This document shows, in pieces, positions 1 through 64,000 of a DNA stretch of 64,000 nt. The notes below the pieces were generated by a model that was not told where the DNA came from, did not search any database, and was given only the letters and a program-made list of their open reading frames with translations. Each line of letters opens with the position of its first letter. The first letter of the stretch is position 1. The translations under genes and the position numbers were made by a program. Source of the stretch: Hyphomicrobiales bacterium (GTDB taxonomy: Bacteria > Pseudomonadota > Alphaproteobacteria > Rhizobiales > Rhizobiaceae); contig UBUL01000001.1 of NCBI GenBank assembly GCA_900468625.1, positions 354,440-418,439 of the forward strand. Direction: 5' to 3'.

Positions 1-1881
<1,881 letters not shown>

Positions 1882-1900
1882 CGGCAACTTTTACAGAGTT

Positions 1901-2026
1901 CCCCCTCACCCTACCCTCTCCCCGAGGGGAAAGAGGATTGTGCCATAAGGATCTTCTCCCCTTGGGGAGAAGGTGGATTTCGGTGATTGAGCAGAGCGAA
2001 ATCACCGAAAGACGGATGAGGGGGTT
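1901..2026. repeat. RIME-like palindromic intergenic element
   Basis: The pgm-glgX gap contains CCCCCTCACCC near the left end and GATGAGGGGG near the right end, with inner complementary arms CTCTCCCCGAGGGGA and TTCTCCCCTTGGGGAGAA. This is the layout of rhizobial intergenic mosaic elements. Relatives in this window lie at 53151-53306 and 61201-61312. It would fold into strong hairpins in RNA and may limit read-through from pgm into glgX. Confidence 0.7.
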
Positions 2027-2074
2027 ATCCAGGAACGACGGCAAATTGTATCGCCCTCGTTCCGGCGCCCGAAA

Positions 2075-4063
2075 ATGGAAAGCCCGCGAGACATGTCAGA
2101 ACCGACACCCCGATGCCTGGGCGCCACCCTCACCGACTCGGGCGTTGAATTTGCCGTCTGGTCCAGGAACGCCGAACGGATCGAATTGTGCCTGTTCGAT
2201 GCCGAAGGCCACAAGGAAATTTCGCGCCTGCCGCTCGCCCGCGATAGCGACGAACATCGCCTCTTTGTAAGAGGCTGCGGAGAGGGCACCCGCTACGGTC
2301 TGCGCGCCCACGGCACCTATGATCCCGATCGCGGCCTCTGGTTCGACCCTTCCAAACTGCTGGTCGATCCCTATGCCAGGGAAATAGACCGGCCGTTCCG
2401 CTATGACCCGCGTCTGGGCGTCTTCGGGGCCGACACACAGGATTTGATGCCGAAGGCGATCGTCTCGCGCGATATCGCCGTCAAGCCGGCCAAGCCTCTG
2501 TTTCAGCCCGGCGGCCTGATCTATGAAATCGCCGTGAGGCCCTTCACCATGCTGCATCCCGATGTGCCGGCGAAGCAGCGCGGCACGCTCGGCGCCCTCG
2601 CCCATCCGGTCATCATTGCGCATCTCAAGCGCCTGCAGATCGACGCCGTCGAGCTGATGCCGATCACGGCATGGATCGACGAACGGCATCTGCCGCCTCT
2701 CGGCCTCACCAACGGCTGGGGCTACAATCCCATCGCCTTCATGGCGCTCGATCCGCGTCTCGCTCCCGGCGGCATGAAGGAGCTGCGCGAGACGGTTGCT
2801 GCCCTCCACGCCGAAGGGATCGCCGTGATCCTCGATCTCGTCTTCAACCATACGGGCGAGAGCGACCGACAGGGGCCGACCCTGTCACTGCGCGGCCTCG
2901 ACAACCCCACCTATTTCCGCCATCTGCCTGACCAGCCCGGCACGCTCGTCAACGATACCGGCACGGGCAATACCATCGCTTGCGACCAGCCGGCGACGCG
3001 CAAGCTCATCATCGACAGCTTGCGCCACTTCGTCCGGAATGCTGGCATCGACGGCTTCCGCTTTGATCTCGCCACTGTGCTCGGCCGCAACGGCAAGGGC
3101 TTCGATCCGGAAAGCATGACGCTGCGCACCATGCTGGCGGACGAGGTGCTGCAGGATCGCATCATGATCGCCGAACCGTGGGACATCGGCCCTGGTGGCT
3201 ATCAGCTCGGAAATTTTCCCGCACCTTTCCTCGAATGGAACGACCGCGCCCGCGACGACCTGCGCCGCTTCTGGCGCGGCGATGCCGGTGTCGGCGATCT
3301 CGCGACCGTGCTTGCCGGCTCCTCTTCCGTCTTCGGCCGTGACGGGCGCACGCAGACGCGTAGCGTCAATTTCCTCGCAGCCCATGACGGCTTCACGCTG
3401 ATGGACCTCGTTTCCTACGAGAACAAGCACAATGACGCCAATGGCGAGGAAAATCGTGACGGCCACAACGAGAACTTCTCCTGGAACAACGGCATAGAAG
3501 GCAAGACAGACGATCCGTCGATCCAGCGCAAGCGCCGCGCCGATATCGAAGCCATGCTGTCGACGCTCTTTGCCACGCGCGGCACGATCATGCTGACCGC
3601 TGGCGACGAAGCCGCGCGCAGCCAGCAGGGCAACAACAATGCCTATTGCCAGGACAATGCCATCACCTGGATGGACTGGAAGTTGCTGGACGAGGAACTG
3701 ATCGGCCATACGGCATGGCTCGCCGCCCTGCGCCGCCGTTTCACCGCTTTTGACGATATGGACTTCTTCCGTGGCAATGGCGACGTGCTCTGGTTCTCAG
3801 GCGCGGGGGCGCCGATGGCGGTGCCGGATTGGGAGGCGCCGAGAGCGGTCGTTCTCGGCATGGCACTGCAAACGCGAGATCGCACTACGGGCCGATCAAC
3901 ACGGCTTGCCATAATCTTCAATCGCGCCGCAGACGAACGCCCAGTGACATTGCCCTCTTCTGAGAGCGGCGGCTGGTCTCTGCTGACGGCGGCAGGCGAG
4001 AATGCAGCCGGTGTGCAGATCTCCATTCCCGCCCGCTCCGTCGCCTTCCTTGTCGAAAACTGA
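2075..4063 (+). CDS. glgX: Glycogen debranching enzyme GlgX (isoamylase type, GH13)
   Basis: This 662-residue protein is a GlgX-type debranching enzyme, which hydrolyses alpha-1,6 branches of phosphorylase-limit glycogen. An N-terminal CBM48-like domain (roughly residues 10-110, 'GVEFAVWSRNAERIELCLFD') precedes the GH13 barrel. The catalytic set is visible: nucleophile Asp331 in 'GFRFDLA', acid/base Glu367 in 'AEPWDIG', and His437-Asp438 in 'AAHDG'. The start is uncertain: the ATG at 2075 has no clear ribosome site and the ATG at 2093 is also possible. It follows pgm after a repeat element, so it may have its own promoter or be a distal gene of the glg operon. Confidence 0.95.
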   Translation: MESPRDMSEPTPRCLGATLTDSGVEFAVWSRNAERIELCLFDAEGHKEISRLPLARDSDEHRLFVRGCGEGTRYGLRAHGTYDPDRGLWFDPSKLLVDPYAREIDRPFRYDPRLGVFGADTQDLMPKAIVSRDIAVKPAKPLFQPGGLIYEIAVRPFTMLHPDVPAKQRGTLGALAHPVIIAHLKRLQIDAVELMPITAWIDERHLPPLGLTNGWGYNPIAFMALDPRLAPGGMKELRETVAALHAEGIAVILDLVFNHTGESDRQGPTLSLRGLDNPTYFRHLPDQPGTLVNDTGTGNTIACDQPATRKLIIDSLRHFVRNAGIDGFRFDLATVLGRNGKGFDPESMTLRTMLADEVLQDRIMIAEPWDIGPGGYQLGNFPAPFLEWNDRARDDLRRFWRGDAGVGDLATVLAGSSSVFGRDGRTQTRSVNFLAAHDGFTLMDLVSYENKHNDANGEENRDGHNENFSWNNGIEGKTDDPSIQRKRRADIEAMLSTLFATRGTIMLTAGDEAARSQQGNNNAYCQDNAITWMDWKLLDEELIGHTAWLAALRRRFTAFDDMDFFRGNGDVLWFSGAGAPMAVPDWEAPRAVVLGMALQTRDRTTGRSTRLAIIFNRAADERPVTLPSSESGGWSLLTAAGENAAGVQISIPARSVAFLVEN

Positions 4064-4129
4064 TCGCGGTTGCACTTTCAGTCCCTATTCGCCAGAAAGG
4101 GTTTGACGACACAGACTGACGAGGATGGC

Positions 4130-4618
4130 ATGGCCGGCGAAATTTCGCTTGTTGAGATCATGAAACTAATTGGAACCGAGATCGGCGTTTCCGACTGGAT
4201 CGCAGTCGACCAAACCATGATCGACACCTTTGCCGATGCGACGCTCGATCACCAGTTCATCCACGTCGATCCCGAGCGCGCCAAGGCGGAAACGCCCTAT
4301 GGCGGCACCATCGCCCACGGCTTCCTGACGCTCTCGCTGCTCTCGGCAATGAACTACAGTGCCTTGCCGAAGATTCGCGAACAGACCTTGGGCATCAATT
4401 ACGGCTTCGAGAAGGTCCGTTTCATGTCGCCGGTCAAGTGCGGCGCGCAGGTACGCGGGCGTTTTACGCTCGCCGAAACCCGGCTGCGCGGCGCCAACAT
4501 GCTGATGCTGACCTACGACGTGACCGTCGAAATCGAAAACGAGCGCAAGCCGGCGATGACCGCGACATGGACGACCATATCGCAGTTCGATCCGAAGGAT
4601 CGGCCGGACGCGGGTTAA
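4130..4618 (+). CDS. MaoC family dehydratase, NodN-like
   Basis: This is a hot-dog-fold hydratase of 162 residues, close in size and pattern to rhizobial NodN and to PhaJ-type (R)-enoyl-CoA hydratases. The hydratase-2 signature is seen as 'DATLDHQFIHVDPERA' followed by 'GGTIAHGFLTLSLLS'; the Asp and His in the first part are the expected catalytic dyad. I prefer the ATG at 4130, preceded by GACGAGG, over an in-frame ATG at 4070 that would add 20 residues with no family counterpart. The substrate is unknown. NodN of nodulation clusters is a paralogue, and no nod genes occur here. The stop codon overlaps the stop of soxG on the other strand. Confidence 0.85.
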   Translation: MAGEISLVEIMKLIGTEIGVSDWIAVDQTMIDTFADATLDHQFIHVDPERAKAETPYGGTIAHGFLTLSLLSAMNYSALPKIREQTLGINYGFEKVRFMSPVKCGAQVRGRFTLAETRLRGANMLMLTYDVTVEIENERKPAMTATWTTISQFDPKDRPDAG

Positions 4619-5163
4619 AGCCCCGCATCCTCCGCACCCTCAGCCAGCAGGCCGAAAGCGTAGTCGGAGAAGGAACGCCAGACTTCGACGCGGAAGGTTT
4701 CCTCATCGAGCCGCAGCACCACGACTTCGGCCTTGCCAAGAAGCGTGCGCGAACAGGCGCCAACGGGAAATGCGCTCAACGAAACGTCCTGCGGGCAGCC
4801 GGCGGCAAGCGTCGCTTCAGCACCGGGGCCGGACACGATGACGGCAGTATTGCGGTGCGAGACATCGGTCGCCGAATGCAGCACCTCAGACAATGTGGCC
4901 TGACCGACCAGCTCGGCACCGTTTTCATCGATGACGAGCCATTCGTCCGGGCCAAGCCACAGGGCATGACGACCATTGGCACTGGCCGACGTCTTCGGCC
5001 GGGTCGGCAGCTGCAGGCCGAGCGCCAGCGAAAGACCGCCGACCGAATCGGCCGGCGCGCGCAGCGAAATGCGGCTTGCGGGTGCTGCGGGCGTCAACCG
5101 GACGGTGGCAGAACCGCCGTGGCGGCCGGCGAGCGGCAGTTTGCGGGTAGCGAGATCAGCCAT
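4615..5163 (-). CDS. soxG: Sarcosine oxidase gamma subunit
   Basis: This 182-residue protein is the last gene of the sarcosine oxidase operon. The gamma subunit completes the alpha-beta-gamma-delta enzyme. The sequence has the expected GcvT-like core ('LWLGPDEWLVID', 'RNTAVIVSGPGAEATLAAGCPQD'). The start was set at the ATG at 5163, which overlaps the end of soxA by eight bases; an upstream in-frame start at 5187 would lie deep inside soxA. Translational coupling to soxA is likely. The 3' end overlaps the convergent MaoC gene through a shared TTAA. Confidence 0.92.
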   Translation of the reverse strand: MADLATRKLPLAGRHGGSATVRLTPAAPASRISLRAPADSVGGLSLALGLQLPTRPKTSASANGRHALWLGPDEWLVIDENGAELVGQATLSEVLHSATDVSHRNTAVIVSGPGAEATLAAGCPQDVSLSAFPVGACSRTLLGKAEVVVLRLDEETFRVEVWRSFSDYAFGLLAEGAEDAGL

Positions 5164-8152
5164 TGATCCGGCCTCCTTCCTTGTCAAAGAACACCAGATC
5201 CGTCACCTCGACTGATATCGTCTTGTCGGGCATCGGCACATAGAGCGTCTTGCCCATGCGCTCGCGCCCGCCGGCAACCAGCGCGAAGGCGATGGAGCGG
5301 CCGAGATTTTCGGACCAGTAGGCCGAAGTGACATGGCCGAGCATGGTCATCGGTTTCGGCTCATTGGGATCGGCGACGATCTGCGCGCCTTCCTCCAGCA
5401 CCATCTTCGGATCGCGGGTGACGAGACCGACGAGCTGCTTGCGCCCTTCCTTGACCAGATCCGGCCGCTTCAGGCCGCGAATACCGACGAAATCGGTCTT
5501 CTTCTTGGAAACGGCCCAAGCAAGACCGGCATCCTCGGGCGTGACCGTGCCGTCGGTATCCTGGCCGACGATGATGTAGCCCTTCTCGGCGCGAAGAACG
5601 TGCATGGTCTCCGTGCCGTAGGCGCAGGCGCCCAGCGGTTCGGCGCGAGCCCAGACGGCTTCCCATACCGACTGGCCGTAGTCGGCCGGTACGTTGATTT
5701 CGTAGCCGACTTCACCGGTGAAGGAGACGCGAAACAGCCGTGCCGGCACGCCGCAGACCTTGCACTCGGCCACGCTCATATGCGGGAAGGCTTCGTTGGA
5801 CAAATCCTGGCCCTCGACGAGCGGCTCGATGATCTCGCGCGCCTTCGGCCCCTGCACGGCGATAACAGCCCATTGCTCGGTAGTCGAGGTCAGCCAGACC
5901 TTCAGATGCGGGAACTCGGTCTGCAGATAGTCTTCCATATGATGCAGCACGCGCGGCGCGCCGCCGGTCGTGGTGGTCACATGGAAACGATCCTCGGCCA
6001 GGCGTCCGACGACGCCGTCGTCATAAACGAAACCGTCCTCGCGGGTCATGATGCCGTAGCGGCACCGGCCGGGCTTCAGCGTATCCCAGGCATTGGTGTA
6101 GATCAAATTCAGGAACTCGGCCGCATCCGGCCCGACCACTTCGATCTTGCCGAGCGTCGAGGCATCGAACACGCCGGCCACGTCGCGCGCCGTGCGGCAC
6201 TCGCGATTGACGGCCTGATGCATGGTCTCTCCGGCGCGCGGATAGAACCAGGCGCGCTTCCAGTTGCCGACATCTTCGAAGATGGCCCCATGCGCCTCTT
6301 CCCAGGCATGCATCGGCGTCTTGCGGGCGGGATCGAAGAGAGCCCCGCGCGAATGGCTGATCAGCGTGCCGTAGGTGACGGGCGTATAGGGCGCGCGGAA
6401 GGTGGTAAGACCGACCTGCGGAATATCCTTGCCGAGCATTTCGGCAGCGATCGCCAGCCCGTGCATGTTGGAAAGCTTGCCCTGGTCGGACGCCATGCCG
6501 TTGGTGGTGAAACGCTTGATATGCTCGATGGAATGCATGCCTTCGCGCACGGCGAGGCGGATATCCTTGGCGCAGACATCATGCTGGAAATCGACGAACG
6601 CTTTCGCATTCGTGTCGGGTCCGGCGCCTTCGGCGGCACCGATCATGCCGCCGGTCCATTCGAAAGCCTGCTCGGCCTGGAGCTGGATCTTCTCGCCGCC
6701 ATTGGTGCTTCCGGTGGCGCGCGCCATCAGCTCGCCAGCGGCAAGCGATTCCTCGATCGCGGCCTGCAGGCCATCCGTGCCGTTGCACGCACCGACCGAA
6801 AGGCAATCCTGAACATAGGTGCCCGGCAGGAAGCGTTGCTTCTCGGCATCGAATTTCAGCTTGCCGCGCGATTGTGAAAAGAGATGAACGGAAGGCGTCC
6901 ATCCTGCCGAAACCAGCAGCGCGTCGATCGCAATTTTGCGCTTGGCGGAACTGCCGTTGCGAGAAACCGTCATGGAGGAGACGCGCAGCTTGCCTGATGT
7001 ATCGACGACGGCATAGTCGGTCATCACCTCGATGCCGAGCCGCTTCGCCTCGGCGAGCACGGCCTCGCCGGGCCGCGCGCGGCTGTCGACGATGGCGGCA
7101 ACGGAAACGCCGGCGCGCTTGAGGTCGAAAGCGGCCTCGTAGGCCGAATCATGCGCCGTATAGACGCCGATCTTCGCGCCGACGGCAACGCCATAATGGT
7201 TGAGATAGGCGCGCGCGGCAGAGGCGAGCATGATGCCCGGACGGTCGTTGTTCGGAAACACCATGTGGCGTTCGATGGCGCCTGTCGCCAGGATGGCCCG
7301 CTTGGCGCGGACCTGCCACAGGCGTTCGCGCGGCAGATCGCGGTCCGGCCTTGCCAGATGGTCGGTCACCCGTTCGGCAAGACCGAAGAAATTGTGATTG
7401 TAGTAGCCGAAGGCGGTCGTGCGGGTCAGTACCTGCACGTTCGCCATTGCCGTGAGCTTGGCGAGGATAGCCTGCGCCCAGTCATAGCCCCCGACGCCGT
7501 CGATCTTGATGCCGGTGTCGAAACGCAGCGCGCCGCCGACTTCCGGCTGCTCGTCGCAGAGGATGACCTTGGCGCCAGTTTCGGCAGCGGCGAGTGCTGC
7601 GGAAAGGCCGGCAATGCCGGCACCGACGACAAGCACGTCGCAATGGGCGTAACGGCTGGCATAGTGATCCGGATCCTCTTCCGTCGGCGCGACGCCGAGG
7701 CCGGCGGCACGGCGGATGAAGGGCTCGTAAATGTGCTTCCAGGCCGACTTCGGCCACATGAAGGTCTTGTAATAGAAGCCGGCGGCAAAGAACGGTGACA
7801 TCAGATTGTTGACGCCGCCGATATCGAAGGCGAGCGACGGCCAGCGGTTCTGCGACTGAGCCTTCATGCCGTCGAAGACCTCCTGCACGCTGGCACGCAC
7901 GTTCGGCTGCCGCCGCGCCGCATCGCGGGAGATATCGAGCAGTGCATTCGGCTCTTCGGCTCCCGCCGACAGGATGCCGCGCGGACGGTGGTACTTGAAG
8001 GACCGGCCGACGAGATGGACGCCGTTGGCAAGCAGCGCCGAGGCGACGGTATCGCCTTCGAGCGCGGTATAGGTCTTGCCGTCAAAAGTGAAGCGAGCGG
8101 TTCTGGCCGGCGTCAGACGACCCTTGCCCGCGATACGATTGGCGCCGCTCAT
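5156..8152 (-). CDS. soxA: Sarcosine oxidase alpha subunit
   Basis: This 998-residue subunit binds NAD+ and tetrahydrofolate. The heterotetramer oxidises sarcosine (N-methylglycine) to glycine and passes the methyl carbon to folate, as in glycine betaine breakdown. In order, it has an N-terminal ferredoxin-like domain (about 20-100, 'TALEGDTVASALLANG'), a Rossmann dinucleotide domain with 'GAGIAG' at 177-182, and a C-terminal aminomethyltransferase-like half (about 600-998, 'MHVLRAEKGYIIVGQDTDGT'). The length is typical. Its ATG overlaps the soxD stop as ATGA, so translation is coupled. These sox genes are not the thiosulfate-oxidising Sox system. Confidence 0.97.
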   Translation of the reverse strand: MSGANRIAGKGRLTPARTARFTFDGKTYTALEGDTVASALLANGVHLVGRSFKYHRPRGILSAGAEEPNALLDISRDAARRQPNVRASVQEVFDGMKAQSQNRWPSLAFDIGGVNNLMSPFFAAGFYYKTFMWPKSAWKHIYEPFIRRAAGLGVAPTEEDPDHYASRYAHCDVLVVGAGIAGLSAALAAAETGAKVILCDEQPEVGGALRFDTGIKIDGVGGYDWAQAILAKLTAMANVQVLTRTTAFGYYNHNFFGLAERVTDHLARPDRDLPRERLWQVRAKRAILATGAIERHMVFPNNDRPGIMLASAARAYLNHYGVAVGAKIGVYTAHDSAYEAAFDLKRAGVSVAAIVDSRARPGEAVLAEAKRLGIEVMTDYAVVDTSGKLRVSSMTVSRNGSSAKRKIAIDALLVSAGWTPSVHLFSQSRGKLKFDAEKQRFLPGTYVQDCLSVGACNGTDGLQAAIEESLAAGELMARATGSTNGGEKIQLQAEQAFEWTGGMIGAAEGAGPDTNAKAFVDFQHDVCAKDIRLAVREGMHSIEHIKRFTTNGMASDQGKLSNMHGLAIAAEMLGKDIPQVGLTTFRAPYTPVTYGTLISHSRGALFDPARKTPMHAWEEAHGAIFEDVGNWKRAWFYPRAGETMHQAVNRECRTARDVAGVFDASTLGKIEVVGPDAAEFLNLIYTNAWDTLKPGRCRYGIMTREDGFVYDDGVVGRLAEDRFHVTTTTGGAPRVLHHMEDYLQTEFPHLKVWLTSTTEQWAVIAVQGPKAREIIEPLVEGQDLSNEAFPHMSVAECKVCGVPARLFRVSFTGEVGYEINVPADYGQSVWEAVWARAEPLGACAYGTETMHVLRAEKGYIIVGQDTDGTVTPEDAGLAWAVSKKKTDFVGIRGLKRPDLVKEGRKQLVGLVTRDPKMVLEEGAQIVADPNEPKPMTMLGHVTSAYWSENLGRSIAFALVAGGRERMGKTLYVPMPDKTISVEVTDLVFFDKEGGRING

Positions 8153-8514
8153 TCAGCAAATCCCTCTGTTCTTATCGTCTGTTCTTGTTCGTTCTGATGC
8201 TGTGCCGCCGGCTCGGAAGTGCGCGGCAGCAACGTCGCCGGATCCGGCTTCGGCTCGCCGGCCTTGTAGGTTCGGTAGAAGTGATCGCTCACCGTATCGC
8301 GCGCCGCATTGAAGAAGCGGCCGCAGCCATGGATGTGCCGCCAGCGCTCGAAGATCAGCCCCTTCGGATTGTCGCGCAGGAAGAAATATTCCTCGAATTC
8401 TTCGTCCGAGATCCCGGCAATATTGGCCGGCCGCACGATATGCGCATCACCGGCGTTGCGGAATTCGAGTTCCGAACGCTCTTCCTCGCAATAGGGGCAG
8501 TAAATCAGCAGCAT
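8149..8514 (-). CDS. soxD: Sarcosine oxidase delta subunit
   Basis: This small 121-residue subunit carries the structural zinc site of heterotetrameric sarcosine oxidase. The zinc ligands are visible as Cys6 and Cys9 ('CPYC') with His60 and Cys64 ('HIHGCGRFFN'). Its stop overlaps the soxA start by four bases (ATGA). It sits after a small gene inserted between it and soxB, whereas soxB and soxD are usually adjacent. The C-terminal 25 residues are hydrophilic and probably disordered. Confidence 0.95.
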   Translation of the reverse strand: MLLIYCPYCEEERSELEFRNAGDAHIVRPANIAGISDEEFEEYFFLRDNPKGLIFERWRHIHGCGRFFNAARDTVSDHFYRTYKAGEPKPDPATLLPRTSEPAAQHQNEQEQTIRTEGFAE

Positions 8515-8529
8515 CGTTTTCTACCTGTG

Positions 8530-8949
8530 TTAAAGCTCCGAGCCTGTAAGGCTTGTGCCGGGAGGCTGCGCGCAGAGCCGCCGTCCCATGGTGACGAAAG
8601 GTGTTATGCGCTTCAGCAGCGCCTCCAGCGATCCGTAGGGTTTCAGCACATTGGTCATTCCTATATTGACCAGACTCATACCCAGGAGATCCGTATCGAG
8701 CACGAAAGCTCTCGTCGCCTCGGGCGTCTGGTCCGGCACGAAATAGACCGACGGCTTGTTCAGCACCTTGGCGCAGGCAATCACGCCGCTTTCGGCCACG
8801 AAGGGCCAGTCGGCCTCATCCTTTGCCTTGTGGATCACCTGCATGCGAAAATCCTCAGCCCCCGGGACAAGATCGCTGACTTCGGCCGCGATCGTTCCAG
8901 TCGGCAGGGAAAGCCCTGCCGCAAGAACGATCCCGACCGCCGCCGGCAT
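8530..8949 (-). CDS. Predicted secreted DUF2511/YebY-like protein inside the sox operon
   Basis: This 139-residue protein has an N-terminal hydrophobic stretch (about residues 1-21, ending 'IAAE') that looks like a signal peptide. The mature part has two cysteines, Cys59 and Cys126, placed to form a disulfide. The pattern 'DWPFVAESGVIACAKV...SVYFVPD...TPFVTMGRRLC' resembles the DUF2511 family (E. coli YebY), also periplasmic with two cysteines at like positions; this similarity is from memory. Its ATG overlaps the soxB stop as TGATG, so it is translationally coupled to soxB and belongs to the operon. Its role with a cytoplasmic flavoenzyme is unknown. Confidence 0.7.
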   Translation of the reverse strand: MPAAVGIVLAAGLSLPTGTIAAEVSDLVPGAEDFRMQVIHKAKDEADWPFVAESGVIACAKVLNKPSVYFVPDQTPEATRAFVLDTDLLGMSLVNIGMTNVLKPYGSLEALLKRITPFVTMGRRLCAQPPGTSLTGSEL

Positions 8950-10202
8950 CAGTGCGCCACGGCGGCTGCCGCCGCCTCATCGATCAGTCGGCCTGTGCGG
9001 AAGCGATCCAGCGTCAGGCCGGCATTGAACCGGTGCGGCTCGTCGCGGGCGATGAGATGGGCAAAGAGATTGGCCGAACCCGGCGTCGCCTTGAAGCCAC
9101 CTGTGCCCCAGCCGCAATTGACATAGAGCCCCGGCACCGGCGTCTTCGACTGGATCGCCGAGCGGTCCGGCGTGTTGTCGACGATGCCGCCCCAGGAGCG
9201 CATCATCTTCACGCGGCGGAACATCGGGAAGAGCTCGCAGATCGCATCCAGCGTATGGGTGATGATCTGCAGGCCGCCGGTCTGGCTGTAGGAATTATAC
9301 TGGTCCGTACCCGCGCCGATGACGAGCTCGCCCTTGTCGGACTGCGAGATATAGGCATGCACCGTGTTCGACATGACGACGCAGGGGAAGATCGGCTTCA
9401 GCGGTTCGGAGACCAGCGCCTGCAGCGGGCTCGATTGCAGCGGCACGCGCACGCCGGCCATCTGCATGACGACTGTGGTATGGCCGGCTGCGGAAACGCC
9501 GACCTTCTTGGCGCCGATGAAGCCCTTGCTCGTGTCGACGCCGGTGACGCGGCCGTCCGGCCCGCGGCGGATGCCGGTCACTTCGCAATTCTGGATGATA
9601 TGCACGCCGCGATCGGAAGCGGCGCGGGCAAAGCCCCAGGCAACGGCATCGTGGCGCGCCGTGCCGCCGCGCCGCTGCAGGGCCGCGCCGTTGATCGGAT
9701 AGCGGGCGGTCTTGGAAATATCGAGCGGCGGACAGTAGGCCTTGGCCTGCTCGGGCGTCAGCCATTCATTGTCGATACCGTAGAGACGATTGGCATGGAT
9801 ATGCCGCTTGAATGACTGCTGATCGTGCACATTGTGCGACAGCATCATCACGCCGCGCGGCGAATACATGACATTGTAGTTGAGATCCTGAGACAGCCCT
9901 TCCCAGAGCTTCATCGAATGCTCGTAGATGTGCATGCTCTCTTCGTAGAGATAGTTCGAGCGGATGATGGTCGTGTTGCGGCCTGTGTTGCCGCCGCCGA
10001 GCCAGCCCTTCTCGATCACCGCGACATTGGTGATGCCATGCTCCTTGGCGAGGTAATAGGCCGCACCCAGGCCATGACCGCCGGCGCCGACGATGATGAC
10101 GTCATACTCCTTGCGCGGCTCCGGCGAGGTCCACTGAGCCTCCCAGCCCTTGTGAGCCCGCATCGCTTCCCTTGCCACGGCAAAACCCGAGTATTTACGC
10201 AT
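8949..10202 (-). CDS. soxB: Sarcosine oxidase beta subunit
   Basis: This 417-residue catalytic flavoprotein is of the DAO/MSOX fold. The FAD-binding motif 'VIIVGAGGHGLGAAYYL' is at about residues 35-52. 'RRGGTARHDAVAWG' contains His184, the residue expected to carry covalent FMN in this subunit. It is the first gene of the operon. The ATG at 10202 is preceded by AAGGAG ten bases upstream. The roughly 160 bases to the next gene should hold the operon promoter. Confidence 0.97.
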   Translation of the reverse strand: MRKYSGFAVAREAMRAHKGWEAQWTSPEPRKEYDVIIVGAGGHGLGAAYYLAKEHGITNVAVIEKGWLGGGNTGRNTTIIRSNYLYEESMHIYEHSMKLWEGLSQDLNYNVMYSPRGVMMLSHNVHDQQSFKRHIHANRLYGIDNEWLTPEQAKAYCPPLDISKTARYPINGAALQRRGGTARHDAVAWGFARAASDRGVHIIQNCEVTGIRRGPDGRVTGVDTSKGFIGAKKVGVSAAGHTTVVMQMAGVRVPLQSSPLQALVSEPLKPIFPCVVMSNTVHAYISQSDKGELVIGAGTDQYNSYSQTGGLQIITHTLDAICELFPMFRRVKMMRSWGGIVDNTPDRSAIQSKTPVPGLYVNCGWGTGGFKATPGSANLFAHLIARDEPHRFNAGLTLDRFRTGRLIDEAAAAAVAH

Positions 10203-10363
10203 TCGCCCTCAACTCCTTCAGGCAAGACGTCCTTTTTCTGGGTCATACAAATCGCAAATCGAAAACCGACACAACGGCTCTTTTGCGACGCATTCAGGAC
10301 CGTCTTTCGACACGGTTAAAATTGCCATGCAGTAAAGTCATCGGCTCATTGCCATCAGCAGAT

Positions 10364-10642
10364 CTATTTGCGTCGCAGATGGCAGACCTTCACTCGACCA
10401 CCATGGCCGTCCTTGCGCCAGACGCATCCTTCGTTCCGCGGCTTTCCCTTGTAAAGATAGATCTTCGCACGATGTTTGCTGTCAAAAGTCTGGTTCGAAA
10501 AATCGTGGCCACCGACCCGGACGTTCTTGCCGAAGCGCACTTCGCCGGCTGCGGCTGTTCCAAACGCCGCGGCAAGAACGAAAAGGGCAAGCACGGGCAC
10601 CGCAAGCAACCTCGCAGCGACAGCGAAATCGGGCGATTTCAT
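10364..10642 (-). CDS. Small secreted basic protein, function unknown
   Basis: This 92-residue reading frame has a clear ribosome site (GGGGGAG, eight bases before the ATG at 10642) and a classical signal peptide (hydrophobic core about residues 11-31, 'FGTAAAGE' cleavage region). The mature part is about 60 residues, rich in Lys and Arg, with two cysteines at 73 and 87 that could pair. The frame stays open upstream to 10771, but those residues have no good start. I do not recognise the family. The gene is monocistronic, on the same strand as soxB and upstream of it. Confidence 0.6.
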   Translation of the reverse strand: MKSPDFAVAARLLAVPVLALFVLAAAFGTAAAGEVRFGKNVRVGGHDFSNQTFDSKHRAKIYLYKGKPRNEGCVWRKDGHGGRVKVCHLRRK

Positions 10643-10990
10643 GAAGCGGCTCCCCCTGGCTTCAGACAACTGCTCGAACGGCGCAATCGCCGTGACACAC
10701 GAAACGACGGTGATCAGAAATACTCTCATAAGCATGTCAATGTCGCAAAAAATCGACCCGCGAACCCTCATTCAACAGCTTCGATGACTCGTCGCAGGCA
10801 TCTGCGGCCCAATTCAACCCTCGACAACTAGCTTTTTCCTCTGCAAACTCACGATCTGGCTAGACTTTGACAAACCGATCTGTTATCCCGCCTACCAATC
10901 GCAAGGCTGCGGCTGCGCGAACGTTATATTTTTGCCTCCAGGCGTTGCCGTCGCCGCTGGCATCAACCAAACCAAAGGAACGTGATTCTC
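10643..10990. other. Intergenic region upstream of rpsU
   Basis: About 340 bases lie between the divergent small secreted-protein gene and rpsU. I see no supportable gene, repeat or structured RNA. Both promoters should be here, and an AAAGGA ribosome site lies just before rpsU. Confidence 0.5.
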
Positions 10991-11203
10991 GTGCAGGTAC
11001 TTGTCCGCGATAACAATGTCGACCAGGCTCTCCGCGCTCTCAAGAAGAAGATGCAGCGCGAAGGTATTTTCCGCGAAATGAAGATGCGCGACTACTATGA
11101 AAAGCCGTCGCAGAAGCGTGCTCGCGAGAAGGCTGAAGCTGTTCGTCGCGTTCGCAAGCTTGCTCGCAAGCGCGCTCAGCGCGAAGGCCTTGTTGCCAAG
11201 TAA
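10991..11203 (+). CDS. rpsU: 30S ribosomal protein S21
   Basis: This 70-residue basic protein reads '[21 protein letters not shown]' from the chosen start and is the S21 component of the small ribosomal subunit. There are two GTG codons, at 10982 and 10991. Family members begin 'MQVLVRDN', and the AAAGGA site is too close to the first GTG, so I choose 10991. The Arg/Lys-rich second half ('[15 protein letters not shown]') is typical. It is followed at once by a terminator and stands alone. Confidence 0.95.
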
Positions 11204-11237
11204 TCGCCGTTTTTTCGACGTTTTCAGATGCATGTGT

Positions 11238-11269
11238 GGCGGGGGCGAGTCGTTCGCCGCCGCCTTTTT
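11238..11269 (+). terminator. Rho-independent terminator of rpsU
   Basis: A GC-rich hairpin with arms GGCGGGGGCGA and TTCGCCGCCGCC around GTCG is followed directly by TTTTT, 34 bases after the rpsU stop. Confidence 0.85.
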
Positions 11270-11320
11270 GATTTATTCTCTAGGCAAATCGGATTAAATC
11301 AGAAAAGCCTGATATGACGC

Positions 11321-12217
11321 ATGGGGAAAGCGAACCCGATAATGGCAATGACGACTTCCGTAAAGTTCCGCACTTCGAGCCTCTCCTTGTCCGTTTCGAA
11401 GCGCGCCGCGGCCCTGCCTGCCTTGGCGATACTTGCCGCAATCAGCCTTTCCGGCTGCCAGACCGCCACCACCGATAACGTGATCCGGATCGACAAGGCG
11501 CAAGGCTCTTCGGAAAATATCGCCTCGCTGACATCGGTCATCAATGCCAATCCGCAAGACCCGGAAGGCTATAATGTGCGCGGCACGGCCTATGGCCGCG
11601 GTGGTGATTTCAACCGCGCGCTTGCCGACTTCAATCAGGCGATCCAGCTCAATCCGAAGTTCTATCAGGCCTACGCCAACCGCGCGCTCATCTACCGCAA
11701 CATGGGCAAGCTGCCGGAAGCGATTGCGGACTACAATGCCGCCCTGCAGATCAATGGCAATTATGATGTCGCCTATATCGGCCGGGGCAATCTCTATCGC
11801 CAGGCCGGCCGCGACAACGACGCTTTCAACGATTATTCGAAGGCAATCAGCCTCGGCACGACCGATGGGCGCGCCTATAACGGCCGCGGCGTGATCTATC
11901 AGAAGCGCAACCAGCAGGACAAGGCGATCGACGATTTCTCGAAGGCGATCTCGCTCTCGCCGAATTCGCCGGAGCCTTACAACAGCCGCGGCATTTCCTA
12001 CCTCGCGCAGAACGACGACGACAACGCTTTTGCGGATTTCAACCATGCCATCGAGCTGAACAACAAGCTCGCAGAATCCTGGGCAAACCAGGCCTTCGTC
12101 TATGAGCGCAAAGGCGACAAGGCGAAAGCCCGCCGCTCCTATCAGCACGCGGTCAACCTCGATCCCAACTATCAGCCGGCCAGGGATGGCCTGGCACGCG
12201 TCGGCGCCGGCGCCTGA
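11321..12217 (+). CDS. TPR-repeat lipoprotein (NlpI-like)
   Basis: This 298-residue protein has a lipoprotein signal: a hydrophobic run followed by the lipobox 'LSGC' with Cys46. After it come about six tetratricopeptide repeats ('AYANRALIYRNMGKLPEAIADYNAAL', 'AYNGRGVIYQ', 'PYNSRGISYLAQNDDDNAFADF'). It should be anchored in a membrane facing the periplasm and act as a scaffold for other proteins, as NlpI does. Partners cannot be named from the sequence. In-frame ATGs at 11342 and 11348 are possible alternative starts, since no start has a strong ribosome site. Confidence 0.8.
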   Translation: MGKANPIMAMTTSVKFRTSSLSLSVSKRAAALPALAILAAISLSGCQTATTDNVIRIDKAQGSSENIASLTSVINANPQDPEGYNVRGTAYGRGGDFNRALADFNQAIQLNPKFYQAYANRALIYRNMGKLPEAIADYNAALQINGNYDVAYIGRGNLYRQAGRDNDAFNDYSKAISLGTTDGRAYNGRGVIYQKRNQQDKAIDDFSKAISLSPNSPEPYNSRGISYLAQNDDDNAFADFNHAIELNNKLAESWANQAFVYERKGDKAKARRSYQHAVNLDPNYQPARDGLARVGAGA

Positions 12218-12243
12218 CAGGGGCCGCACGCTAAAACCGTTCA

Positions 12244-12273
12244 GCCGCCGGCATCCCTCGCCCGGCGGCTTTT
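12244..12273 (+). terminator. Terminator of the TPR lipoprotein gene
   Basis: The hairpin has arms GCCGCCGG and CCGGCGGC with a loop of about ten bases, followed by TTTTC. It lies 26 bases after the stop codon. Confidence 0.8.
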
Positions 12274-12328
12274 CTTTGCCTTGTCGAACGCTTAGTCTCG
12301 GCCCACCCCATTCGAGTGAGACAGCGAC

Positions 12329-13399
12329 ATGCCTTCCCCGCAGAAAATCATCGTCATCGGCGCCGGCATCATCGGCGCCTCCATTGCCTGGCATCTGAGC
12401 CGCAAAGGCGCATCCGTCACGGTGATCGCCCAGCAGACCGGCGGCGTTGCAACCGCGAACTCCTTTGCCTGGATCAATGCAAGCTGGGGCAATCCGGAGT
12501 TCTACTTCCATTTCCGGCGCCGCTCGATGGCCGAATGGTCGAGGCTGAAGGCCGATCTGCCTGATATCCCTCTCTCCTGGTGCGGCGGCCTGTGCTGGGA
12601 TCTCCCCGAGCCGGAGCTGGACGCCTATGCGGCGCAGCATCATGGCTGGGGCTATGGTATACAGCCGGTCAATCGGGCGACGAGCACGATGCTCGAACCG
12701 AGCCTCGTCAATCCTCCCGACTATGCGCTGCATGTTGCCGAGGAAGGCGCCGTTGAACCTGCCACAGCCTCCAGACTGCTGCTGGAAGATGCACAACGTC
12801 ATGGCGCGATCCTGCTGTCGGGTATCCGTGTCAAGAGCCTGCTGAAAGAGGCTGGCCGCATCACCGGCGTCGAAACGGACGAAGGGCCGATGCGCGCCGA
12901 TCACGTCGCCCTTGCGGCCGGTGCGGGCACGGCGGCGCTTGCCGCCTCGGCCGATATCTTCGTGCCACTCGAAACGCCACCGGGGCTTATCGTTCATTCC
13001 CGCCCCACACGGAAACTGCTGAACGGTCTGGTGATGACGCCGGAGCTTCATATGCGCCAGACGGCGGAGGGACGGGTCATCGCTGGCAGCGACTTTGGCG
13101 GCACCGATCCCGGCAACGATCCGCAGGTAGCCGCTCGCGAACTTTTCGCCAAGGTGAAAGCCGCCTTGAAAGGTGGCGAGGCTTTGGAGCTTGATTTCCA
13201 CACGGTCGGTTATCGCCCGACACCGAAGGATGGTCTGCCCATTCTGGGTCGAGTGGAAACCGTGCCGGGCCTTTATCTCGCGGTTCTGCATTCGGGCGTG
13301 ACGCTTGCGCCGCTTGTCGGCCTGCTCGCGGCTGAGGAAATCGCCGACGGCAGGGAAGATTATCAGCTTGCCCCCTTCCGTCCCGAACGCTTCAATTAG
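12329..13399 (+). CDS. FAD-dependent oxidoreductase, DadA/glycine oxidase type
   Basis: This 356-residue protein belongs to the DAO family, flavoenzymes that oxidise amino acids or N-methyl amines. The N-terminal FAD motif is 'IIVIGAGIIGASIAWHLSRKGASVTVI' (about residues 6-32). The C-terminal part has the family end 'GYRPTPKDGLPILG' and 'HSGVTLAPLVGLLAAEEI'. The substrate cannot be read from the sequence. It stands alone after the TPR gene's terminator and is not part of the sarcosine oxidase operon. No membrane segment or signal peptide is seen. Confidence 0.85.
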   Translation: MPSPQKIIVIGAGIIGASIAWHLSRKGASVTVIAQQTGGVATANSFAWINASWGNPEFYFHFRRRSMAEWSRLKADLPDIPLSWCGGLCWDLPEPELDAYAAQHHGWGYGIQPVNRATSTMLEPSLVNPPDYALHVAEEGAVEPATASRLLLEDAQRHGAILLSGIRVKSLLKEAGRITGVETDEGPMRADHVALAAGAGTAALAASADIFVPLETPPGLIVHSRPTRKLLNGLVMTPELHMRQTAEGRVIAGSDFGGTDPGNDPQVAARELFAKVKAALKGGEALELDFHTVGYRPTPKDGLPILGRVETVPGLYLAVLHSGVTLAPLVGLLAAEEIADGREDYQLAPFRPERFN

Positions 13400-13418
13400 C
13401 CTAGCCGGAAAAAAACCA

Positions 13419-13520
13419 GAGTAATTCCAGGAAAAGTGTGAAGCGGTTTTCCGTCCGGAATTGCGTAAAACAAAAAGACGGAGCATTTCGCGATTCGAAG
13501 AAAAGCGGAAAGGCTCTGGG
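13419..13520. repeat. Rhizobial intergenic repeat, family A
   Basis: This copy carries the core AATTCCAGGAAAAGTG followed by CGGTTTTCCGTCCGGAATTG. The same core occurs at 19041-19143, 30934-31034 and, shortened, at 46950-46995. It fills much of the gap (13400-13706) before the histidine kinase gene. The rest of that gap shows no gene. Confidence 0.75.
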
Positions 13521-13706
13521 AAGGCTCAACTCAGGGGTACATCATTGTGCCCGTAAATACCTGTGATCACTTATGATTTTGAAGTAATGACTTTTCATAT
13601 GTTGCAAGGAAAATTACCGGGCAATAACATAACGCCTCTGGAGCATGTAGCTCTGATCTGGGCACGGGGGCGCTGGGCATGATGACCAACGGTATTCTTT
13701 TCGCGT

Positions 13707-15410
13707 TTGCCAGCGTTCCGGAGCGCCATGGAGGCACGATCGGTTGATCGCCTCATGAGGAAACCGCATTTCCCGAAAGCGTCGATTGGGGCCTATCTTA
13801 TCGCTATTGCCCTGGCGATTGCATTGCCTATTCTGGCCTTTGTCGCACTGCTTCTGGTCCAGCTCGAAAACAATGAACGGGATGTGTTGAAGGGCGATAC
13901 GGTTCAGGACGCACAGGCTCTTTCGCGTGTCATCGACCGGCAATTGCAGGACATGGCGACAACACTGCGGCTTCTGTCCTCCTCGCCGGAATTGGAGCGC
14001 AACGACATCGCCACCTTCTTCGCCCGGACGGAAACCGTCCTGCGTACCGATTCGCTCTTCGTCCTTCTGATGGAAAAGGATGGCCAGCTCCGGCTGAATA
14101 CGCGCTGGCCTCTCGGTAAGCCTCTTGGCAAGACGGGCAACATGGCTGCGCTGCAATCGGCGCTGGATTCCGGACGCATCGAAGCCTCCGATGTCTTCGT
14201 GGGATCGAACGCCCGGCGATGGGTCTACAATGTCACCCTGCCCCTCGAACACTCGCCGGCAGGTGCCGCGTTGGCCGTGACCCAGGATGCGAATGAGCTG
14301 GCCAAGCTCGTGACGACGGAAGCCCTGCCGCCGGGCTGGTCGGCTGCCGTCCTGGACAAATCCGGTCATGTCGTCGCGGCCGGCGGTCCGACGACCCTTG
14401 CGCCGGGCGATGCATTCAACAAAGACATCCTGCCGAAGCTGATCGCCTCCAGCGGCGTCTACCAGGATGAGAAGGTCCTGCCGAACGCCGTGCTCGGCTA
14501 TGCGCAGATCTCGGGCTGGTCTTGGAAGGCCGTCGTCTGGGGTCCGATCGCATCGGCGCAGGCATCGCTGATGAGCACCTGGCGTTTTCTGATCTACGGC
14601 GGCGTGACATTGCTGCTGATCGCGCTCATCGCCGTCTATGCGCTGGCCCGTCAGGTACGCATCACTATACAGAGCATCGCCGACATGGCGGATCGGATGG
14701 GCCGGGGCGAGATCGTGTCGCCGGTCGACACCAGCGTTATCGAAGCAAATCAGGTAGCGATTGCGCTTTCCAACGCCTCATTCGACCGCAGCGTTACGGA
14801 GGACCGGCTGCATTTCGTCATGCACGAACTCGTCCACCGCACCAAGAACCTGCTGGCGCTCGCCCAGGCAATGACCCGCCAGCTGGCGCGGCAGACGGAC
14901 AGCGTCGATACGTTCCAGCGCGCCGTCGCCGATCGGCTGGAAGGCCTGGCGCGCTCGATCGAAGTCCTGACCAGCGAGCAATGGTCCGGCGTCTCCCTGC
15001 GCCGCGTGATCGACATCCATCTGGCAACTTTCCTGCAGGGGCCGCAGCAGCTCGAGGTGCTCGGCAACGATTTCCTGCTGAAGCCGGAGGCGGTGCAGAA
15101 TCTTGGCCTGGTCCTGCACGAGCTTGCCACCAATTCTGTAAAATATGGCGCGCTTTCCGCACCGGAGGGCAAGATCACAATCGAATGGACGAACGAAGCC
15201 GGCGAAACCGGCACGATGATCCGCTTCGTCTGGACCGAAAGCGGCGGTCCGACGGTCAGACCGCCGAGCGAAACGGGCTTCGGCACGACTGTTACGAAAA
15301 CCCACGCCGCGGCATCTTTCAGCGGCAATGTCGAGGTCGATTTCCGTCCGGCTGGACTCGTCTGGATACTGACGGCACCGCGCACCATGATGGAGCGTCA
15401 AAGAAACTGA
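13707..15410 (+). CDS. Membrane HWE-family sensor histidine kinase
   Basis: This 567-residue kinase has one transmembrane segment near residues 27-51, an extracytoplasmic sensor region of about 230 residues, a second transmembrane segment ('GGVTLLLIALIAVYALA', near 295-312) and a HAMP-like linker. The kinase core follows. The phosphoacceptor lies in 'HELVHRTKNLL' (His377), the N-box in 'ELATNSVKYGAL', and the family-defining Trp-x-Glu in 'VWTESGGP'. HWE kinases are common in rhizobia and often feed the general stress response. No response regulator gene is adjacent, so the partner is unknown. In-frame ATGs at 13728 and 13755 are alternative starts. Confidence 0.88.
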   Translation: MPAFRSAMEARSVDRLMRKPHFPKASIGAYLIAIALAIALPILAFVALLLVQLENNERDVLKGDTVQDAQALSRVIDRQLQDMATTLRLLSSSPELERNDIATFFARTETVLRTDSLFVLLMEKDGQLRLNTRWPLGKPLGKTGNMAALQSALDSGRIEASDVFVGSNARRWVYNVTLPLEHSPAGAALAVTQDANELAKLVTTEALPPGWSAAVLDKSGHVVAAGGPTTLAPGDAFNKDILPKLIASSGVYQDEKVLPNAVLGYAQISGWSWKAVVWGPIASAQASLMSTWRFLIYGGVTLLLIALIAVYALARQVRITIQSIADMADRMGRGEIVSPVDTSVIEANQVAIALSNASFDRSVTEDRLHFVMHELVHRTKNLLALAQAMTRQLARQTDSVDTFQRAVADRLEGLARSIEVLTSEQWSGVSLRRVIDIHLATFLQGPQQLEVLGNDFLLKPEAVQNLGLVLHELATNSVKYGALSAPEGKITIEWTNEAGETGTMIRFVWTESGGPTVRPPSETGFGTTVTKTHAAASFSGNVEVDFRPAGLVWILTAPRTMMERQRN

Positions 15411-15446
15411 GAGCGGAAACGCTGCCCTTGCGAGCGCCGGAGCAAC

Positions 15447-16844
15447 CTACTCGTTCATCGCCTTGACGATTTCCTCGGTCACCTTTTTGGCGTCGCCCAG
15501 AAGCATCATCGTGCCGTCCTTGTAGAACAGCGTATTGTCGATACCGGCATAGCCCGAGCCGAGCGACCGCTTGACGAAGAGGCAGGTCTTGGCCTTGTCG
15601 ACATCGAGGATCGGCATGCCGTAGATCGGCGAGGTCTTGTCGTCGCGTGCCGCCGGATTGGTGACATCGTTGGCGCCGATGACATAGGCGACATCGGCCT
15701 GGGCGAATTCCGAATTGATGTCCTCGAGCTCGAAGACCTCGTCATAGGGCACATTTGCTTCGGCGAGCAGCACGTTCATATGACCCGGCATGCGGCCGGC
15801 AACAGGGTGAATGGCATATTTCACCTCGACGCCATGCGCCTTCAGCCGATCGGCCATTTCGCGCAGCGCATGCTGGGCCTGCGCCACCGCCATGCCGTAG
15901 CCCGGCACGATGATGACCTTGGAGGCGTTCGCCATCAGATAGGCAGCGTCCTCGGCCGAGCCGAGCTTCACGGTCTTGTCGGAGTTGTCGGCTCCGCCCG
16001 ATGCGGTCTCACCGCCGAAGCCGCCGAGAATGACGGAGATGAAGGAGCGGTTCATGCCCTTGCACATGATGTAGGACAGAATCGCACCAGACGACCCGAC
16101 GAGCGCGCCGGTGATGATGAGCGCGAGATTACCGAGCGTGAAGCCGATGCCGGCGGCGGCCCAGCCGGAATAGGAGTTCAGCATCGACACGACGACCGGC
16201 ATGTCGGCGCCGCCGATCGGCACGATCAAAAGCACGCCGAGCGCCAGCGACAGCAGCACGACCGCCCAGAAGGCGAAATGGCTCTCGCTCGCTGCCAGGC
16301 TGATGATGGAGAACACGATCAGCACGAGCAGGGCGGCGTTGATGACGTGCCGGTTCGGCAGCAGGATCGGCTTGCCGGACATGCGTCCGTCGAGCTTGAG
16401 GAAAGCGATGATCGAGCCGGTGAAGGTCAAGGCGCCGATCGCAACGCCGATCGCCATCTCGATGCGGGCTTCGGTATGGATATGGCCGATCTCGCCGATA
16501 CCGAAGGAAGACGGCGTATAGAGCGCCGAAGCGGCGACGAGGACTGCCGCAAGACCGACGAGCGAGTGGAAGCCGGCCACGAGCTGCGGCATCGACGTCA
16601 TCGGGATGACGCGCGCGATATAGGCGCCTGCTCCGCCGCCGATGGCAAGGCCGAGAACGATCAGCACGAAGCCGCCGAAAGAAGGCGCCGCCAGCACCAG
16701 CGTCGTGGCGATGGCAATGCCCATGCCGATCATGCCGTAGAGATTGCCGCGCCGGCTGGTTGCCGGATGGGACAAGCCGCGCAGCGCGAGGACGAACAGC
16801 ACGCCGGAAACGAGATAGAGGAAAGCCGCGATATTGCTCAGCAT
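15447..16844 (-). CDS. pntB: NAD(P) transhydrogenase subunit beta
   Basis: This 465-residue inner-membrane subunit carries the NADP(H)-binding domain III and most of the membrane domain II of proton-translocating transhydrogenase, which makes NADPH from NADH using the proton gradient. The first part has many transmembrane helices ('MLSNIAAFLYLVSGVLFVLAL' at the N-terminus). The soluble end contains 'VIIVPGYGMAVAQAQHAL' and 'GANDVTNPAA'. The start was placed at ATG 16844, seven bases after the pntA2 stop; an in-frame upstream extension would overlap pntA2 and has no hydrophobic character. Confidence 0.96.
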   Translation of the reverse strand: MLSNIAAFLYLVSGVLFVLALRGLSHPATSRRGNLYGMIGMGIAIATTLVLAAPSFGGFVLIVLGLAIGGGAGAYIARVIPMTSMPQLVAGFHSLVGLAAVLVAASALYTPSSFGIGEIGHIHTEARIEMAIGVAIGALTFTGSIIAFLKLDGRMSGKPILLPNRHVINAALLVLIVFSIISLAASESHFAFWAVVLLSLALGVLLIVPIGGADMPVVVSMLNSYSGWAAAGIGFTLGNLALIITGALVGSSGAILSYIMCKGMNRSFISVILGGFGGETASGGADNSDKTVKLGSAEDAAYLMANASKVIIVPGYGMAVAQAQHALREMADRLKAHGVEVKYAIHPVAGRMPGHMNVLLAEANVPYDEVFELEDINSEFAQADVAYVIGANDVTNPAARDDKTSPIYGMPILDVDKAKTCLFVKRSLGSGYAGIDNTLFYKDGTMMLLGDAKKVTEEIVKAMNE

Positions 16845-16851
16845 GCCGCCC

Positions 16852-17250
16852 TCACTTGTCCTTCTTCTTGTACATCGCCAGCATTCGCTGGGTGACAAGG
16901 AAACCGCCGAAGATATTGACCGAGACGAGCACCAGCGCCACGAAGCCAAAGCCGGTGGCAAGACCGCTCGCCGAAATTCCCACAGCCAGCAAAGCACCGA
17001 CGACGATGACCGAGGAGATGGCATTGGTGACGGCCATCAGCGGCGTGTGCAGGGCCGGCGTCACCGACCAGACGACGTAATAGCCGACGAAGATCGCCAG
17101 CACGAAGATGGCCAGCTGGAAGACGAAGGGGTCGATCGCTCCGCCCGTTGCGGCACTGGCCGCTTCGGGCACCTGTGCCGCAGCGGTCCTGACGGCGGTG
17201 ACGGCATCGTTCAGTTGCTGAAGTGCCTGGTCCATTGCTTGGCTGGCCAT
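16852..17250 (-). CDS. pntA2: NAD(P) transhydrogenase subunit alpha, part 2
   Basis: This 132-residue protein holds the membrane segments of the split alpha subunit: about three or four helices ('LAIFVLAIFVGYYVVWSVTPALHTPLMAVTNAISSVIVVGAL'). In alphaproteobacteria the alpha subunit is commonly encoded as two proteins, as here. It starts one base after the pntA1 stop and ends seven bases before pntB, so the three genes form one tight operon. The 'TPLMAVTNAISS' motif is characteristic. Confidence 0.95.
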   Translation of the reverse strand: MASQAMDQALQQLNDAVTAVRTAAAQVPEAASAATGGAIDPFVFQLAIFVLAIFVGYYVVWSVTPALHTPLMAVTNAISSVIVVGALLAVGISASGLATGFGFVALVLVSVNIFGGFLVTQRMLAMYKKKDK

Positions 17251-17251
17251 C

Positions 17252-18424
17252 TCAGAGATCTCCCTTCTTGATCGTCGGCTGGTCGGGATCGACGAAATTC
17301 GGGTTCACGACCTCGCCGCCGTCGGTCAGCATCGTCGCCTTGATCAGCTCGTCGGTGCGGTTGAGGCCGAGGCTCTTCGTATCCTTGTCGACCATCGTCT
17401 CCAGGAAGGTGACGAGGTTCTTGGCATAGAGAGCCGATGCACTTGCCGCGATCCGGCCGGCCATATTGGGATAGCCGACCACCCTGACGCCTTCTACCTC
17501 GGCGATCTTGCCGTATTCCGCACCCTCGATATTGCCGCCACGCTCGACAGCAAGATCGACGGCGACCGCACCGGGACGCATCGCTTTCAGCATATCGCGG
17601 CTGACGAGACGCGGCGCCGGCCGGCCGGGTATCAGCGCCGTGGTGATGACGATATCCTGCTTGGCGATATGATCGGCAACGAGTGCTGCCTGCTTGACCT
17701 GATATTCCCTCGACATTTCCTTGGCGTAGCCGCCGGCGGTCTCCGCCGCCTTGAACTCCTCGTCCTCGACAGCGACGAATTTCGCGCCGAGCGAGGCGAC
17801 CTGTTCCTTGGCCGCCGGGCGCACATCCGTCGCGGAGACCAGAGCGCCGAGACGCCGTGCCGTGGCGATCGCCTGCAGGCCGGCAACGCCGGCGCCCATG
17901 ACGAACACCTTTGCCGCCGGCACGGTGCCGGCCGCCGTCATCATCATCGGCAGCGCCCGGTCATAGACCGCCGCAGCCTCGATGACGGCTTGATATCCCG
18001 CAAGATTGGCCTGCGACGAGAGGACATCCATCGATTGCGCGCGCGTGATACGCGGCATCAGCTCCATGGCAAAGCTCGTGAGCCCTGCCCGCGCCATCTC
18101 CGCAAGTGCCGCCTCGTTGCCATAGGGGTCCATGATGGCGATGACGATCGCGCCGCTCTTGTAACCGGCGATCTCCTTAGTCGTCGGCCGCCTGACCTTG
18201 AGCACGACATCGGCCGCCTTTGCATCCTTGACGGAGCCGATCCTTGCACCGACGGCTTGATACTCGGCATCCGGGATACGCGACAAAGTGCCCGCGCCGG
18301 CTTCGATCACGACATCGAAACCGAAGCTCCTCATCTTCTTTACCGTCTCCGCCGAGGCCGCAACACGCGTCTCCTCAGCCACGCTTTCCTTGGCCACGAA
18401 AACCAGATTGCTCAACGACAACAC
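17252..18424 (-). CDS. pntA1: NAD(P) transhydrogenase subunit alpha, part 1 (NAD-binding)
   Basis: This roughly 390-residue soluble domain I binds NAD(H). The Rossmann motif 'GAGVAG' is at 177-182. The 'RAQSMDVLSSQAN' loop typical of transhydrogenase domain I (the RQD-loop region) lies near residues 128-140. The start is uncertain: a GTG at 18424 is embedded in GAGG, and that same GAGG would be a good ribosome site for a TTG at 18415. It is the first gene of the pntA1-pntA2-pntB operon. The gene upstream on the same strand encodes aa3 oxidase subunit IV. Confidence 0.95.
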   Translation of the reverse strand: MLSLSNLVFVAKESVAEETRVAASAETVKKMRSFGFDVVIEAGAGTLSRIPDAEYQAVGARIGSVKDAKAADVVLKVRRPTTKEIAGYKSGAIVIAIMDPYGNEAALAEMARAGLTSFAMELMPRITRAQSMDVLSSQANLAGYQAVIEAAAVYDRALPMMMTAAGTVPAAKVFVMGAGVAGLQAIATARRLGALVSATDVRPAAKEQVASLGAKFVAVEDEEFKAAETAGGYAKEMSREYQVKQAALVADHIAKQDIVITTALIPGRPAPRLVSRDMLKAMRPGAVAVDLAVERGGNIEGAEYGKIAEVEGVRVVGYPNMAGRIAASASALYAKNLVTFLETMVDKDTKSLGLNRTDELIKATMLTDGGEVVNPNFVDPDQPTIKKGDL

Positions 18425-18526
18425 CTCGCATCGAACGGCGGCACGCCCGCTAAGGCGGCGCTGCAGCCTGCAGAATCAGGGAAAGGCTCGGACCGAAAAG
18501 GTCCGGCGTCGGTCAGCTCTGGAACG

Positions 18527-18751
18527 TCAGCGCAACAGGATGATGCTGGCGACGGAAAGAACGGCGAAAATGACGATGCCGCCAAGGAAGCCGGCATGGC
18601 CGAAGAAGCCGGCTGCCATCGCGATCAGCAATGCCGCAACGATCGCACTTCCCACGCGGGCGGCCGAGATGAAAAGATTGTAAGTCTTCTCATGTTCCTT
18701 GTAGTCCATCGCAGCGCCAGTTTCCGCCGGTCCGGTATGATGTTCGGCCAT
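18527..18751 (-). CDS. aa3-type cytochrome c oxidase subunit IV
   Basis: This 74-residue membrane protein reads 'MDYKEHEKTYNLF' followed by two hydrophobic helices, the pattern of the small bacterial subunit IV of aa3 oxidase (COX4_pro_2 family). It stabilises the terminal oxidase in the inner membrane. The ATG at 18751 has a strong GGGGAG site eight bases upstream. It lies about 100 bases before pntA1 on the same strand and may be co-transcribed with it. The other oxidase subunits are elsewhere. Confidence 0.9.
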   Translation of the reverse strand: MAEHHTGPAETGAAMDYKEHEKTYNLFISAARVGSAIVAALLIAMAAGFFGHAGFLGGIVIFAVLSVASIILLR

Positions 18752-18934
18752 TCAGAATTCTCCCCTCGATCCTCTCCTCCGGCAGACGACATCGACTGGC
18801 GGCTGGAGTTCGCCCTCAAAAGTCGCGGCATCCCTGAAAAAGATGCCGCAACCAAATTTCCTCCACCGAGGGGTTACACAAAGCGAGGAAAAATGCAATG
18901 CACGACAAGGTCGCACGGATGCGCAGCCAGAGCA

Positions 18935-19040
18935 GGATGCCGAAAAACGTGATCGTTTTTCGGGCGACATCATATTCTACTTCTTTGATTCTAAAGCGGA
19001 TTCAGATGTCAGGCCGAACAGACCTGACATCATCCCGCTC
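18935..19040. repeat. Intergenic repeat, family B (left copy)
   Basis: This element contains GATGCCGAAAAACGTGATCG, then TCTACTTCTTTGATTCTAAAG and GTCAGGCCGAACAGACCTGAC. Its reverse complement recurs, diverged, at 20160-20260, so the two copies stand in inverted orientation on either side of the FeeM-like gene. The rest of the gap 18752-18934 shows no gene. Confidence 0.8.
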
Positions 19041-19143
19041 TAAAGCAATTCCCGGAAAAATGCGCAGTGGTTTTCCGTCCGGAATTGCGTAAAGACAAAG
19101 AGATAGAGCAGTCAAGAGATTCCGTGAAAACAGAACCGCTCTA
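19041..19143. repeat. Intergenic repeat, family A (second copy)
   Basis: It begins with AATTCCCGGAAAAATGCG and continues with GGTTTTCCGTCCGGAATTG, as in the copies at 13419 and 30934. It ends at the stop codon of the FeeM-like gene and may act as its 3' hairpin. Confidence 0.75.
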
Positions 19144-19896
19144 GCCGAATTGCCCGCGGATTTCGCGCCGGTCGCCGCTTGCCGACCGCGCGGTCGGCAG
19201 AATGGTCAGCGGCGGCGAGCCCATATCTTCCCCGCGGTAAAACATCATGCGCCGTTCATAGGGCTCCGAATCGAAGAACGGGTACCGTTTCATCAGCTTG
19301 CCGCGGATCTCCTTCGAACGGGACGCCAGCAGCGTCAGCTCGAAACCATAGGTCTTGGTCATCCGCGGCGGTACGATCGTATCGGCATAAAAGACGCGCT
19401 TGTAAAAAGCCGCGTGCGCAGGACGGATATGCTGCATCACCCGATCCGTATCGAAGTAGATGGCGCCGACGATCGCCGGCCGCAGCGTCAGATAGGGCAA
19501 TGCCGGCAAATCCAACTCGAAGTCCGGATCGACGGCAAAGCGCGCCGGATCGATCAGAGTCATCCCGGCATCGAGAAAGGCGTGTATCTCGTCCGGAAAG
19601 ATGCCGGTCGATTGGCATACGCGATGATCCGGCGTGACGTGATGTATTCGCACGGTACTCACCAGCTGCTCGAAGTAGTAGACCCCGAAGACAAAGGCAT
19701 GGTCATCGAAGTCGACATCATCGATCAGATTTTTCGCCGCCACCGGCAGGACGTCGCGCGTCTTGTAAGCCTTGTACCGCAGGCGCGCGACATCCTCCAT
19801 GTCTTCGCTGCTTTCGATTCGGCGGTATTCTACGTTATCGAGCACCGCCATCAGCTTGCCGGCAAAGCTGTCTTGCAAAGTACCCACATGTGTCAT
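19141..19896 (-). CDS. FeeM-like N-acyl amino acid synthase (GNAT fold)
   Basis: This 251-residue protein resembles the FeeM / autoinducer-synthase branch of the GNAT fold, enzymes that transfer a fatty acyl chain from acyl-ACP to an amino acid or related amine. Visible family features are 'EDVARLRYKAYKTRDVLP' (about residues 34-51), 'LIDPARFAVDPDFE' (about 113-127), and 'PYLTLRPAIVGAIYFD...AFYKRVFYADTIVPPR'. It could instead be an acyl-homoserine lactone synthase-like enzyme of unknown product; no LuxR gene is nearby. The ATG at 19896 is preceded by GGAACC. The gene is solitary, with an AT-rich upstream region holding repeated TTAACC sites and with inverted repeats on both sides. Confidence 0.65.
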   Translation of the reverse strand: MTHVGTLQDSFAGKLMAVLDNVEYRRIESSEDMEDVARLRYKAYKTRDVLPVAAKNLIDDVDFDDHAFVFGVYYFEQLVSTVRIHHVTPDHRVCQSTGIFPDEIHAFLDAGMTLIDPARFAVDPDFELDLPALPYLTLRPAIVGAIYFDTDRVMQHIRPAHAAFYKRVFYADTIVPPRMTKTYGFELTLLASRSKEIRGKLMKRYPFFDSEPYERRMMFYRGEDMGSPPLTILPTARSASGDRREIRGQFG

Positions 19897-19998
19897 GGTT
19901 AAGGTTCCGTAATGGTTAACGGATCATTATTGGTATTAACGGAAGATTTGATCAATATTTTATTTACTTTTTAATAGCTATTTATTCGCTATGGTTAA
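19895..19998 (-). promoter_or_regulatory. AT-rich promoter with three TTAACCAT (CtrA-like) sites
   Basis: On the minus strand TTAACCAT occurs at 19902-19895 (running into the start codon), 19919-19912 and 19998-19991. TTAACCAT is a known form of the CtrA recognition site of alphaproteobacteria. The stretch 19920-20000 is strikingly AT-rich against the window's background. Binding by CtrA is inferred, not shown. Confidence 0.5.
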
Positions 19999-20159
19999 TT
20001 TTTTTAACGAATACCGGTATAGGTCCGGCGCGCTTGAGAAAACGCTCGGGCTTTCGTTGCTGTGAAGCGGGAAGCTTGCAGATTTGTCCGACTGTTTCGC
20101 CCGAACAAAGCGAACACGGATTTATGCGTTACGACGCCTGCAAGCACGAGAGCCGGATG

Positions 20160-20260
20160 ATTTCAGTCTGTTCGGCCTGAAATCTGAATCCGCTCTGGAA
20201 TCAAAGAAGTAGAGCATGATGTCATCCGAAAGCCGATCACACTTTTCGGCATCATGCTCT
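20160..20260. repeat. Intergenic repeat, family B (right, inverted copy)
   Basis: It reads CTGTTCGGCCTGAAATCTGA, then GAATCAAAGAAGTAGAGCATG and AAAGCCGATCACACTTTTCG, the reverse complement of the element at 18935-19040 with scattered differences. No gene is seen in 19999-20469. Confidence 0.8.
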
Positions 20261-20362
20261 GAAGCGCGCCGCGATCTTTCAGATTCGCTTCCTGCGCCCT
20301 GGTCTCGGATTTCACGCATGTCCTGATCGCAAAACCGCTGAACAATTCTACGCGACATGCTT
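20261..20362. repeat. Intergenic repeat, family C
   Basis: It reads AAGCGCGCCGCGATCTTTCAG, then ATTCGCTTCCTGCGCCC, ACGCATGTCCTGATCGCAAAA and CGCGACATGCTTC. A close second copy in the same orientation lies at 42650-42757. Confidence 0.75.
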
Positions 20363-20469
20363 CAAAAATACTGCGAATGACCCGCCACCGATGATTGTCG
20401 CGGCGCAATGTGATGGCCCGCGTCCGGATTGCCGCGGCCTCTGGGCAATGATACCCGTCATTCGATCCG

Positions 20470-22773
20470 TCAGGCGACGTGATCCTGCCGCACGCCCGGC
20501 AGGCGCCGGCCGAGGCTCTCCACCATCTCCGCCACCTGCTCCCGCGACACGGGCGCCGAGAACACATAACCCTGGATGATATCGGCCAGATTCTTCTCGA
20601 CGACGAGTGCCAGTTGCTCCAGCGTCTCGACACCCTCGATCACGATATGGAGGCTGAGCGCACGGGAAAGATCGACAATGCCGCACAGCAGCTTGAAACG
20701 GCGGCTGTCCGTCGTAATGTCGCGAACGAAAGACCGATCGATCTTGACGACATCCACAGGCAGGGAATCGAGATAGCTGAGGCTGGAAAAACCCGTTCCG
20801 AAATCGTCGATCGCAATCGTGATGCCTTTGGCGCGCAGATCGGCGAGTATGGACCGGACGGTTGCCACCTCATCCATCAGGCAGCTTTCGGTAACCTCGA
20901 GATGAAGCCGCGAAGGCGCCAACCCCGACGCTTCGAGTGCCTGCACGACGATGCCGACGATATTGTCGCTGCGCAGATCCTGCGCCGAGAGGTTCACTGA
21001 GACGGCAAGCGGCGCCGGCCATGAGGCGCAGTCCCGGCAGGCCTGATTGATCATGAAACGGGTGATGCCGGCCACGATGCCCATCTCCTCGGCGATCTGC
21101 ACGAAGATATTGGGCGGGATGGAGCCCTTTTCCGGATGAATCCAGCGCGCCAATGCCTCGCAGCAGTCGATGCGGGAGCCATCTGGCGTGAACATCGGCT
21201 GATAAACGGCGTGCAGCCTGCCGGCTTCAACCGCTTCGCGCAAATCATCCTTCAGCTTCTGGCGCTCGACATAACGCGCATCCATCTCCTGCTCGAATGC
21301 GCTGCAGCCGCCCTTCATCCGGGATTTGGCGTCGAACAACGCCAGATCGACCTTGATCTGCCATTCCTCCGGACGGAATTCCCGGCTCGACATCGTCACA
21401 TATCCGCCGCTGGCGGAAATCCGGAAGCTGTAGTCGTCGACGTCGTAAGTCCCCGTCATCGCCGCATGCAGCGCGCGGATACGGCCGTCGATGTCCGTGG
21501 CATTGTCCTCGCTGGGAAAGAACAGCACGAATTGATCGCCGACAAGACGGGCCGCCAATGCCGCAGTACCGGCAAGCCCTTTCAGGCGCTCGGCGATGGC
21601 GACCAGCAGGCGGTCTCCGGCCACATGCCCCTTGGTATCGTTGACGTGCTTGAAGTCGTCGACATCGAGAACCAGAATTCCGATCCGGCTTTCCCGGGGA
21701 AGCGCTGCGAGCCTTTCCTTGACCAGATCGATGAAATACTCCCGGTTCGGCAATCCCGTCAAAGGATCGTAGCGCACCATATGCAGGATCTTGCGTTCCG
21801 CCCGGATGCGCACGGTCACATCCTCAAAGATCAGGATGACGATCCCATCGGCGCGGCGGCTGGCCGAAAACTCGAGGAACTGGTCCTCGTTGAACTGTAT
21901 GAGGGTGCGCGAAAGCGTGCCGCTGACGAGTTGCGCCATCTGTCGCTGGATGAGACCGGGCAAAGACCCGTCGATGAAGGCATGGCGGGCACCATAGCGC
22001 AGGACGACATCGAACTCGCAGTCCCTGAGCTGCTCGGGATGCGCGAAATTCAAAAGTTCGCATGCCTTGCGATTGACGACGAGAATGCGATTGTGAGCAT
22101 CCAGCATGAACAGGCCGTGCGTCATGTTGTTGAGCGCGGTATCGAACCTGTCGGCGATCAAGGATATCTCACGCGACGCAATGACATTCTTGTAGAGGAA
22201 TTCGCGCACGCCGTTCGCCATCGCACGCGTCGTCAGCCCGAACGGAACGAGCATGATGGAAACGATTGCCTTGTAGAGCTGCTGCGACATGAGACAGGCG
22301 ATGATGATCGGCAGGCAACAGGCAAGCGTCTGCAGGTCGATAGCCTTCTGCGAACCGTAGTTTCGGCCGACGATCGACACCATCGAAGCCATGGTGACGG
22401 CAATGCAGATGAATTCCGCCAGCGGATCCTGCACGATCAGGATAGCGTAGCCGCTGCCGATACCAAGAATGGCTGCCGTCGCCGCCGCGCCGATAACATA
22501 GCGTGTTTCCCACTCGGCGATGTCGGCCCGCGTGAAACTGTGCTTGTCGGCCGCGTCGAACAGCCTGAACGAATACATGCGCAAGCAGAAAACGGCGCCG
22601 AAAGCGACGCAAAGCAGGAGATAGATATTCGCGCCTGTGCTCAGGAAAACGATGACATAAGTCAGAATGTGAACGAACACCCCCGTAAAAAGCGTTTTAC
22701 GGTTTCCGAAAAGCGAACTGACGAACGACAGATAAACATCCGTCGGCACGGTGTCCGGGCTTGGAGGCTTCAT
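20470..22773 (-). CDS. Membrane EAL phosphodiesterase with degenerate GGDEF domain
   Basis: This 767-residue protein has an N-terminal membrane module of about five helices (roughly 25-195), a PAS-like segment (about 215-325), GGDEF (about 340-500) and EAL (about 515-755). The GGDEF signature is degraded to 'VGDQF' (411-415), so cyclase activity is unlikely. The EAL domain keeps 'EAL' (539-541), 'NLSAQDL', 'EVTES', 'DDFGTGFSS', 'KIDRSF' and 'EGVET', so it probably hydrolyses cyclic di-GMP, perhaps controlled by GTP bound to the inactive GGDEF. The ATG at 22773 has a GGGGAAG site. It stands alone, with a TGTAAACGTTTTAA motif upstream at 22806. Confidence 0.9.
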   Translation of the reverse strand: MKPPSPDTVPTDVYLSFVSSLFGNRKTLFTGVFVHILTYVIVFLSTGANIYLLLCVAFGAVFCLRMYSFRLFDAADKHSFTRADIAEWETRYVIGAAATAAILGIGSGYAILIVQDPLAEFICIAVTMASMVSIVGRNYGSQKAIDLQTLACCLPIIIACLMSQQLYKAIVSIMLVPFGLTTRAMANGVREFLYKNVIASREISLIADRFDTALNNMTHGLFMLDAHNRILVVNRKACELLNFAHPEQLRDCEFDVVLRYGARHAFIDGSLPGLIQRQMAQLVSGTLSRTLIQFNEDQFLEFSASRRADGIVILIFEDVTVRIRAERKILHMVRYDPLTGLPNREYFIDLVKERLAALPRESRIGILVLDVDDFKHVNDTKGHVAGDRLLVAIAERLKGLAGTAALAARLVGDQFVLFFPSEDNATDIDGRIRALHAAMTGTYDVDDYSFRISASGGYVTMSSREFRPEEWQIKVDLALFDAKSRMKGGCSAFEQEMDARYVERQKLKDDLREAVEAGRLHAVYQPMFTPDGSRIDCCEALARWIHPEKGSIPPNIFVQIAEEMGIVAGITRFMINQACRDCASWPAPLAVSVNLSAQDLRSDNIVGIVVQALEASGLAPSRLHLEVTESCLMDEVATVRSILADLRAKGITIAIDDFGTGFSSLSYLDSLPVDVVKIDRSFVRDITTDSRRFKLLCGIVDLSRALSLHIVIEGVETLEQLALVVEKNLADIIQGYVFSAPVSREQVAEMVESLGRRLPGVRQDHVA

Positions 22774-23003
22774 TCAGACTTCCCCTGATGCGGCCGAGAC
22801 CCTAGTGTAAACGTTTTAAAATTTGATTGCCCGAAATGAATGCATCTGGGCCGATTTTCCAATTATGCCGGTCACTTACGCCGAAATCAGGCTACGATCC
22901 GCATCGTATTAGTGCAATTATCTTCAGTGAATTCTATCTGGGATATAATATCCGGATCGCCAGCAAACAAAGCAAGACATCGTGAAAGACTTATGAAATA
23001 CGA

Positions 23004-24110
23004 TCAAAGCTTACCAGCGCGTTGCTGGATCATCATGAATGTATCAAAAGTATACTCGGAAAGCTGCATCCAAAGGTAAGCATCCTTCTTGTAAGCAACC
23101 TGATCCTCATAGATGCGCTTGAAATAGGCGTTGGACTTGGAGAGATCGGCATAAAGCCCATTGGCTGCCTGGAAACAGGCATCCATGATCTCCTGACTGA
23201 AGGGCCTGAGCGTCACGCCCTGCTGCACGATATCCTTCAGCGCCTGAGGATTTTTGACGTCGTATTTTGCCAGCATGTTGGTGTTGGCGAAGGCACAGGC
23301 GTCACTGAGGATCACCTGATAGTTCTTCGGCAATGCGTTCCATTTTTCCAGATTGAAGAAGGCGTGCACCACGGCACCGCCCTCCCACCAGCCCGGATAA
23401 TAGTAGTATTTGGCGATCTTCTGCAGACCGAGCTTCAGATCGTCATAGGGGCCGACCCATTCGACCGCATCGATCGTGCCCTTGCTCAGCGCATCGTATA
23501 TGCCATTGACCGGAATATCCTGCTGCGGCGCCACGCCGATTTTCTCGATCACCTTGCCGGCAAGGCCGGCGATGCGCATCTTCAACCCTTTGAGATCGTC
23601 AAGCGTGTTGATTTCCTTACGAAACCAGCCGCCCATCTGCGCGCCGGTATTGCCTGCGGGCAAGCCCAGTATGCCTTGCGTGGCATAGAATTCATTCATC
23701 AGCTTGTTGCCGTTGCTCTGATAGAACCAGGCGTTGGTCAGCCGGGCGTTGAGGCCGAACGGCAGTGCCGTGCCGATGGCATAGGTCGGGTCCTTTTGCC
23801 AGAAATAATAGGAGCAGGTATGGGCGGCATCGACAGCGCCGGCGCTCACCGCATCGGCAGCCTGGGCGCCGGGCACGATTTCGCCCGCCTCGTAGGTCTG
23901 GATGACGAAATTGCCGTTCGTCGCATCGGATACGCGCGCGGCGATATCCTCCGCACCGCCATAGACGGTGTCCAGGCTCTTGGGAAAGGAGGAGGTCATC
24001 TTCCAGGTGATCTTCGGATATTCCTGGGCAAGGGCCGGACTGGCAAGCGCGGACGCGGCGGCACCTGCGCCAACGGCCCCTGCCTGCCTTATGAAGGAAC
24101 GGCGATCCAT
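23004..24110 (-). CDS. TRAP transporter substrate-binding protein (DctP/TakP type), orphan
   Basis: This 368-residue periplasmic binding protein has a Tat signal ('MDRRSFIRQAGAVGAG', twin arginine at 3-4) with cleavage near 'ALAQE'. The mature part follows the TakP/DctP pattern ('ITWKMTSSFPKSLDTVYGGAEDIA', 'GWFRKEINTLDDLKGLKMRIAGLAGKV', 'DAVEWVGPYDDLKLGLQKIAKYYYYPGWW'), a group that includes 2-oxoacid binders. The start at ATG 24110 has GGGAGAA in front; the frame is open further upstream, but those residues are not signal-like. No DctQ or DctM membrane subunits are nearby, so it must pair with a distant transporter or have another role. Confidence 0.9.
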   Translation of the reverse strand: MDRRSFIRQAGAVGAGAAASALASPALAQEYPKITWKMTSSFPKSLDTVYGGAEDIAARVSDATNGNFVIQTYEAGEIVPGAQAADAVSAGAVDAAHTCSYYFWQKDPTYAIGTALPFGLNARLTNAWFYQSNGNKLMNEFYATQGILGLPAGNTGAQMGGWFRKEINTLDDLKGLKMRIAGLAGKVIEKIGVAPQQDIPVNGIYDALSKGTIDAVEWVGPYDDLKLGLQKIAKYYYYPGWWEGGAVVHAFFNLEKWNALPKNYQVILSDACAFANTNMLAKYDVKNPQALKDIVQQGVTLRPFSQEIMDACFQAANGLYADLSKSNAYFKRIYEDQVAYKKDAYLWMQLSEYTFDTFMMIQQRAGKL

Positions 24111-24404
24111 CGAATTCTCCCATACGGACGGCATTGCTGGGGAACGGTGCGCTCCCCCGTCACGGCGCAAGCGATGGAACTAACCATGCCGCACACAGTC
24201 TTTCAAGCTTGCTCTGGCATCGCATTATGGCGATTCCTGTACATCGGCATGACGAGCCGGAACAAAGCCTTACGGAAATCGCTGCGCGTTGCCGGCCAAG
24301 CCCGATTCACGTAGACTGAGATCACGGACAACCGCCCTCTGATTGACATCTTCGTCATCCAGGGATGACGGCAAATAGCAATTCAGCACCTTCCGGAGCC
24401 TTGA

Positions 24405-25193
24405 ATGCCCAGACCGATCATCGCCATTCCCGCCGACGTCCGTGAGTTGGATGGCACGAGCTGGCACGCCGTGCAGCTCCAATATGTCCGCGCTGTCGTG
24501 AAGGCTGCGGGATTGATGGCGCTGATCGTTCCGGCGCTTGAGGACGGCAACGATGCGGATGCCATTCTGGACCGGGTCGATGGCCTGCTCGTCTCTGGTT
24601 CGGCGACCAACGTGCATCCATCCCTTTACGGAAAGGAAGCAAAAGACAGCGATGGCCCCTTCGATCCGGCACGCGACGCCACATCCCTTCCGCTCATCCG
24701 CCGCGCGATCGACCGCGCCATCCCGATGCTCGCCATCTGCCGGGGTATTCAGGAGCTGAATGTTGCTCTCGGCGGCACACTCGCCAGCGAAATCCAGGAC
24801 CAGCCCGGCATCTGGGATCACCGCAAGCCGCAGGATGTCGATCGCGACACGATGTATTCCATCCGCCAGAGCGTTTTCGTCAAGGAAGGCTCCTGCATCG
24901 CCCGTGTCATCGGCCCTGGCGAAGTGCGTGTCAACTCGCTGCATCGCCAGGCGATTGCCGATACGGCGCCGGGATTGCAGGTGGAAGCCCTGGCCGAGGA
25001 CGGCACGATCGAGGCCGTCTCCGTCATCGGCGCCAAGGCCTTTGCCGTCGGCGTGCAATGGCATCCGGAATATTGGGCCGAAACGGATTCATCGTCGCGC
25101 AAGCTCTTCGCCGCCTTCGGCGATGCCGTGCGCAATTATGCTGCAGATAAGGAGCAGCTCGCCGCCGTTCCTTATCAGCAGAAAGCTGTGTAA
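24405..25193 (+). CDS. Gamma-glutamyl-gamma-aminobutyrate hydrolase family protein (PuuD-like)
   Basis: This 262-residue class I glutamine amidotransferase-like hydrolase (peptidase C26) has its catalytic triad visible: Cys112 in 'AICRGIQELNVALGG' and His220-x-Glu222 in 'GVQWHPEYW'. PuuD cleaves gamma-glutamyl-GABA in the glutamylated putrescine pathway, but no other puu gene is near, so the true substrate may differ. The ATG follows GGAG by six bases. Its stop abuts the stop of the convergent dehydrogenase gene with no base between. Confidence 0.85.
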   Translation: MPRPIIAIPADVRELDGTSWHAVQLQYVRAVVKAAGLMALIVPALEDGNDADAILDRVDGLLVSGSATNVHPSLYGKEAKDSDGPFDPARDATSLPLIRRAIDRAIPMLAICRGIQELNVALGGTLASEIQDQPGIWDHRKPQDVDRDTMYSIRQSVFVKEGSCIARVIGPGEVRVNSLHRQAIADTAPGLQVEALAEDGTIEAVSVIGAKAFAVGVQWHPEYWAETDSSSRKLFAAFGDAVRNYAADKEQLAAVPYQQKAV

Positions 25194-26162
25194 TCAGCCG
25201 CGCGGTTTGACCGGCGTTTCCGGCACCGGCGTCACAGGCTCGCCTCTGGCGAACCATTCGATGATATTGTCGGCAACGAGATCGGCCATGGCATCGCGCG
25301 TCGGCACCGAAGCGGAGGCCACATGCGGCAGCAGCGAAACGTTGGCCAGGGAGAGATAGCCGGCCGGCACGTTCGGTTCGTCGTAGAAAACATCGAGGCC
25401 GGCAGCACCCAAGGTCCCATTGCCGAGGGCGGCGATCAGCGCATCGTCATCGACGGACCAGCCGCGCCCGACATTGATGAACACACCTTGCGGTCCGAGC
25501 GCCGACAGGATCTCGGCATTGATGACCTTATGCGTCTCAGGCGTCTTCGGCACGATGGAGATCAGCGTATCCACCGACTGCGCCATCTCCTTCAAGGTCG
25601 GATAATAGTCGTAAGGCAGCGCGTCGCGCGGCGAGCGCGTATGATAGCCGATCTTCACCTTGAAGGGCTCCAGCCGCCTTGCGATCTCCAGGCCAATGCG
25701 GCCGAGACCGTTGATGCCGATACGTCGCCCCTTCATCGAAAAGGGCGAGAGCGGGAACGCTCCCTCCTTCGCCCAGCGCCCCTCGCGCAGCCAGGTCTCC
25801 GCCTTCGGAAACTGCCGCAGCGTGTTCAGCAGCAGGGCAATGGCGGTATCCGCCACCTCGTCGTTCAGAACGTCGGGCGTATTGGTGACGACAATACCCT
25901 TCGAGCCGGCATGCCTGACATCGACGCCGTCATAGCCGACGCCGAAATTGGCGATGACTTCGACATTCGGAAAGGCGTCGATCCAGGCCGCATTCAAGCT
26001 GCCGGAGACGGCAATGCCGCGGATGCGGGCGGCTGTCTCCGCATCGACCCGCGGACCGTCGTTGCGTTCGACGGAAACGATATCGAACTGCTTTCCGAGC
26101 CTTTCCAGGACACGCGGGTGTATCTTCCCCGGAACGAGGACGGCGACGCGGCTATCGGACAT
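25194..26162 (-). CDS. D-2-hydroxyacid dehydrogenase (glyoxylate/hydroxypyruvate reductase type)
   Basis: This 322-residue NAD(P)-dependent oxidoreductase has the nucleotide-binding motif 'GINGLGRIGLEIARRL' near residue 150. The catalytic Arg lies in 'NVGRGWSVDD', the Glu in 'DVFYDEPNVP' and the His in 'LLPHVASAS', all three intact. 'ANFGVGYDGVDV' is the substrate-side loop. It probably reduces glyoxylate, hydroxypyruvate or a related 2-keto acid in the cytoplasm. It follows a LacI regulator gene by 30 bases on the same strand and is the likely target of that regulator. The ATG has AAGAGGAA upstream. Confidence 0.88.
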   Translation of the reverse strand: MSDSRVAVLVPGKIHPRVLERLGKQFDIVSVERNDGPRVDAETAARIRGIAVSGSLNAAWIDAFPNVEVIANFGVGYDGVDVRHAGSKGIVVTNTPDVLNDEVADTAIALLLNTLRQFPKAETWLREGRWAKEGAFPLSPFSMKGRRIGINGLGRIGLEIARRLEPFKVKIGYHTRSPRDALPYDYYPTLKEMAQSVDTLISIVPKTPETHKVINAEILSALGPQGVFINVGRGWSVDDDALIAALGNGTLGAAGLDVFYDEPNVPAGYLSLANVSLLPHVASASVPTRDAMADLVADNIIEWFARGEPVTPVPETPVKPRG

Positions 26163-26192
26163 GGATATTTCCTCTTGCGATAAGGTTCGGTG

Positions 26193-27215
26193 CTACTGGC
26201 GAGCCTTGTAGGGCGCCGTCGACTGGCGGATGCGCATTTCCGGCTTGATAAGATGGATACCATCCGGTTCATGGCTTCCTGCCAGCCTATCCAAAAGCGC
26301 TCGCGCCGCAAGCCTTCCGACCTCGGCCTGACCATTCCAGACTGTCGTCAGCGCCGGCGTCGCAATCGCCGCCTCCTCCAGATCGTCATAGCCGGTGACC
26401 GAAATGTCCCGTCCGGGGACGAGACCGGCACGCGAAATGCCGTTCATGAGGCCGATGGCGACCAGATCGTTCCAGCAGACGGCAGCCGTCGGCTTTTGCG
26501 GCAGCGACAGAAAGTGCACAGCCGCTTCGAAACCGCCCTGCTTGGAGCGCGCGCCGGGAATGCGCAGATTGGGATCGACCTCTATACCGGCCTTGCGCAG
26601 CGCATTCACATAGCCCTGGTAGCGGTCGCGACCGGTCGAGGTCTGATCCGTACCGCCGATCATGGCGATCGACCGGTGGCCGAGGCTGATCAGATGATTG
26701 GTGGCAAGCGAGATTCCATAGCTGTCGTCGCCGCGAAAGGTCGGCAGGTCGAGCGCCTCGATCTGACGGGCCACGAGAATGGCCGGCATGCCGTTTTCTT
26801 CCGCCAGCTCGAAATCTTCCGGCGGCGTCCCGATCGCCGGCGACATGATGACGCCGTCGCCGCCGAGCTGCAGCAGCGTCTCGATGAAGGTTCGCTGCTT
26901 TTCGACCGAGTCGTAATGGTTGGAGAGAATGAAGGTGTGCCGGCTGCGGTCGAGCTCGCTTTCGATCGCCTTCAGGATTTCCCCATAGAAGGGGTTCATG
27001 ATGTCATGAACGACGACGCCGATAATGCCCGATCGCGATGTCCTGAGGCTCGCTGCGCGCCGATTGTAGATATATCCCAGAGCACGGGCCTGGTCCTTGA
27101 TCTTCTCGCGGGTATTGACCGCAACCAACGGACTGTCGCGTAAGGCCAGAGATACAGTTGCCGTTGAAATGCCCAGCGTTTCCGCAATCGTAGAAAGCTT
27201 TATCTTTTGCGCCAC
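26193..27215 (-). CDS. LacI-family transcriptional regulator
   Basis: This 340-residue regulator has an N-terminal helix-turn-helix ('LSTIAETLGISTATVSLALRD', about 7-27), the hinge helix 'RRAASLRTSRSG' and a periplasmic-binding-protein-like effector domain ('IGVVVHDIMNPFYGEILKAIE'). The start is GTG at 27215, six bases after GGGAGG. It heads a two-gene unit with the 2-hydroxyacid dehydrogenase and probably senses a metabolite of that pathway. A tandem 13-base repeat upstream (27277-27302) could be its own operator. Confidence 0.9.
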   Translation of the reverse strand: MAQKIKLSTIAETLGISTATVSLALRDSPLVAVNTREKIKDQARALGYIYNRRAASLRTSRSGIIGVVVHDIMNPFYGEILKAIESELDRSRHTFILSNHYDSVEKQRTFIETLLQLGGDGVIMSPAIGTPPEDFELAEENGMPAILVARQIEALDLPTFRGDDSYGISLATNHLISLGHRSIAMIGGTDQTSTGRDRYQGYVNALRKAGIEVDPNLRIPGARSKQGGFEAAVHFLSLPQKPTAAVCWNDLVAIGLMNGISRAGLVPGRDISVTGYDDLEEAAIATPALTTVWNGQAEVGRLAARALLDRLAGSHEPDGIHLIKPEMRIRQSTAPYKARQ

Positions 27216-27276
27216 GCGCTCCCTCCCCGTGAAACGCAGCCGTAAACCTATTCCGTTCGTTTTATGATTCCGGAAT

Positions 27277-27302
27277 TTAAAATCTTTAATTAAAAGCTTT
27301 AA
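27277..27302. promoter_or_regulatory. Tandem 13-bp near-palindromic repeat upstream of the lacI-type gene
   Basis: TTAAAATCTTTAA (27277-27289) is followed directly by TTAAAAGCTTTAA (27290-27302), differing at one base. The centre forms the perfect palindrome TTTAATTAAA. It lies 62-87 bases before the GTG start at 27215. It may be an operator or a promoter element. Confidence 0.45.
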
Positions 27303-27334
27303 TCACATCGCGCAACACGAATTCTCGGGGATTC

Positions 27335-27847
27335 TCAGAATTCATCTTCATCCTCGCCATCATCGCCGGCCTGAAGATTGTGCTCGATCGTCTTGAGCAG
27401 GCGCACGAGCGAGCGGATGTCTTTTTCGGAGAAGCCGCGGGTCGCCAGCTCATCGCAGCTCGCAGCCGAACTTTCGATCTCGGTGACGCTGTTTCGCCCG
27501 GCTTCGGTCAGATAAACCTTGGTCAGACGCGCATCCTCGGCATCCGGCCGCCGTTCGACGAAGCCTTGCGCCTCCATGCGCCCGATCGTCCGCGTCATCG
27601 TGGGCGCCTTGACGCCGAGCTTCTGCGCCAGCGTACCGGCGGGAAGCCCGTCATTCGCCGCCAGGGCGAGAATGACACCATCCTGCCCGGCATAGAGACC
27701 GCTTGCCGTCAGGCTGCGTGTCATCACCGTCCGCATGGATCGCGCCGCCTGCGTCAAAGCCGGCGACAGATCGGCAAGCGTGTAGTCGCGGTGATCCTTC
27801 TTTTTACCTGACTTACTTTTCTTCCCGACCTTGTTCTTCTTACCCAT
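27335..27847 (-). CDS. MarR-family transcriptional regulator with charged tails
   Basis: This 170-residue winged-helix regulator has the core 'LPAGTLAQKLGVKAPTMTRTIGRMEAQGFVERRPDAEDARLTKVYLTEAG' (written here as adjoining family blocks: recognition helix 'KAPTMTRTIGRM' and wing 'RRPDAEDARLTK'). It has a lysine-rich N-terminal tail (residues 1-18) and an acidic C-terminal tail ('DDGEDEDEF'), both unusual for the family. It is divergent from the creatininase-family gene, with 86 bases between starts, so that gene is a plausible target. Confidence 0.88.
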   Translation of the reverse strand: MGKKNKVGKKSKSGKKKDHRDYTLADLSPALTQAARSMRTVMTRSLTASGLYAGQDGVILALAANDGLPAGTLAQKLGVKAPTMTRTIGRMEAQGFVERRPDAEDARLTKVYLTEAGRNSVTEIESSAASCDELATRGFSEKDIRSLVRLLKTIEHNLQAGDDGEDEDEF

Positions 27848-27933
27848 CGTGATTCCGTTGACCTTTTCGCCGATGTGTCATCACGCTATGACATTGCGCA
27901 GGTTATTGACATAAACAAGAGGCACATCTTCAG

Positions 27934-28737
27934 ATGGCACATCCTTTGCCATGTTTCGATGACAATGATGAAACATTGACACCTCGGGAGCGAACCAGAT
28001 GGATCGCCGTGCTGCCACTTGGCGCCCATGAGCAACATGGCCCGCATCTGCCCTTCGATACCGACACGCTGATCGCCGAGGGCATCGTCTCGCGCCTCAA
28101 GGCTGCGCTGCCCGCCGATCTGCCGGTCACGTTCCTGGCGGCCGAGCCTGTCGGCTATTCCATCGAGCATATGGATGTCGCCGGCTCGCGGACCCTCTCC
28201 TTCGACGAAGCCGTGAAACGCTGGCTCGACATCGCGGAGCGGATGAACGATCTCGGCATCCGCAAATTCGTCCTGCTGAATGCCCACGGCGGCAACTCGC
28301 CGCTGATGACCGTCGTCACGACGGAAGCGCGCGTGCGCTTCGACATGCTCGCGGTCGCGACCAGCTGGACCCGCTTCGGCATACCTGAAGGGCTGATCGC
28401 ACCGGACGACAAGGCAATCGACATTCATGGCGGCGATATCGAGACATCGGTCATGCTCGCTCTCCATCCGGAGAAGGTCGATATGTCGAAGGCGGCAGAT
28501 TTCCCGTCCCGCCAGTCCGAGTTCATCAGGGGCTTCAAGCATCTGCGCGCCTACGGCCCGCATGCGTTCGGCTGGAAGATGTCCGATCTGAATGAGCAGG
28601 GCGTCGCCGGCAACGCAGGCGCGGCGACGGCCGAAAAGGGCGAAAGACTGATCGCACACGCGGTCAAGGGCCTCGTCGAACTGCTTGAAGATGTCGATAA
28701 ATTCGATCCAGCGACGCTGGCTCGATCCGGCGCCTGA
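27934..28737 (+). CDS. Creatininase-family amidohydrolase
   Basis: This 267-residue metal-dependent hydrolase shows metal ligands in 'PLGAHEQHGPHLPFDTDT' (Glu33, His35, Asp44), 'LNAHGGN' and 'HGGDIETSVML'. The family includes creatinine amidohydrolase, MftE-type peptidases and riboflavin-pathway amide hydrolases, so the substrate is open. No creatine genes are adjacent, although sarcosine oxidase, which acts downstream of creatine, is encoded about 18 kb away. The ATG has no clear ribosome site. Confidence 0.82.
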   Translation: MAHPLPCFDDNDETLTPRERTRWIAVLPLGAHEQHGPHLPFDTDTLIAEGIVSRLKAALPADLPVTFLAAEPVGYSIEHMDVAGSRTLSFDEAVKRWLDIAERMNDLGIRKFVLLNAHGGNSPLMTVVTTEARVRFDMLAVATSWTRFGIPEGLIAPDDKAIDIHGGDIETSVMLALHPEKVDMSKAADFPSRQSEFIRGFKHLRAYGPHAFGWKMSDLNEQGVAGNAGAATAEKGERLIAHAVKGLVELLEDVDKFDPATLARSGA

Positions 28738-28754
28738 CCGCGCCGCCATAATCG

Positions 28755-28771
28755 ATGTGATCTTATAACAT
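28755..28771 (+). promoter_or_regulatory. Zur-like operator upstream of the CobW gene
   Basis: The sequence ATGTGATCTTATAACAT matches the Zur palindrome pattern ATGTTATAWTATAACAT at 15 of 17 positions (consensus from memory). It lies about 93 bases before the ATG of the CobW-family GTPase, a gene type often repressed by Zur when zinc is plentiful. Confidence 0.55.
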
Positions 28772-28863
28772 ATAAAAGCCTTTGAACTGACGCCGCCAAC
28801 TCCTTATATGGAACGCGACACTTGTCCGCTCCCCGGGGCAACCTTCCCTATTTCGAGGCTCCC

Positions 28864-29946
28864 ATGACCGAAACAGCCACGCAAAAGCCCGTTCCCGTCA
28901 CCGTTCTCACCGGCTATCTCGGTGCCGGCAAGACGACGCTGCTCAACCGCATCCTGTCTGAAAACCACGGCAAGAAATACGCCGTCATCGTCAACGAGTT
29001 CGGCGAGATCGGCATCGACAACGATCTCATCGTCGAGTCGGACGAAGAAATCTACGAGATGAACAATGGCTGCGTCTGCTGCACCGTCCGCGGCGACCTG
29101 ATCCGCGTGGTCGAAGGCCTGATGCGCCGCCCCGGCCGCTTCGACGGCATCATCGTTGAGACCACCGGACTTGCCGATCCGGTTCCCGTCGCCCAGACCT
29201 TCTTCATGGACGACGATGTCCGCGCCAAGACCGAACTCGATGCCGTCGTCGCGCTCGTCGATGCCAAGCACCTGCCGCTGCGTCTGAAAGACAGCCGCGA
29301 GGCCGAAGACCAGATCGCCTTTGCCGACGTCGTCGTCATCAACAAGTCCGATCTCGTCTCGCCGGAAGAGCTGGCTCAGATCGAGGACATTGTCCGCGCG
29401 ATCAACCCGGCCGCCCGCGTCTACAAGACGACCCGCTCCGGCGTCGAGCTCGCACGCGTATTGAACCAGGGCGCCTTCAACCTGGAACGCGCCCTCGAAA
29501 ACGACCCGCATTTCCTCGAGCACGGTCATGAGGATCATGTCTGCGGCCCGGATTGCGATCATCATCACGACCATGACCATGATCATGATCACCACCATCA
29601 TCATGATCACGATCATCATCACCACGGCATGTCGCCGATCCACGACGTGACCGTTCAGTCGGTTTCGCTTCGCGGCGGCGAGATGAATGCCGAGCGTTTC
29701 TTCCCCTGGATCCAGAAGATCACGCAGATGCAAGGCCCGAACATCCTGCGCCTGAAGGGCATCATCGCCTTCAAGGACGATCCGGAACGCTACGTCGTTC
29801 AGGGCGTGCACATGATCATCGAAGGCGATCATCAGCGCCCATGGAAGGACGGCGAGAAGCATGAAAGCCGCCTCGTCTTCATCGGTCGCGAGCTCGACCG
29901 CGAAAAGCTGGAAGCCAGCTTCAAGGCGTGCGAGGCGTCCGCCTGA
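28864..29946 (+). CDS. CobW/COG0523 GTP-dependent metal chaperone, zinc-type
   Basis: This 360-residue G3E GTPase has Walker A 'GYLGAGKTT' (17-25), the metal-binding 'CVCC' (70-73), 'NKSD' (160-163) and a CobW C-terminal domain. A histidine-rich segment (about residues 220-254, with His-Asp alternation and nearby Cys227 and Cys231) lies between the two domains and should bind zinc or another divalent metal. COG0523 proteins of this type deliver zinc to client enzymes during zinc starvation. I chose ATG 28864; an in-frame start at 28822 would add 14 residues. The WD40 gene start overlaps its stop (TGATG). Confidence 0.92.
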   Translation: MTETATQKPVPVTVLTGYLGAGKTTLLNRILSENHGKKYAVIVNEFGEIGIDNDLIVESDEEIYEMNNGCVCCTVRGDLIRVVEGLMRRPGRFDGIIVETTGLADPVPVAQTFFMDDDVRAKTELDAVVALVDAKHLPLRLKDSREAEDQIAFADVVVINKSDLVSPEELAQIEDIVRAINPAARVYKTTRSGVELARVLNQGAFNLERALENDPHFLEHGHEDHVCGPDCDHHHDHDHDHDHHHHHDHDHHHHGMSPIHDVTVQSVSLRGGEMNAERFFPWIQKITQMQGPNILRLKGIIAFKDDPERYVVQGVHMIIEGDHQRPWKDGEKHESRLVFIGRELDREKLEASFKACEASA

Positions 29947-30935
29947 TGCCGACTGTCGCTCCGCTTGATATCGACGGCCACGTTCTGGCCGTCGAATTTT
30001 TAGGTGACACCCCCTTCTTCGCCAGCGCCGCCGGCGCGATCCACCGCCTCGAAGGCGGCGAGAAGGTCACCGAAGCCCATCAGGGGATGCTGGCCTGCAT
30101 CCGCGATCCCTATAGCGACAGCCTGATTTCGGGCGGTGAGGACGGCAAGGTGCTGCGGATCGCATCCGACGGCAGCACGACGACGCTGGCCGAAGCGCCG
30201 CGCAAATGGATCGGCCAGCTTGCTGCCGGTCCGCAAGGCGCCGTCGCCTATTCCTATGGCAAGAGCACCTTTGTGCGCCTCGCCGACGGTACGACGAAAG
30301 AATTTGCCGAGGAGCGCACGGTCGAAGGCATCGCCTTTGCGCCCAAAGGCCTGCGCATCGCCGTCGCCCGCTACAACGGCGTGTCGCTGCACTGGGTCGG
30401 CATGAGCGCCCAGCCGGTCAATCTGGAATGGAAGGGTGCCCATACGAGCGTCACCTTCTCGCCGGACGGCCAGTTCATCGTCACGACCATGCAGGAAAAC
30501 GCCCTGCACGGCTGGAAGCTGGACACGAAGCCCGGCGCCGAAGCCCGCCATATGCGCATGACCGGCTATCCCGCCAAGGTGAAGTCGCTCTCCTGGTCCA
30601 ACAAGGGCAAATGGCTTGCCTCGTCGGGCGCGCCCGCGGCGATCGTGTGGCCTTTCCAGGGCAAGGACGGCCCGATGGGCAAGGCGCCGCTCGAGCTCGG
30701 CACGCGCGCCAACATCATGGCGACTTCGGTAAAATTCCACCCCGCCGAGGATGTTCTTGCCATCGGCTTCATCGACGGTATGATTCTGGCGGTGCGCCTC
30801 GGCGACGCCAAGGAGGCGCTCCTCCGCCGGCCCGGCAAGGGTGCGATCACGTCGATGAGCTGGAGCAAGTCCGGCAAGTTGCTCGCCTTCGCTTCCGAAG
30901 CCGGCGACTGCGGTGTCGTCGATGTATCCGGTTAA
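29946..30935 (+). CDS. WD40-repeat protein paired with CobW
   Basis: This 329-residue protein consists of WD40-like beta-propeller blades ('GVSLHWVGMSAQPVNLEW', 'TSVTFSPDGQFIVTTMQENALHGWKL', 'KVKSLSWSNKGKWLASSGAPAAIVWPF'). It has no signal peptide, so it is probably cytoplasmic and mediates protein contact. Its ATG overlaps the CobW stop by one base, so the two are translationally coupled and should work together, perhaps as adaptor between the chaperone and a client. That role is inferred from context. Confidence 0.85.
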   Translation: MPTVAPLDIDGHVLAVEFLGDTPFFASAAGAIHRLEGGEKVTEAHQGMLACIRDPYSDSLISGGEDGKVLRIASDGSTTTLAEAPRKWIGQLAAGPQGAVAYSYGKSTFVRLADGTTKEFAEERTVEGIAFAPKGLRIAVARYNGVSLHWVGMSAQPVNLEWKGAHTSVTFSPDGQFIVTTMQENALHGWKLDTKPGAEARHMRMTGYPAKVKSLSWSNKGKWLASSGAPAAIVWPFQGKDGPMGKAPLELGTRANIMATSVKFHPAEDVLAIGFIDGMILAVRLGDAKEALLRRPGKGAITSMSWSKSGKLLAFASEAGDCGVVDVSG

Positions 30936-31034
30936 AGCAATTCCAGGAAAAGTGCGCAGCGGTTTTCCGTCCGGGATTGCGTGAAAGCAAAGAGATTGGA
31001 ACAGTTCGAAGCTTCCGTGAGCCGAACTGTTCCA
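30934..31034. repeat. Intergenic repeat, family A (third copy)
   Basis: It starts at the WD40 stop with AAAGCAATTCCAGGAAAAGTG and continues CGGTTTTCCGTCCGGGATTG. It ends in an inverted repeat GGAACAGTTCG / CGAACTGTTCC that would form a hairpin just before cysE. Confidence 0.75.
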
Positions 31035-31051
31035 AGCAGAAAGACAGGATC

Positions 31052-31867
31052 ATGCCCCAGTCAGGAACGGCAATCGCTGGAAATGCATCTGCCCCAGCCG
31101 AAAACGTCTGGGACGCAATCCGTTGCGAAGCTGTCGAACTGGCGGCGCGCGAGCCGACGCTTGCGCCGCTGCTGCAGGCACAATTGCTTGCCGGAAGCTC
31201 CGATGCCGAAAGCCTTGCCAACGTACTGGCGGCACGGCTCTGCGTTGTCAGAGTCGAGCATGGTGACCTGCTTTCGCTGTTGTCCGACGTACTGACGCAA
31301 AATCCCGCAATCCTGCAGGCAACCGAAGCGGATCTTGTCGCGGTGCGCACCCGCGACCCCGCGTGCAAGACCTACCTGCATGCGCTCTTGAATCTGAAGG
31401 GCTTCCACGCCCTGCAGACGCACCGCATCGCCCATGCACTCTGGATGGAAGGCCGCACGGAAATTGCGAGCTGGCTCTCCAACCTTGTCTCGTTGGTCTT
31501 CGGTCCGGATATCCATCCGGCCGCGAAGATCGGCACCTCGATCATGCTCGACCACGGCTCCGGCATCGTCATCGGCGAAACCGCCGTCGTCGAGGATGAG
31601 GTGTCAATCCTGCAGAACGTGACGCTCGGGGGCACCGGCAAGGAAAGCGGCGACCGCCATCCAAAGATCCGCCACGGCGTGATGATCGGCGCCGGCGCCA
31701 AGATCCTCGGCAATATCGAAGTCGGCGCCTACAGCAAAGTCGCTGCCGGCAGCGTCGTTGTGAAGGCCGTTCCCCCGCATTGCACGGTCGCAGGCGTCCC
31801 GGCCACGGTCGTCCGCATCCATCGCGCTGATGAAATTCCGGCCGAAATGATGGACCAGAATATCTAA
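31052..31867 (+). CDS. cysE: Serine O-acetyltransferase
   Basis: This 271-residue enzyme makes O-acetylserine from serine and acetyl-CoA, the first step of cysteine synthesis. It has the N-terminal helical domain ('WDAIRCEAVELAAREPTLAPLL') and C-terminal left-handed hexapeptide repeats. Catalytic-site blocks are 'LDHGSGIVIGETAVVEDEV' and 'GDRHPKI'. The frame is open far upstream, overlapping the WD40 gene, so I set the start at ATG 31052 where the family's N-terminal domain begins. Confidence 0.95.
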   Translation: MPQSGTAIAGNASAPAENVWDAIRCEAVELAAREPTLAPLLQAQLLAGSSDAESLANVLAARLCVVRVEHGDLLSLLSDVLTQNPAILQATEADLVAVRTRDPACKTYLHALLNLKGFHALQTHRIAHALWMEGRTEIASWLSNLVSLVFGPDIHPAAKIGTSIMLDHGSGIVIGETAVVEDEVSILQNVTLGGTGKESGDRHPKIRHGVMIGAGAKILGNIEVGAYSKVAAGSVVVKAVPPHCTVAGVPATVVRIHRADEIPAEMMDQNI

Positions 31868-32113
31868 CCGTCCTATTTGGTGACGGGCCGCCCGTAACAT
31901 AAGGCGGCATCGCCATTTTTCCCGCCAGACGCTCCCCATCGGTCATCGGCCGTCACCGCAGAATCGTCCTTTGTCGCCCCTGTGCTCGACAGAAGCGAAA
32001 TCCTTTCACCGCGCCCTTCATGGAACTGTCATACTCCATTGATAGCTCGAAAGGGTTCTCTATGTCCGGCGTGGCGCAAATGCGCCGGAGCAATACCCCC
32101 ACTCGAAGAGGAT

Positions 32114-33748
32114 ATGACGATGACCCGTTTTTCACGTCGCGCTGCCCTTGCAACCGGCAGCGCGCTCAGCCTTGTTTTGCTCTGTTCCACCACCGGTGCC
32201 GCTGATTTAAGCCCGGCGCCGAATACCGCGACACCGATCAAGCATCTTGTCGTTATTTTCCAGGAAAACGTTTCCTTCGACCATTATTTCGCGACCTACC
32301 CCAAAGCCGCAAATGTCGATGGCGAACCGGCATTCAAGGCCTCCGACAACACGCCGACCGACATCAATACGCTCGCCCATGCCGGGCTCATCGACAACAA
32401 CCCGAACAAGACGAATACCGCAAACGGCGCCGATGCCGCGGCACCCTTCCGGCTCGACCGGACGCAGGCCGCGACTCAGTCGCAGAACCACGGCTATACC
32501 GCCGAGCAAGCCGCCTACAACAACTTCGCCATGGACCTTTTCCCGGCCAATACCGGCCGTGGCACCAAGGGAGCCGCCGGCGCTTTCGGCACCAAAGGTC
32601 AGGTCATGGGCTATTATGACGGCAACACCGTCACGGCGCTCTGGAACTACGCCCAGCACTACGCAATGAGCGATAATTCCTTCTCCACCAATTTCGGCCC
32701 CTCCACCCCCGGCGCGCTGAACCTGATTTCCGGCCAGACCAATGGCGCGATCCTGCCGCCTGGCTACACGCTGGAAAGCGACGGCACCTATTCCAAGGGC
32801 CGTATCGTGCCCGACGGCAATGGCGGCTGGACCGCGATCAGCGACTTCGATCCGACAGGCGACGTCTGCTCCGTCGGCCAGACGGCATTGATGTACGGCA
32901 AGAACATCGGCGACATGCTGAACGAACACAAGATCACCTGGGGCTTCTTCGAGGGCGGCTTCGACCTCTCGCTGACCAACCCCGACGGCACGACCGGCTG
33001 CAAGCGCGCGACGACGTCGACGGTCACCAAGGTCAACTACACGGACTACATTCCGCATCACCAGCCGTTCCAATACTATGCTTCGACCGCCAATCCGACG
33101 CACGCGCGCCCGTCCTCCGTGGCGGCGATCGGCACGACGGATGCGGCAAACCATCAGTACGACATGACCGACTTCTATGCGGCCCTGAAGAACGGCAACA
33201 TGCCCACGATCAGCTTCCTGAAGGCGCCTGCCTATCAGGACGGCCATGCCGGCTATTCCGATCCGCTCGACGAACAGGAATTCGTGACCGAAGTCGTCAA
33301 CACTGTGCAGAATTCGCCGGATTGGAAGGACACCGCCATCGTGGTCCTCTACGACGATTCCGACGGCTGGTATGATCATGCCCGTGCGGTCGTCAATCCG
33401 TCGAAGCTCCCGGTCAAGGGCTACGACGTGCTGAGCGGCGACAGCTGCTCCACCGGCACGGCGCTGCCAGGCGTCAACGGCCTGCCGGCGCAGGGACGCT
33501 GCGGCTACGGCACGCGCCAGCCGCTGCTCGTCATCTCGCCCTACGCCAAGGTCAACTTCGTCGACCACACGCTGACCGACCAGACCTCCGTCATGCGTTT
33601 CATCGAGGATAACTGGATGGCCGGCGCCCGCCTCGGCGGCGGCTCCTTCGATGTGCTCTCGGGCTCGCTGAACAACATGTTCGACTGGTCCAAGGGCGAC
33701 GCACCGAAGCTGATACTCGACCCGAAGACCGGCAACCAGGCATCGTAA
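32114..33748 (+). CDS. Tat-exported phosphoesterase (phospholipase C / acid phosphatase family)
   Basis: This 544-residue protein has a twin-arginine signal ('MTRFSRRAALATGSAL') and a phosphoesterase-family (PF04185) mature part. The metal-site block is 'HLVVIFQENVSFDHYFATYP' (Glu51, Asn52, Asp56, His57), with 'NFGPSTPGALNLISGQ' and 'YDDSDGWYDH' further on. Relatives are secreted acid phosphatases and phosphatidylcholine-type phospholipases C, so it could free phosphate or attack lipids in the periplasm. The ATG at 32114 has AAGAGG in front. A cytochrome c peroxidase gene follows by 19 bases, probably in the same operon. The roughly 250 bases before it show no gene. Confidence 0.85.
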   Translation: MTMTRFSRRAALATGSALSLVLLCSTTGAADLSPAPNTATPIKHLVVIFQENVSFDHYFATYPKAANVDGEPAFKASDNTPTDINTLAHAGLIDNNPNKTNTANGADAAAPFRLDRTQAATQSQNHGYTAEQAAYNNFAMDLFPANTGRGTKGAAGAFGTKGQVMGYYDGNTVTALWNYAQHYAMSDNSFSTNFGPSTPGALNLISGQTNGAILPPGYTLESDGTYSKGRIVPDGNGGWTAISDFDPTGDVCSVGQTALMYGKNIGDMLNEHKITWGFFEGGFDLSLTNPDGTTGCKRATTSTVTKVNYTDYIPHHQPFQYYASTANPTHARPSSVAAIGTTDAANHQYDMTDFYAALKNGNMPTISFLKAPAYQDGHAGYSDPLDEQEFVTEVVNTVQNSPDWKDTAIVVLYDDSDGWYDHARAVVNPSKLPVKGYDVLSGDSCSTGTALPGVNGLPAQGRCGYGTRQPLLVISPYAKVNFVDHTLTDQTSVMRFIEDNWMAGARLGGGSFDVLSGSLNNMFDWSKGDAPKLILDPKTGNQAS

Positions 33749-33767
33749 AGCCGGAAGGGAGACGGAA

Positions 33768-35150
33768 ATGCGCGTGCAGATCAACCACCGTCTCCTGCCG
33801 CTCATTACACTCGCGGGCCTCTCACTCGCGGGTGCGGCTGTGGGCATGGCAAGTGAGCCGGCGGCGAACGCCACGATGACGGACGGCTATGACGGCCAGG
33901 CGCCGCTGAGCGCGGTGGCGCAGCTTGGCAAGAAGCTGTTCTTCGATCCGTCGCTCTCTGGCGGCGGCCAGATATCATGCGCGACTTGCCACGACCCTGC
34001 CAACCACTATGCGCCCGCCAACGGCCTCGCCGTCCAGCTCGGCGGCTTGCACCTCGATCAGCCGGGTATCCGCGCAGTGCCCAGCCTCGCCTACAAGATG
34101 TCGACGCCCTCCTTCTCGATCGGCGAGGAAAGTGCTGGCGACGAGGCCGCGGAAGCCTCGCCGATGACGGAGGCCTCCGGCGTGGCCCTCGCCAATGCTC
34201 CCGCTGCCATCGCCGGCCCGCTGACTGCCCAAGCCGTCGTAAAGGCCGATGCGGCCGCCGCCAATCTCGTGCCGCAGGGCGGCATGTTCTGGGATGGGCG
34301 TGTCGATTCGCTGGAAGAACAGGCCCTGCAGCCGATGATCTCGCCCTTCGAAATGGCGTGTGCCGATGCGGCCACGGTCTATGCCAAGCTGAAGAAAGGT
34401 TATGGCAAGGAGATTTCGGCACTTTTCGGCGACAACATCGCCAACGATCAGGACATGATGATCTCCGAGATCGGCTTTGCGCTTGCCCGCTATCAGATCG
34501 AGGAGCGCTCCTTCCATCCCTATACCAGCAAGTATGACGACTATCTGCGCGGCAAGGCGATCCTGACGGATGCGGAAGCCAGGGGCTTGAAGCTGTTCGA
34601 CGATCCCAACAAGGGCAATTGCGCCTCCTGCCATCTCGACAAGATGACCGGCGACGGACAGATGCCGAATTTCACCGATTTCGAATTCGAGGCGCTCGGT
34701 GCGCCACGCAATCCGGCCATTCCAGCCAATGCCGATGCGCACTATTACGACACCGGCATTTGCGGCCCGCTGCGCAACGACACCTATTCCACCCAGCAGC
34801 AGAATTGCGGGCTGTTCAAGACGCCGACGCTGCGCAATGTCGCCACGCGCCACGTTTTCTTCCACAATGGCGTCTACCGCACGCTGGAGGATGTGACGCG
34901 CTTCTACGTCAAGCGCGACACCAATCCGGAGGAGATCTATCCGAAGGATGCGAGCGGCAAAGTGCTGAAATACGATGACCTGCCGTCGCAATATCAAGCC
35001 AATATCGACGTGATCGATGCGCCGATGAACCGCAAGCTCGGCGATGCCCCTGCCCTGAACGATGCCGAGATCGCCGATATCGTGACCTTCCTGAAAACCC
35101 TGACGGATGGCTACGATCCGGCGAAAGATGGCGTGAAGGCGGCCAAATAA
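33768..35150 (+). CDS. Dihaem cytochrome c peroxidase / MauG-family protein
   Basis: This 460-residue periplasmic protein has an N-terminal signal peptide (hydrophobic 9-28) and two haem-binding sites: 'CATCH' (Cys71, Cys74, His75) and 'CASCH' (Cys285, Cys288, His289). The blocks 'LGKKLFFDPSLSGGGQISCATCH' and 'FKTPTLRNVATRHVFFHNG' mark the bacterial CCP/MauG family, which reduces hydrogen peroxide or oxidises a partner protein. It is longer than standard CCP (about 330), with an insert at 105-170 between the first haem and the second half. It follows the phosphoesterase by 19 bases with AAGGGAGACGG before the ATG. Confidence 0.88.
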   Translation: MRVQINHRLLPLITLAGLSLAGAAVGMASEPAANATMTDGYDGQAPLSAVAQLGKKLFFDPSLSGGGQISCATCHDPANHYAPANGLAVQLGGLHLDQPGIRAVPSLAYKMSTPSFSIGEESAGDEAAEASPMTEASGVALANAPAAIAGPLTAQAVVKADAAAANLVPQGGMFWDGRVDSLEEQALQPMISPFEMACADAATVYAKLKKGYGKEISALFGDNIANDQDMMISEIGFALARYQIEERSFHPYTSKYDDYLRGKAILTDAEARGLKLFDDPNKGNCASCHLDKMTGDGQMPNFTDFEFEALGAPRNPAIPANADAHYYDTGICGPLRNDTYSTQQQNCGLFKTPTLRNVATRHVFFHNGVYRTLEDVTRFYVKRDTNPEEIYPKDASGKVLKYDDLPSQYQANIDVIDAPMNRKLGDAPALNDAEIADIVTFLKTLTDGYDPAKDGVKAAK

Positions 35151-35185
35151 AAAACCTCCGGCCAAATGGGCGGAGGTTTTTGGTA
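35151..35185. terminator. Bidirectional terminator between ccp and the GNAT gene
   Basis: AAAACCTCCG and CGGAGGTTTTT form a perfect hairpin around GCCAAATGGG, right after the peroxidase stop. It has an A-tract on the left and a T-tract on the right, so it can serve both converging genes. Confidence 0.85.
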
Positions 35186-35206
35186 TTTCAGGACCGCTCG
35201 TGCACT

Positions 35207-35797
35207 TTACGCAGCCTTAGATATCGGCGGCTGGGCGAGCTTGCGGCCGCTAGCGACGATCATGCCGGCAGCACTATCCAGCCAGCCATCCTTCAGCTCA
35301 AGAGCGAGGAACCGATCGCGCTGGAACGGACCCGGCATGACAAGGTGGCGGGTCTTGGACGCAAAGAAGCCGAAACGCTCGTAGTAAGGCGCGTCTCCGA
35401 CGAGCAGGATAGCGCCGTGGCCGCGCTTCTTGGCTTCCATGATGGCGGCGCGCATCAGCGCCGAGCCGATGCCCTTGCCTTCATAGGAGGGATCGATCGC
35501 CAGCGGGCCGAGCAGCAGCGCTTCGACCGGGCGGGTCTCACGATCGACGCCGGCTTCGATGTTCCAAAGACGAACGGTGCCGATGACATGGCCGGCACGA
35601 TCACGCGCGACCAGTGCCAGGCCGTCGGACGGAACGCGACCCTGGCGCAGTTTTTCCGACGACTTCTTGCGGCGGTCGGGACCCATGGCGCGATCCAGCA
35701 GGTTTTCGCGCGCAACGACATCGCCTGCATTTTCCAGGTCGAGGGTGAAAGTGGACGGCGCAAAGAATGCGCGGACAGAATCAAGAACAGCGGCCAT
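35207..35797 (-). CDS. GNAT-family N-acetyltransferase
   Basis: This 196-residue protein has the GNAT acetyl-CoA-binding motif 'LGPLAIDPSYEGKGIGSALM' (about 95-115) and the following 'YYERFGF' block. This subgroup (YhbS-like) is common in bacteria with unknown acceptor. The ATG at 35797 has GGGAGG five bases before it. It converges on the peroxidase gene across a shared terminator. Confidence 0.85.
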   Translation of the reverse strand: MAAVLDSVRAFFAPSTFTLDLENAGDVVARENLLDRAMGPDRRKKSSEKLRQGRVPSDGLALVARDRAGHVIGTVRLWNIEAGVDRETRPVEALLLGPLAIDPSYEGKGIGSALMRAAIMEAKKRGHGAILLVGDAPYYERFGFFASKTRHLVMPGPFQRDRFLALELKDGWLDSAAGMIVASGRKLAQPPISKAA

Positions 35798-35912
35798 ATC
35801 GGCCTCCCGTGCCCAATACCGTTATCAGCGGTGGTGACGAACTATTGTGAGGGTGCCGCCCCGGCTGGCTACGGGGGCAGCTTTGTCAGACCTCAGCTTC
35901 AGCTGAGATTTT

Positions 35913-35966
35913 TCTCTTGGCATGATCTGATCCGAAAACCGCTTCGCACTTTTCGGGATACATGCC
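35913..35966. repeat. Short palindromic intergenic element (family B-like)
   Basis: GCATGATCTGATCCGAAAACC and GCACTTTTCGGGATACATGC are imperfect arms of a hairpin. The form matches the inner part of the element at 20213-20258. It lies directly at the stop of the decarboxylase gene. Confidence 0.65.
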
Positions 35967-37100
35967 TTAGATAATGTAGGCCTTCAGCGGGTCGAAACCG
36001 TTGAATGCCACAGCCGAGTAGGTCGTGGTGTAGGCGCCGGTGCCTTCGATCAGGACCTCGTCGCCGATGATGAGCGACACCGGCAGCGGATAGAGGTTCT
36101 TCTCATAGAGCACGTCGGCCGAATCGCAGGTCGGGCCGGCAATGACGCAGGGCTCCATTTCGTCGCCGTCGCGCGTCGTGCGGATCGGGTAGCGGATCGC
36201 CTCGTCCATGGTTTCGGCGAGACCGCCGAACTTGCCGATGTCGAGGAACACCCACCGAGCGGTATCGTTATCCGACTTCTTCGAAATCAGGACGACTTCA
36301 GCCTTGATCACGCCGGCATTGCCGACCATGCCGCGGCCCGGCTCGATGATCGTGTGCGGGATCTGGTTGCCGAAATGGGCGCGCAGGGACGCAAAGATCG
36401 CCTTGCCATAGGCTTCGGCCGAGGGAACGTCGCGCAGGTACTTGGTCGGGAAACCGCCGCCCATGTTGACCATCTGCAGATGAATGCCCTGCTTGGCGAG
36501 CGAGACGAAGACGCGCTTGGCATCGGCAAGAGCATCGTCCCAGGCATCGACCTTGGTCATCTGCGAGCCGACGTGGAAAGACACGCCATAGGATTCCAGA
36601 CCCAGCTGATGGGCATAGACGAGAACGTCGACGGCCATCTGCGGGACGCAGCCGAACTTGCGCGACAGCGGCCATTCCGCACCTTCGCCATCCGTCAGAA
36701 CGCGGCAGAACACGCGGGCGCCAGGAGCGGCGCGGGAAATCTTCTCGACTTCCTCGTGGCTATCGACGGCGAAGAGGTTGATACCGAGTGCATGCGCACG
36801 GGCGATATCGCGCTCCTTCTTGATGGTGTTGCCATAGGAGATACGCTGTGCGGTCGCGCCGGCGTCGAGCGCCATTTCGATTTCGGCGACGGACGCGCAA
36901 TCGAAGTTGGAGCCGAGGCTTGCGAGCAGGCGCAGCACTTCCGGAGCCGGGTTGGCCTTGACGGCATAGTAGATGGCGCTGTCCGGCATGGCATGACGGA
37001 AGGCGTGAAAATTGTCGCGGACGACGTCGAGATCGACCACCAGGCAAGGACCGTCCGGACGTCGGGTAGCGAGGAAATCGCGAATACGTTGCGTGGTCAT
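35967..37100 (-). CDS. Ornithine/lysine decarboxylase (PLP fold type III)
   Basis: This 377-residue alanine-racemase-fold decarboxylase makes putrescine from ornithine or cadaverine from lysine. Lys48 in 'YYAVKANP' is the PLP lysine, 'HVGSQ' and 'EPGRGMVGNAG' bind the cofactor phosphate, and 'GPTCDSADVLYE' carries the conserved catalytic Cys. Length and motifs match rhizobial Odc2-type enzymes. It has an unusually long leader (about 400 bases) that is probably the speF RNA, and it is divergent from a LysR regulator gene. Substrate preference cannot be read with certainty. Confidence 0.92.
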   Translation of the reverse strand: MTTQRIRDFLATRRPDGPCLVVDLDVVRDNFHAFRHAMPDSAIYYAVKANPAPEVLRLLASLGSNFDCASVAEIEMALDAGATAQRISYGNTIKKERDIARAHALGINLFAVDSHEEVEKISRAAPGARVFCRVLTDGEGAEWPLSRKFGCVPQMAVDVLVYAHQLGLESYGVSFHVGSQMTKVDAWDDALADAKRVFVSLAKQGIHLQMVNMGGGFPTKYLRDVPSAEAYGKAIFASLRAHFGNQIPHTIIEPGRGMVGNAGVIKAEVVLISKKSDNDTARWVFLDIGKFGGLAETMDEAIRYPIRTTRDGDEMEPCVIAGPTCDSADVLYEKNLYPLPVSLIIGDEVLIEGTGAYTTTYSAVAFNGFDPLKAYII

Positions 37101-37509
37101 GTCAATTCCCTTTCAATTCCAAAGGCTCCGGGGAAAACCCAGAGGACAAAGGGCGACGCTCACTTGCCCAGGAACCAGCCGGTGGAGACCCCGGTACCAT
37201 GCAAATGCGCGAAGCGCGGATGATGAACAAGTGCCGCAAGCGGCGCTAATTCGCTTTGTCTGCCATGGATTGGAGGGAATATCCCAACCGCACTTCCGGC
37301 AATGAAGGTGTGCCTCTTCAGTATCCCCGGCTGATGGAAAGCCGGGAGAGAACAAAAAGGCCCGCACCGTCGTTGCTTCAGATGTCCTCGCATTTTTCGG
37401 TTGGCCGAAATAGCGACTGGAGGGGTTAGTTCCAGGTACCTTACCGATTTTCTCACCACATCGAGGATCGGCGGACACCCACGGGCACGTGCGACTTTGG
37501 GCTGTTCGG
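37101..37509 (-). ncRNA. Probable speF leader RNA upstream of the decarboxylase
   Basis: A roughly 400-base gene-free leader precedes the decarboxylase. It holds several hairpin-forming stretches, for example GGCTTTCCATCAGCC near 37325-37340 and GCCGCTTGCGGC near 37235. The speF leader (Rfam family, known upstream of alphaproteobacterial ornithine decarboxylase genes) has this position and size. I infer identity from context and length, not from a covariance match. Open frames inside it lack ribosome sites and family features. Confidence 0.5.
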
Positions 37510-37538
37510 GAAATAGGAATATTCGCCGTAATAATCAA
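37510..37538 (-). promoter_or_regulatory. Candidate promoter of the decarboxylase leader
   Basis: On the minus strand, TTGATT (37538-37533) and TATTTC (37515-37510) are separated by 17 bases. This would start a transcript of about 400 bases before the ATG, in agreement with a long leader. Confidence 0.4.
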
Positions 37539-37570
37539 GAAAATTTTTCAGCCATGCCCGAAAAAAATAA

Positions 37571-37597
37571 TTGAACAAATCAAGGCATTTTGTTCAA
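37571..37597. promoter_or_regulatory. Dyad element between decarboxylase and lysR genes
   Basis: TTGAACAA (37571-37578) and TTGTTCAA (37590-37597) form a perfect inverted repeat of 8-base arms with an 11-base spacer. It sits 32 bases before the lysR start and upstream of the decarboxylase promoter. Autoregulation by the LysR protein is plausible. Confidence 0.5.
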
Positions 37598-37628
37598 CAT
37601 CCGGAAACAGTTAGCGGGAGGCTTCACC

Positions 37629-38522
37629 ATGGATACTTTGACCCGGATTCGCGCCTTTATCGACGTGGTCGAGGCCGAGGGATTTTCGGCCGCCGCGCGC
37701 AAGACCGGCCGCTCCAAGGCGCTTCTTTCGAAATATGTCCGCGAGCTGGAAGACGAGCTCGGCGCGCTGCTGCTCAACCGCACGACTAGGCAGTTTTCGA
37801 TGACGGAGGCGGGTCACACCTATTACCGCACCGCCTCCGACATCCTGAAGGAGATCGACAATCTTGCCGACCTCGTGCGCGAAAACAACCAGCAGCTTAA
37901 AGGTCGGCTGCGCATTTCGGTGCCTCGCACCTTCGTCGACGCCGAGGTCGGACAATCGCTGATCGACTTCGCCAAGGAAAATCCCGACCTAGCACTGGAG
38001 ATCGCTGCCGACGACCGCTTCGTCGACCTGATCGAAGAAGGCTTCGACGTCGCCGTGCGCATCACCAAGCTCGAAGATTCGGGCATGATCGCCCGCAAGA
38101 TCTCGGACTTCCGCGTCCATCTCTGCGCGACGCAAGAGTTCCTCGATCGCTATCCGACGCTGGAACATCCGACTGACCTGACGCGTGTCCCCTTCATCAT
38201 CGACACCAACACCCGCTCGCAAGGCACCGTTCGCTTCGTGGATGCCGACAGCACCATCTTCAACGTTGCCATCAACGGCACGCTCGAAGTCAACAGCCCG
38301 CATGCGACACTGCGGGCAGCGCTGGCCGGCCTCGGGATTGCTATCGTGCCGGATTTCATCGGCCGCAAGGCGATCGAAAGCGGACAGTTGCTGACGCTGT
38401 TCAACGATTACCTGCCGACCGATCGCGGCATCTATGCCGTTTATCCGCACCGCCGCTATCTCCCCGCAAAGGTGCGCATCTTTGTGGACTACCTGCACAA
38501 CTGGTTCCGCAAGAACGGCTGA
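37629..38522 (+). CDS. LysR-family transcriptional regulator
   Basis: This 297-residue regulator has an N-terminal winged HTH ('IRAFIDVVEAEGFSAAARKTGRSKALLSKYVRELE', quoted as adjoining pieces of the LysR pattern) and a periplasmic-binding-like effector domain from about residue 90 ('GRLRISVPRTFVDAEVGQSLIDFA'). The ATG at 37629 has GGGAGG nine bases upstream; the frame is open for 13 more codons without support. It is divergent from the ornithine/lysine decarboxylase gene, its likely target. Confidence 0.9.
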   Translation: MDTLTRIRAFIDVVEAEGFSAAARKTGRSKALLSKYVRELEDELGALLLNRTTRQFSMTEAGHTYYRTASDILKEIDNLADLVRENNQQLKGRLRISVPRTFVDAEVGQSLIDFAKENPDLALEIAADDRFVDLIEEGFDVAVRITKLEDSGMIARKISDFRVHLCATQEFLDRYPTLEHPTDLTRVPFIIDTNTRSQGTVRFVDADSTIFNVAINGTLEVNSPHATLRAALAGLGIAIVPDFIGRKAIESGQLLTLFNDYLPTDRGIYAVYPHRRYLPAKVRIFVDYLHNWFRKNG

Positions 38523-38632
38523 ACACTCCGGCTGTTAAAACCAGCGAGGCTTGCGGCGATTGCCCATGTCCCGCATGGTCAATGGAAGAAATGTGTCCAA
38601 CTCTGTCTCGGTTGAAATTTCTCCCCGCGCCC

Positions 38633-38659
38633 TGTCAAAATCGCGCCGGCTCAAACGTC
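38633..38659 (+). promoter_or_regulatory. Candidate ECF42-type promoter
   Basis: TGTCAA (38633-38638) and CGTC (38656-38659) are 17 bases apart, 52 bases before the DGPF gene. This is close to the ECF42 target motif as I recall it, TGTCGA at -35 with CG(A/T)C at -10, and would make the pair autoregulated. Confidence 0.5.
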
Positions 38660-38710
38660 ACTGCTGCAGCGGGCACTGAAGCTCCGCGTAACGCGAGAAA
38701 GGAGCGCGTC

Positions 38711-39058
38711 ATGCAATATATGCTATTGGTGTATTGGAACGAAGCCGAACACAAGAATGCTACAAAAGAGCAGAAGGCTGAGACGTTTGCGGCCTACGCT
38801 GCCTACACGGAAGTGTTGAAAAAGGCCGGAGCATTCCTGGCAGGCAGTGGATTGCAGGATTCCTCGGCGGCAACCGTGGTGCGTGCGCCGGATGGCAAGC
38901 CCTCGGTTCTCAACGGCCCCTATATCGAGAGCAAAGAGCAGTTAGGCGGCTATTATCTCATCGAGGCGACTGATCTCGACAGCGCCGTCGTCTGGGCAGC
39001 CCGTTGTCCGGGCGCTCAGCACGACACGGTGGAGATTCGCCCTCTCATGGTCTACTGA
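38711..39058 (+). CDS. YCII/DGPF-domain protein
   Basis: This 115-residue protein starts 'MQYMLLVYWNEAE' and has the DGPF-type block 'VLNGPYIESKEQLGGYYLIEATDLDSAVVWAARCPGA'. DGPF proteins are small ferredoxin-fold proteins of unclear function that are regularly encoded beside ECF42 sigma factors, as here. The ATG has AAAGGAG eight bases upstream; the longer open frame is not supported. The sigma factor gene begins four bases after the stop. Confidence 0.9.
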   Translation: MQYMLLVYWNEAEHKNATKEQKAETFAAYAAYTEVLKKAGAFLAGSGLQDSSAATVVRAPDGKPSVLNGPYIESKEQLGGYYLIEATDLDSAVVWAARCPGAQHDTVEIRPLMVY

Positions 39059-39062
39059 CGCC

Positions 39063-40373
39063 ATGTCGGGAGAAGACGACCAGCCTGCCATTAAGGCTGC
39101 CGAGGCGGTTGCGCGCCGAAGCTATGGCAAACTGGTCGCCATTCTCGCGGCGCGCACGCGCGATGTGGCTGGCGCCGAAGACGCCTTGTCGGATGCTTTT
39201 GCCTCTGCCCTGGCCGATTGGCCTATCAATGGCGCGCCGCATAGCCCCGAGGCTTGGCTGCTTGCCGTTGCCCGGCGCAGGATGATCGACGCCATCAGAC
39301 GCGGACGGGTCAGCGCCGCCGCCTCCGAACATCTTCGGCTCATGGCGGAGGAGTTGGAGGCAACCGCCAGCCAGGCACCAGAAATTCCCGACGAGCGCCT
39401 TGCTTTGATGTTCGCTTGCGCACATCCGGCAATAGAGCCTGGGATCAGGGCGCCGCTAATCCTACAGACGATCCTCGGGTTTGACGCACAGACAATCGGT
39501 TCCGCCTTCCTGGTCTCGCCCGCGGCAATGGGCCAAAGACTGGCGCGGGCCAAAAACAGGATTCGACGCACCAAGATTCCTTTGCGGGTGCCCGGCAAGG
39601 CAGACATGCGCAGGCGCCTTGGCGCAGTCCTGGAGGCGGTCTACGCGGCCTATACGGAAGGCTGGAGTGATCCGGCCGGCGCCGATGCGAGCTTACGCAA
39701 CCTGGCTGAGGAGGCGATTTGGCTCGGCCGGCTGATTGTCGCGCTCTTACCAAAGGAGGCCGAAGCACTCGGCTTGCTTGCGCTGATGCTTTATTCACAT
39801 GCTCGGCTTGGCGCCCGGCGCAGTTCGGCCGGCGAATTCGTACCGCTGGCCAATCAGGATCCTGCTCTTTGGGACGAAGGGTTGATCGACGAAGCTGAGA
39901 GGTTGCTTATTCACGCCAGTGCGTTTGACGCCTTCGACCGCTATCAATTGGAAGCGGCAATCCAATCGGCTCATGTCGCGCGACGCCGAACAGGCCAGAC
40001 CGACTGGGTGGCGATCGAACATCTCTATGATGGCCTCTGCGCAATTACCGGCTCGCCGGTGGCGGCCATCAATCGCGCGATCGCCGTGGCGCAGACGCGC
40101 GGCGCGGCCGCAGGGCTGGCGGCACTGCCGCCGCTAGGCCCCGGCAGCCGGCTTATAGAGTATCAACCCTATTGGGCAGCGCGAGCCGAACTTCATACGA
40201 GGGCAGGAGAAATGATGGCGGCACGCGAGGCCTATGACCAAGCGATTGCGCTGGAAATAGATCCTGCGGTCCGCCGCTTCTTGCAAAAACGACGGGCGGA
40301 AAGCTTGGCGCCCGCTAACCCCGAGAAGCGTCAGGCGAGGAAAGATCCTAACAAACAATCTTGCATTGAGTGA
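39063..40373 (+). CDS. ECF42-type RNA polymerase sigma factor with C-terminal TPR-like extension
   Basis: This 436-residue protein is twice the length of a simple ECF sigma factor. Region sigma-2 lies at about 15-90 ('AGAEDALSDAFASALADWPINGAPHSPEAWLLAVARRRMIDAIRR' in pieces) and sigma-4 at about 120-175 ('GFDAQTIGSAFLVSPAAMGQRLARAKNRIR'). A long helical C-terminal domain (about 190-425) ends with 'GEMMAAREAYDQAIAL', typical of ECF42. That group has no anti-sigma factor; the C-terminal domain is thought to control it. It is co-transcribed with the DGPF gene. No anti-sigma gene is seen nearby. Confidence 0.9.
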   Translation: MSGEDDQPAIKAAEAVARRSYGKLVAILAARTRDVAGAEDALSDAFASALADWPINGAPHSPEAWLLAVARRRMIDAIRRGRVSAAASEHLRLMAEELEATASQAPEIPDERLALMFACAHPAIEPGIRAPLILQTILGFDAQTIGSAFLVSPAAMGQRLARAKNRIRRTKIPLRVPGKADMRRRLGAVLEAVYAAYTEGWSDPAGADASLRNLAEEAIWLGRLIVALLPKEAEALGLLALMLYSHARLGARRSSAGEFVPLANQDPALWDEGLIDEAERLLIHASAFDAFDRYQLEAAIQSAHVARRRTGQTDWVAIEHLYDGLCAITGSPVAAINRAIAVAQTRGAAAGLAALPPLGPGSRLIEYQPYWAARAELHTRAGEMMAAREAYDQAIALEIDPAVRRFLQKRRAESLAPANPEKRQARKDPNKQSCIE

Positions 40374-40561
40374 CCCCAATACTTACGCGCTCGTCAGGTT
40401 AGCGCATCGGCGGATTTGTTCTTCGTAAAATGAAACTCTTCTTCTTGGCAGGTATTGCGAGATCAAATATTTGAATGAATCGCCTTGAATTGGTTTTGAT
40501 ACCGGTTCCGCCGACCGGTCCCAATTCCGTCTCATTTCCTGACCAGAAACGAAGTGAATCA

Positions 40562-41245
40562 ATGCTCACGAAACATATCGGACGCATGAGAAAATCCATG
40601 ATCGCTCACGCCCTCGCGCTCGCCGGCGGCCTGCTGCTTGCGCCGGCCATCGCGTCGGCGCATCCGCATATTTTCGTGGAGGCCCGTCTGGAAGTGCTCG
40701 CTGGCCCTGACGGCAATGTGCAGGAGCTGCGCAACGTCTGGCGCTTCGACGAAGTATTCTCGTCCTCCGTCCTGATGGATTTCGACAAGAACACCAATCT
40801 GAAGCTCGATCCTGACGAGCTGAAGGAAGTCGGTAAGACCGTGCGCGAGTCTCTGGCCGACTACGATTACTATGCCAACCTGACGCTGAACGGCAAAGTG
40901 ATCAAGGTCAACAAACCTGACGTCATCAATGTCGACTTCCGCGACGGTCAGCTCCTGATGTTCTTCGCTGTCAAACCGTCCGAGCCGATGCCGCTCACCA
41001 AGGGCAACAAGCTGAGCTTCGGCATTTACGACTCAACGCTCTACACCTCCATCGATTTCCCGAGCGACAAGGAGCTGGCGACGGAGGGCGATGCCTTCAA
41101 GAGCTGCACGCAGAAGGTGGTCCGACCCAATCCGGACGAGGTCATTGCCGAGAACAGATCGACGCTGACGGATGCGTTCTTCAACGATCCGACGGGAACG
41201 ACCATGTCGAAACTCTTCGCAACGCGGATAGATGTCCAATGCTGA
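40562..41245 (+). CDS. DUF1007 periplasmic protein
   Basis: This 227-residue protein has a signal peptide ('ALALAGGLLLAPAIASA') directly followed by 'HPHIFVEARLEVLAG', the hallmark of DUF1007. The His-Pro-His at the mature N-terminus may bind metal. DUF1007 genes are usually paired with NicO/RcnA-type metal transporters, as here, where the next gene overlaps by seven bases. ATG 40562 and ATG 40586 are both possible starts. The 188 bases before it hold no gene; ACCGGT occurs there twice. Confidence 0.85.
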   Translation: MLTKHIGRMRKSMIAHALALAGGLLLAPAIASAHPHIFVEARLEVLAGPDGNVQELRNVWRFDEVFSSSVLMDFDKNTNLKLDPDELKEVGKTVRESLADYDYYANLTLNGKVIKVNKPDVINVDFRDGQLLMFFAVKPSEPMPLTKGNKLSFGIYDSTLYTSIDFPSDKELATEGDAFKSCTQKVVRPNPDEVIAENRSTLTDAFFNDPTGTTMSKLFATRIDVQC

Positions 41246-42351
41246 TTTCGAGGTTAAGGAAGCTTATACCGGCCGCGGCTGTCGCCCTTTTGGCGGCAGC
41301 CGGTCTCGCCCATGCCGCCGGCTCGCCGCTCGGTATCGGTACGGCCGAGCCGAGCTTCCAGCCGATGGGCGGGCCGCTCGCGCCGATCTTTCTCTACGTG
41401 AATTACGAGCAGCAGGCTTTCTATCGGGCGCTTACCAAATCCATCGAAGCCATGCGCCAGGACCCCTGGCAGCTCTGGACCCTGATCGGCCTTTCCTTCG
41501 CCTATGGTATCTTCCACGCCGCCGGTCCCGGCCATGGCAAGGCTGTCATCTCCTCCTACATGGTCGCCAATGAGATCGAGCTGAAGCGTGGCGTTGCCAT
41601 CTCCTTCGTCTCCGCCCTCATTCAGGGACTCGTCGCAGTCCTTGTCGTCGGCGCCGCCTATTTCGTCCTGCGCGGTTCGGGCATCACCATGACGATGGCG
41701 ACCAACGCCATGGAGATCACCAGCTTCGTCATGGTCATCCTGTTCGGCAGCTGGCTCTTGTTCCGCAAGCTGCGGGCGATGATGCAAGGCCGGGTGCAGC
41801 GCCAGAAAATGCAGCTCGCGACATCGGCGGGGCCAATCAGCCTCTCGCTTTTCGAAGGAGCGGCGACGGGCACGGATTCGGCAAGAGGTTTTGCGCGCAG
41901 CAGCGCCGCGATACCCGCTGCCGGCAGCTATCAATGCTACGATCCCGCCCATACGACCGGAGATGGGGCCTACTGCGAGGCTTGCGGTCACGCCCATCTT
42001 CCCGATCCGAAGATGCTGTCGAACGAAAAGTTCAGCGCCCGCGAAGCGTGGTCCGCCATCGCCGCCGTCGGCCTGCGGCCATGCTCCGGCGCACTGCTGG
42101 TCATGACTTTTTCGATGCTGAACGGGCTCTATCTCGGCGGCCTATTATCGGTCCTCGCCATGTCGATCGGCACGGCGCTCACCGTCTCGATGCTTGCCAT
42201 CATCGCGGTCTTCGCAAAAGGTACCGCCGTCCGTTTCACCGGCAGGGGCTCGAGACTTTCGGTTTGGGTCGGCAACGGCATCGAGATCCTCGGCGCACTG
42301 CTCGTTATCTGCACGGGCGTCATCCTGCTCGGCGCCTCGCTGCAGAACTGA
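41239..42351 (+). CDS. NicO/RcnA-type nickel-cobalt transporter
   Basis: This 370-residue membrane protein has the family motifs 'FHAAGPGHGKAVISSY' (metal-binding helix) and 'VGLRPCSGALLVM', with about six or seven transmembrane helices and an N-terminal signal-like segment. Family members export or import nickel or cobalt across the inner membrane. A hydrophilic loop between helices holds Cys233, His238, Cys246, Cys249, His251 and His253, a clear candidate metal site. It overlaps the DUF1007 gene by seven bases, so they are translationally coupled. Direction and metal are not decided by the sequence. Confidence 0.85.
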   Translation: MLISRLRKLIPAAAVALLAAAGLAHAAGSPLGIGTAEPSFQPMGGPLAPIFLYVNYEQQAFYRALTKSIEAMRQDPWQLWTLIGLSFAYGIFHAAGPGHGKAVISSYMVANEIELKRGVAISFVSALIQGLVAVLVVGAAYFVLRGSGITMTMATNAMEITSFVMVILFGSWLLFRKLRAMMQGRVQRQKMQLATSAGPISLSLFEGAATGTDSARGFARSSAAIPAAGSYQCYDPAHTTGDGAYCEACGHAHLPDPKMLSNEKFSAREAWSAIAAVGLRPCSGALLVMTFSMLNGLYLGGLLSVLAMSIGTALTVSMLAIIAVFAKGTAVRFTGRGSRLSVWVGNGIEILGALLVICTGVILLGASLQN

Positions 42352-42389
42352 GCGATTTCCGGGAGTTCGGGCGATCCTTACGCCAGAGC

Positions 42390-42614
42390 CTATCGCCCGT
42401 TGCGCCGCTGATAGCGCGCCCGAAGCCAGAATACGAAGAAGAACGCCAGGATGACGAGTACGCCGAAGCCGGTGCCGAGCCATGGCGAAATCGAGCCGAG
42501 CCAGACGATGACATTCGGCATCAGGTAAAGCACGACTGTCGCAACCAGCAAAATGATACCGGCTGCAATCGCCGCCGAGCGGGTCTCGCTTTTCTTATCC
42601 GTCAATGTAGCCAT
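42390..42614 (-). CDS. Small two-helix membrane protein, unknown function
   Basis: This 74-residue protein has two hydrophobic helices, at about 14-33 ('AAIAAGIILLVATVVLYLM') and 43-65 ('PWLGTGFGVLVILAFFFVFWL'), and a basic C-terminal tail ('RARYQRRNGR'). It has no recognised family. Its ATG has CAGGG close upstream. It converges on the NicO gene, 39 bases between stops, and probably has its own promoter. Confidence 0.65.
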   Translation of the reverse strand: MATLTDKKSETRSAAIAAGIILLVATVVLYLMPNVIVWLGSISPWLGTGFGVLVILAFFFVFWLRARYQRRNGR

Positions 42615-42649
42615 CCCTGACGCCCTGACATGAGTTTCGGCGAAGGCTT

Positions 42650-42757
42650 AAAGCGCGTCGCGATCCTTCAGATTCGCTCCCTGCGCCTTAAGCTCTTGAT
42701 TTTACGCATGTCGTTGTCGCAAAATCGTTGCGCGCTTTTGCGCGACATGCTTTAGGC
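42650..42757. repeat. Intergenic repeat, family C (second copy)
   Basis: It reads AAAGCGCGTCGCGATCCTTCAG, in part, then ATTCGCTCCCTGCGCC, ACGCATGTCGTTGTCGCAAAA and GCGCGACATGCTTTAG. It matches 20261-20362 in order and orientation. Confidence 0.75.
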
Positions 42758-42790
42758 CAGCTGCCGAGGAAAGGCAACCGGCCCTATCCG

Positions 42791-43504
42791 TCAGAGCTGA
42801 ACTTTGGCGCCCGCAACAGTCGCCTCGATATGATCGACCAGCGCGTCAGCGAGACCAAGCCGTCCGGCCAAGAGATCGAGATAGCCGCGCTCGGCCCGCG
42901 AATCCGGCTCGATCGCCAGCCGCGATGCGGTATAGACCTGCACCCGCTGCTCCTCGCTCTTTGCCGAGGCGACGATGGCATCGAGATCGACGGGATTGGC
43001 AAGCTCACGCTGGAAGAAGGCTTCCGCCTCCGACCCGACTCCGGCCTCCTGTACCTTCCCGAGAATGCGCTGGCGCTCCGTATCGTCGATATGGCCGTCG
43101 GCGCGGGCAGCCGCGATCATCGCCCGGACGAGGGAAAGCGTAAAATCATTGCTCGCAACGGCCGGCGCCGTGCTGAAACCGGAATCCGTCGGAGGCGGCA
43201 GGAACTGCGGTTCGGTCTGCGGAGCCGATTGCGGCGCTGGCTGCGGCTGATTGCCGTCCCGATAATTCTTATAGGCCTGATAGCCGAGCCCGGCGATGGC
43301 TGCGAGGCCGCCGAACGCTAATGCATTGCCCGCAACCTGACGCCCGGTCTTCGTGCCGAGCAGCACACCGGCGATCGCGCTTGTCGCCATCGGATTGTCC
43401 CTGGCGAGATTGATGGCCTGGGTTGCCCTGTCTTTCACCGTTCCCTGCAATCCCGGAACCTGCGACCCCAGGAATTGGTCAAGAAGCTTACGGGCGTCGA
43501 TCAT
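42791..43504 (-). CDS. DUF533 / TerB-like protein
   Basis: This 237-residue protein begins 'MIDARKLLDQFLGSQ', has a glycine-rich hydrophobic segment (about 40-75, 'AIAGVLLGTKTGRQVAGNALAFGGLAAIAGLG'), a proline/glutamine linker (about 86-115), and a TerB-like helical domain ('LVRAMIAAARADGHIDDTERQRILGKV'). This is the YebE/DUF533 layout; function is unknown, perhaps membrane-associated. The ATG at 43504 has GGAGG eight bases upstream; an open frame running upstream into eda has no support. Confidence 0.85.
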   Translation of the reverse strand: MIDARKLLDQFLGSQVPGLQGTVKDRATQAINLARDNPMATSAIAGVLLGTKTGRQVAGNALAFGGLAAIAGLGYQAYKNYRDGNQPQPAPQSAPQTEPQFLPPPTDSGFSTAPAVASNDFTLSLVRAMIAAARADGHIDDTERQRILGKVQEAGVGSEAEAFFQRELANPVDLDAIVASAKSEEQRVQVYTASRLAIEPDSRAERGYLDLLAGRLGLADALVDHIEATVAGAKVQL

Positions 43505-43577
43505 ATGGATGGTCCTCCGTCCTTGTGATGGTGAAGGGAGATAGGAAGCGCGACCGCAAATACAAATCCACACCATG

Positions 43578-43612
43578 CAAAAAGGCGCGCAGAAAGCTCC
43601 GCGCGCCTTTGA
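43578..43612 (-). terminator. Terminator of eda
   Basis: Read on the minus strand, AAAGGCGCGC and GCGCGCCTTTTT form a strong hairpin followed by a T-run, 24 bases after the eda stop. Confidence 0.85.
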
Positions 43613-43635
43613 AATCGAATTGGATAGGCTCGGTC

Positions 43636-44274
43636 TCAACCTTTTAGCGCTGCGGCCTCTGCTGCAAGCTTGGTGATGCCGGCCCAGTCGCCTGATGCAA
43701 CCAGCTCCTTCGGCGCAACCCAGGAGCCGCCGATGCAGATGACGTTCGGCAGCGACAGATAATCGTGGGCATTCTTCAGCGAAATGCCGCCGGTCGGGCA
43801 GAAGATCGTGCCTGATAGCGGCGAGGACAGAGCCTTGAGATAGGCGGCACCGCCGGCCTGCTCGGCCGGGAAGAACTTCAGCACCGTATAGCCCTCCTCG
43901 CGCAGCGCCATGACTTCGCTGGCGGTCGCAGCACCCGGCAGCAGCGGCACATGCGAGGAACGCGCAGCATCGAGCAGCTCCTGCGTCGTGCCGGGGCTGA
44001 CGATGAACTTGGAGCCGGCTTCGACGGCCGCATCCCACTGGCTGGCATTGAGGATGGTGCCGGCGCCGACTTCGGCCCCTTCCACCTCGTCTGCCACGGC
44101 GCGGATCGCATCGAGCGCGCCGGCGGTGCGCAGCGTAATCTCGATGGCCTTCAGGCCGCCTGCGACGAGCGCCCGGGCAAGCGGCACGGCCGATTTCGCA
44201 TCGTCGACAATCAGCACCGGAACGACGGGCTGCAGTTTCAGGATGGAAAGAAGCTTCTCGGTTTTCTCGCCCAT
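43636..44274 (-). CDS. eda: 2-dehydro-3-deoxy-phosphogluconate (KDPG) aldolase
   Basis: This 212-residue class I aldolase splits KDPG into pyruvate and glyceraldehyde 3-phosphate, the last step of the Entner-Doudoroff pathway, the main glucose route of rhizobia. Lys133 in 'VLKFFPAEQAGG' is the Schiff-base lysine and Glu45 in 'IEITLRT' the general base, at the same numbers as in the E. coli enzyme. I chose ATG 44274 over a GTG three codons upstream. It stands alone with its own terminator. Confidence 0.96.
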   Translation of the reverse strand: MGEKTEKLLSILKLQPVVPVLIVDDAKSAVPLARALVAGGLKAIEITLRTAGALDAIRAVADEVEGAEVGAGTILNASQWDAAVEAGSKFIVSPGTTQELLDAARSSHVPLLPGAATASEVMALREEGYTVLKFFPAEQAGGAAYLKALSSPLSGTIFCPTGGISLKNAHDYLSLPNVICIGGSWVAPKELVASGDWAGITKLAAEAAALKG

Positions 44275-44434
44275 GGTCGGCACACTTCCTTTAAAACGAT
44301 TGAAATCCGACTTTCGAATAACCTTCCCGAAGGTGCTTGTCGAGATAAAAGCACGCTTTGGATACGACGGGTAGGAATTCGTCCTGACATACTATAGTCT
44401 AGTGTCGTGTGTGCCGGTGGAGCATGTCAAACGC

Positions 44435-44920
44435 ATGGCAAAAGAGATCGAGCGAAAGTTTCTGGTGCGCGGCGATCATTGGCGTAATCTCGTTTCCGAA
44501 AGGCTGATCCTGAGACAGGGATATATTGCCTCGCTGGAAGGTCGTTCCGTGAGGGTACGGCTGACCGACGAAACGAAAGCGACCTTGACGATCAAGATCG
44601 GCAAAGCAATGACGAGGGATGAGTTCGAATACGATATCCCAGTCGATGATGCGGAAGAATTGCTCGACGCGGCGATCGGCCTCGTCATCGAGAAAACACG
44701 TCACAAGGTGCCCTTCAAGGGCTTCACCTGGGAAGTGGATGTCTTCGGCGGCGCTCATCGCGGCCTGGTGATCGCCGAGGTGGAAATGGCGGACGAAAAC
44801 GACGATCCGGAATTGCCTGATTGGATCGGCCGTGAAGTGACCGGCGACTACCGCTACTCCAATCAGGCCCTCGCGACGCAGTTCGAGCAGGAGTACGATG
44901 AGCTATCGCATACGGCCTGA
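44435..44920 (+). CDS. CYTH-domain protein (triphosphate tunnel fold)
   Basis: This 161-residue protein begins with the CYTH signature 'MAKEIERKFLV' and continues with 'RVRLTDETKATLTIKIG' and 'EYDIPVDDAEELL', the strands of the triphosphate tunnel. Such proteins hydrolyse inorganic triphosphate or related substrates with a divalent metal. I chose ATG 44435, which gives the family N-terminus; a GTG at 44402 is in frame. The CHAD gene overlaps its end by 23 bases, so they are co-translated. Confidence 0.92.
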   Translation: MAKEIERKFLVRGDHWRNLVSERLILRQGYIASLEGRSVRVRLTDETKATLTIKIGKAMTRDEFEYDIPVDDAEELLDAAIGLVIEKTRHKVPFKGFTWEVDVFGGAHRGLVIAEVEMADENDDPELPDWIGREVTGDYRYSNQALATQFEQEYDELSHTA

Positions 44921-45809
44921 CCGGGCCTTTGATGACGAGGTGCACAAAGCCGCAGCGCACCAACTCGGCAAGGCGATGGCCGAACTGAGAGACAGGCCGC
45001 AGGGCCTGCACGAAGCAGTTCACGATGTCCGCAAGAACATCAAGCGTGTGCGAGCCCTCTACCGATTGATAGCCCCGATCGCGCGGGAATTTCAAAAGCA
45101 GGAGAACGACCGGCTGCGGGACATGGCGCGCACGCTTTCCGGAGTCCGCGAGGCGACCGCGCTGATCGAGATCGGCCACTATCTGCAGGCGACCGCCACA
45201 TCTGCGGAGGAATTGCATGCGCTGACCCGCGTAAGGGATCTGCTGATCGCCAGGCGCGACCGTCTTGCGGAGGCGGAAACCGACCTCGAAAACAAGGCGC
45301 AGGCGGCGATCGCGACATGTGAGGAGGCACGCGAGGCGTTGAAGGGCACATCCTTCGACTGCGGACGCCGCGATACGGCCCGTCTTTTTCAGAAAAGCTG
45401 GCGCAAGAACGTCCGCAAGGCGATGGAAGCGCTTTCCCAGTGCCATGCGGAATCGGCTCATACCGAGAACTTTCACGATCTGCGCAAACGCAGCCAGGAC
45501 TACTGGATGCATCATATGCTGCTGCGCGATGTCTGGCCGGCCGCCATGCATGCCAAGCAGCTTGAAGCCAAAGCTTTGATCGACGTGCTCGGCCGCTATC
45601 TCGACATGTCGATATTGGCCGGCGTCGCGGATCGCGAACCGCATCTCTTCCAGAGGAGCGACGATCACGCCCGTTTGCTGGAAGCGATCATTTCGCGGCG
45701 GCAGACCGCCCGCGAAGAGGCACTGAGCCGAGCCCGCTGGGTCTTCGCCGACAAGCCGGAGAACGAGGCGCGAACCATCAAGCGCCTCTGGCTGGAGGCG
45801 GCGGACTGA
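44898..45809 (+). CDS. CHAD-domain protein
   Basis: This 303-residue helical protein has the two conserved histidine blocks of CHAD: 'LHEAVHDVRKNIKRVRALYRL' (about 34-54, quoted in part) and 'FHDLRKRSQDYWMHHML' (about 192-208). CHAD domains bind polyphosphate through these His and Arg/Lys residues. Here CHAD and CYTH are separate overlapping genes, where some bacteria have a single fused protein. A joint role in polyphosphate turnover or localisation is inferred. The ATG has AGGAG four bases upstream. Confidence 0.92.
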   Translation: MSYRIRPDRAFDDEVHKAAAHQLGKAMAELRDRPQGLHEAVHDVRKNIKRVRALYRLIAPIAREFQKQENDRLRDMARTLSGVREATALIEIGHYLQATATSAEELHALTRVRDLLIARRDRLAEAETDLENKAQAAIATCEEAREALKGTSFDCGRRDTARLFQKSWRKNVRKAMEALSQCHAESAHTENFHDLRKRSQDYWMHHMLLRDVWPAAMHAKQLEAKALIDVLGRYLDMSILAGVADREPHLFQRSDDHARLLEAIISRRQTAREEALSRARWVFADKPENEARTIKRLWLEAAD

Positions 45810-46008
45810 AGCGTAACCCGGGAGCGGGAACCCTCACCCGCCGTCGTTTTCCGGGCACGGAAGTCACTCCACCCTCATGGTGAGGTGCCTCAGCATCGTA
45901 GCGTTGGCGAAGACGATGGGGCCTCGAACGACGAGGGTGGCCGGATCGAACAACGTCAAAATACGAATCCCGATTGCCTGAACGCCCACAAAATTGTATC
46001 TCCCCGCC
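45810..46008. other. Intergenic stretch with palindromic segments
   Basis: CACCCTCATGGTGAGGTGCC and GAACGACGAGGGTGG are partly complementary arms resembling a rhizobial intergenic repeat family. I see no gene. Confidence 0.4.
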
Positions 46009-46950
46009 ATGACCGACATGCTTTCAGATCCACGGCGCGACGCGACCGGCGCATTCCTCGTTGCCGCGCTCTATTATTTTGTTTCCTTTCCGCGCTTCGA
46101 GAGCCTGCGCGAGCCTCTGCTTGCGCTCTGCGAGGAAAATGGGGTGAAGGGTACGCTGCTGCTCGCGCATGAAGGAATCAACGGCACCATCGCCGGCACC
46201 GATGCCGCCATCGGCACGGTGCTCGCCTTCCTGCGCACCCAGCCGGAATTTGCCGGCCTCGAGCACAAGGAAAGCCGCGCTTCGAAAATGCCTTTCGTAC
46301 GCATGAAGGTGAAGCTCAAGAAAGAGATCGTCACCATGGGCGTCGAGGATATCGACCCGACCAAGGTCGTCGGCACCTATGTCGCGCCGAAGGACTGGAA
46401 TGCCCTCATCTCCGATCCCGATACTATCATCATCGACACCCGCAACGACTATGAGACCGCCATCGGCGTCTTCAAGGGCGCGGTCGATCCGAAGACCAAG
46501 ACCTTCCGCGAATTTCCCGAATGGGTGCGGGAGAATACCGGCCTGCACAACAAGCCGAAGATCGCCATGTATTGCACCGGCGGCATCCGCTGCGAGAAGG
46601 CGACCGCCTTCATGAAGCAGCAGGGCTTCGACGAGGTCTACCATCTCAAGGGCGGCATTCTGAAATATCTTGAGGAAGTACCGCCGGAAGAGAGCCTGTG
46701 GGAAGGCGCCTGCTTCGTCTTCGACGAGCGCGTCTCCGTGGAGCATGGCCTGAAAGAGGGCAATCATAAGCTCTGCCACGCCTGCCGCAACCCGATCACG
46801 GCCGAGGAAGTGACCTCACCCTTCTATGAGGCCGGCGTCTCGTGCAGCCATTGCTATCATGAGCGCAGCGAGGAGGACCGCGAGCGCTACCGCGAGAGGC
46901 AGCGGCAGATCGCGCTCGCTCGCAAGCGCGGCCGGGAACATATCGGCTAG
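46009..46950 (+). CDS. trhO: tRNA uridine(34) hydroxylase (rhodanese family)
   Basis: This 313-residue protein matches TrhO (formerly YceA), which makes 5-hydroxyuridine at the wobble position of tRNA. The N-terminal acylphosphatase-like domain ('[21 protein letters not shown]') is followed by a rhodanese domain with the active-site loop '[10 protein letters not shown]' (Cys189). The cysteine-rich C-terminus ('CHACRNPI', 'CSHCYHERS') is typical. ATG 46009 gives the normal start. Confidence 0.93.
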
Positions 46951-46995
46951 GCATTTCCAGGAAAAGTGCACGCGGTTTTTCCGTCCGGACCGCAG
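46950..46995. repeat. Intergenic repeat, family A (short fourth copy)
   Basis: ATTTCCAGGAAAAGTGCACG followed by GGTTTTTCCGTCCGG is a shortened form of the element at 30934. It lies between the converging trhO and GGDEF-EAL genes. Confidence 0.6.
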
Positions 46996-47011
46996 ACATG
47001 CTCCAGGCATG

Positions 47012-49222
47012 TCAGGCGGCAGCGTGTTCCGCGTCCACAGCCGCAGCCATTTGAATGGCGAGCCGTTTGCTGATTTCGGCCTCCGGCATGGGCTTGCCGT
47101 AGAAATAACCCTGCAGTTCGTCGCAGCCGAATTCTTCCAGCGCCCTTCCCTGCTCCTCGGTTTCGATGCCTTCGGCCGTGACGGGAATGTCGAGCGAACG
47201 GGCCAAGGCCACCGTCGCCTTCACCATTTCGCGGGCGCGGCTGTTTTCCAGCACATCCATCGTCAGCGAGCGATCGACCTTGATACGGTCGAAGCCGAAC
47301 TGGCGAAGATAGCCGATGGAGGAGAAGCCCGATCCGAAATCGTCGAGCGCCACCTTGACGCCGATGGTCTTCAGCCGCTCGATCGACTGGCGGGTTCGCT
47401 CCGGATTCTGAATAATATAGCCTTCGGTAATTTCCAGCGTCACGCGGCCGGGCTCGATCCCGGTGCTGTTCAGCACGTTGCGGACGTAATCGGCAAAAGC
47501 GGGACTGCGGAACTGGCCGGGCGATACGTTGACGGCTACGTGGAGATCCGGCCATTGCTGTGCTGCCTTGCAAGCCCTGCGCAGCACGAGCAGACCCAGA
47601 GCTTCGATCAGCCCGCTGGTTTCGGCGATGGGGATGAAGGTTTCCGGCGAAATCGGCCCGTGACCGGGCCGGTTCCAGCGCACGAGCGCCTCGACACCGA
47701 TCATCTCGCAGCTCGATGCATCGACCAGCGGCTGGTAGGCGAGCGTCAGCTCCTCGGTCTCGATCGCATGACGCAGGTCGAGTTCCAGCGCGTTGCGTTC
47801 CTCGCGATGCGCATCCATGCCCGTCTCATAGCAGGTCATGCGGGCACGGCCGGCTTCCTTGGCCTTGTACATGGCAAGATCGGCACGGCGTACCAGCTCC
47901 TCGCGGTCGATACGGCCTTCCGGTGAACTCGCAATGCCGATGCTGGCACCGACCACGACCACCCGGCGGCCGATCTCGAGAGGTTCGGCAAGAAAATCCA
48001 GAATCTGTTCGGCCAGCCGCAAGGCCGGTGCGTCATTGAGCTCCTTCGTGGGGAAGGCGATGGCGAACTCGTCGCCGCCGAGACGCGCCAACAAGGCCTG
48101 TGGCGGCACAAGTACCTTGAGGCCGGCTGCTACGGCACGAATGAGCTGATCGCCCGTGCCATGCCCATAGGCGTCGTTGATTTCCTTGAAGCCGTCGAGA
48201 TCGAGGTAGAGAAGCAGAACATTGGTGCCGTCGGAGCGCGCCCGCTCGACCAGGCGGTCCACATCGAGCCGCAATCCCTCGCGATTGAGGAGCCCGCTCA
48301 GCCGGTCGCGCAGAGAAACCTGACGCGCCTGAACCTCCTCTGCCCGCAACCTGCGCGCGGCAAGCGATCCCAGAATCAGCAGCACCACGAAGAACAGGCC
48401 CACCAGGCCGAGTGCACCGAGAACCAGCGGGCGCACCTGCTGATAGCTCATATCGCCCGGTTCGCGGGAGTTCCATACAAGCCGCCCCAGCGATTTGCCG
48501 AGCGGATCGACGATCGAAACGGCGTATCGGGCGACGGTTTCCGGCGGCACCAGTTTCAGGCCACTGATGACGTAGGTGTTGGACATCATCTTGATGTGGT
48601 CGGCATCGAGGTAGCGCACGAGGATCAGATAGCGCCGCCTGCCTTCAGGCACCGGAATACGGCCGGATCTTTCACGGATCGTCGCTGCGCCGGCGACGGC
48701 GATGCCGTCCCTGGTCATGATATAGCCCGCGGCCTCCGGCACGCCGGTCACCCTCATTGTGCGCGCCTGATCGACGAGCGCCCAGATGGCGCTTCCGAGA
48801 ACATCCTCGATGTTTTCCGTCACCGGTTCGCCGTCGTGATAGGCAAAGAGCGGCTTGTTGTGGTCGTCAACGATGATGGCAATGTCGAACGGCGCGCCGT
48901 GGGAGGAAATGTCACCATAATTGCCGGCAATCCAGCCCTGGTCATCAAGCCCGTAGACGCTTCGCGCCGCATCGTTGCGCGCGGAGTGGTCGTGCAGCGT
49001 CACCTCCAGCTGCCCCTGAAAGGTCTTCAGCGCACCGACGGTCGTCTCCCAGGAGCGTTCGTCGTCCAGCTTGTCGGAGTAGTCGGCGACCCGGCCGATC
49101 GCGGTAAGCACCATCAGCGTTACAACGGCAACGACCAATGCAAAGGAAATCAGAACGGCGGTCACGATGGAATGACGACCGATCTGCGCGCTCTGCCGTG
49201 GTGATTTGAAAGCTGCTCCCAA
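47012..49222 (-). CDS. CHASE4-GGDEF-EAL cyclic di-GMP enzyme
   Basis: This 736-residue membrane protein has a transmembrane helix (about 20-42), an extracytoplasmic CHASE4-like sensor ('DDERSWETTVGALKTF' onward), a second helix (about 268-288), then GGDEF and EAL. Both catalytic signatures are intact: 'GGDEF' at 382-386 and 'EAL' at 511-513 with 'DDFGSGFSS' and 'EGIET'. It could make or break cyclic di-GMP. The start is TTG at 49222, supported by AAGGAG eight bases upstream. This contrasts with the protein at 20470, whose GGDEF is degraded. Confidence 0.92.
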   Translation of the reverse strand: MGAAFKSPRQSAQIGRHSIVTAVLISFALVVAVVTLMVLTAIGRVADYSDKLDDERSWETTVGALKTFQGQLEVTLHDHSARNDAARSVYGLDDQGWIAGNYGDISSHGAPFDIAIIVDDHNKPLFAYHDGEPVTENIEDVLGSAIWALVDQARTMRVTGVPEAAGYIMTRDGIAVAGAATIRERSGRIPVPEGRRRYLILVRYLDADHIKMMSNTYVISGLKLVPPETVARYAVSIVDPLGKSLGRLVWNSREPGDMSYQQVRPLVLGALGLVGLFFVVLLILGSLAARRLRAEEVQARQVSLRDRLSGLLNREGLRLDVDRLVERARSDGTNVLLLYLDLDGFKEINDAYGHGTGDQLIRAVAAGLKVLVPPQALLARLGGDEFAIAFPTKELNDAPALRLAEQILDFLAEPLEIGRRVVVVGASIGIASSPEGRIDREELVRRADLAMYKAKEAGRARMTCYETGMDAHREERNALELDLRHAIETEELTLAYQPLVDASSCEMIGVEALVRWNRPGHGPISPETFIPIAETSGLIEALGLLVLRRACKAAQQWPDLHVAVNVSPGQFRSPAFADYVRNVLNSTGIEPGRVTLEITEGYIIQNPERTRQSIERLKTIGVKVALDDFGSGFSSIGYLRQFGFDRIKVDRSLTMDVLENSRAREMVKATVALARSLDIPVTAEGIETEEQGRALEEFGCDELQGYFYGKPMPEAEISKRLAIQMAAAVDAEHAAA

Positions 49223-49332
49223 CGCTTTTTCTCCTTGGCGGAGAAGTCTGCCGTCAGGTCTTCAATAAACGGTTAAGGCGTATCCGAGATTCATACAGGA
49301 AAGAGTTGTATATTTGCCGAAGCCGAAAGAAT

Positions 49333-49881
49333 TCATGTCCCGGCGGCGATCGCTTGTCTAAAACGATTGAGGCTCGTCGACAAAAGGCCGCTTTCACGCG
49401 CTTCCAGCAGCATTGCCGCCTGGGTCTCATCGCTCTTGCCGGCAATCGGCAGGCGCAGAAAAGCGTCCTGCACGATAGTCAGCGACATGGTCTGCAATAC
49501 GTCCGTCAGCTGCGCCAACACGAGATCGCCGCGATGCGAGGCATGGGCGAACATCAGCGGCTTGAACGGCACCTCGTCGCGCGACACCAGCCAATCCAGC
49601 GCGTTTTTAAAACCGCCGGGTATGCCATGAGCATATTCCGGGCAGGAGACGATCAGACCGTCGGCCTTGCGAATCTCGGCGGCAAATTTCTCGACCGCCG
49701 GTGGCGTTCTCTCGCCTTCATTGTCGGGATTGAAGATCGGCAGTTCGCCAATCAGATCGGAGATCGTGATGCGGAGGCCATCGGGACATGCAAGCTGCAG
49801 CGCTTCCAGCAGCCTGCGGCTGGCCGAAGCTTGGCGCTGGCTGCCGGAAAGCGCATAAAGAGAAATTGCCCGTTGGATCAT
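49333..49881 (-). CDS. NADPH-dependent FMN reductase family protein
   Basis: This 182-residue flavodoxin-like protein has the phosphate loop 'ALSGSQRQASASRRLLEAL' and the flavin block 'CPEYAHGIPGGFKNALDWL'. Members reduce FMN, azo dyes, quinones or chromate using NADPH. I chose ATG 49881 over a TTG two codons upstream. No partner gene is evident. Confidence 0.85.
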   Translation of the reverse strand: MIQRAISLYALSGSQRQASASRRLLEALQLACPDGLRITISDLIGELPIFNPDNEGERTPPAVEKFAAEIRKADGLIVSCPEYAHGIPGGFKNALDWLVSRDEVPFKPLMFAHASHRGDLVLAQLTDVLQTMSLTIVQDAFLRLPIAGKSDETQAAMLLEARESGLLSTSLNRFRQAIAAGT

Positions 49882-49904
49882 GCGCAATGTCTATCAGGCC
49901 TTGC

Positions 49905-50035
49905 CGATTCGGGCGAGAGACTCTCCCTCGATTGGAGGCACGGACCGGAGGTCCGGGTTGGGGTGACCGTTGCGAACACGGAAACCACCTCAACCCGCGC
50001 GTTCCGCGCGACCTCCCCCTCAAGAGCGAGGCAAA
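49905..50035. repeat. Palindromic intergenic sequence
   Basis: GGACCGGAGGTCC, the separated pair GGTTGGGGTGACC / CAACCCGCGCG and TCCGCGCGA make several short hairpins between the FMN reductase and beta-glucosidase genes. It looks like another rhizobial intergenic element, with no second copy seen here. Confidence 0.4.
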
Positions 50036-50042
50036 GCCCGCA

Positions 50043-51416
50043 TCAGACCGGCTTGTGATTGCCCTTCGGGAACTGTGAGGCAAGCTCCCTGTACCATTTG
50101 CCGCTCTTCTTGATGGTGCGCACCTGTGTCTCGTAATCGACATGCACGAGGCCGAAACGCATACGATAGCCTTCCGCCCATTCGAAATTGTCCATCAGGC
50201 TCCAGGCAAAATAGCCGCGCATCGGATAGCCGTCCTTGATGAGATCGGCGACGACACCGAGATGCTCTGCATAGTAGTCGAGCCGCGGCTGGTCATCGAC
50301 CTCGCCCTTGACGACGCCCATATTGTAGCAGGCGCCGTTTTCGGTGATGTAGCACTCCGGTAGTTCGTAGCGCTTGTTGAGGTCCTCGACGACGTGCTTC
50401 AGGCCTGGCGAATAGACCTCCCAGCCGATATCCATCTTGACGTCGCTCACCGGCGGCGCTTCCTTCGTCCAGGGGAAATCGCCGCTCTTGGATACATCGT
50501 CGGAGACGCGCATCGGCATATAGTAATTCAGACCCCACCAATCGAGCTTCTGGTTGATGGTCTTGAGATCGCCGTCCTCGATGACGGGCATGCGGTCGCC
50601 AAGCGCCTCGACGAACTCCTTCGGATATTCGCCCTTGAAGATCGGATCGAAGAAGGCGCCATTGTGGAACTGATGCGCGCGTTCGACGGCGGCCAGATCT
50701 TCCGCGCGGCCGGAGCCCGGCAGAATGGAGGCGGCATTGAGCACGATGCCGACAGGCACCTTCGGCGCGACGGAGCGGATCGCTTCGACGCCGAGACCAT
50801 GAGCGAGGTTCATATAGTGCATCGCGTAGAGTGCGGCCTGCATATTGCGCTCGCCCGGCGCATGAACGCCGTAAAGATGGCTCAGCCAGACGATGCACCA
50901 AGGCTCGTTGAAGGTGGCAACGGAATCCAGACGGTCGCCAAGGCGAGCCATGACCGTCTTGGCATAGCGCTGGAAGGCATGCGCGGTCGAGCGCGCCGTC
51001 CAGCCGCCATCGCCGGCAAGCGCGAGCGGCAGATCCCAATGATAGAGGGTCGCGAAGGTCTTGATGCCGCGCGCCTTGCAGCCGTCGACCAGGCGATCGT
51101 AGAAATCGAGGCCGGCCTCGTTCACCGGGCCGGTGCCTTCTGGAATGACGCGCGGCCAGGCGATCGAGAAACGATAGGCCTCGACGCCCATCTCCTTGAT
51201 CAGATCGAGATCCTGCTCCAGACGGTTATAGTGATCGCAGGCGACATCGCCATTGTTGCGCTGATAGACGCGGCCGGGCATGTTGGCGAAGGCATCCCAT
51301 ATGGATGGCTTGCGGCCGTCGGCCTTGGTGGCGCCTTCGATCTGAAAGGCGGCGGTGGCAACGCCGAATGTGAAGTCGCCGGGGAAGCGATCGGCAAGAA
51401 GCTTCGGATGGATCAT
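50043..51416 (-). CDS. GH1 beta-glucosidase
   Basis: This 457-residue glycoside hydrolase removes beta-linked glucose (or related sugars) from short glycosides. The acid/base Glu171 is in 'TFNEPW', the nucleophile Glu359 in 'YITENGAC', and the N-terminal 'FTFGVATAAFQIEGA' and 'SLMDNFEWAEGY' blocks are standard. It has no signal peptide, so it acts in the cytoplasm on imported glycosides. It lies downstream of the sugar ABC/dehydrogenase genes on the same strand and may be their partner, though a 500-base gap with a pseudogene separates them. Confidence 0.95.
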   Translation of the reverse strand: MIHPKLLADRFPGDFTFGVATAAFQIEGATKADGRKPSIWDAFANMPGRVYQRNNGDVACDHYNRLEQDLDLIKEMGVEAYRFSIAWPRVIPEGTGPVNEAGLDFYDRLVDGCKARGIKTFATLYHWDLPLALAGDGGWTARSTAHAFQRYAKTVMARLGDRLDSVATFNEPWCIVWLSHLYGVHAPGERNMQAALYAMHYMNLAHGLGVEAIRSVAPKVPVGIVLNAASILPGSGRAEDLAAVERAHQFHNGAFFDPIFKGEYPKEFVEALGDRMPVIEDGDLKTINQKLDWWGLNYYMPMRVSDDVSKSGDFPWTKEAPPVSDVKMDIGWEVYSPGLKHVVEDLNKRYELPECYITENGACYNMGVVKGEVDDQPRLDYYAEHLGVVADLIKDGYPMRGYFAWSLMDNFEWAEGYRMRFGLVHVDYETQVRTIKKSGKWYRELASQFPKGNHKPV

Positions 51417-51673
51417 GATGAAAATCCTGTCTGTTATGGCTTCGTTGGCTGCGGTTTAACCACGCCGCCCCTCAAAGTACAGGGCCATGCAGGAAAACTG
51501 CAGCGTTGCAGGTGCCGACAAACCAAGCCGGCTAGGTGGCACCTCGGAGAATTCCGCCGGTGGCAGCGACACTCTTCGCACGCCTCGATAACAGCAATGT
51601 CAACGGTCGTGACTTGCCTTTTCGACGTAGGTCGATCGGGGGTAGCATTCAAACTTGACAACGAAAGGATACG
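51417..51673. other. Intergenic stretch before the beta-glucosidase gene
   Basis: I see no gene or repeat here. The promoter of the beta-glucosidase gene should lie in it. Confidence 0.4.
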
Positions 51674-51888
51674 ATGATCCGTGCGCTCGACGCTGTCCAC
51701 CCGATCTGCTGAGCCCCCTGCGCGTCGTCGCCTCGCTGGTACCGTTCAGCTGCGGAACGCAGAAGGTGCTGCATTTCCCGGTCGCCGAGAACGTCTCCAC
51801 CATCCTCTTCCTGTTTCTGGTCGGAGCCGACGGCGGCCCCCTGAGCATGGATACTCTGAAAAAGCGCAAGAAGAACGTCGCGGCCTGA
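51674..51888 (+). pseudogene. DoxX-family remnant (frameshifted and internally deleted)
   Basis: An ATG at 51674 with AAAGGA four bases before it opens a frame that stops after 12 codons. Shifting one frame gives 'DLLSPLRVVASLVPFSCGTQKVLHFPV', which resembles the N-terminal helix of DoxX proteins ('HGTQKLLGFP' type). This is joined directly to 'LFLFLVGADGGPLSMDTLKKRKK', which resembles the DoxX C-terminus. The middle, about 70-80 residues with two or more helices, is missing. I infer an indel plus an internal deletion in a former membrane protein gene. It lies opposite in strand to its neighbours. Confidence 0.6.
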
Positions 51889-51933
51889 AGAAAAGGCCCG
51901 CGGCGGTTGCACCGCCTCGGGCCTCGCTAATAA

Positions 51934-53121
51934 TTAGAGCTTGACCCAGGCGCCGTTGCGCTTCGAGGAAGCGACACAAGCCTCGACGAATGCCACCCCC
52001 TTCACACCGTCATCGACGGTCGGATAGATCACGGCCGGATCGACCGCCACACCCTTCTTGCGGGCATTGATGGCGCGTGCGGCCTCGGTATAGATCGTAG
52101 CGAAAGCTTCCAGATAGCCTTCCGGATGCCCCGACGGGATGCGCGAGACGCGCGCCGCGGCGGCACCAGAACCAGCACCGTTGCGCGTGATCAACCGCTT
52201 CTGGTCGCCGAACGGCGTGTACCAGAGATAGTTCGGATCGGCCTGTGTCCACTCTATGCCGCCCTTGGTGCCATAGACCCGGAGCTTCAAGCCGTTCTCA
52301 TGGCCGGGCGCCACCTGGCTGCACCAGAGCATGCCTTTAGCCGGCTTTTCCTTGCCCCTCGCCTTGAAGCGCAGCAGCACATGGCCGTTGTCATCGAGAC
52401 GGCGGCCTTCAACGAAGCTATCGAGATCGGCGGCAAGGCTGTCGAGCTCGAGGCCGGTGACGAAGGACGCGAGGTTATAGGCATGCGTGCCGATATCGCC
52501 GGTGGAGCCGCCGGCGCCGGATTGGGCCGGATCGGTGCGCCATGCCGCCTGCTTCTGGCCGGACTGCTCGATATTTTCCGTCAGCCAGTCCTGAGGATAT
52601 TCCACCTGTACGATACGGATATCGCCGAGTTCGCCATTCTCCACCATCTCGCGCGCCTGACGGACCATCGGATAGCCGGTATAGTTATGCGTGAGGATGA
52701 AGAGCGCGCCGCTCTCGTCGGCCACCTTCTTCAGCTTCTTGGCATCGGCGAGATTGGAGGTCAGCGGCTTGTCGCAGATGACGTGGATGCCGCGACGCAG
52801 GAATTCCTTGGCGGCATCGTAATGAACATGGTTCGGCGTGACGATCGAAACCGCCTCGATGCCGTTCTTCAGCTTGGCTTCGCGGATCGCCATCTCGCGA
52901 TAGCTGGAATAGGTGCGCGAGGGATCGAGACCGAGATCGCGGCCGGATGCCGCGGCCTTTTCCGGCGATGACGAGAGCGCGCCGGCGATGAGATCGAACT
53001 GGTCGTCAATGCGCGCGGCAATGCGATGCACCGCGCCGATGAATGCGCCGGCGCCGCCGCCCACCATGCCGAGCCGGATGCGCGGCTCCCGCGTCTGTTC
53101 CGATGATCCTTCGATTGCCAT
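51934..53121 (-). CDS. Gfo/Idh/MocA-family sugar dehydrogenase
   Basis: This 395-residue NAD(P)-dependent oxidoreductase has the Rossmann motif 'GMVGGGAGAFIGAVHR' near residue 18, the family signature 'CDKPLTSN' (Lys in the EKP-type motif) and 'GDIGTHAYNLASFVTG' with the catalytic His. Members oxidise or reduce inositols and sugars or glycosides. The ATG at 53121 has a perfect AGGAGG six bases before it; an upstream open frame runs into a repeat. It follows a TIM-barrel isomerase gene across a RIME-like repeat, and the pair suggests oxidation plus isomerisation of an imported sugar. Confidence 0.9.
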   Translation of the reverse strand: MAIEGSSEQTREPRIRLGMVGGGAGAFIGAVHRIAARIDDQFDLIAGALSSSPEKAAASGRDLGLDPSRTYSSYREMAIREAKLKNGIEAVSIVTPNHVHYDAAKEFLRRGIHVICDKPLTSNLADAKKLKKVADESGALFILTHNYTGYPMVRQAREMVENGELGDIRIVQVEYPQDWLTENIEQSGQKQAAWRTDPAQSGAGGSTGDIGTHAYNLASFVTGLELDSLAADLDSFVEGRRLDDNGHVLLRFKARGKEKPAKGMLWCSQVAPGHENGLKLRVYGTKGGIEWTQADPNYLWYTPFGDQKRLITRNGAGSGAAAARVSRIPSGHPEGYLEAFATIYTEAARAINARKKGVAVDPAVIYPTVDDGVKGVAFVEACVASSKRNGAWVKL

Positions 53122-53150
53122 TTTTGTCCTCCTGAGAATTGAATTAAATA

Positions 53151-53306
53151 TCCCTTCTCCCCAGCCGGGAGAAGGCCGCCCGAAGGGTCGGATGAGGGGG
53201 ATTTCGGCGAACACAGCTTTCGCTTGCCGCTCAAGGCACTCGTCGCGACGCTCCTCGCCCCCCTCATCTGTCCTTCGGATATCTTCTCCCCGCTGGGGAG
53301 AAGAGG
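53151..53306. repeat. RIME-like palindromic intergenic element (second copy)
   Basis: CCCTTCTCCCCAGCCGGGAG with GGATGAGGGGG on the left half and CCCCCTCATCTG with CTTCTCCCCGCTGGGGAGAAG on the right half form nested hairpins. It lies between two genes of the same probable operon. Confidence 0.75.
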
Positions 53307-53309
53307 AAA

Positions 53310-54365
53310 TTACGACAGCCCCAGCATGCGCCGGTTGGCGGCCTGATCCGTGCCGCTGCCGGCAAAGTCGTCGAAGGCCTTTTCCGTGACGCGGATGATG
53401 TGTGCCTTGACAAATTCGGAGCCTTCGCGGGCGCCGTCTTCGGGATGCTTCAGCGCGCATTCCCATTCGACCACGGCCCAGCCGTCGAAATTATTGGCGG
53501 TCATCTTCGAGAAGACGGCACCGAAATCGACCTGACCGTCGCCCAGCGAACGGAAGCGGCCCGCGCGCTCGACCCAACCCTGATAGCCGCCATAGACACC
53601 CTGGCGCCCGGTCGGATTGAACTCCGCATCCTTGACGTGGAACATCTTGATGCGGTCCTTGTAGATGTCGATGTTCTCGAGATAATCGAGGCACTGCAGG
53701 ACGTAATGCGAGGGATCGTAGAGCATGTTGGCGCGCGGGTGGTTCTTTACGCGCTCCAGGAACATCTCGAAGGTGATGCCGTCATGCAGGTCTTCGCCCG
53801 GATGGATCTCGTAGCAGACGTCGACGCCGTTTTCGTCGGCATGGTTGAGGATCGGCGTCCAGCGGCGGGCAAGCTCCTCGAAAGCGGTTTCGACGAGGCC
53901 GGCCGGGCGCTGCGGCCAGGGATAGATGAAGGGCCAGGCAAGGGCGCCGGAGAAGGTCGCATGCGCCTTGATGCCGAGATGCTTGGAAGCGGTCAGCGCC
54001 ATCTTCACCTGTTCGACGGCCCATTCCTGACGAGCCTTCGGATTCCCTCGCACTTCCGGCGCCGCAAAGCCGTCGAAGGCTTCGTCATAGGCCGGATGCA
54101 CGGCAACAAGCTGGCCCTGGAGGTGGGTGGAGAGCTCGGTAACCTCGACGCCGTTGGCGCGAGCGACACCGGCGAATTCGTCGCAATAATCCTTGGAGGA
54201 GGCCGCTTTCTTCAGGTCGATGAGCTGGCTTGCCCAGGTCGGAACCTGCACGCCGATATACCCGGCATCGGCCGCCCATTTCGTGATCGAATCCCACGAA
54301 TTGAACGGTGCCGCATCACCGGCGAACTGGCCGAGAAACAGGCCTGGCCCCTTGATCGTCTTCAT
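53310..54365 (-). CDS. Sugar phosphate isomerase/epimerase (TIM barrel, AP-endonuclease-2 fold)
   Basis: This 351-residue protein has the metal site of xylose-isomerase-like barrels: Glu in 'CYEIHPGEDLHDG', Asp and His in 'LYDPSHYVLQ', His in 'KMFHVKDAEF' and Glu in 'VVEWECAL'. It probably isomerises or epimerises a sugar or keto-sugar. The ATG at 54365 has GGAGG eight bases upstream. Its 260-base upstream region carries a LacI-type site and a terminator of the preceding gene, so it may start its own transcript together with the Gfo/Idh gene. Confidence 0.88.
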   Translation of the reverse strand: MKTIKGPGLFLGQFAGDAAPFNSWDSITKWAADAGYIGVQVPTWASQLIDLKKAASSKDYCDEFAGVARANGVEVTELSTHLQGQLVAVHPAYDEAFDGFAAPEVRGNPKARQEWAVEQVKMALTASKHLGIKAHATFSGALAWPFIYPWPQRPAGLVETAFEELARRWTPILNHADENGVDVCYEIHPGEDLHDGITFEMFLERVKNHPRANMLYDPSHYVLQCLDYLENIDIYKDRIKMFHVKDAEFNPTGRQGVYGGYQGWVERAGRFRSLGDGQVDFGAVFSKMTANNFDGWAVVEWECALKHPEDGAREGSEFVKAHIIRVTEKAFDDFAGSGTDQAANRRMLGLS

Positions 54366-54390
54366 CAGTAATTCCTCCCTAATCGCGTTC

Positions 54391-54404
54391 TGTAAACGTT
54401 TCCG
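54391..54404. promoter_or_regulatory. LacI-type operator upstream of the isomerase gene
   Basis: TGTAAACGTTTCCG resembles the LacI-family operators at 58274 and 58295 (TGTAAACC / GGTTTACA) and lies 26 bases before the isomerase ATG. The LacI protein at 58404 is the likely binder. Confidence 0.45.
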
Positions 54405-54574
54405 ATGCCTTCCGGACCCATATCCGAGGCGGCTAGGATGCCTTAGCCTCAAAAAACTATAGGGTCTTCAGGATGAAAGTCGAATGCCTTCCGACCTAAT
54501 CACGGCCAGCCGCCGACGGCAAGAGGTACGTGCCGCAAAATTTCCATTGCATATGAAACGAGCCGCCATCCGCA

Positions 54575-54605
54575 TAAAAAAACGCCCGCCGAAGCCGGCG
54601 GGCGT
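54575..54605 (-). terminator. Terminator after the sugar-binding protein gene
   Basis: On the minus strand ACGCCCGCCGG and CCGGCGGGCGT-type arms (GCCCGCCG / CGGCGGGC) form a hairpin followed by TTTTTTT. It comes 20 bases after the binding-protein stop. Confidence 0.85.
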
Positions 54606-54624
54606 ATCTGTCTGAATCAGCCGA

Positions 54625-55572
54625 TCAGAACGGTGAATCGGCGAAGTAGAAGTCCTTGGCATTGTCCTTGGTTACGAGCGTCGCGTCGAGGATGTAGTTG
54701 CCGCGAACCGGAACCTGATTGTAGAAATTGGCAGCCGTTAGCTCCATGGCCGTGCCGACCATTGCCGGCGGATAGAGCACGTCGACCGGGATCAGCTTGT
54801 CGCCATCCATGACCTTCTTCACCATGTCCTTCGAGCCGGCGCCTGCGATGATATACTTGATGTCGGTGCGCTTGGCCTGATCGATCGCCTGCAGCACACC
54901 GACGGCCATGTCGTCATCCTGACACCAGACGACATCGATCTTCGGGAACTTGGTCAGATAGTCCTGCATGACCTTGAAGGCGTCGTCGCGGTTCCAGTTG
55001 CCATACTGGCGGTCGAGAACCTTGACCTTCGAGCCGGCAATACCCTTGTCGAAGCCGTCCTGGCGCTGCTGGTCGATCGGGATCGGCAAGCCGCGAATGA
55101 CGACGACCTGCGCTTCCGGCGTATTCTTCTTGATGTATTCGCCTGCCGTCTGGCCCAGCGCCGGATTGTTGCCGGCGACGTAAAGGTCGCGGACGGAATT
55201 GTCGTTGTTGCTCGGCGCACGGTCGACGAGCGTCACGAACTTGCCCTTGTCCTTGACTTCCTTAATGGCGTTGACGAGCGGATCCGGGTCCGACGGCAGG
55301 ATCACGAGGGCGTCGATGCCCTGGGTCTCGAGGTCCTGGACCGCATTGGCCTGGCTTGCGGCATCGGGCGAAGTCTTGACGATGACATTGAGCCCCGGAT
55401 GCTCCGCCATCAGGAGCTTGGCGATACGCTCGGCATGGAACACCACGCCCGATGTCCAGCCATGGTCGGCGGCCGGAATGGAAACGCCGATAGTCACCTT
55501 CTTGTCCGCGGCATGAACGGCACCGGCCAAAGCCACCATCGCGACCGCGAGCCCCAATAGTTTTTTACGCAT
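54625..55572 (-). CDS. Sugar ABC transporter substrate-binding protein
   Basis: This 315-residue periplasmic protein of the ribose-binding (type I) group has a signal peptide ('LLGLAVAMVALAGAVHAAD'). Its mature start is 'KKVTIGVSIPAADHGWTSGVVFHAERIA', with 'DALVILPSDPDPLVNAIKEVKDKGKFVTLVDRAP' further on (family blocks, quoted in part). It should bind a monosaccharide, cyclitol or small glycoside; the ligand cannot be told. The ATG at 55572 has GGGAGGAAGAAC in front. It ends with a strong terminator. The usual order here is ATPase, permease, binding protein. Confidence 0.92.
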   Translation of the reverse strand: MRKKLLGLAVAMVALAGAVHAADKKVTIGVSIPAADHGWTSGVVFHAERIAKLLMAEHPGLNVIVKTSPDAASQANAVQDLETQGIDALVILPSDPDPLVNAIKEVKDKGKFVTLVDRAPSNNDNSVRDLYVAGNNPALGQTAGEYIKKNTPEAQVVVIRGLPIPIDQQRQDGFDKGIAGSKVKVLDRQYGNWNRDDAFKVMQDYLTKFPKIDVVWCQDDDMAVGVLQAIDQAKRTDIKYIIAGAGSKDMVKKVMDGDKLIPVDVLYPPAMVGTAMELTAANFYNQVPVRGNYILDATLVTKDNAKDFYFADSPF

Positions 55573-55637
55573 GTTCTTCCTCCCAGATAGAGACAGGGCC
55601 TTGTCATTAAGGACCGGGCGCCCCCTGACCCGGTTAT

Positions 55638-56651
55638 TCACGATCTACGTACGAGCGAGCGCTGAACGAGCATGGCGATGATGATGATCGCACCCTGGAT
55701 GGCGCCGATCAGATACTCGCTGATGAAATTGGAAAGCAGCATGATATTGCCGACGAGTTCCAGGATGAAGGCGCCGCAGATCGTGCCCCATACCCTGCCC
55801 GCGCCACCCTTCAATGCCGTGCCGCCGACGACGACGGCGGTGATCGCCTGCAGTTCCCAGAGAATGCCCGTCGTTGCCGAGGTCGAGCCGAGCCGCGGCA
55901 CGTAAAGAAGCACGGCGATAGCGACACAAAGGCCCTGAATGACGAAGGCGATGGTGCGCACGCGGTTGACCGCGATCCCCGAATAGCGCGCAACGTCGCT
56001 GTTGGAGCCGACGGCGACGACATGGCGTCCGTAGCGGGTGCGGTAAAGAATGAATGCGGCGATGCCCGTAACCGCGAGGATCACGATGATCGGGACCGGC
56101 ACGCCGAAAATGGAGCCGAAATAGGCCGGACGGTAGAGTGCCTGCAGTTCCGGCGAGCGCAGCGTAATCGCTCCGCCCTGCGACAGCCAGGTCGTCAGGC
56201 CCCGATAAACGCCCATCGTGCCGAGCGTCGCGATGAAGGGCTCGATCTTGCCTACGGTGGTAATCAGGCCATTGGCAAGGCCGCACAGTGCGCCCGCCAC
56301 GATCCCGAAGGCCACGGCCGCGGCCAGCATCAGAGTGGGATCGGCAATGACGCCGGAATTCATCAGCAGGATCATCAAGCTCGCCACGAAGGCGACCATC
56401 GACCCAACGGAAAGATCAAGGTCGCCTGCCGAGATCACAAAGGTAGCACCGACCGCGATGATGGCAATGAAGGCGCTTCGGGTTGCGACATTAGCAAGAT
56501 TGGTAATGCCGATGAAGTTCGGGTTGACCAAGGCGCCCACGATCAAAAGCAGCACCAGCGCTGCAAACGGCGCAACGGCCCTCAGATCGACATCCCGCCA
56601 GGAGCGCCCTCGCCGGCTGGCCTTGCCGCTGCTGTCTTCACCCACGCTCAT
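55638..56651 (-). CDS. Sugar ABC transporter permease (RbsC type)
   Basis: This 337-residue inner-membrane permease has about eight to ten helices and the conserved cytoplasmic and membrane blocks 'ISAGDLDLSVGSMVA', 'GLITTVGKIEPFIATLGTMGVYRG' and 'GTALKGGAGRVWGT'. It forms the channel of a ribose-type importer with the ATPase encoded just upstream and the binding protein just downstream. ATG 56651 is preferred to a TTG four codons earlier. Confidence 0.93.
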   Translation of the reverse strand: MSVGEDSSGKASRRGRSWRDVDLRAVAPFAALVLLLIVGALVNPNFIGITNLANVATRSAFIAIIAVGATFVISAGDLDLSVGSMVAFVASLMILLMNSGVIADPTLMLAAAVAFGIVAGALCGLANGLITTVGKIEPFIATLGTMGVYRGLTTWLSQGGAITLRSPELQALYRPAYFGSIFGVPVPIIVILAVTGIAAFILYRTRYGRHVVAVGSNSDVARYSGIAVNRVRTIAFVIQGLCVAIAVLLYVPRLGSTSATTGILWELQAITAVVVGGTALKGGAGRVWGTICGAFILELVGNIMLLSNFISEYLIGAIQGAIIIIAMLVQRSLVRRS

Positions 56652-56712
56652 AACCAAAACCAACCTCCCGTCCCATGATTGCAGGGAATTCGCCCTGCTC
56701 TCCGCCGCCCTC

Positions 56713-58236
56713 TCAGGCGGCCGTCTTTTTCTTCAGGCCCGCCGCATAACGCATGATTTCCTGCTCGGAGATTTCCTCGCCTTCGAGCACGCCGACGATC
56801 CGGCCGTCGCGCATAACGGCAACCCGCGTGCAAAGCCCGATGACCTCGGGCATTTCCGAGGACACCACGATGATCGAATGGCCGTCGCGCGCCAGCGACG
56901 AAATGAAATGATAGATCTGCTGCTTCGTGCCGACATCGATGCCGCGCGTCGGTTCATCGATGATGATGATCTGCGGCTCGGTCTCCATGATTTTCGCCAG
57001 AAGCAGCTTCTGCTGATTGCCGCCGGACATGCGGCCGGCAACGATGTTTCCGTCGCGCACGCGGATATCGAAACGGCGGCGCGCTCGTGTCAGCGCCTTC
57101 GCCTCGCTGGAGGCGCTAAGATAACCGAACTTGCCGTGCCGATCGAGCGACTGGAGCGTCAGGTTGACGGCCATGCCCGAGTTCAGCAGCAAGCCCTTGG
57201 ATTTCCGGTCCTTGGTCATATAGGCGAGGCCGGCATCGATGGCGGCGTGCACATCGTGCGGCGGCACAGTCTGGTCGTTGGCGACGACTTCGCCGGATGC
57301 GCGCGAGCGCAGACCGACGATCGCCTCCATCAGCTCGGTCCTGCCCGAGCCGATCATGCCGGAAAAGCCCAATATCTCGCCCTTGCGCAGCTCGAAACTC
57401 GCATCGCGGACATAACCGGTCGAAAGCGAACTGACGCTCAGCACCACTTTCTCGTCGACATCGGGCTCGCTCTTGGCCGGATAGAGGCTGGAGAGTTCGC
57501 GTCCGACCATCAGCTGGGCGATCGATTCGCCGTCGAGCAGCGAGGTCGGCGACGTCTTCACCCATTGGCCGTCGCGCAGGACCGTGACGCGATCCGTCAG
57601 CTCCATGACTTCATCGAGCTTATGGGAGACGAAGACGAAGCTGGTCCCCTGATCGCGCAGCTTGCGCACCTGCTTAAACAGGAAATTGGTTTCCTCGCGC
57701 GACAGGACGGCGGTCGGCTCGTCCATGAAGACGATGCGCGCATCGCGGCTGATCGCTTTGGCGATTTCGACCATCTGCTTGTCGGCGATGGAAAGCGAGC
57801 CGATCATGGCATTCTCGTCGACATGCGATCCGAGAAGGTCGAGTACGCGCCGCGTCTCCGCGCGCATGAGCTTGCGGTCGAGCACGCCGAAGCGCGTGAC
57901 TTCGCGGCCGAGAAACAGGCTCTCGGTGACGGTCAGATGCTCCGCGAGATTGAATTCCTGATGGATGATGACGATGCCGAGCGCCTCGGCAGCGCCGTTC
58001 GGCGGCAGCTTTACCGGCCTGCCATCGAGAAGGATTTCGCCTGAGGTCGGTTGCTCGAATCCGGACAGGACCTTGACGAGCGTCGACTTGCCGGCGCCGT
58101 TTTCACCCATGAGCGCATGGATTTCGCCGGCTCGCAGATCGAAGTTGACGCTGAACAGCACCTGCACGCCGTTGAAGGACTTGGATATCCCTCTCGCAGA
58201 CAGCACGACCGCACCGTCGACGGCTTCCGAACTCAT
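56713..58236 (-). CDS. Sugar ABC transporter ATP-binding protein (two-domain, MglA/RbsA type)
   Basis: This 507-residue protein has two ATPase domains in one chain. The first has Walker A 'GENGAGKST' (44-52), signature 'LSIADKQMVEIAKA' and Walker B 'IVFMDEPTA'. The second has a degenerate Walker A 'GMIGSGRTE', signature 'MSGGNQQK' and 'IIIIDEPTRG', the asymmetry normal for this class. The ATG at 58236 has GGGAGG five bases upstream. It is the first gene of the sugar operon, whose promoter region faces a divergent LacI gene. Confidence 0.95.
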   Translation of the reverse strand: MSSEAVDGAVVLSARGISKSFNGVQVLFSVNFDLRAGEIHALMGENGAGKSTLVKVLSGFEQPTSGEILLDGRPVKLPPNGAAEALGIVIIHQEFNLAEHLTVTESLFLGREVTRFGVLDRKLMRAETRRVLDLLGSHVDENAMIGSLSIADKQMVEIAKAISRDARIVFMDEPTAVLSREETNFLFKQVRKLRDQGTSFVFVSHKLDEVMELTDRVTVLRDGQWVKTSPTSLLDGESIAQLMVGRELSSLYPAKSEPDVDEKVVLSVSSLSTGYVRDASFELRKGEILGFSGMIGSGRTELMEAIVGLRSRASGEVVANDQTVPPHDVHAAIDAGLAYMTKDRKSKGLLLNSGMAVNLTLQSLDRHGKFGYLSASSEAKALTRARRRFDIRVRDGNIVAGRMSGGNQQKLLLAKIMETEPQIIIIDEPTRGIDVGTKQQIYHFISSLARDGHSIIVVSSEMPEVIGLCTRVAVMRDGRIVGVLEGEEISEQEIMRYAAGLKKKTAA

Positions 58237-58273
58237 TGAATCCTCCCTGCGGTCCCACCCGCTTTCCAGGGTA

Positions 58274-58308
58274 TGTAAACCTTTACATACATCGTGTAAA
58301 GGTTTACA
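58274..58308. promoter_or_regulatory. Mirror-image pair of LacI-type operators
   Basis: TGTAAACCTTTACA (58274-58287) and its exact reverse complement TGTAAAGGTTTACA (58295-58308) are spaced by seven bases, 21 bases centre to centre (two helical turns). They lie between the divergent ATPase gene and LacI gene starts, 38 bases before the ATPase ATG, where a bound repressor could block both promoters. Confidence 0.7.
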
Positions 58309-58403
58309 TCATTGGATATCGTACAAAATTTCGCGGTTACCTTTGACCTCCACGTAAGTCTGTGTAGTCTCCAGCCCGAGACGAGACCCCAAGGCAGAGC
58401 GCA

Positions 58404-59429
58404 GTGTCGAATTCCACGCCCGCAACCATCGAAGACGTCGCCCGAATTGCCAATGTTTCGATCGCAACGGTTTCGCGGGCCATCCATACACCGGAGAAAG
58501 TCGCCAATTCGACGCGGCTGAAGGTCAATCAGGCTATCGCCGTCACCGGTTATACCACCAATGCCATGGCGCGCAGCCTCAGGCTCGGCCGTTCGAACAT
58601 GATTCTGGTCGTCGCGCCCGATATCGGCGACCCCAACTTTTCCAATATCCTGATAGGCCTGGAGAACGAAGCCCGTTCGCATGGCTACGGGATCCTCATC
58701 GGCCACACGCAGAACGACGCGCAGCGCGGGCTGGAATATTTGAAATTCCTGAATTCAAACCAGGCGGCGGGGCTCATCCTCTTCACCGGCATCCTGCCCT
58801 TCGGGCACCAGACGATGACGGCACGGCTGCCGCCGAGCGTCGGCGTTTTCGAACCGGTCTTCAACGGCGGCATTCCCTACGTGGGCGTCGACGATATCGC
58901 CGGCGCCCGCAAGGCAGTGGACCTCCTGATTGCCGAAGGTCATCGCAAGATTGCCTTCATCGGCGATTCCCGCACCCGCCTCGCCTATAGCCGCAGACGC
59001 ATGGGCTATGAAGCCGGGCTGGATGCCGCCGGTATCGGCCACGATCTGCGCATCGTCCTGGACGGCGACGGCACTATCGAGAGCGGGCGGCTGGCGGTCG
59101 AGCAGCTCTTCATGCGCGACACGCTGCCGACAGCCTTCATGTGCGTCAACGACCAGACCGCGATCGGCGTGATGATCGGCCTGAAAACACGCGGCTACGA
59201 TATCCCTGAAGATTTCTCGGTGACCGGTTTCGACGACGTGCCGCAGGCCGTCTTCATGACGCCGTCGCTGACGACGGTCCGGCAGCCGCGCACCGCCATC
59301 GGCAAGCATGCCATGGCGCTGCTGCTCGAACTGCTTTCTGATGGCGAGCCGCCAGAGACGGAGATCCTGCTGCGGCCGGATCTCGTGGTGCGAAACTCGG
59401 TTTCGGCACCGTCGCGCACGCGACGATAG
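58404..59429 (+). CDS. LacI-family regulator of the sugar ABC locus
   Basis: This 341-residue regulator has the HTH 'TIEDVARIANVSIATVSRAIHTP', the hinge 'TTNAMARSLRLGRSNMI' and a sugar-binding domain ('RKIAFIGDSRTRLAYSRRRMGYE', 'FDDVPQAVFMTPSLTTVRQP'). The start is GTG at 58404. It is divergent from the ATPase gene across a double operator, so it very probably represses that operon and itself. The inducer should be the transported sugar or a product. Confidence 0.92.
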   Translation: MSNSTPATIEDVARIANVSIATVSRAIHTPEKVANSTRLKVNQAIAVTGYTTNAMARSLRLGRSNMILVVAPDIGDPNFSNILIGLENEARSHGYGILIGHTQNDAQRGLEYLKFLNSNQAAGLILFTGILPFGHQTMTARLPPSVGVFEPVFNGGIPYVGVDDIAGARKAVDLLIAEGHRKIAFIGDSRTRLAYSRRRMGYEAGLDAAGIGHDLRIVLDGDGTIESGRLAVEQLFMRDTLPTAFMCVNDQTAIGVMIGLKTRGYDIPEDFSVTGFDDVPQAVFMTPSLTTVRQPRTAIGKHAMALLLELLSDGEPPETEILLRPDLVVRNSVSAPSRTRR

Positions 59430-59441
59430 GCAGGTGTCGCG

Positions 59442-59846
59442 ATGCCGCTCGGCAGGCTGATCCTGTATGTCCGCGATGTGGAGGCGACAATCCGCTTCTA
59501 CGAGAAGCATTTCGGATTCAAGCCGCATCGTCAGGAGGGCGATCGGATTGTCGAGCTGCTCGCTCCGGAGGGCGGCGCCAATCTGATGATCCATCCAGCA
59601 GCCAAGGCGCAGAAGATGGGTCAAGCGCTGGTAAAACTGGTGTTCGACGTCGAGCATGTCGAAGCTTTCCGCGCAAGATGCGTGGAGAAAGGCCTTGAGT
59701 TCGGCCCCATGCATCAGGCCGATGGCTGTATCTTCGCCAACGCCAAAGACCCTTCGGGAAATTCCATATCCATTTCCAGCCGCGCCTTCAGGCCGAAGTC
59801 GGGAGGCGATGAACCACCGCCTCCCGAAGCTGTCGATCAAACGTAG
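59442..59846 (+). CDS. VOC-family (glyoxalase/dioxygenase fold) protein
   Basis: This 134-residue protein has the two beta-alpha-beta-beta-beta units of the VOC fold: '[21 protein letters not shown]' (N-terminal, quoted in part) and '[17 protein letters not shown]' (C-terminal). Typical metal-binding His and Glu are partly replaced, so activity is uncertain. It starts 12 bases after the LacI stop and is probably co-transcribed with it. Its last ten bases overlap the 3' end of xylA on the other strand. Confidence 0.8.
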
Positions 59847-61147
59847 CGATTGACGATGTTTTCCAGGAGTTCCTGCTTGCCGGACTTCGGTTGCGGGTTG
59901 ACGTCCTTGGTCTCGACCCACTGGGCGATCTGGTCGAGCGAGTATTCGCCGCGCAGCAGCTTCTGTCCTTCGGCCGAATCCCAGCCGGCGTAACGGTCGG
60001 CGAGCGGCTTGGAGAGCGCCTTGTCCTCGATCATCTTGGCAGCAGCCTTCAGGCCGCGGGCGCAGCAATCCATGCCACCGATGTGGCCGATGAGCAGGTC
60101 TTCCGCATCGAGCGACTGACGGCGCAGCTTGGCGTCGAAGTTCGTGCCGCCGGTCTTGAAACCGCCGCCTGCCAGAACCTGGTAGTAGGCCAGCGTCATT
60201 TCCGGAACGTTGTTCGGGAATTGGTCGGTATCCCAACCGGACTGGTAGTCGTTGCGGTTCATGTCGATCGAGCCGAAGATGCCGAGCGCATTGGCAAGCG
60301 CCAGCTCATGCTCGAAGGAATGGCCGGCGAGGATGGCATGGCCCTGCTCGATGTTGACCTTCACTTCATTTTCCAGGCCGTACTTCTTCAGGAAGCCGTA
60401 AACCGTGGCGACGTCATAGTCATACTGGTGCTTGGTCGGCTCCTGCGGCTTCGGCTCGATCAGGATCGTACCCTTGAAGCCGATCTTGTGCTTGTACTCG
60501 ACGACGAGGTTGAGGAAGCGGCCCATCTGGTCCAGCTCACGCTTCAGGTCGGTGTTGAGCAGCGTCTCGTAGCCTTCGCGGCCGCCCCAGAGGACGTAGT
60601 TTTCGCCGCCGAGCTTGTGGGTTGCGTCCATGCAGGTCTTCACGGTTGCCGCCGAAAAGGCGAAGACATCCGGATCAGGGTTCGTGGCGGCGCCCGACAT
60701 GAAGCGGCGGTTGGAGAAGAGGTTTGCCGTGCCCCACAGCAGCTTCACGCCGGTATCGGCCTGCTTCTTGGCGAAGTAGTCGACGATCTCGTTGAGGTTC
60801 TTGGTGTTTTCGGCAAAATTCTTGCCTTCCGGACGCACGTCGGCATCGTGGAAGCAATAATAAGGAGTGCCGAGCAAGGTGAAGAATTCGAAAGCGACGT
60901 CGGCTTTCAGCTTCGCGGCTTCCATCGTGTCGTTGAACCACGGGCGCAGGAAGGTCTGGCCGCCGAAGGGATCGCCGCCTGGCCAGGTGAAGGTGTGCCA
61001 GTAGGCGACGGCAAAGCGCAGATGATCTTCCATGCGCTTGCCGGCAACGACTTCGTCCTTGTTGTAATAGCGGAAGGCCAGCGGATTGGTGCTGTCGGGG
61101 CCTTCGTACTTTACCTTGCTGATGTCACCAAAAAATCCGGTGCTCAT
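59837..61147 (-). CDS. xylA: Xylose isomerase
   Basis: This 436-residue enzyme converts xylose to xylulose (and glucose to fructose) in the cytoplasm. His100 and Asp103 in '[13 protein letters not shown]' are the catalytic pair, and '[17 protein letters not shown]' carries the metal-binding Glu. The start at ATG 61147 has AAGGAGACAAGAC in front and gives the family N-terminus '[16 protein letters not shown]'. It follows xylB, from which a RIME-like repeat separates it. Confidence 0.97.
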
Positions 61148-61200
61148 GTCTTGTCTCCTTGGGTTTTGGGTACTGCTAGTGTTCTTCATTTGTCGGAAGC

Positions 61201-61312
61201 CCCCTCATCCGACCCTTCGGGCCACCTTCTCCCCACGGGGAGAAGGGTATGGGCGGCTGCCGCAATCTCACCCTGCCCTCTCCCCTCGGGGAGAGGGCAG
61301 GGTGAGGGGGTT
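61201..61312. repeat. RIME-like element with a long hairpin between xylB and xylA
   Basis: CCCCTCATCCGACCC and CACCTTCTCCCCACGGGGAGAAGG make the left part. The right part, CCCTGCCCTCTCCCC / GGGGAGAGGGCAGGG around a TC loop, is a near-perfect hairpin with 15-base arms. It lies between two genes of one pathway. Confidence 0.8.
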
Positions 61313-61316
61313 TCCC

Positions 61317-62774
61317 TCAAACTACGCTCAGCGGCTTGATCGCCGGATAAACCGCCCGGTAGCGCCTGTAGGCATCCGCATAGGTATCCGTCAGTGACGC
61401 CACGGGATCGATCGTGCCGGCCGTCTGCGGCGGTGTGCAGACCGAGACAGGGTCGGCGCCGGTGGCGGCGATCAGGCCGAGACGCGCTGCACCGAAAGCA
61501 GCACCGAAATCGCCGTCGGCCGGCAGGTCGACGGGTACGCCGAGCGCGGTCGCGATCGAGGCCAGCCAGTAGCGGGAGCGCGATCCGCCACCGATGGCGG
61601 TCACGCGCGCAATGTCGGTGCCGGCCGAGCGCAGCGCTTCCAGATTGTCGCGGATTGCAAAGGAAACACCTTCGAGCACGGCCTGCGTCAGCACGGCGCG
61701 GCCGCTCTCATGACCGAGGCCGATGAAAGCGCCGCGGATGGTCGCGTCGTTGTGCGGCGTGCGCTCGCCCGAGAGATAGGGAAGGAAGGTGACACTGGTC
61801 GGCGCCTTCAGCGTCTCGCCAAGCTCGGTGGTGAGTTCGGCGGCAGACTTGCCCGTCACATGCGAGTGCCAGTTCAGCGCATCGGTGGCCGAGAGGATGA
61901 CGCCCATCTGATGCCAGGTATTCGGCAGCGCATGGCAGAAAGCATGGACGGCGCTTTCCGGCTTCGGCAGATAGGAGCCGTTGGCGGCGAAAAGCACGCC
62001 CGATGTGCCGAGCGAAACGAAAGCCGCGCCGTGGCGGACCGTGCCCATACCGCAGGCCGAGGCCGCATTGTCCCCTGCCCCGCCGGCCACGACGACATCG
62101 CCGCCGATACCCCATTTCGAGGCCAGTTCGCCGCGCAGCTTGCCGGCGGCCTCCGTGCCTTCGACCAGCGTCGGCATCTGCTTCTCGTCAAGATCGGTGG
62201 CCGCCAAAAGCTCGGAAGACCATTTGCGCTTGCCGGTATCGAGCCAGGACGTGCCGGCGGAGTCGGACATTTCCGACATGTGTTCGCCCGTCAGCCACAG
62301 GCGCAGATAGTCCTTCGGCAACAGCACCCAGCGCACTTTAGCGAAAATCTCCGGCTCGTGCTTGGCGACCCATGCAAGCTTCGGCGCCGTGAATCCAGGG
62401 AAGACGATATTGCCGGTCAACGCGCGGAAACGCGGATCGGCATCCAGCGCGGCAGCCTCATGATAGCTGCGGGTATCGTTCCAGAGAATGCAGGGACGCA
62501 GCACCTTGTCATCGGCGTCGAGCAGCGTCGCGCCGTGCATCTGTCCGGAAAGGCCGATGCCGCGTACGGCCGCCAGCTCCTTCGGATGCGCGGCTTTCAG
62601 CCCGGCAACGGCTTCTTCCGTCGCGCGAATCCAGTGGGCGGGATCCTGCTCGGACCAGCCGGAATGCGGACGCGATACGTCGAGCCCGCCATTGGCGGAG
62701 CCGACGATCTTCTGATTGCCGTCGATCAGCATCGCTTTGACGCCGGACGTTCCGAGATCGAGACCCAAATACAT
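61317..62774 (-). CDS. xylB: Xylulokinase
   Basis: This 485-residue FGGY-family kinase phosphorylates xylulose to xylulose 5-phosphate. It has the N-terminal ATPase block 'MYLGLDLGTSGVKAMLID', 'LSGQMHGATLLD', the catalytic Asp region 'GAGDNAASACGMG' and the C-terminal 'AIGGGSRSRYWLASIATALGVPV'. The ATG at 62774 has GGGAG nine bases upstream. It lies 37 bases after the LacI gene on the same strand, and xylA follows. Confidence 0.96.
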   Translation of the reverse strand: MYLGLDLGTSGVKAMLIDGNQKIVGSANGGLDVSRPHSGWSEQDPAHWIRATEEAVAGLKAAHPKELAAVRGIGLSGQMHGATLLDADDKVLRPCILWNDTRSYHEAAALDADPRFRALTGNIVFPGFTAPKLAWVAKHEPEIFAKVRWVLLPKDYLRLWLTGEHMSEMSDSAGTSWLDTGKRKWSSELLAATDLDEKQMPTLVEGTEAAGKLRGELASKWGIGGDVVVAGGAGDNAASACGMGTVRHGAAFVSLGTSGVLFAANGSYLPKPESAVHAFCHALPNTWHQMGVILSATDALNWHSHVTGKSAAELTTELGETLKAPTSVTFLPYLSGERTPHNDATIRGAFIGLGHESGRAVLTQAVLEGVSFAIRDNLEALRSAGTDIARVTAIGGGSRSRYWLASIATALGVPVDLPADGDFGAAFGAARLGLIAATGADPVSVCTPPQTAGTIDPVASLTDTYADAYRRYRAVYPAIKPLSVV

Positions 62775-62811
62775 CAGATATTACTCCCTATGCTCTGCCG
62801 CGTTCGAATGC

Positions 62812-63837
62812 TCAGGGCAGATTATCCTTCAAGAAAATGTCGAGACGAATGCGCTCCTGGTCGGCGATAACAGCCTGACCGTCGGCGGTCGCCTTCATGA
62901 CGCGGATGGCGCTGCGGACCTCATGGCCGGCATCCTGATTGAGAACGGCGTCGATCGTGCCGTCCAGCAGTGCCGCCCGCGTATGCTGCGTCAGTTCATG
63001 CACGACCACGGTCAGCTCACGTTCAGGCCGTACGGCCTTCAGGGCCGCGATCAGACCGCGGTTGCCGGCGCCAAGACTATAGATGCCGATGATATTCCTA
63101 TTCTCGGAGAGCGCTTTGGAAACGAGCGATCGGGTTCGCTCGGGATCATCTCGCCCTTCCAGCACAGGCAGCAGCCGCAACTTGGGAAATTCCTCCGCCA
63201 TCACGGCGGAAAAGCCCTGCAGGCGCTCTCGGTGGTCGCGCACCAGCATGGAGCCGGCGAGAACGGTCAGATCGCCATCGCGTCCGCCCAGAAAGCGCCC
63301 GAGCAGCCGGGCAGCGGTGCGGCCGGCGGCAATATTGTCGATGCCGGCATAATGATGGCGGGTGGAATCGGTGAGATCGGAGACCAGCGTAACGACGGGG
63401 ATGCGCTCCGACACCAGCCGGTCGACGGCGGCTCGGACTTCCGGCGCATCGGTCGCCACCAGGGCAACACCGGCGATATTCCGCCCCAGCAGCGCGTCAA
63501 GCGCGGCCACGAGCGCCGGCACATCGAAAGCCGGCACTTCGACGATGCGGATATCCGTGCGCTCTATGCTCGCGCGCAAGGTCGCGTGATGCACTTCCGA
63601 GCGCAGCCCGTGCATGAAGGAATTGTCGCCGGTCGGCACGATGAAAACGAGGGGATAAATGCGGCCCTTCGCCAGATTGGCGGCGGCGACATCGCGGATA
63701 TAGCCGATCTGTCGGATGGCCTCCTCCACCTTTTCGCGCGTCACCAGCCGCACACCGGGCCGCTGGTTCAGGACGCGGTCCACGGTAGCGAGGCTGACGC
63801 CCGCGGCGGCGGCGATGTCATGCACGGTCGGTCTCAT
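62812..63837 (-). CDS. LacI-family regulator next to xylBA
   Basis: This 341-residue regulator has the HTH 'TVHDIAAAAGVSLATVDRVLNQRPGVR' (quoted in part) and an effector domain with 'VHELTQHTRAALLDGTIDAVLNQDAGH', which places it among LacI proteins with ribose/xylose-type binding folds. The ATG at 63837 has AGGAGG five bases before it. Being first in a LacI-xylB-xylA series, it probably senses xylose or a related pentose. That it is a true xylose regulator is inferred from position. Confidence 0.88.
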   Translation of the reverse strand: MRPTVHDIAAAAGVSLATVDRVLNQRPGVRLVTREKVEEAIRQIGYIRDVAAANLAKGRIYPLVFIVPTGDNSFMHGLRSEVHHATLRASIERTDIRIVEVPAFDVPALVAALDALLGRNIAGVALVATDAPEVRAAVDRLVSERIPVVTLVSDLTDSTRHHYAGIDNIAAGRTAARLLGRFLGGRDGDLTVLAGSMLVRDHRERLQGFSAVMAEEFPKLRLLPVLEGRDDPERTRSLVSKALSENRNIIGIYSLGAGNRGLIAALKAVRPERELTVVVHELTQHTRAALLDGTIDAVLNQDAGHEVRSAIRVMKATADGQAVIADQERIRLDIFLKDNLP

Positions 63838-63929
63838 CGGTTCCTCCTGCAGAAACCCTTAGCGCCATTTCTGATGTACGTAAATCAAAAATTTCCGGCC
63901 ATGCGCTTTTCCGCTCGTTCCTTCGGAAT

Positions 63930-63957
63930 AAAAAAGGCCCCTCACTGCGAGGGGCCA
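63930..63957 (-). terminator. Terminator of a gene lying to the right
   Basis: GGCCCCTC and GAGGGGCC form a hairpin around ACTGC. The A-tract on its left side reads as a T-run on the minus strand, so it ends a minus-strand transcript coming from beyond the window. Confidence 0.8.
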
Positions 63958-63985
63958 TGCCTTGGGAGCATTATCGAATGCTGGA

Positions 63986-64000
63986 TCAGTGGCCTCCGCC
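63986..64000 (-). CDS. Possible 3' end of a gene running in from the right edge
   Basis: On the minus strand the last bases read Gly-Gly-Gly-His and then TGA, 28 bases before the terminator hairpin. Only four codons are visible, so the call rests on the terminator's orientation. Confidence 0.35.
   Translation of the reverse strand, partial: GGGH

Follow-up and report, generated by a model that had tools for sequence, protein, structure and literature searches.

The feeM-like gene in a 64,000-nucleotide stretch of DNA from a Hyphomicrobiales bacterium (the whole stretch is hereafter called the window) is not solitary, but constitutes one half of a conserved gene pair whose other half encodes a membrane c-di-GMP protein. 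The preliminary description of this DNA had presented the gene (19141-19896, minus strand) as standing alone; a partner gene of 767 codons at 20470-22773, on the same strand and directly upstream, adjoins it, and 103 of the 110 FeeM loci of the family lie within 6 kb of the partner's membrane domain. We propose that the two genes constitute a lipid-signalling module, in which an N-acyl amino acid would be sensed by a membrane c-di-GMP enzyme; we infer both the product and its binding, and we believe this reading about as much as we doubt it.

The open reading frame listing gives an intact frame of 251 amino acids for the feeM-like gene, which Pfam and the structural model assign to the GNAT-fold N-acyl amino acid synthase family (PF21926). 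The FeeM profile scores 139 bits against a curated cut-off of 27 and is the sole Pfam family reported for the product at E up to 10, while the NCBIfam search of this product gave no match. The single sequence found no credible relative in the PDB, and a profile built from 33 homologues (A1) found just one, FeeM (2G0B, E 0.004). The predicted structure (mean pLDDT 89) points to the same protein: Foldseek places 2G0B on top (E 2e-11), and VIA-align ranks it first, with a Z of 19.2 and an rmsd of 2.6 over 180 aligned residues, followed at Z 15.1-15.2 by PaiA, a GNAT protein, and by RpaI and LasI, which are AHL synthases. Judged by its sequence family and its modelled fold, the gene is real and FeeM-like. 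The earlier assignment to the FeeM/autoinducer-synthase branch is thereby borne out, and the structural comparison proposed as its check put FeeM, and no ordinary acetyltransferase, in first place.

The product is not matched by the LuxI profile (PF00765), and the two PF00765 matches of the genome map elsewhere; together with the Pfam result and the structure ranking, this argues against a LuxI protein. When FeeM was aligned with a LuxI protein of the same genome (hhalign probability 17.5%), R40, D59, D62, R83, D116 and R119 fell opposite R25, D46, D49, R70, E100 and R103, that is, opposite what we take to be the LuxI catalytic positions (Arg, Asp, Asp, Arg, an acidic residue and Arg). R40, D62, R83 and R119 are invariant in the FeeM set, and D59 and D116 nearly so. 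Two genes for LuxI-type AHL synthases are found in this genome (G000:C52 and G000:C20, loci L236 and L237), one beside conjugation-type reading frames and the other beside a LuxR-like one, as we interpret these frames.

Upstream of feeM, the AT-rich region 19897-20056 (minus strand) is largely conserved in 24 relatives. It contains TTAACC, spaced TTAA blocks, TTGATCAA blocks and, in most of the 24 relatives, the palindrome TACCGGTATT; from the conservation of this AT-rich region, its palindrome and its TTAA-containing blocks, it is probably feeM's own promoter, which suggests that the gene is regulated. The TTAA blocks resemble CtrA-type sites, and if they are of this type, feeM would be linked to the cell cycle.

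The partner, a constant neighbour of feeM, has a 6TM-PAS-GGDEF-EAL layout according to Pfam and the structural model. Its N-terminal membrane domain (residues 1-205; 22159-22773) presents six long helices after a short one and has no reported Pfam family; this six-helix part was modelled with a pLDDT of 88.8. It is followed by a PAS domain (PF12860, residues 214-327; 21793-22134), a GGDEF domain (residues 334-487; 21313-21774) and an EAL phosphodiesterase domain (residues 509-741; 20551-21249), all encoded on the minus strand. The EAL signature motifs are intact in the window's protein and, with rare exceptions, across the 65 full-length homologues aligned (DDFGTG in 65/65, EAL in 64/65), and the GGDEF signature, canonical in 53 of these 65, is degenerate (VGDQF) in the window's clade. 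On its other side, feeM is followed by a small gene of the aa3-type cytochrome c oxidase subunit IV family (PF07835; 18527-18751, minus strand) and then, as context, by pntA, encoding the NAD(P) transhydrogenase alpha subunit according to Pfam (17252-18424, minus strand). Neither of the two genes adjoining feeM encodes an acyl carrier or a LuxR protein, as had been stated for this locus, but the membrane partner said to be missing stands immediately upstream.

Within the genus, the pair was found in all 30 loci fetched, the window's own included; these are the best matches and cover 29 of the 131 other genus genomes with a match. When the partner served as sole query against named genomes, feeM was adjacent in 67 of 80, one locus was cut by a contig end and 12 genomes had no feeM, among them Rhizobium rhizogenes NBRC 13257, R. 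multihospitium, R. hainanense and R. dioscoreae. Of the seven family loci beyond the 103 paired ones, two (in G232 and G196) lie at contig ends and one (in G182) is a second locus near a GGDEF-EAL homologue. Counted over 151 family genomes, both genes occur in 105, FeeM only in 2, the partner only in 5 and neither in 39; these are raw genome counts with no correction for kinship, from which 11 weak FeeM matches (E 7e-9 to 6e-6) and 7 weak membrane-domain matches (E 5e-26 to 5e-12) had been dropped. One of the two FeeM-only genomes, G167, has a weak domain match on another contig (E 5e-25) that remained uncounted. Across the order, a comparison made by eye gave a FeeM match at E up to 4e-25 (weaker ones being uncounted) in 44 of 249 genomes and the membrane domain (E up to 5e-41) in 40 of these 44. 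The four FeeM genomes without the domain all come from one family (f175), and 12 further genomes have the domain (E up to 1e-30) and no FeeM. At the level of the class, the Rhizobiaceae profile matched 3 of 385 genomes, one of them that of the window; the low number reflects a sampling spread across many families.

The arrangement of the two genes is conserved as well. A manual count placed the partner upstream on the same strand in 87 of 93 pairs, including L227, whose flagged overlap stems from an extended start. Over 40 family regions, pntA was present in 15, against 38 with a partner homologue; one of these regions (L151) holds no FeeM homologue, another (L165) is cut by a contig end, and in L147, L154 and L157 the partner match is fragmentary or covers GGDEF-EAL only. 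Distances in the FeeM and partner protein trees, which were built without L205 and without loci whose partner is truncated, are correlated (Mantel r 0.87, with 0 of 2000 permutations as high), and 39 of 70 splits are shared. Since both genes also follow the species tree, this correlation speaks for joint inheritance only and not, by itself, for function. Copies of the whole pair also exist on plasmids of Rhizobium tumorigenes and its relatives (L148, L149, L150 and L173), where the two genes are convergent and each enzyme, about 33% identical to that of the window, keeps its own partner; in both trees these copies cluster as a single clade, separate from the chromosomal ones. The plasmid pair of L173 is close to recombinase genes.

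Some FeeM homologues have no partner nearby, namely those of G270, G167, G206, G228, L172 and L223-226. For G270, no partner was found anywhere in the genome. L172, from the Rhizobium leguminosarum plasmid pRlX5, carries at 5989-6714 a FeeM homologue that shares about 50% identity with the enzyme of the window; its 12.6-kb region contains no partner gene, and the record has a second FeeM match. The diverged homologues L223, L224, L225 and L226, of family f175, have no partner within 14 kb. In three other loci (L140, L144 and L156), about 1.7-1.9 kb of other sequence separates partner and feeM. Finally, L204 (genome G656) had a TGA flagged inside its FeeM match, yet an open frame of 245 amino acids is present there, and the TGA is probably the edge of the match.

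The partner also persists where feeM has disappeared, and these losses provide a further view of the relation between the two genes. Sixteen Rhizobium genomes lack feeM but retain the partner as well as the genes that lie downstream, and their interval from partner to oxidase gene is just 241-299 bases, so that feeM is cleanly gone. These genomes form two groups on the partner tree, where well-supported branches force two changes: feeM was lost twice, with the partner kept, in two Rhizobium lineages. The ratio of branch length in the membrane domain to that in the rest of the partner is 0.63 for lineages keeping feeM (keepers), 2.65 for the two loss stems together and 1.24 within the lineages without it (losers). 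Taken separately, the stems reach 3.86 and 1.74; the highest keeper branch stands at 1.72 in a ranking from which branches with a rest length below 0.015 were left out, and the second stem is therefore not outstanding by itself. Reconstructed substitutions in the membrane domain and elsewhere number 41:43 on the stems against 126:434 in keepers (Fisher odds ratio 3.28, p 1.6e-6) and 142:260 in losers (odds ratio 1.88, p 1.6e-5), bearing in mind that such substitutions are incompletely independent; L145 was left out of both the ratios and the counts. As control domains on the loss stems, EAL gives an odds ratio of 1.15 (p 0.75) and GGDEF 0.50 (p 0.053); PAS shows an excess (odds ratio 2.9, p 0.013) from 9 substitutions. 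The faster evolution seen in these two lineages thus concerns the membrane domain and not EAL or GGDEF. Three replacements, L54F, Y67H and D116N, arose on both stems.

Where feeM is lost, the membrane domain also has a higher dN/dS. Each keeper group taken by itself gives a low value (0.058 and 0.049), the two compared with each other give 0.075, and the losers give 0.143 and 0.165; all comparisons with or within losers lie at 0.14-0.17. For the rest of the protein, the values are 0.065 and 0.069 within keepers, 0.086 between them, and 0.073 and 0.115 within losers (0.07-0.12 over all comparisons that involve losers), the rest of the partner being somewhat relaxed in the second loss clade. A branch-wise test of 16 loss-lineage branches against 29 keeper branches gave p 0.00024. 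Imported DNA does not explain the change, since each loss group stays inside its own clade when the membrane domain is given a free tree. The acceleration was not clearly reproduced in five further feeM-less partners of the family: a pair of them has a ratio of 0.98 on its stem and of 4.13 and 0.56 at its tips, and the three others have 1.82, 1.31 and 1.45, to be compared with a keeper median of 1.2 (48 tips, range 0.23-8.65) in a test whose tree was fixed, contained branches that are short or uncertain, and omitted tips of rest length up to 0.02. As these five partners give no clear pattern, we do not treat the coupling between membrane domain and feeM as general; it is shown for two related lineages.

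The fold of the membrane domain gives an indication of what it may sense. Foldseek found no structure below E 0.001 for the six-helix model (best E 0.69). VIA-align gave as its top four ImcA (Z 12.4), AC5 (11.9 and 11.0) and AC8 (10.1), the next match being at 8.9; the cyclase alignments extend over 197-207 residues at 7-9% sequence identity, and in AC5 and AC8 they probably cover the first membrane domain. The resemblance of the partner's modelled domain to the membrane domains of nucleotide cyclases is suggestive only, because the Z values fall below the caution line of about 13 that applies to helical bundles in VIA-align, even for the best of them at 12.4, and because Rv1625c, a bacterial cyclase for which lipid control is reported, has a Z of just 5.5. 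The partner also differs in its output domains, which are PAS-GGDEF-EAL. FeeM enzymes make N-acyl amines, the class to which anandamide belongs. Membrane domains of adenylyl cyclases are reported to be receptors for fatty acids and anandamide (PMC11606603), and ImcA, from Pseudomonas, is described as a diguanylate cyclase bearing a six-transmembrane domain (PMC10904736). For the mycobacterial cyclase Rv1625c, it is reported that C18:1 acids inhibit through the membrane domain (PMC12505454) and that the membrane anchor can be replaced by a quorum-sensing receptor (PMC4821796).

The module that we propose would work as follows. The FeeM-like enzyme, to judge from its family and fold, would join an acyl chain carried as a thioester to an amine, likeliest an amino acid, and the acylated product would then partition into the membrane. 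There it could bind to, or act through, the six-helix domain of the partner, a step for which the evolutionary coupling of the two genes argues. The signal would travel through PAS and the degenerate GGDEF to EAL, whose intact motifs are consistent with c-di-GMP being broken down, the direction of control being the presumed part; such breakdown would shift the cell between sessile and motile states. Counting against this module, the partner persists without feeM in 16 Rhizobium, 5 family and 12 order genomes, and it must have another role or ligand there. A narrower proposal is that the N-acyl amino acid made by the FeeM enzyme itself binds, as ligand, to a six-helix membrane receptor of the cyclase type through which c-di-GMP is controlled. 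This would represent an undescribed class of lipid signalling; it is possible, and we lean somewhat against it. If true, it would provide a genetically encoded cognate ligand for this fold and a bacterial parallel to the action of N-acyl ethanolamides on mammalian adenylyl cyclases. Few ligands are known for the six-helix membrane domains that cyclases and c-di-GMP enzymes carry, and feeM points to a candidate source of one, since the synthase stays beside the partner across the order and its loss was followed by change in the membrane domain in two lineages. A function would also be given to a FeeM family present in 107 of the 151 sampled genomes of Rhizobiaceae, in which one named member carries the annotation "hypothetical protein".

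Other explanations of the same observations have to be weighed against this module. Control could run in the reverse direction: the membrane c-di-GMP enzyme would control the synthase by contact or through local c-di-GMP, its transmembrane part recruiting the FeeM protein to the membrane, and the product would serve as a surfactant or surface lipid and not as a signal. Proteins with a PAS-GGDEF-EAL layout usually act as output modules, which disfavours this arrangement, and we hold it to be unlikely, even if the pairing and the membrane-domain coupling fit it just as well and RpfR is reported to bind and inhibit its synthase RpfF (PMC6361424). Slightly less credible still is that the two genes are mere long-standing neighbours in a stable chromosomal region and that the membrane domain changed by coincidence after feeM was lost. 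Their wide distribution and synteny in the genus would be expected of such neighbours, as would the existence of feeM-less partners and the absence of a clear acceleration in other lineages. Against it, the adjacency outlasts its surroundings, as seen with pntA in 15 of 40 regions, the pair holds in the reoriented plasmid copies and in several other families, and the co-occurrence table (105/2/5/39) is that of genes found together. That the gene encodes an AHL synthase, or a common acetyltransferase acting on small molecules, is improbable: the GNAT fold would fit, and PaiA, RpaI and LasI are the next structural matches, but FeeM stands 4 Z units higher and is alone in Pfam at E up to 10.

The repeats around feeM raise one more alternative, that the gene is mobilised by them as a cassette. 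Inverted copies of about 100 bases do lie on both sides, as described earlier: the left copy occupies 18928-19040 (plus strand) and the right one 20150-20261 (minus strand), and their arms, 18928-19023 and 20166-20261, are 96 nt long and 88% complementary. Both lie between genes, and repeat comparison and folding identified them as copies of an interspersed element of about 110 nt that is present in at least 40 copies in this genome (40 of 94 candidates were scored, and all 40 matched); at feeM, each copy folds into two main hairpins. A second, different interspersed element (19038-19143, plus strand; 41 genome matches) comes right after the left copy and reaches the feeM stop codon. Twenty-four close relatives that carry feeM at the corresponding position (L033-L056) were compared: none has the pair of repeats, and 4 have one copy on one side only. 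In these 24, partner and feeM are separated by 243-408 bases, against 573 in the window. The preliminary description had also considered that the pair might occupy the same spot in strains lacking the gene, and 9-kb regions from the 16 genus genomes that lack feeM yielded no copy of the element. From the many genome copies, the absence of the pair in the 24 relatives and the absence of the element in the 16 feeM-less regions, it follows that the repeats are ordinary interspersed elements, inserted later and separately, and that they do not reflect mobilisation.

The cassette explanation, which has in its favour the inverted orientation of copies on both sides of feeM, is therefore very improbable: the element is present at least 40 times in the genome, and the gene itself occurs in 132 of the 148 genomes of the genus. 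The suggestion that the repeats shelter or mobilise the gene is unsupported on the same counts. Apart from frames overlapping feeM or entering an arm, feeM is the sole reading frame of at least 80 amino acids between the arms; inspection of the frames of this length at 18928-20261 revealed no transposase, and Rfam reported no known structured RNA at the repeats up to E 1. Moreover, if all 94 first-look candidates are real, 1-2 genes per genome should be flanked on both sides by chance, a rough estimate that assumes about 6000 genes. The element resembles, and may be, RIME of Rhizobium: RIME elements are likewise short, present in many copies, about 110 nt long and provided with two palindromes or hairpin regions.

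Among the best matches in the open-licence literature, considered by title and opening lines, no FeeM gene paired with a GGDEF/EAL gene was found; the parts are known, and the combination of FeeM with a membrane GGDEF/EAL protein may be undescribed. The known FeeM (2G0B) and the window's enzyme share their Pfam family and GNAT fold, and 2G0B is the top structural match over 180 residues; they differ in sequence (17% identity) and in context, the known FeeM sitting in the fee biosynthetic cluster and the window's enzyme beside a c-di-GMP enzyme. In Nitrospira, the autoinducer synthase gene nspI stands beside a GGDEF/EAL gene, but the synthase is LuxI-type, the genes are divergent and control passes through a LuxR regulator (PMC8553950).

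The nearest working parallel to feeM and its partner is RpfF/RpfR, in that a signal-synthase-like gene adjoins a PAS-GGDEF-EAL gene. RpfF has the crotonase fold, and the feeM product, of the FeeM/GNAT type, does not belong to that family. RpfF and RpfR are described as a conserved gene pair in which the BDSF synthase is coupled to a c-di-GMP-linked receptor (PMC6361424, PMC4698668). RpfR carries an FI domain, whereas the N-terminus of the partner is modelled as a six-helix membrane domain, and the RpfF signal is a free fatty acid, whereas the feeM product, as proposed, would be an acyl amine. As the synthase families differ, and the sensing ends differ as modelled, the feeM/partner pair is not a member of the RpfF/RpfR system; by analogy, we propose that it may work in the same manner with unrelated parts.
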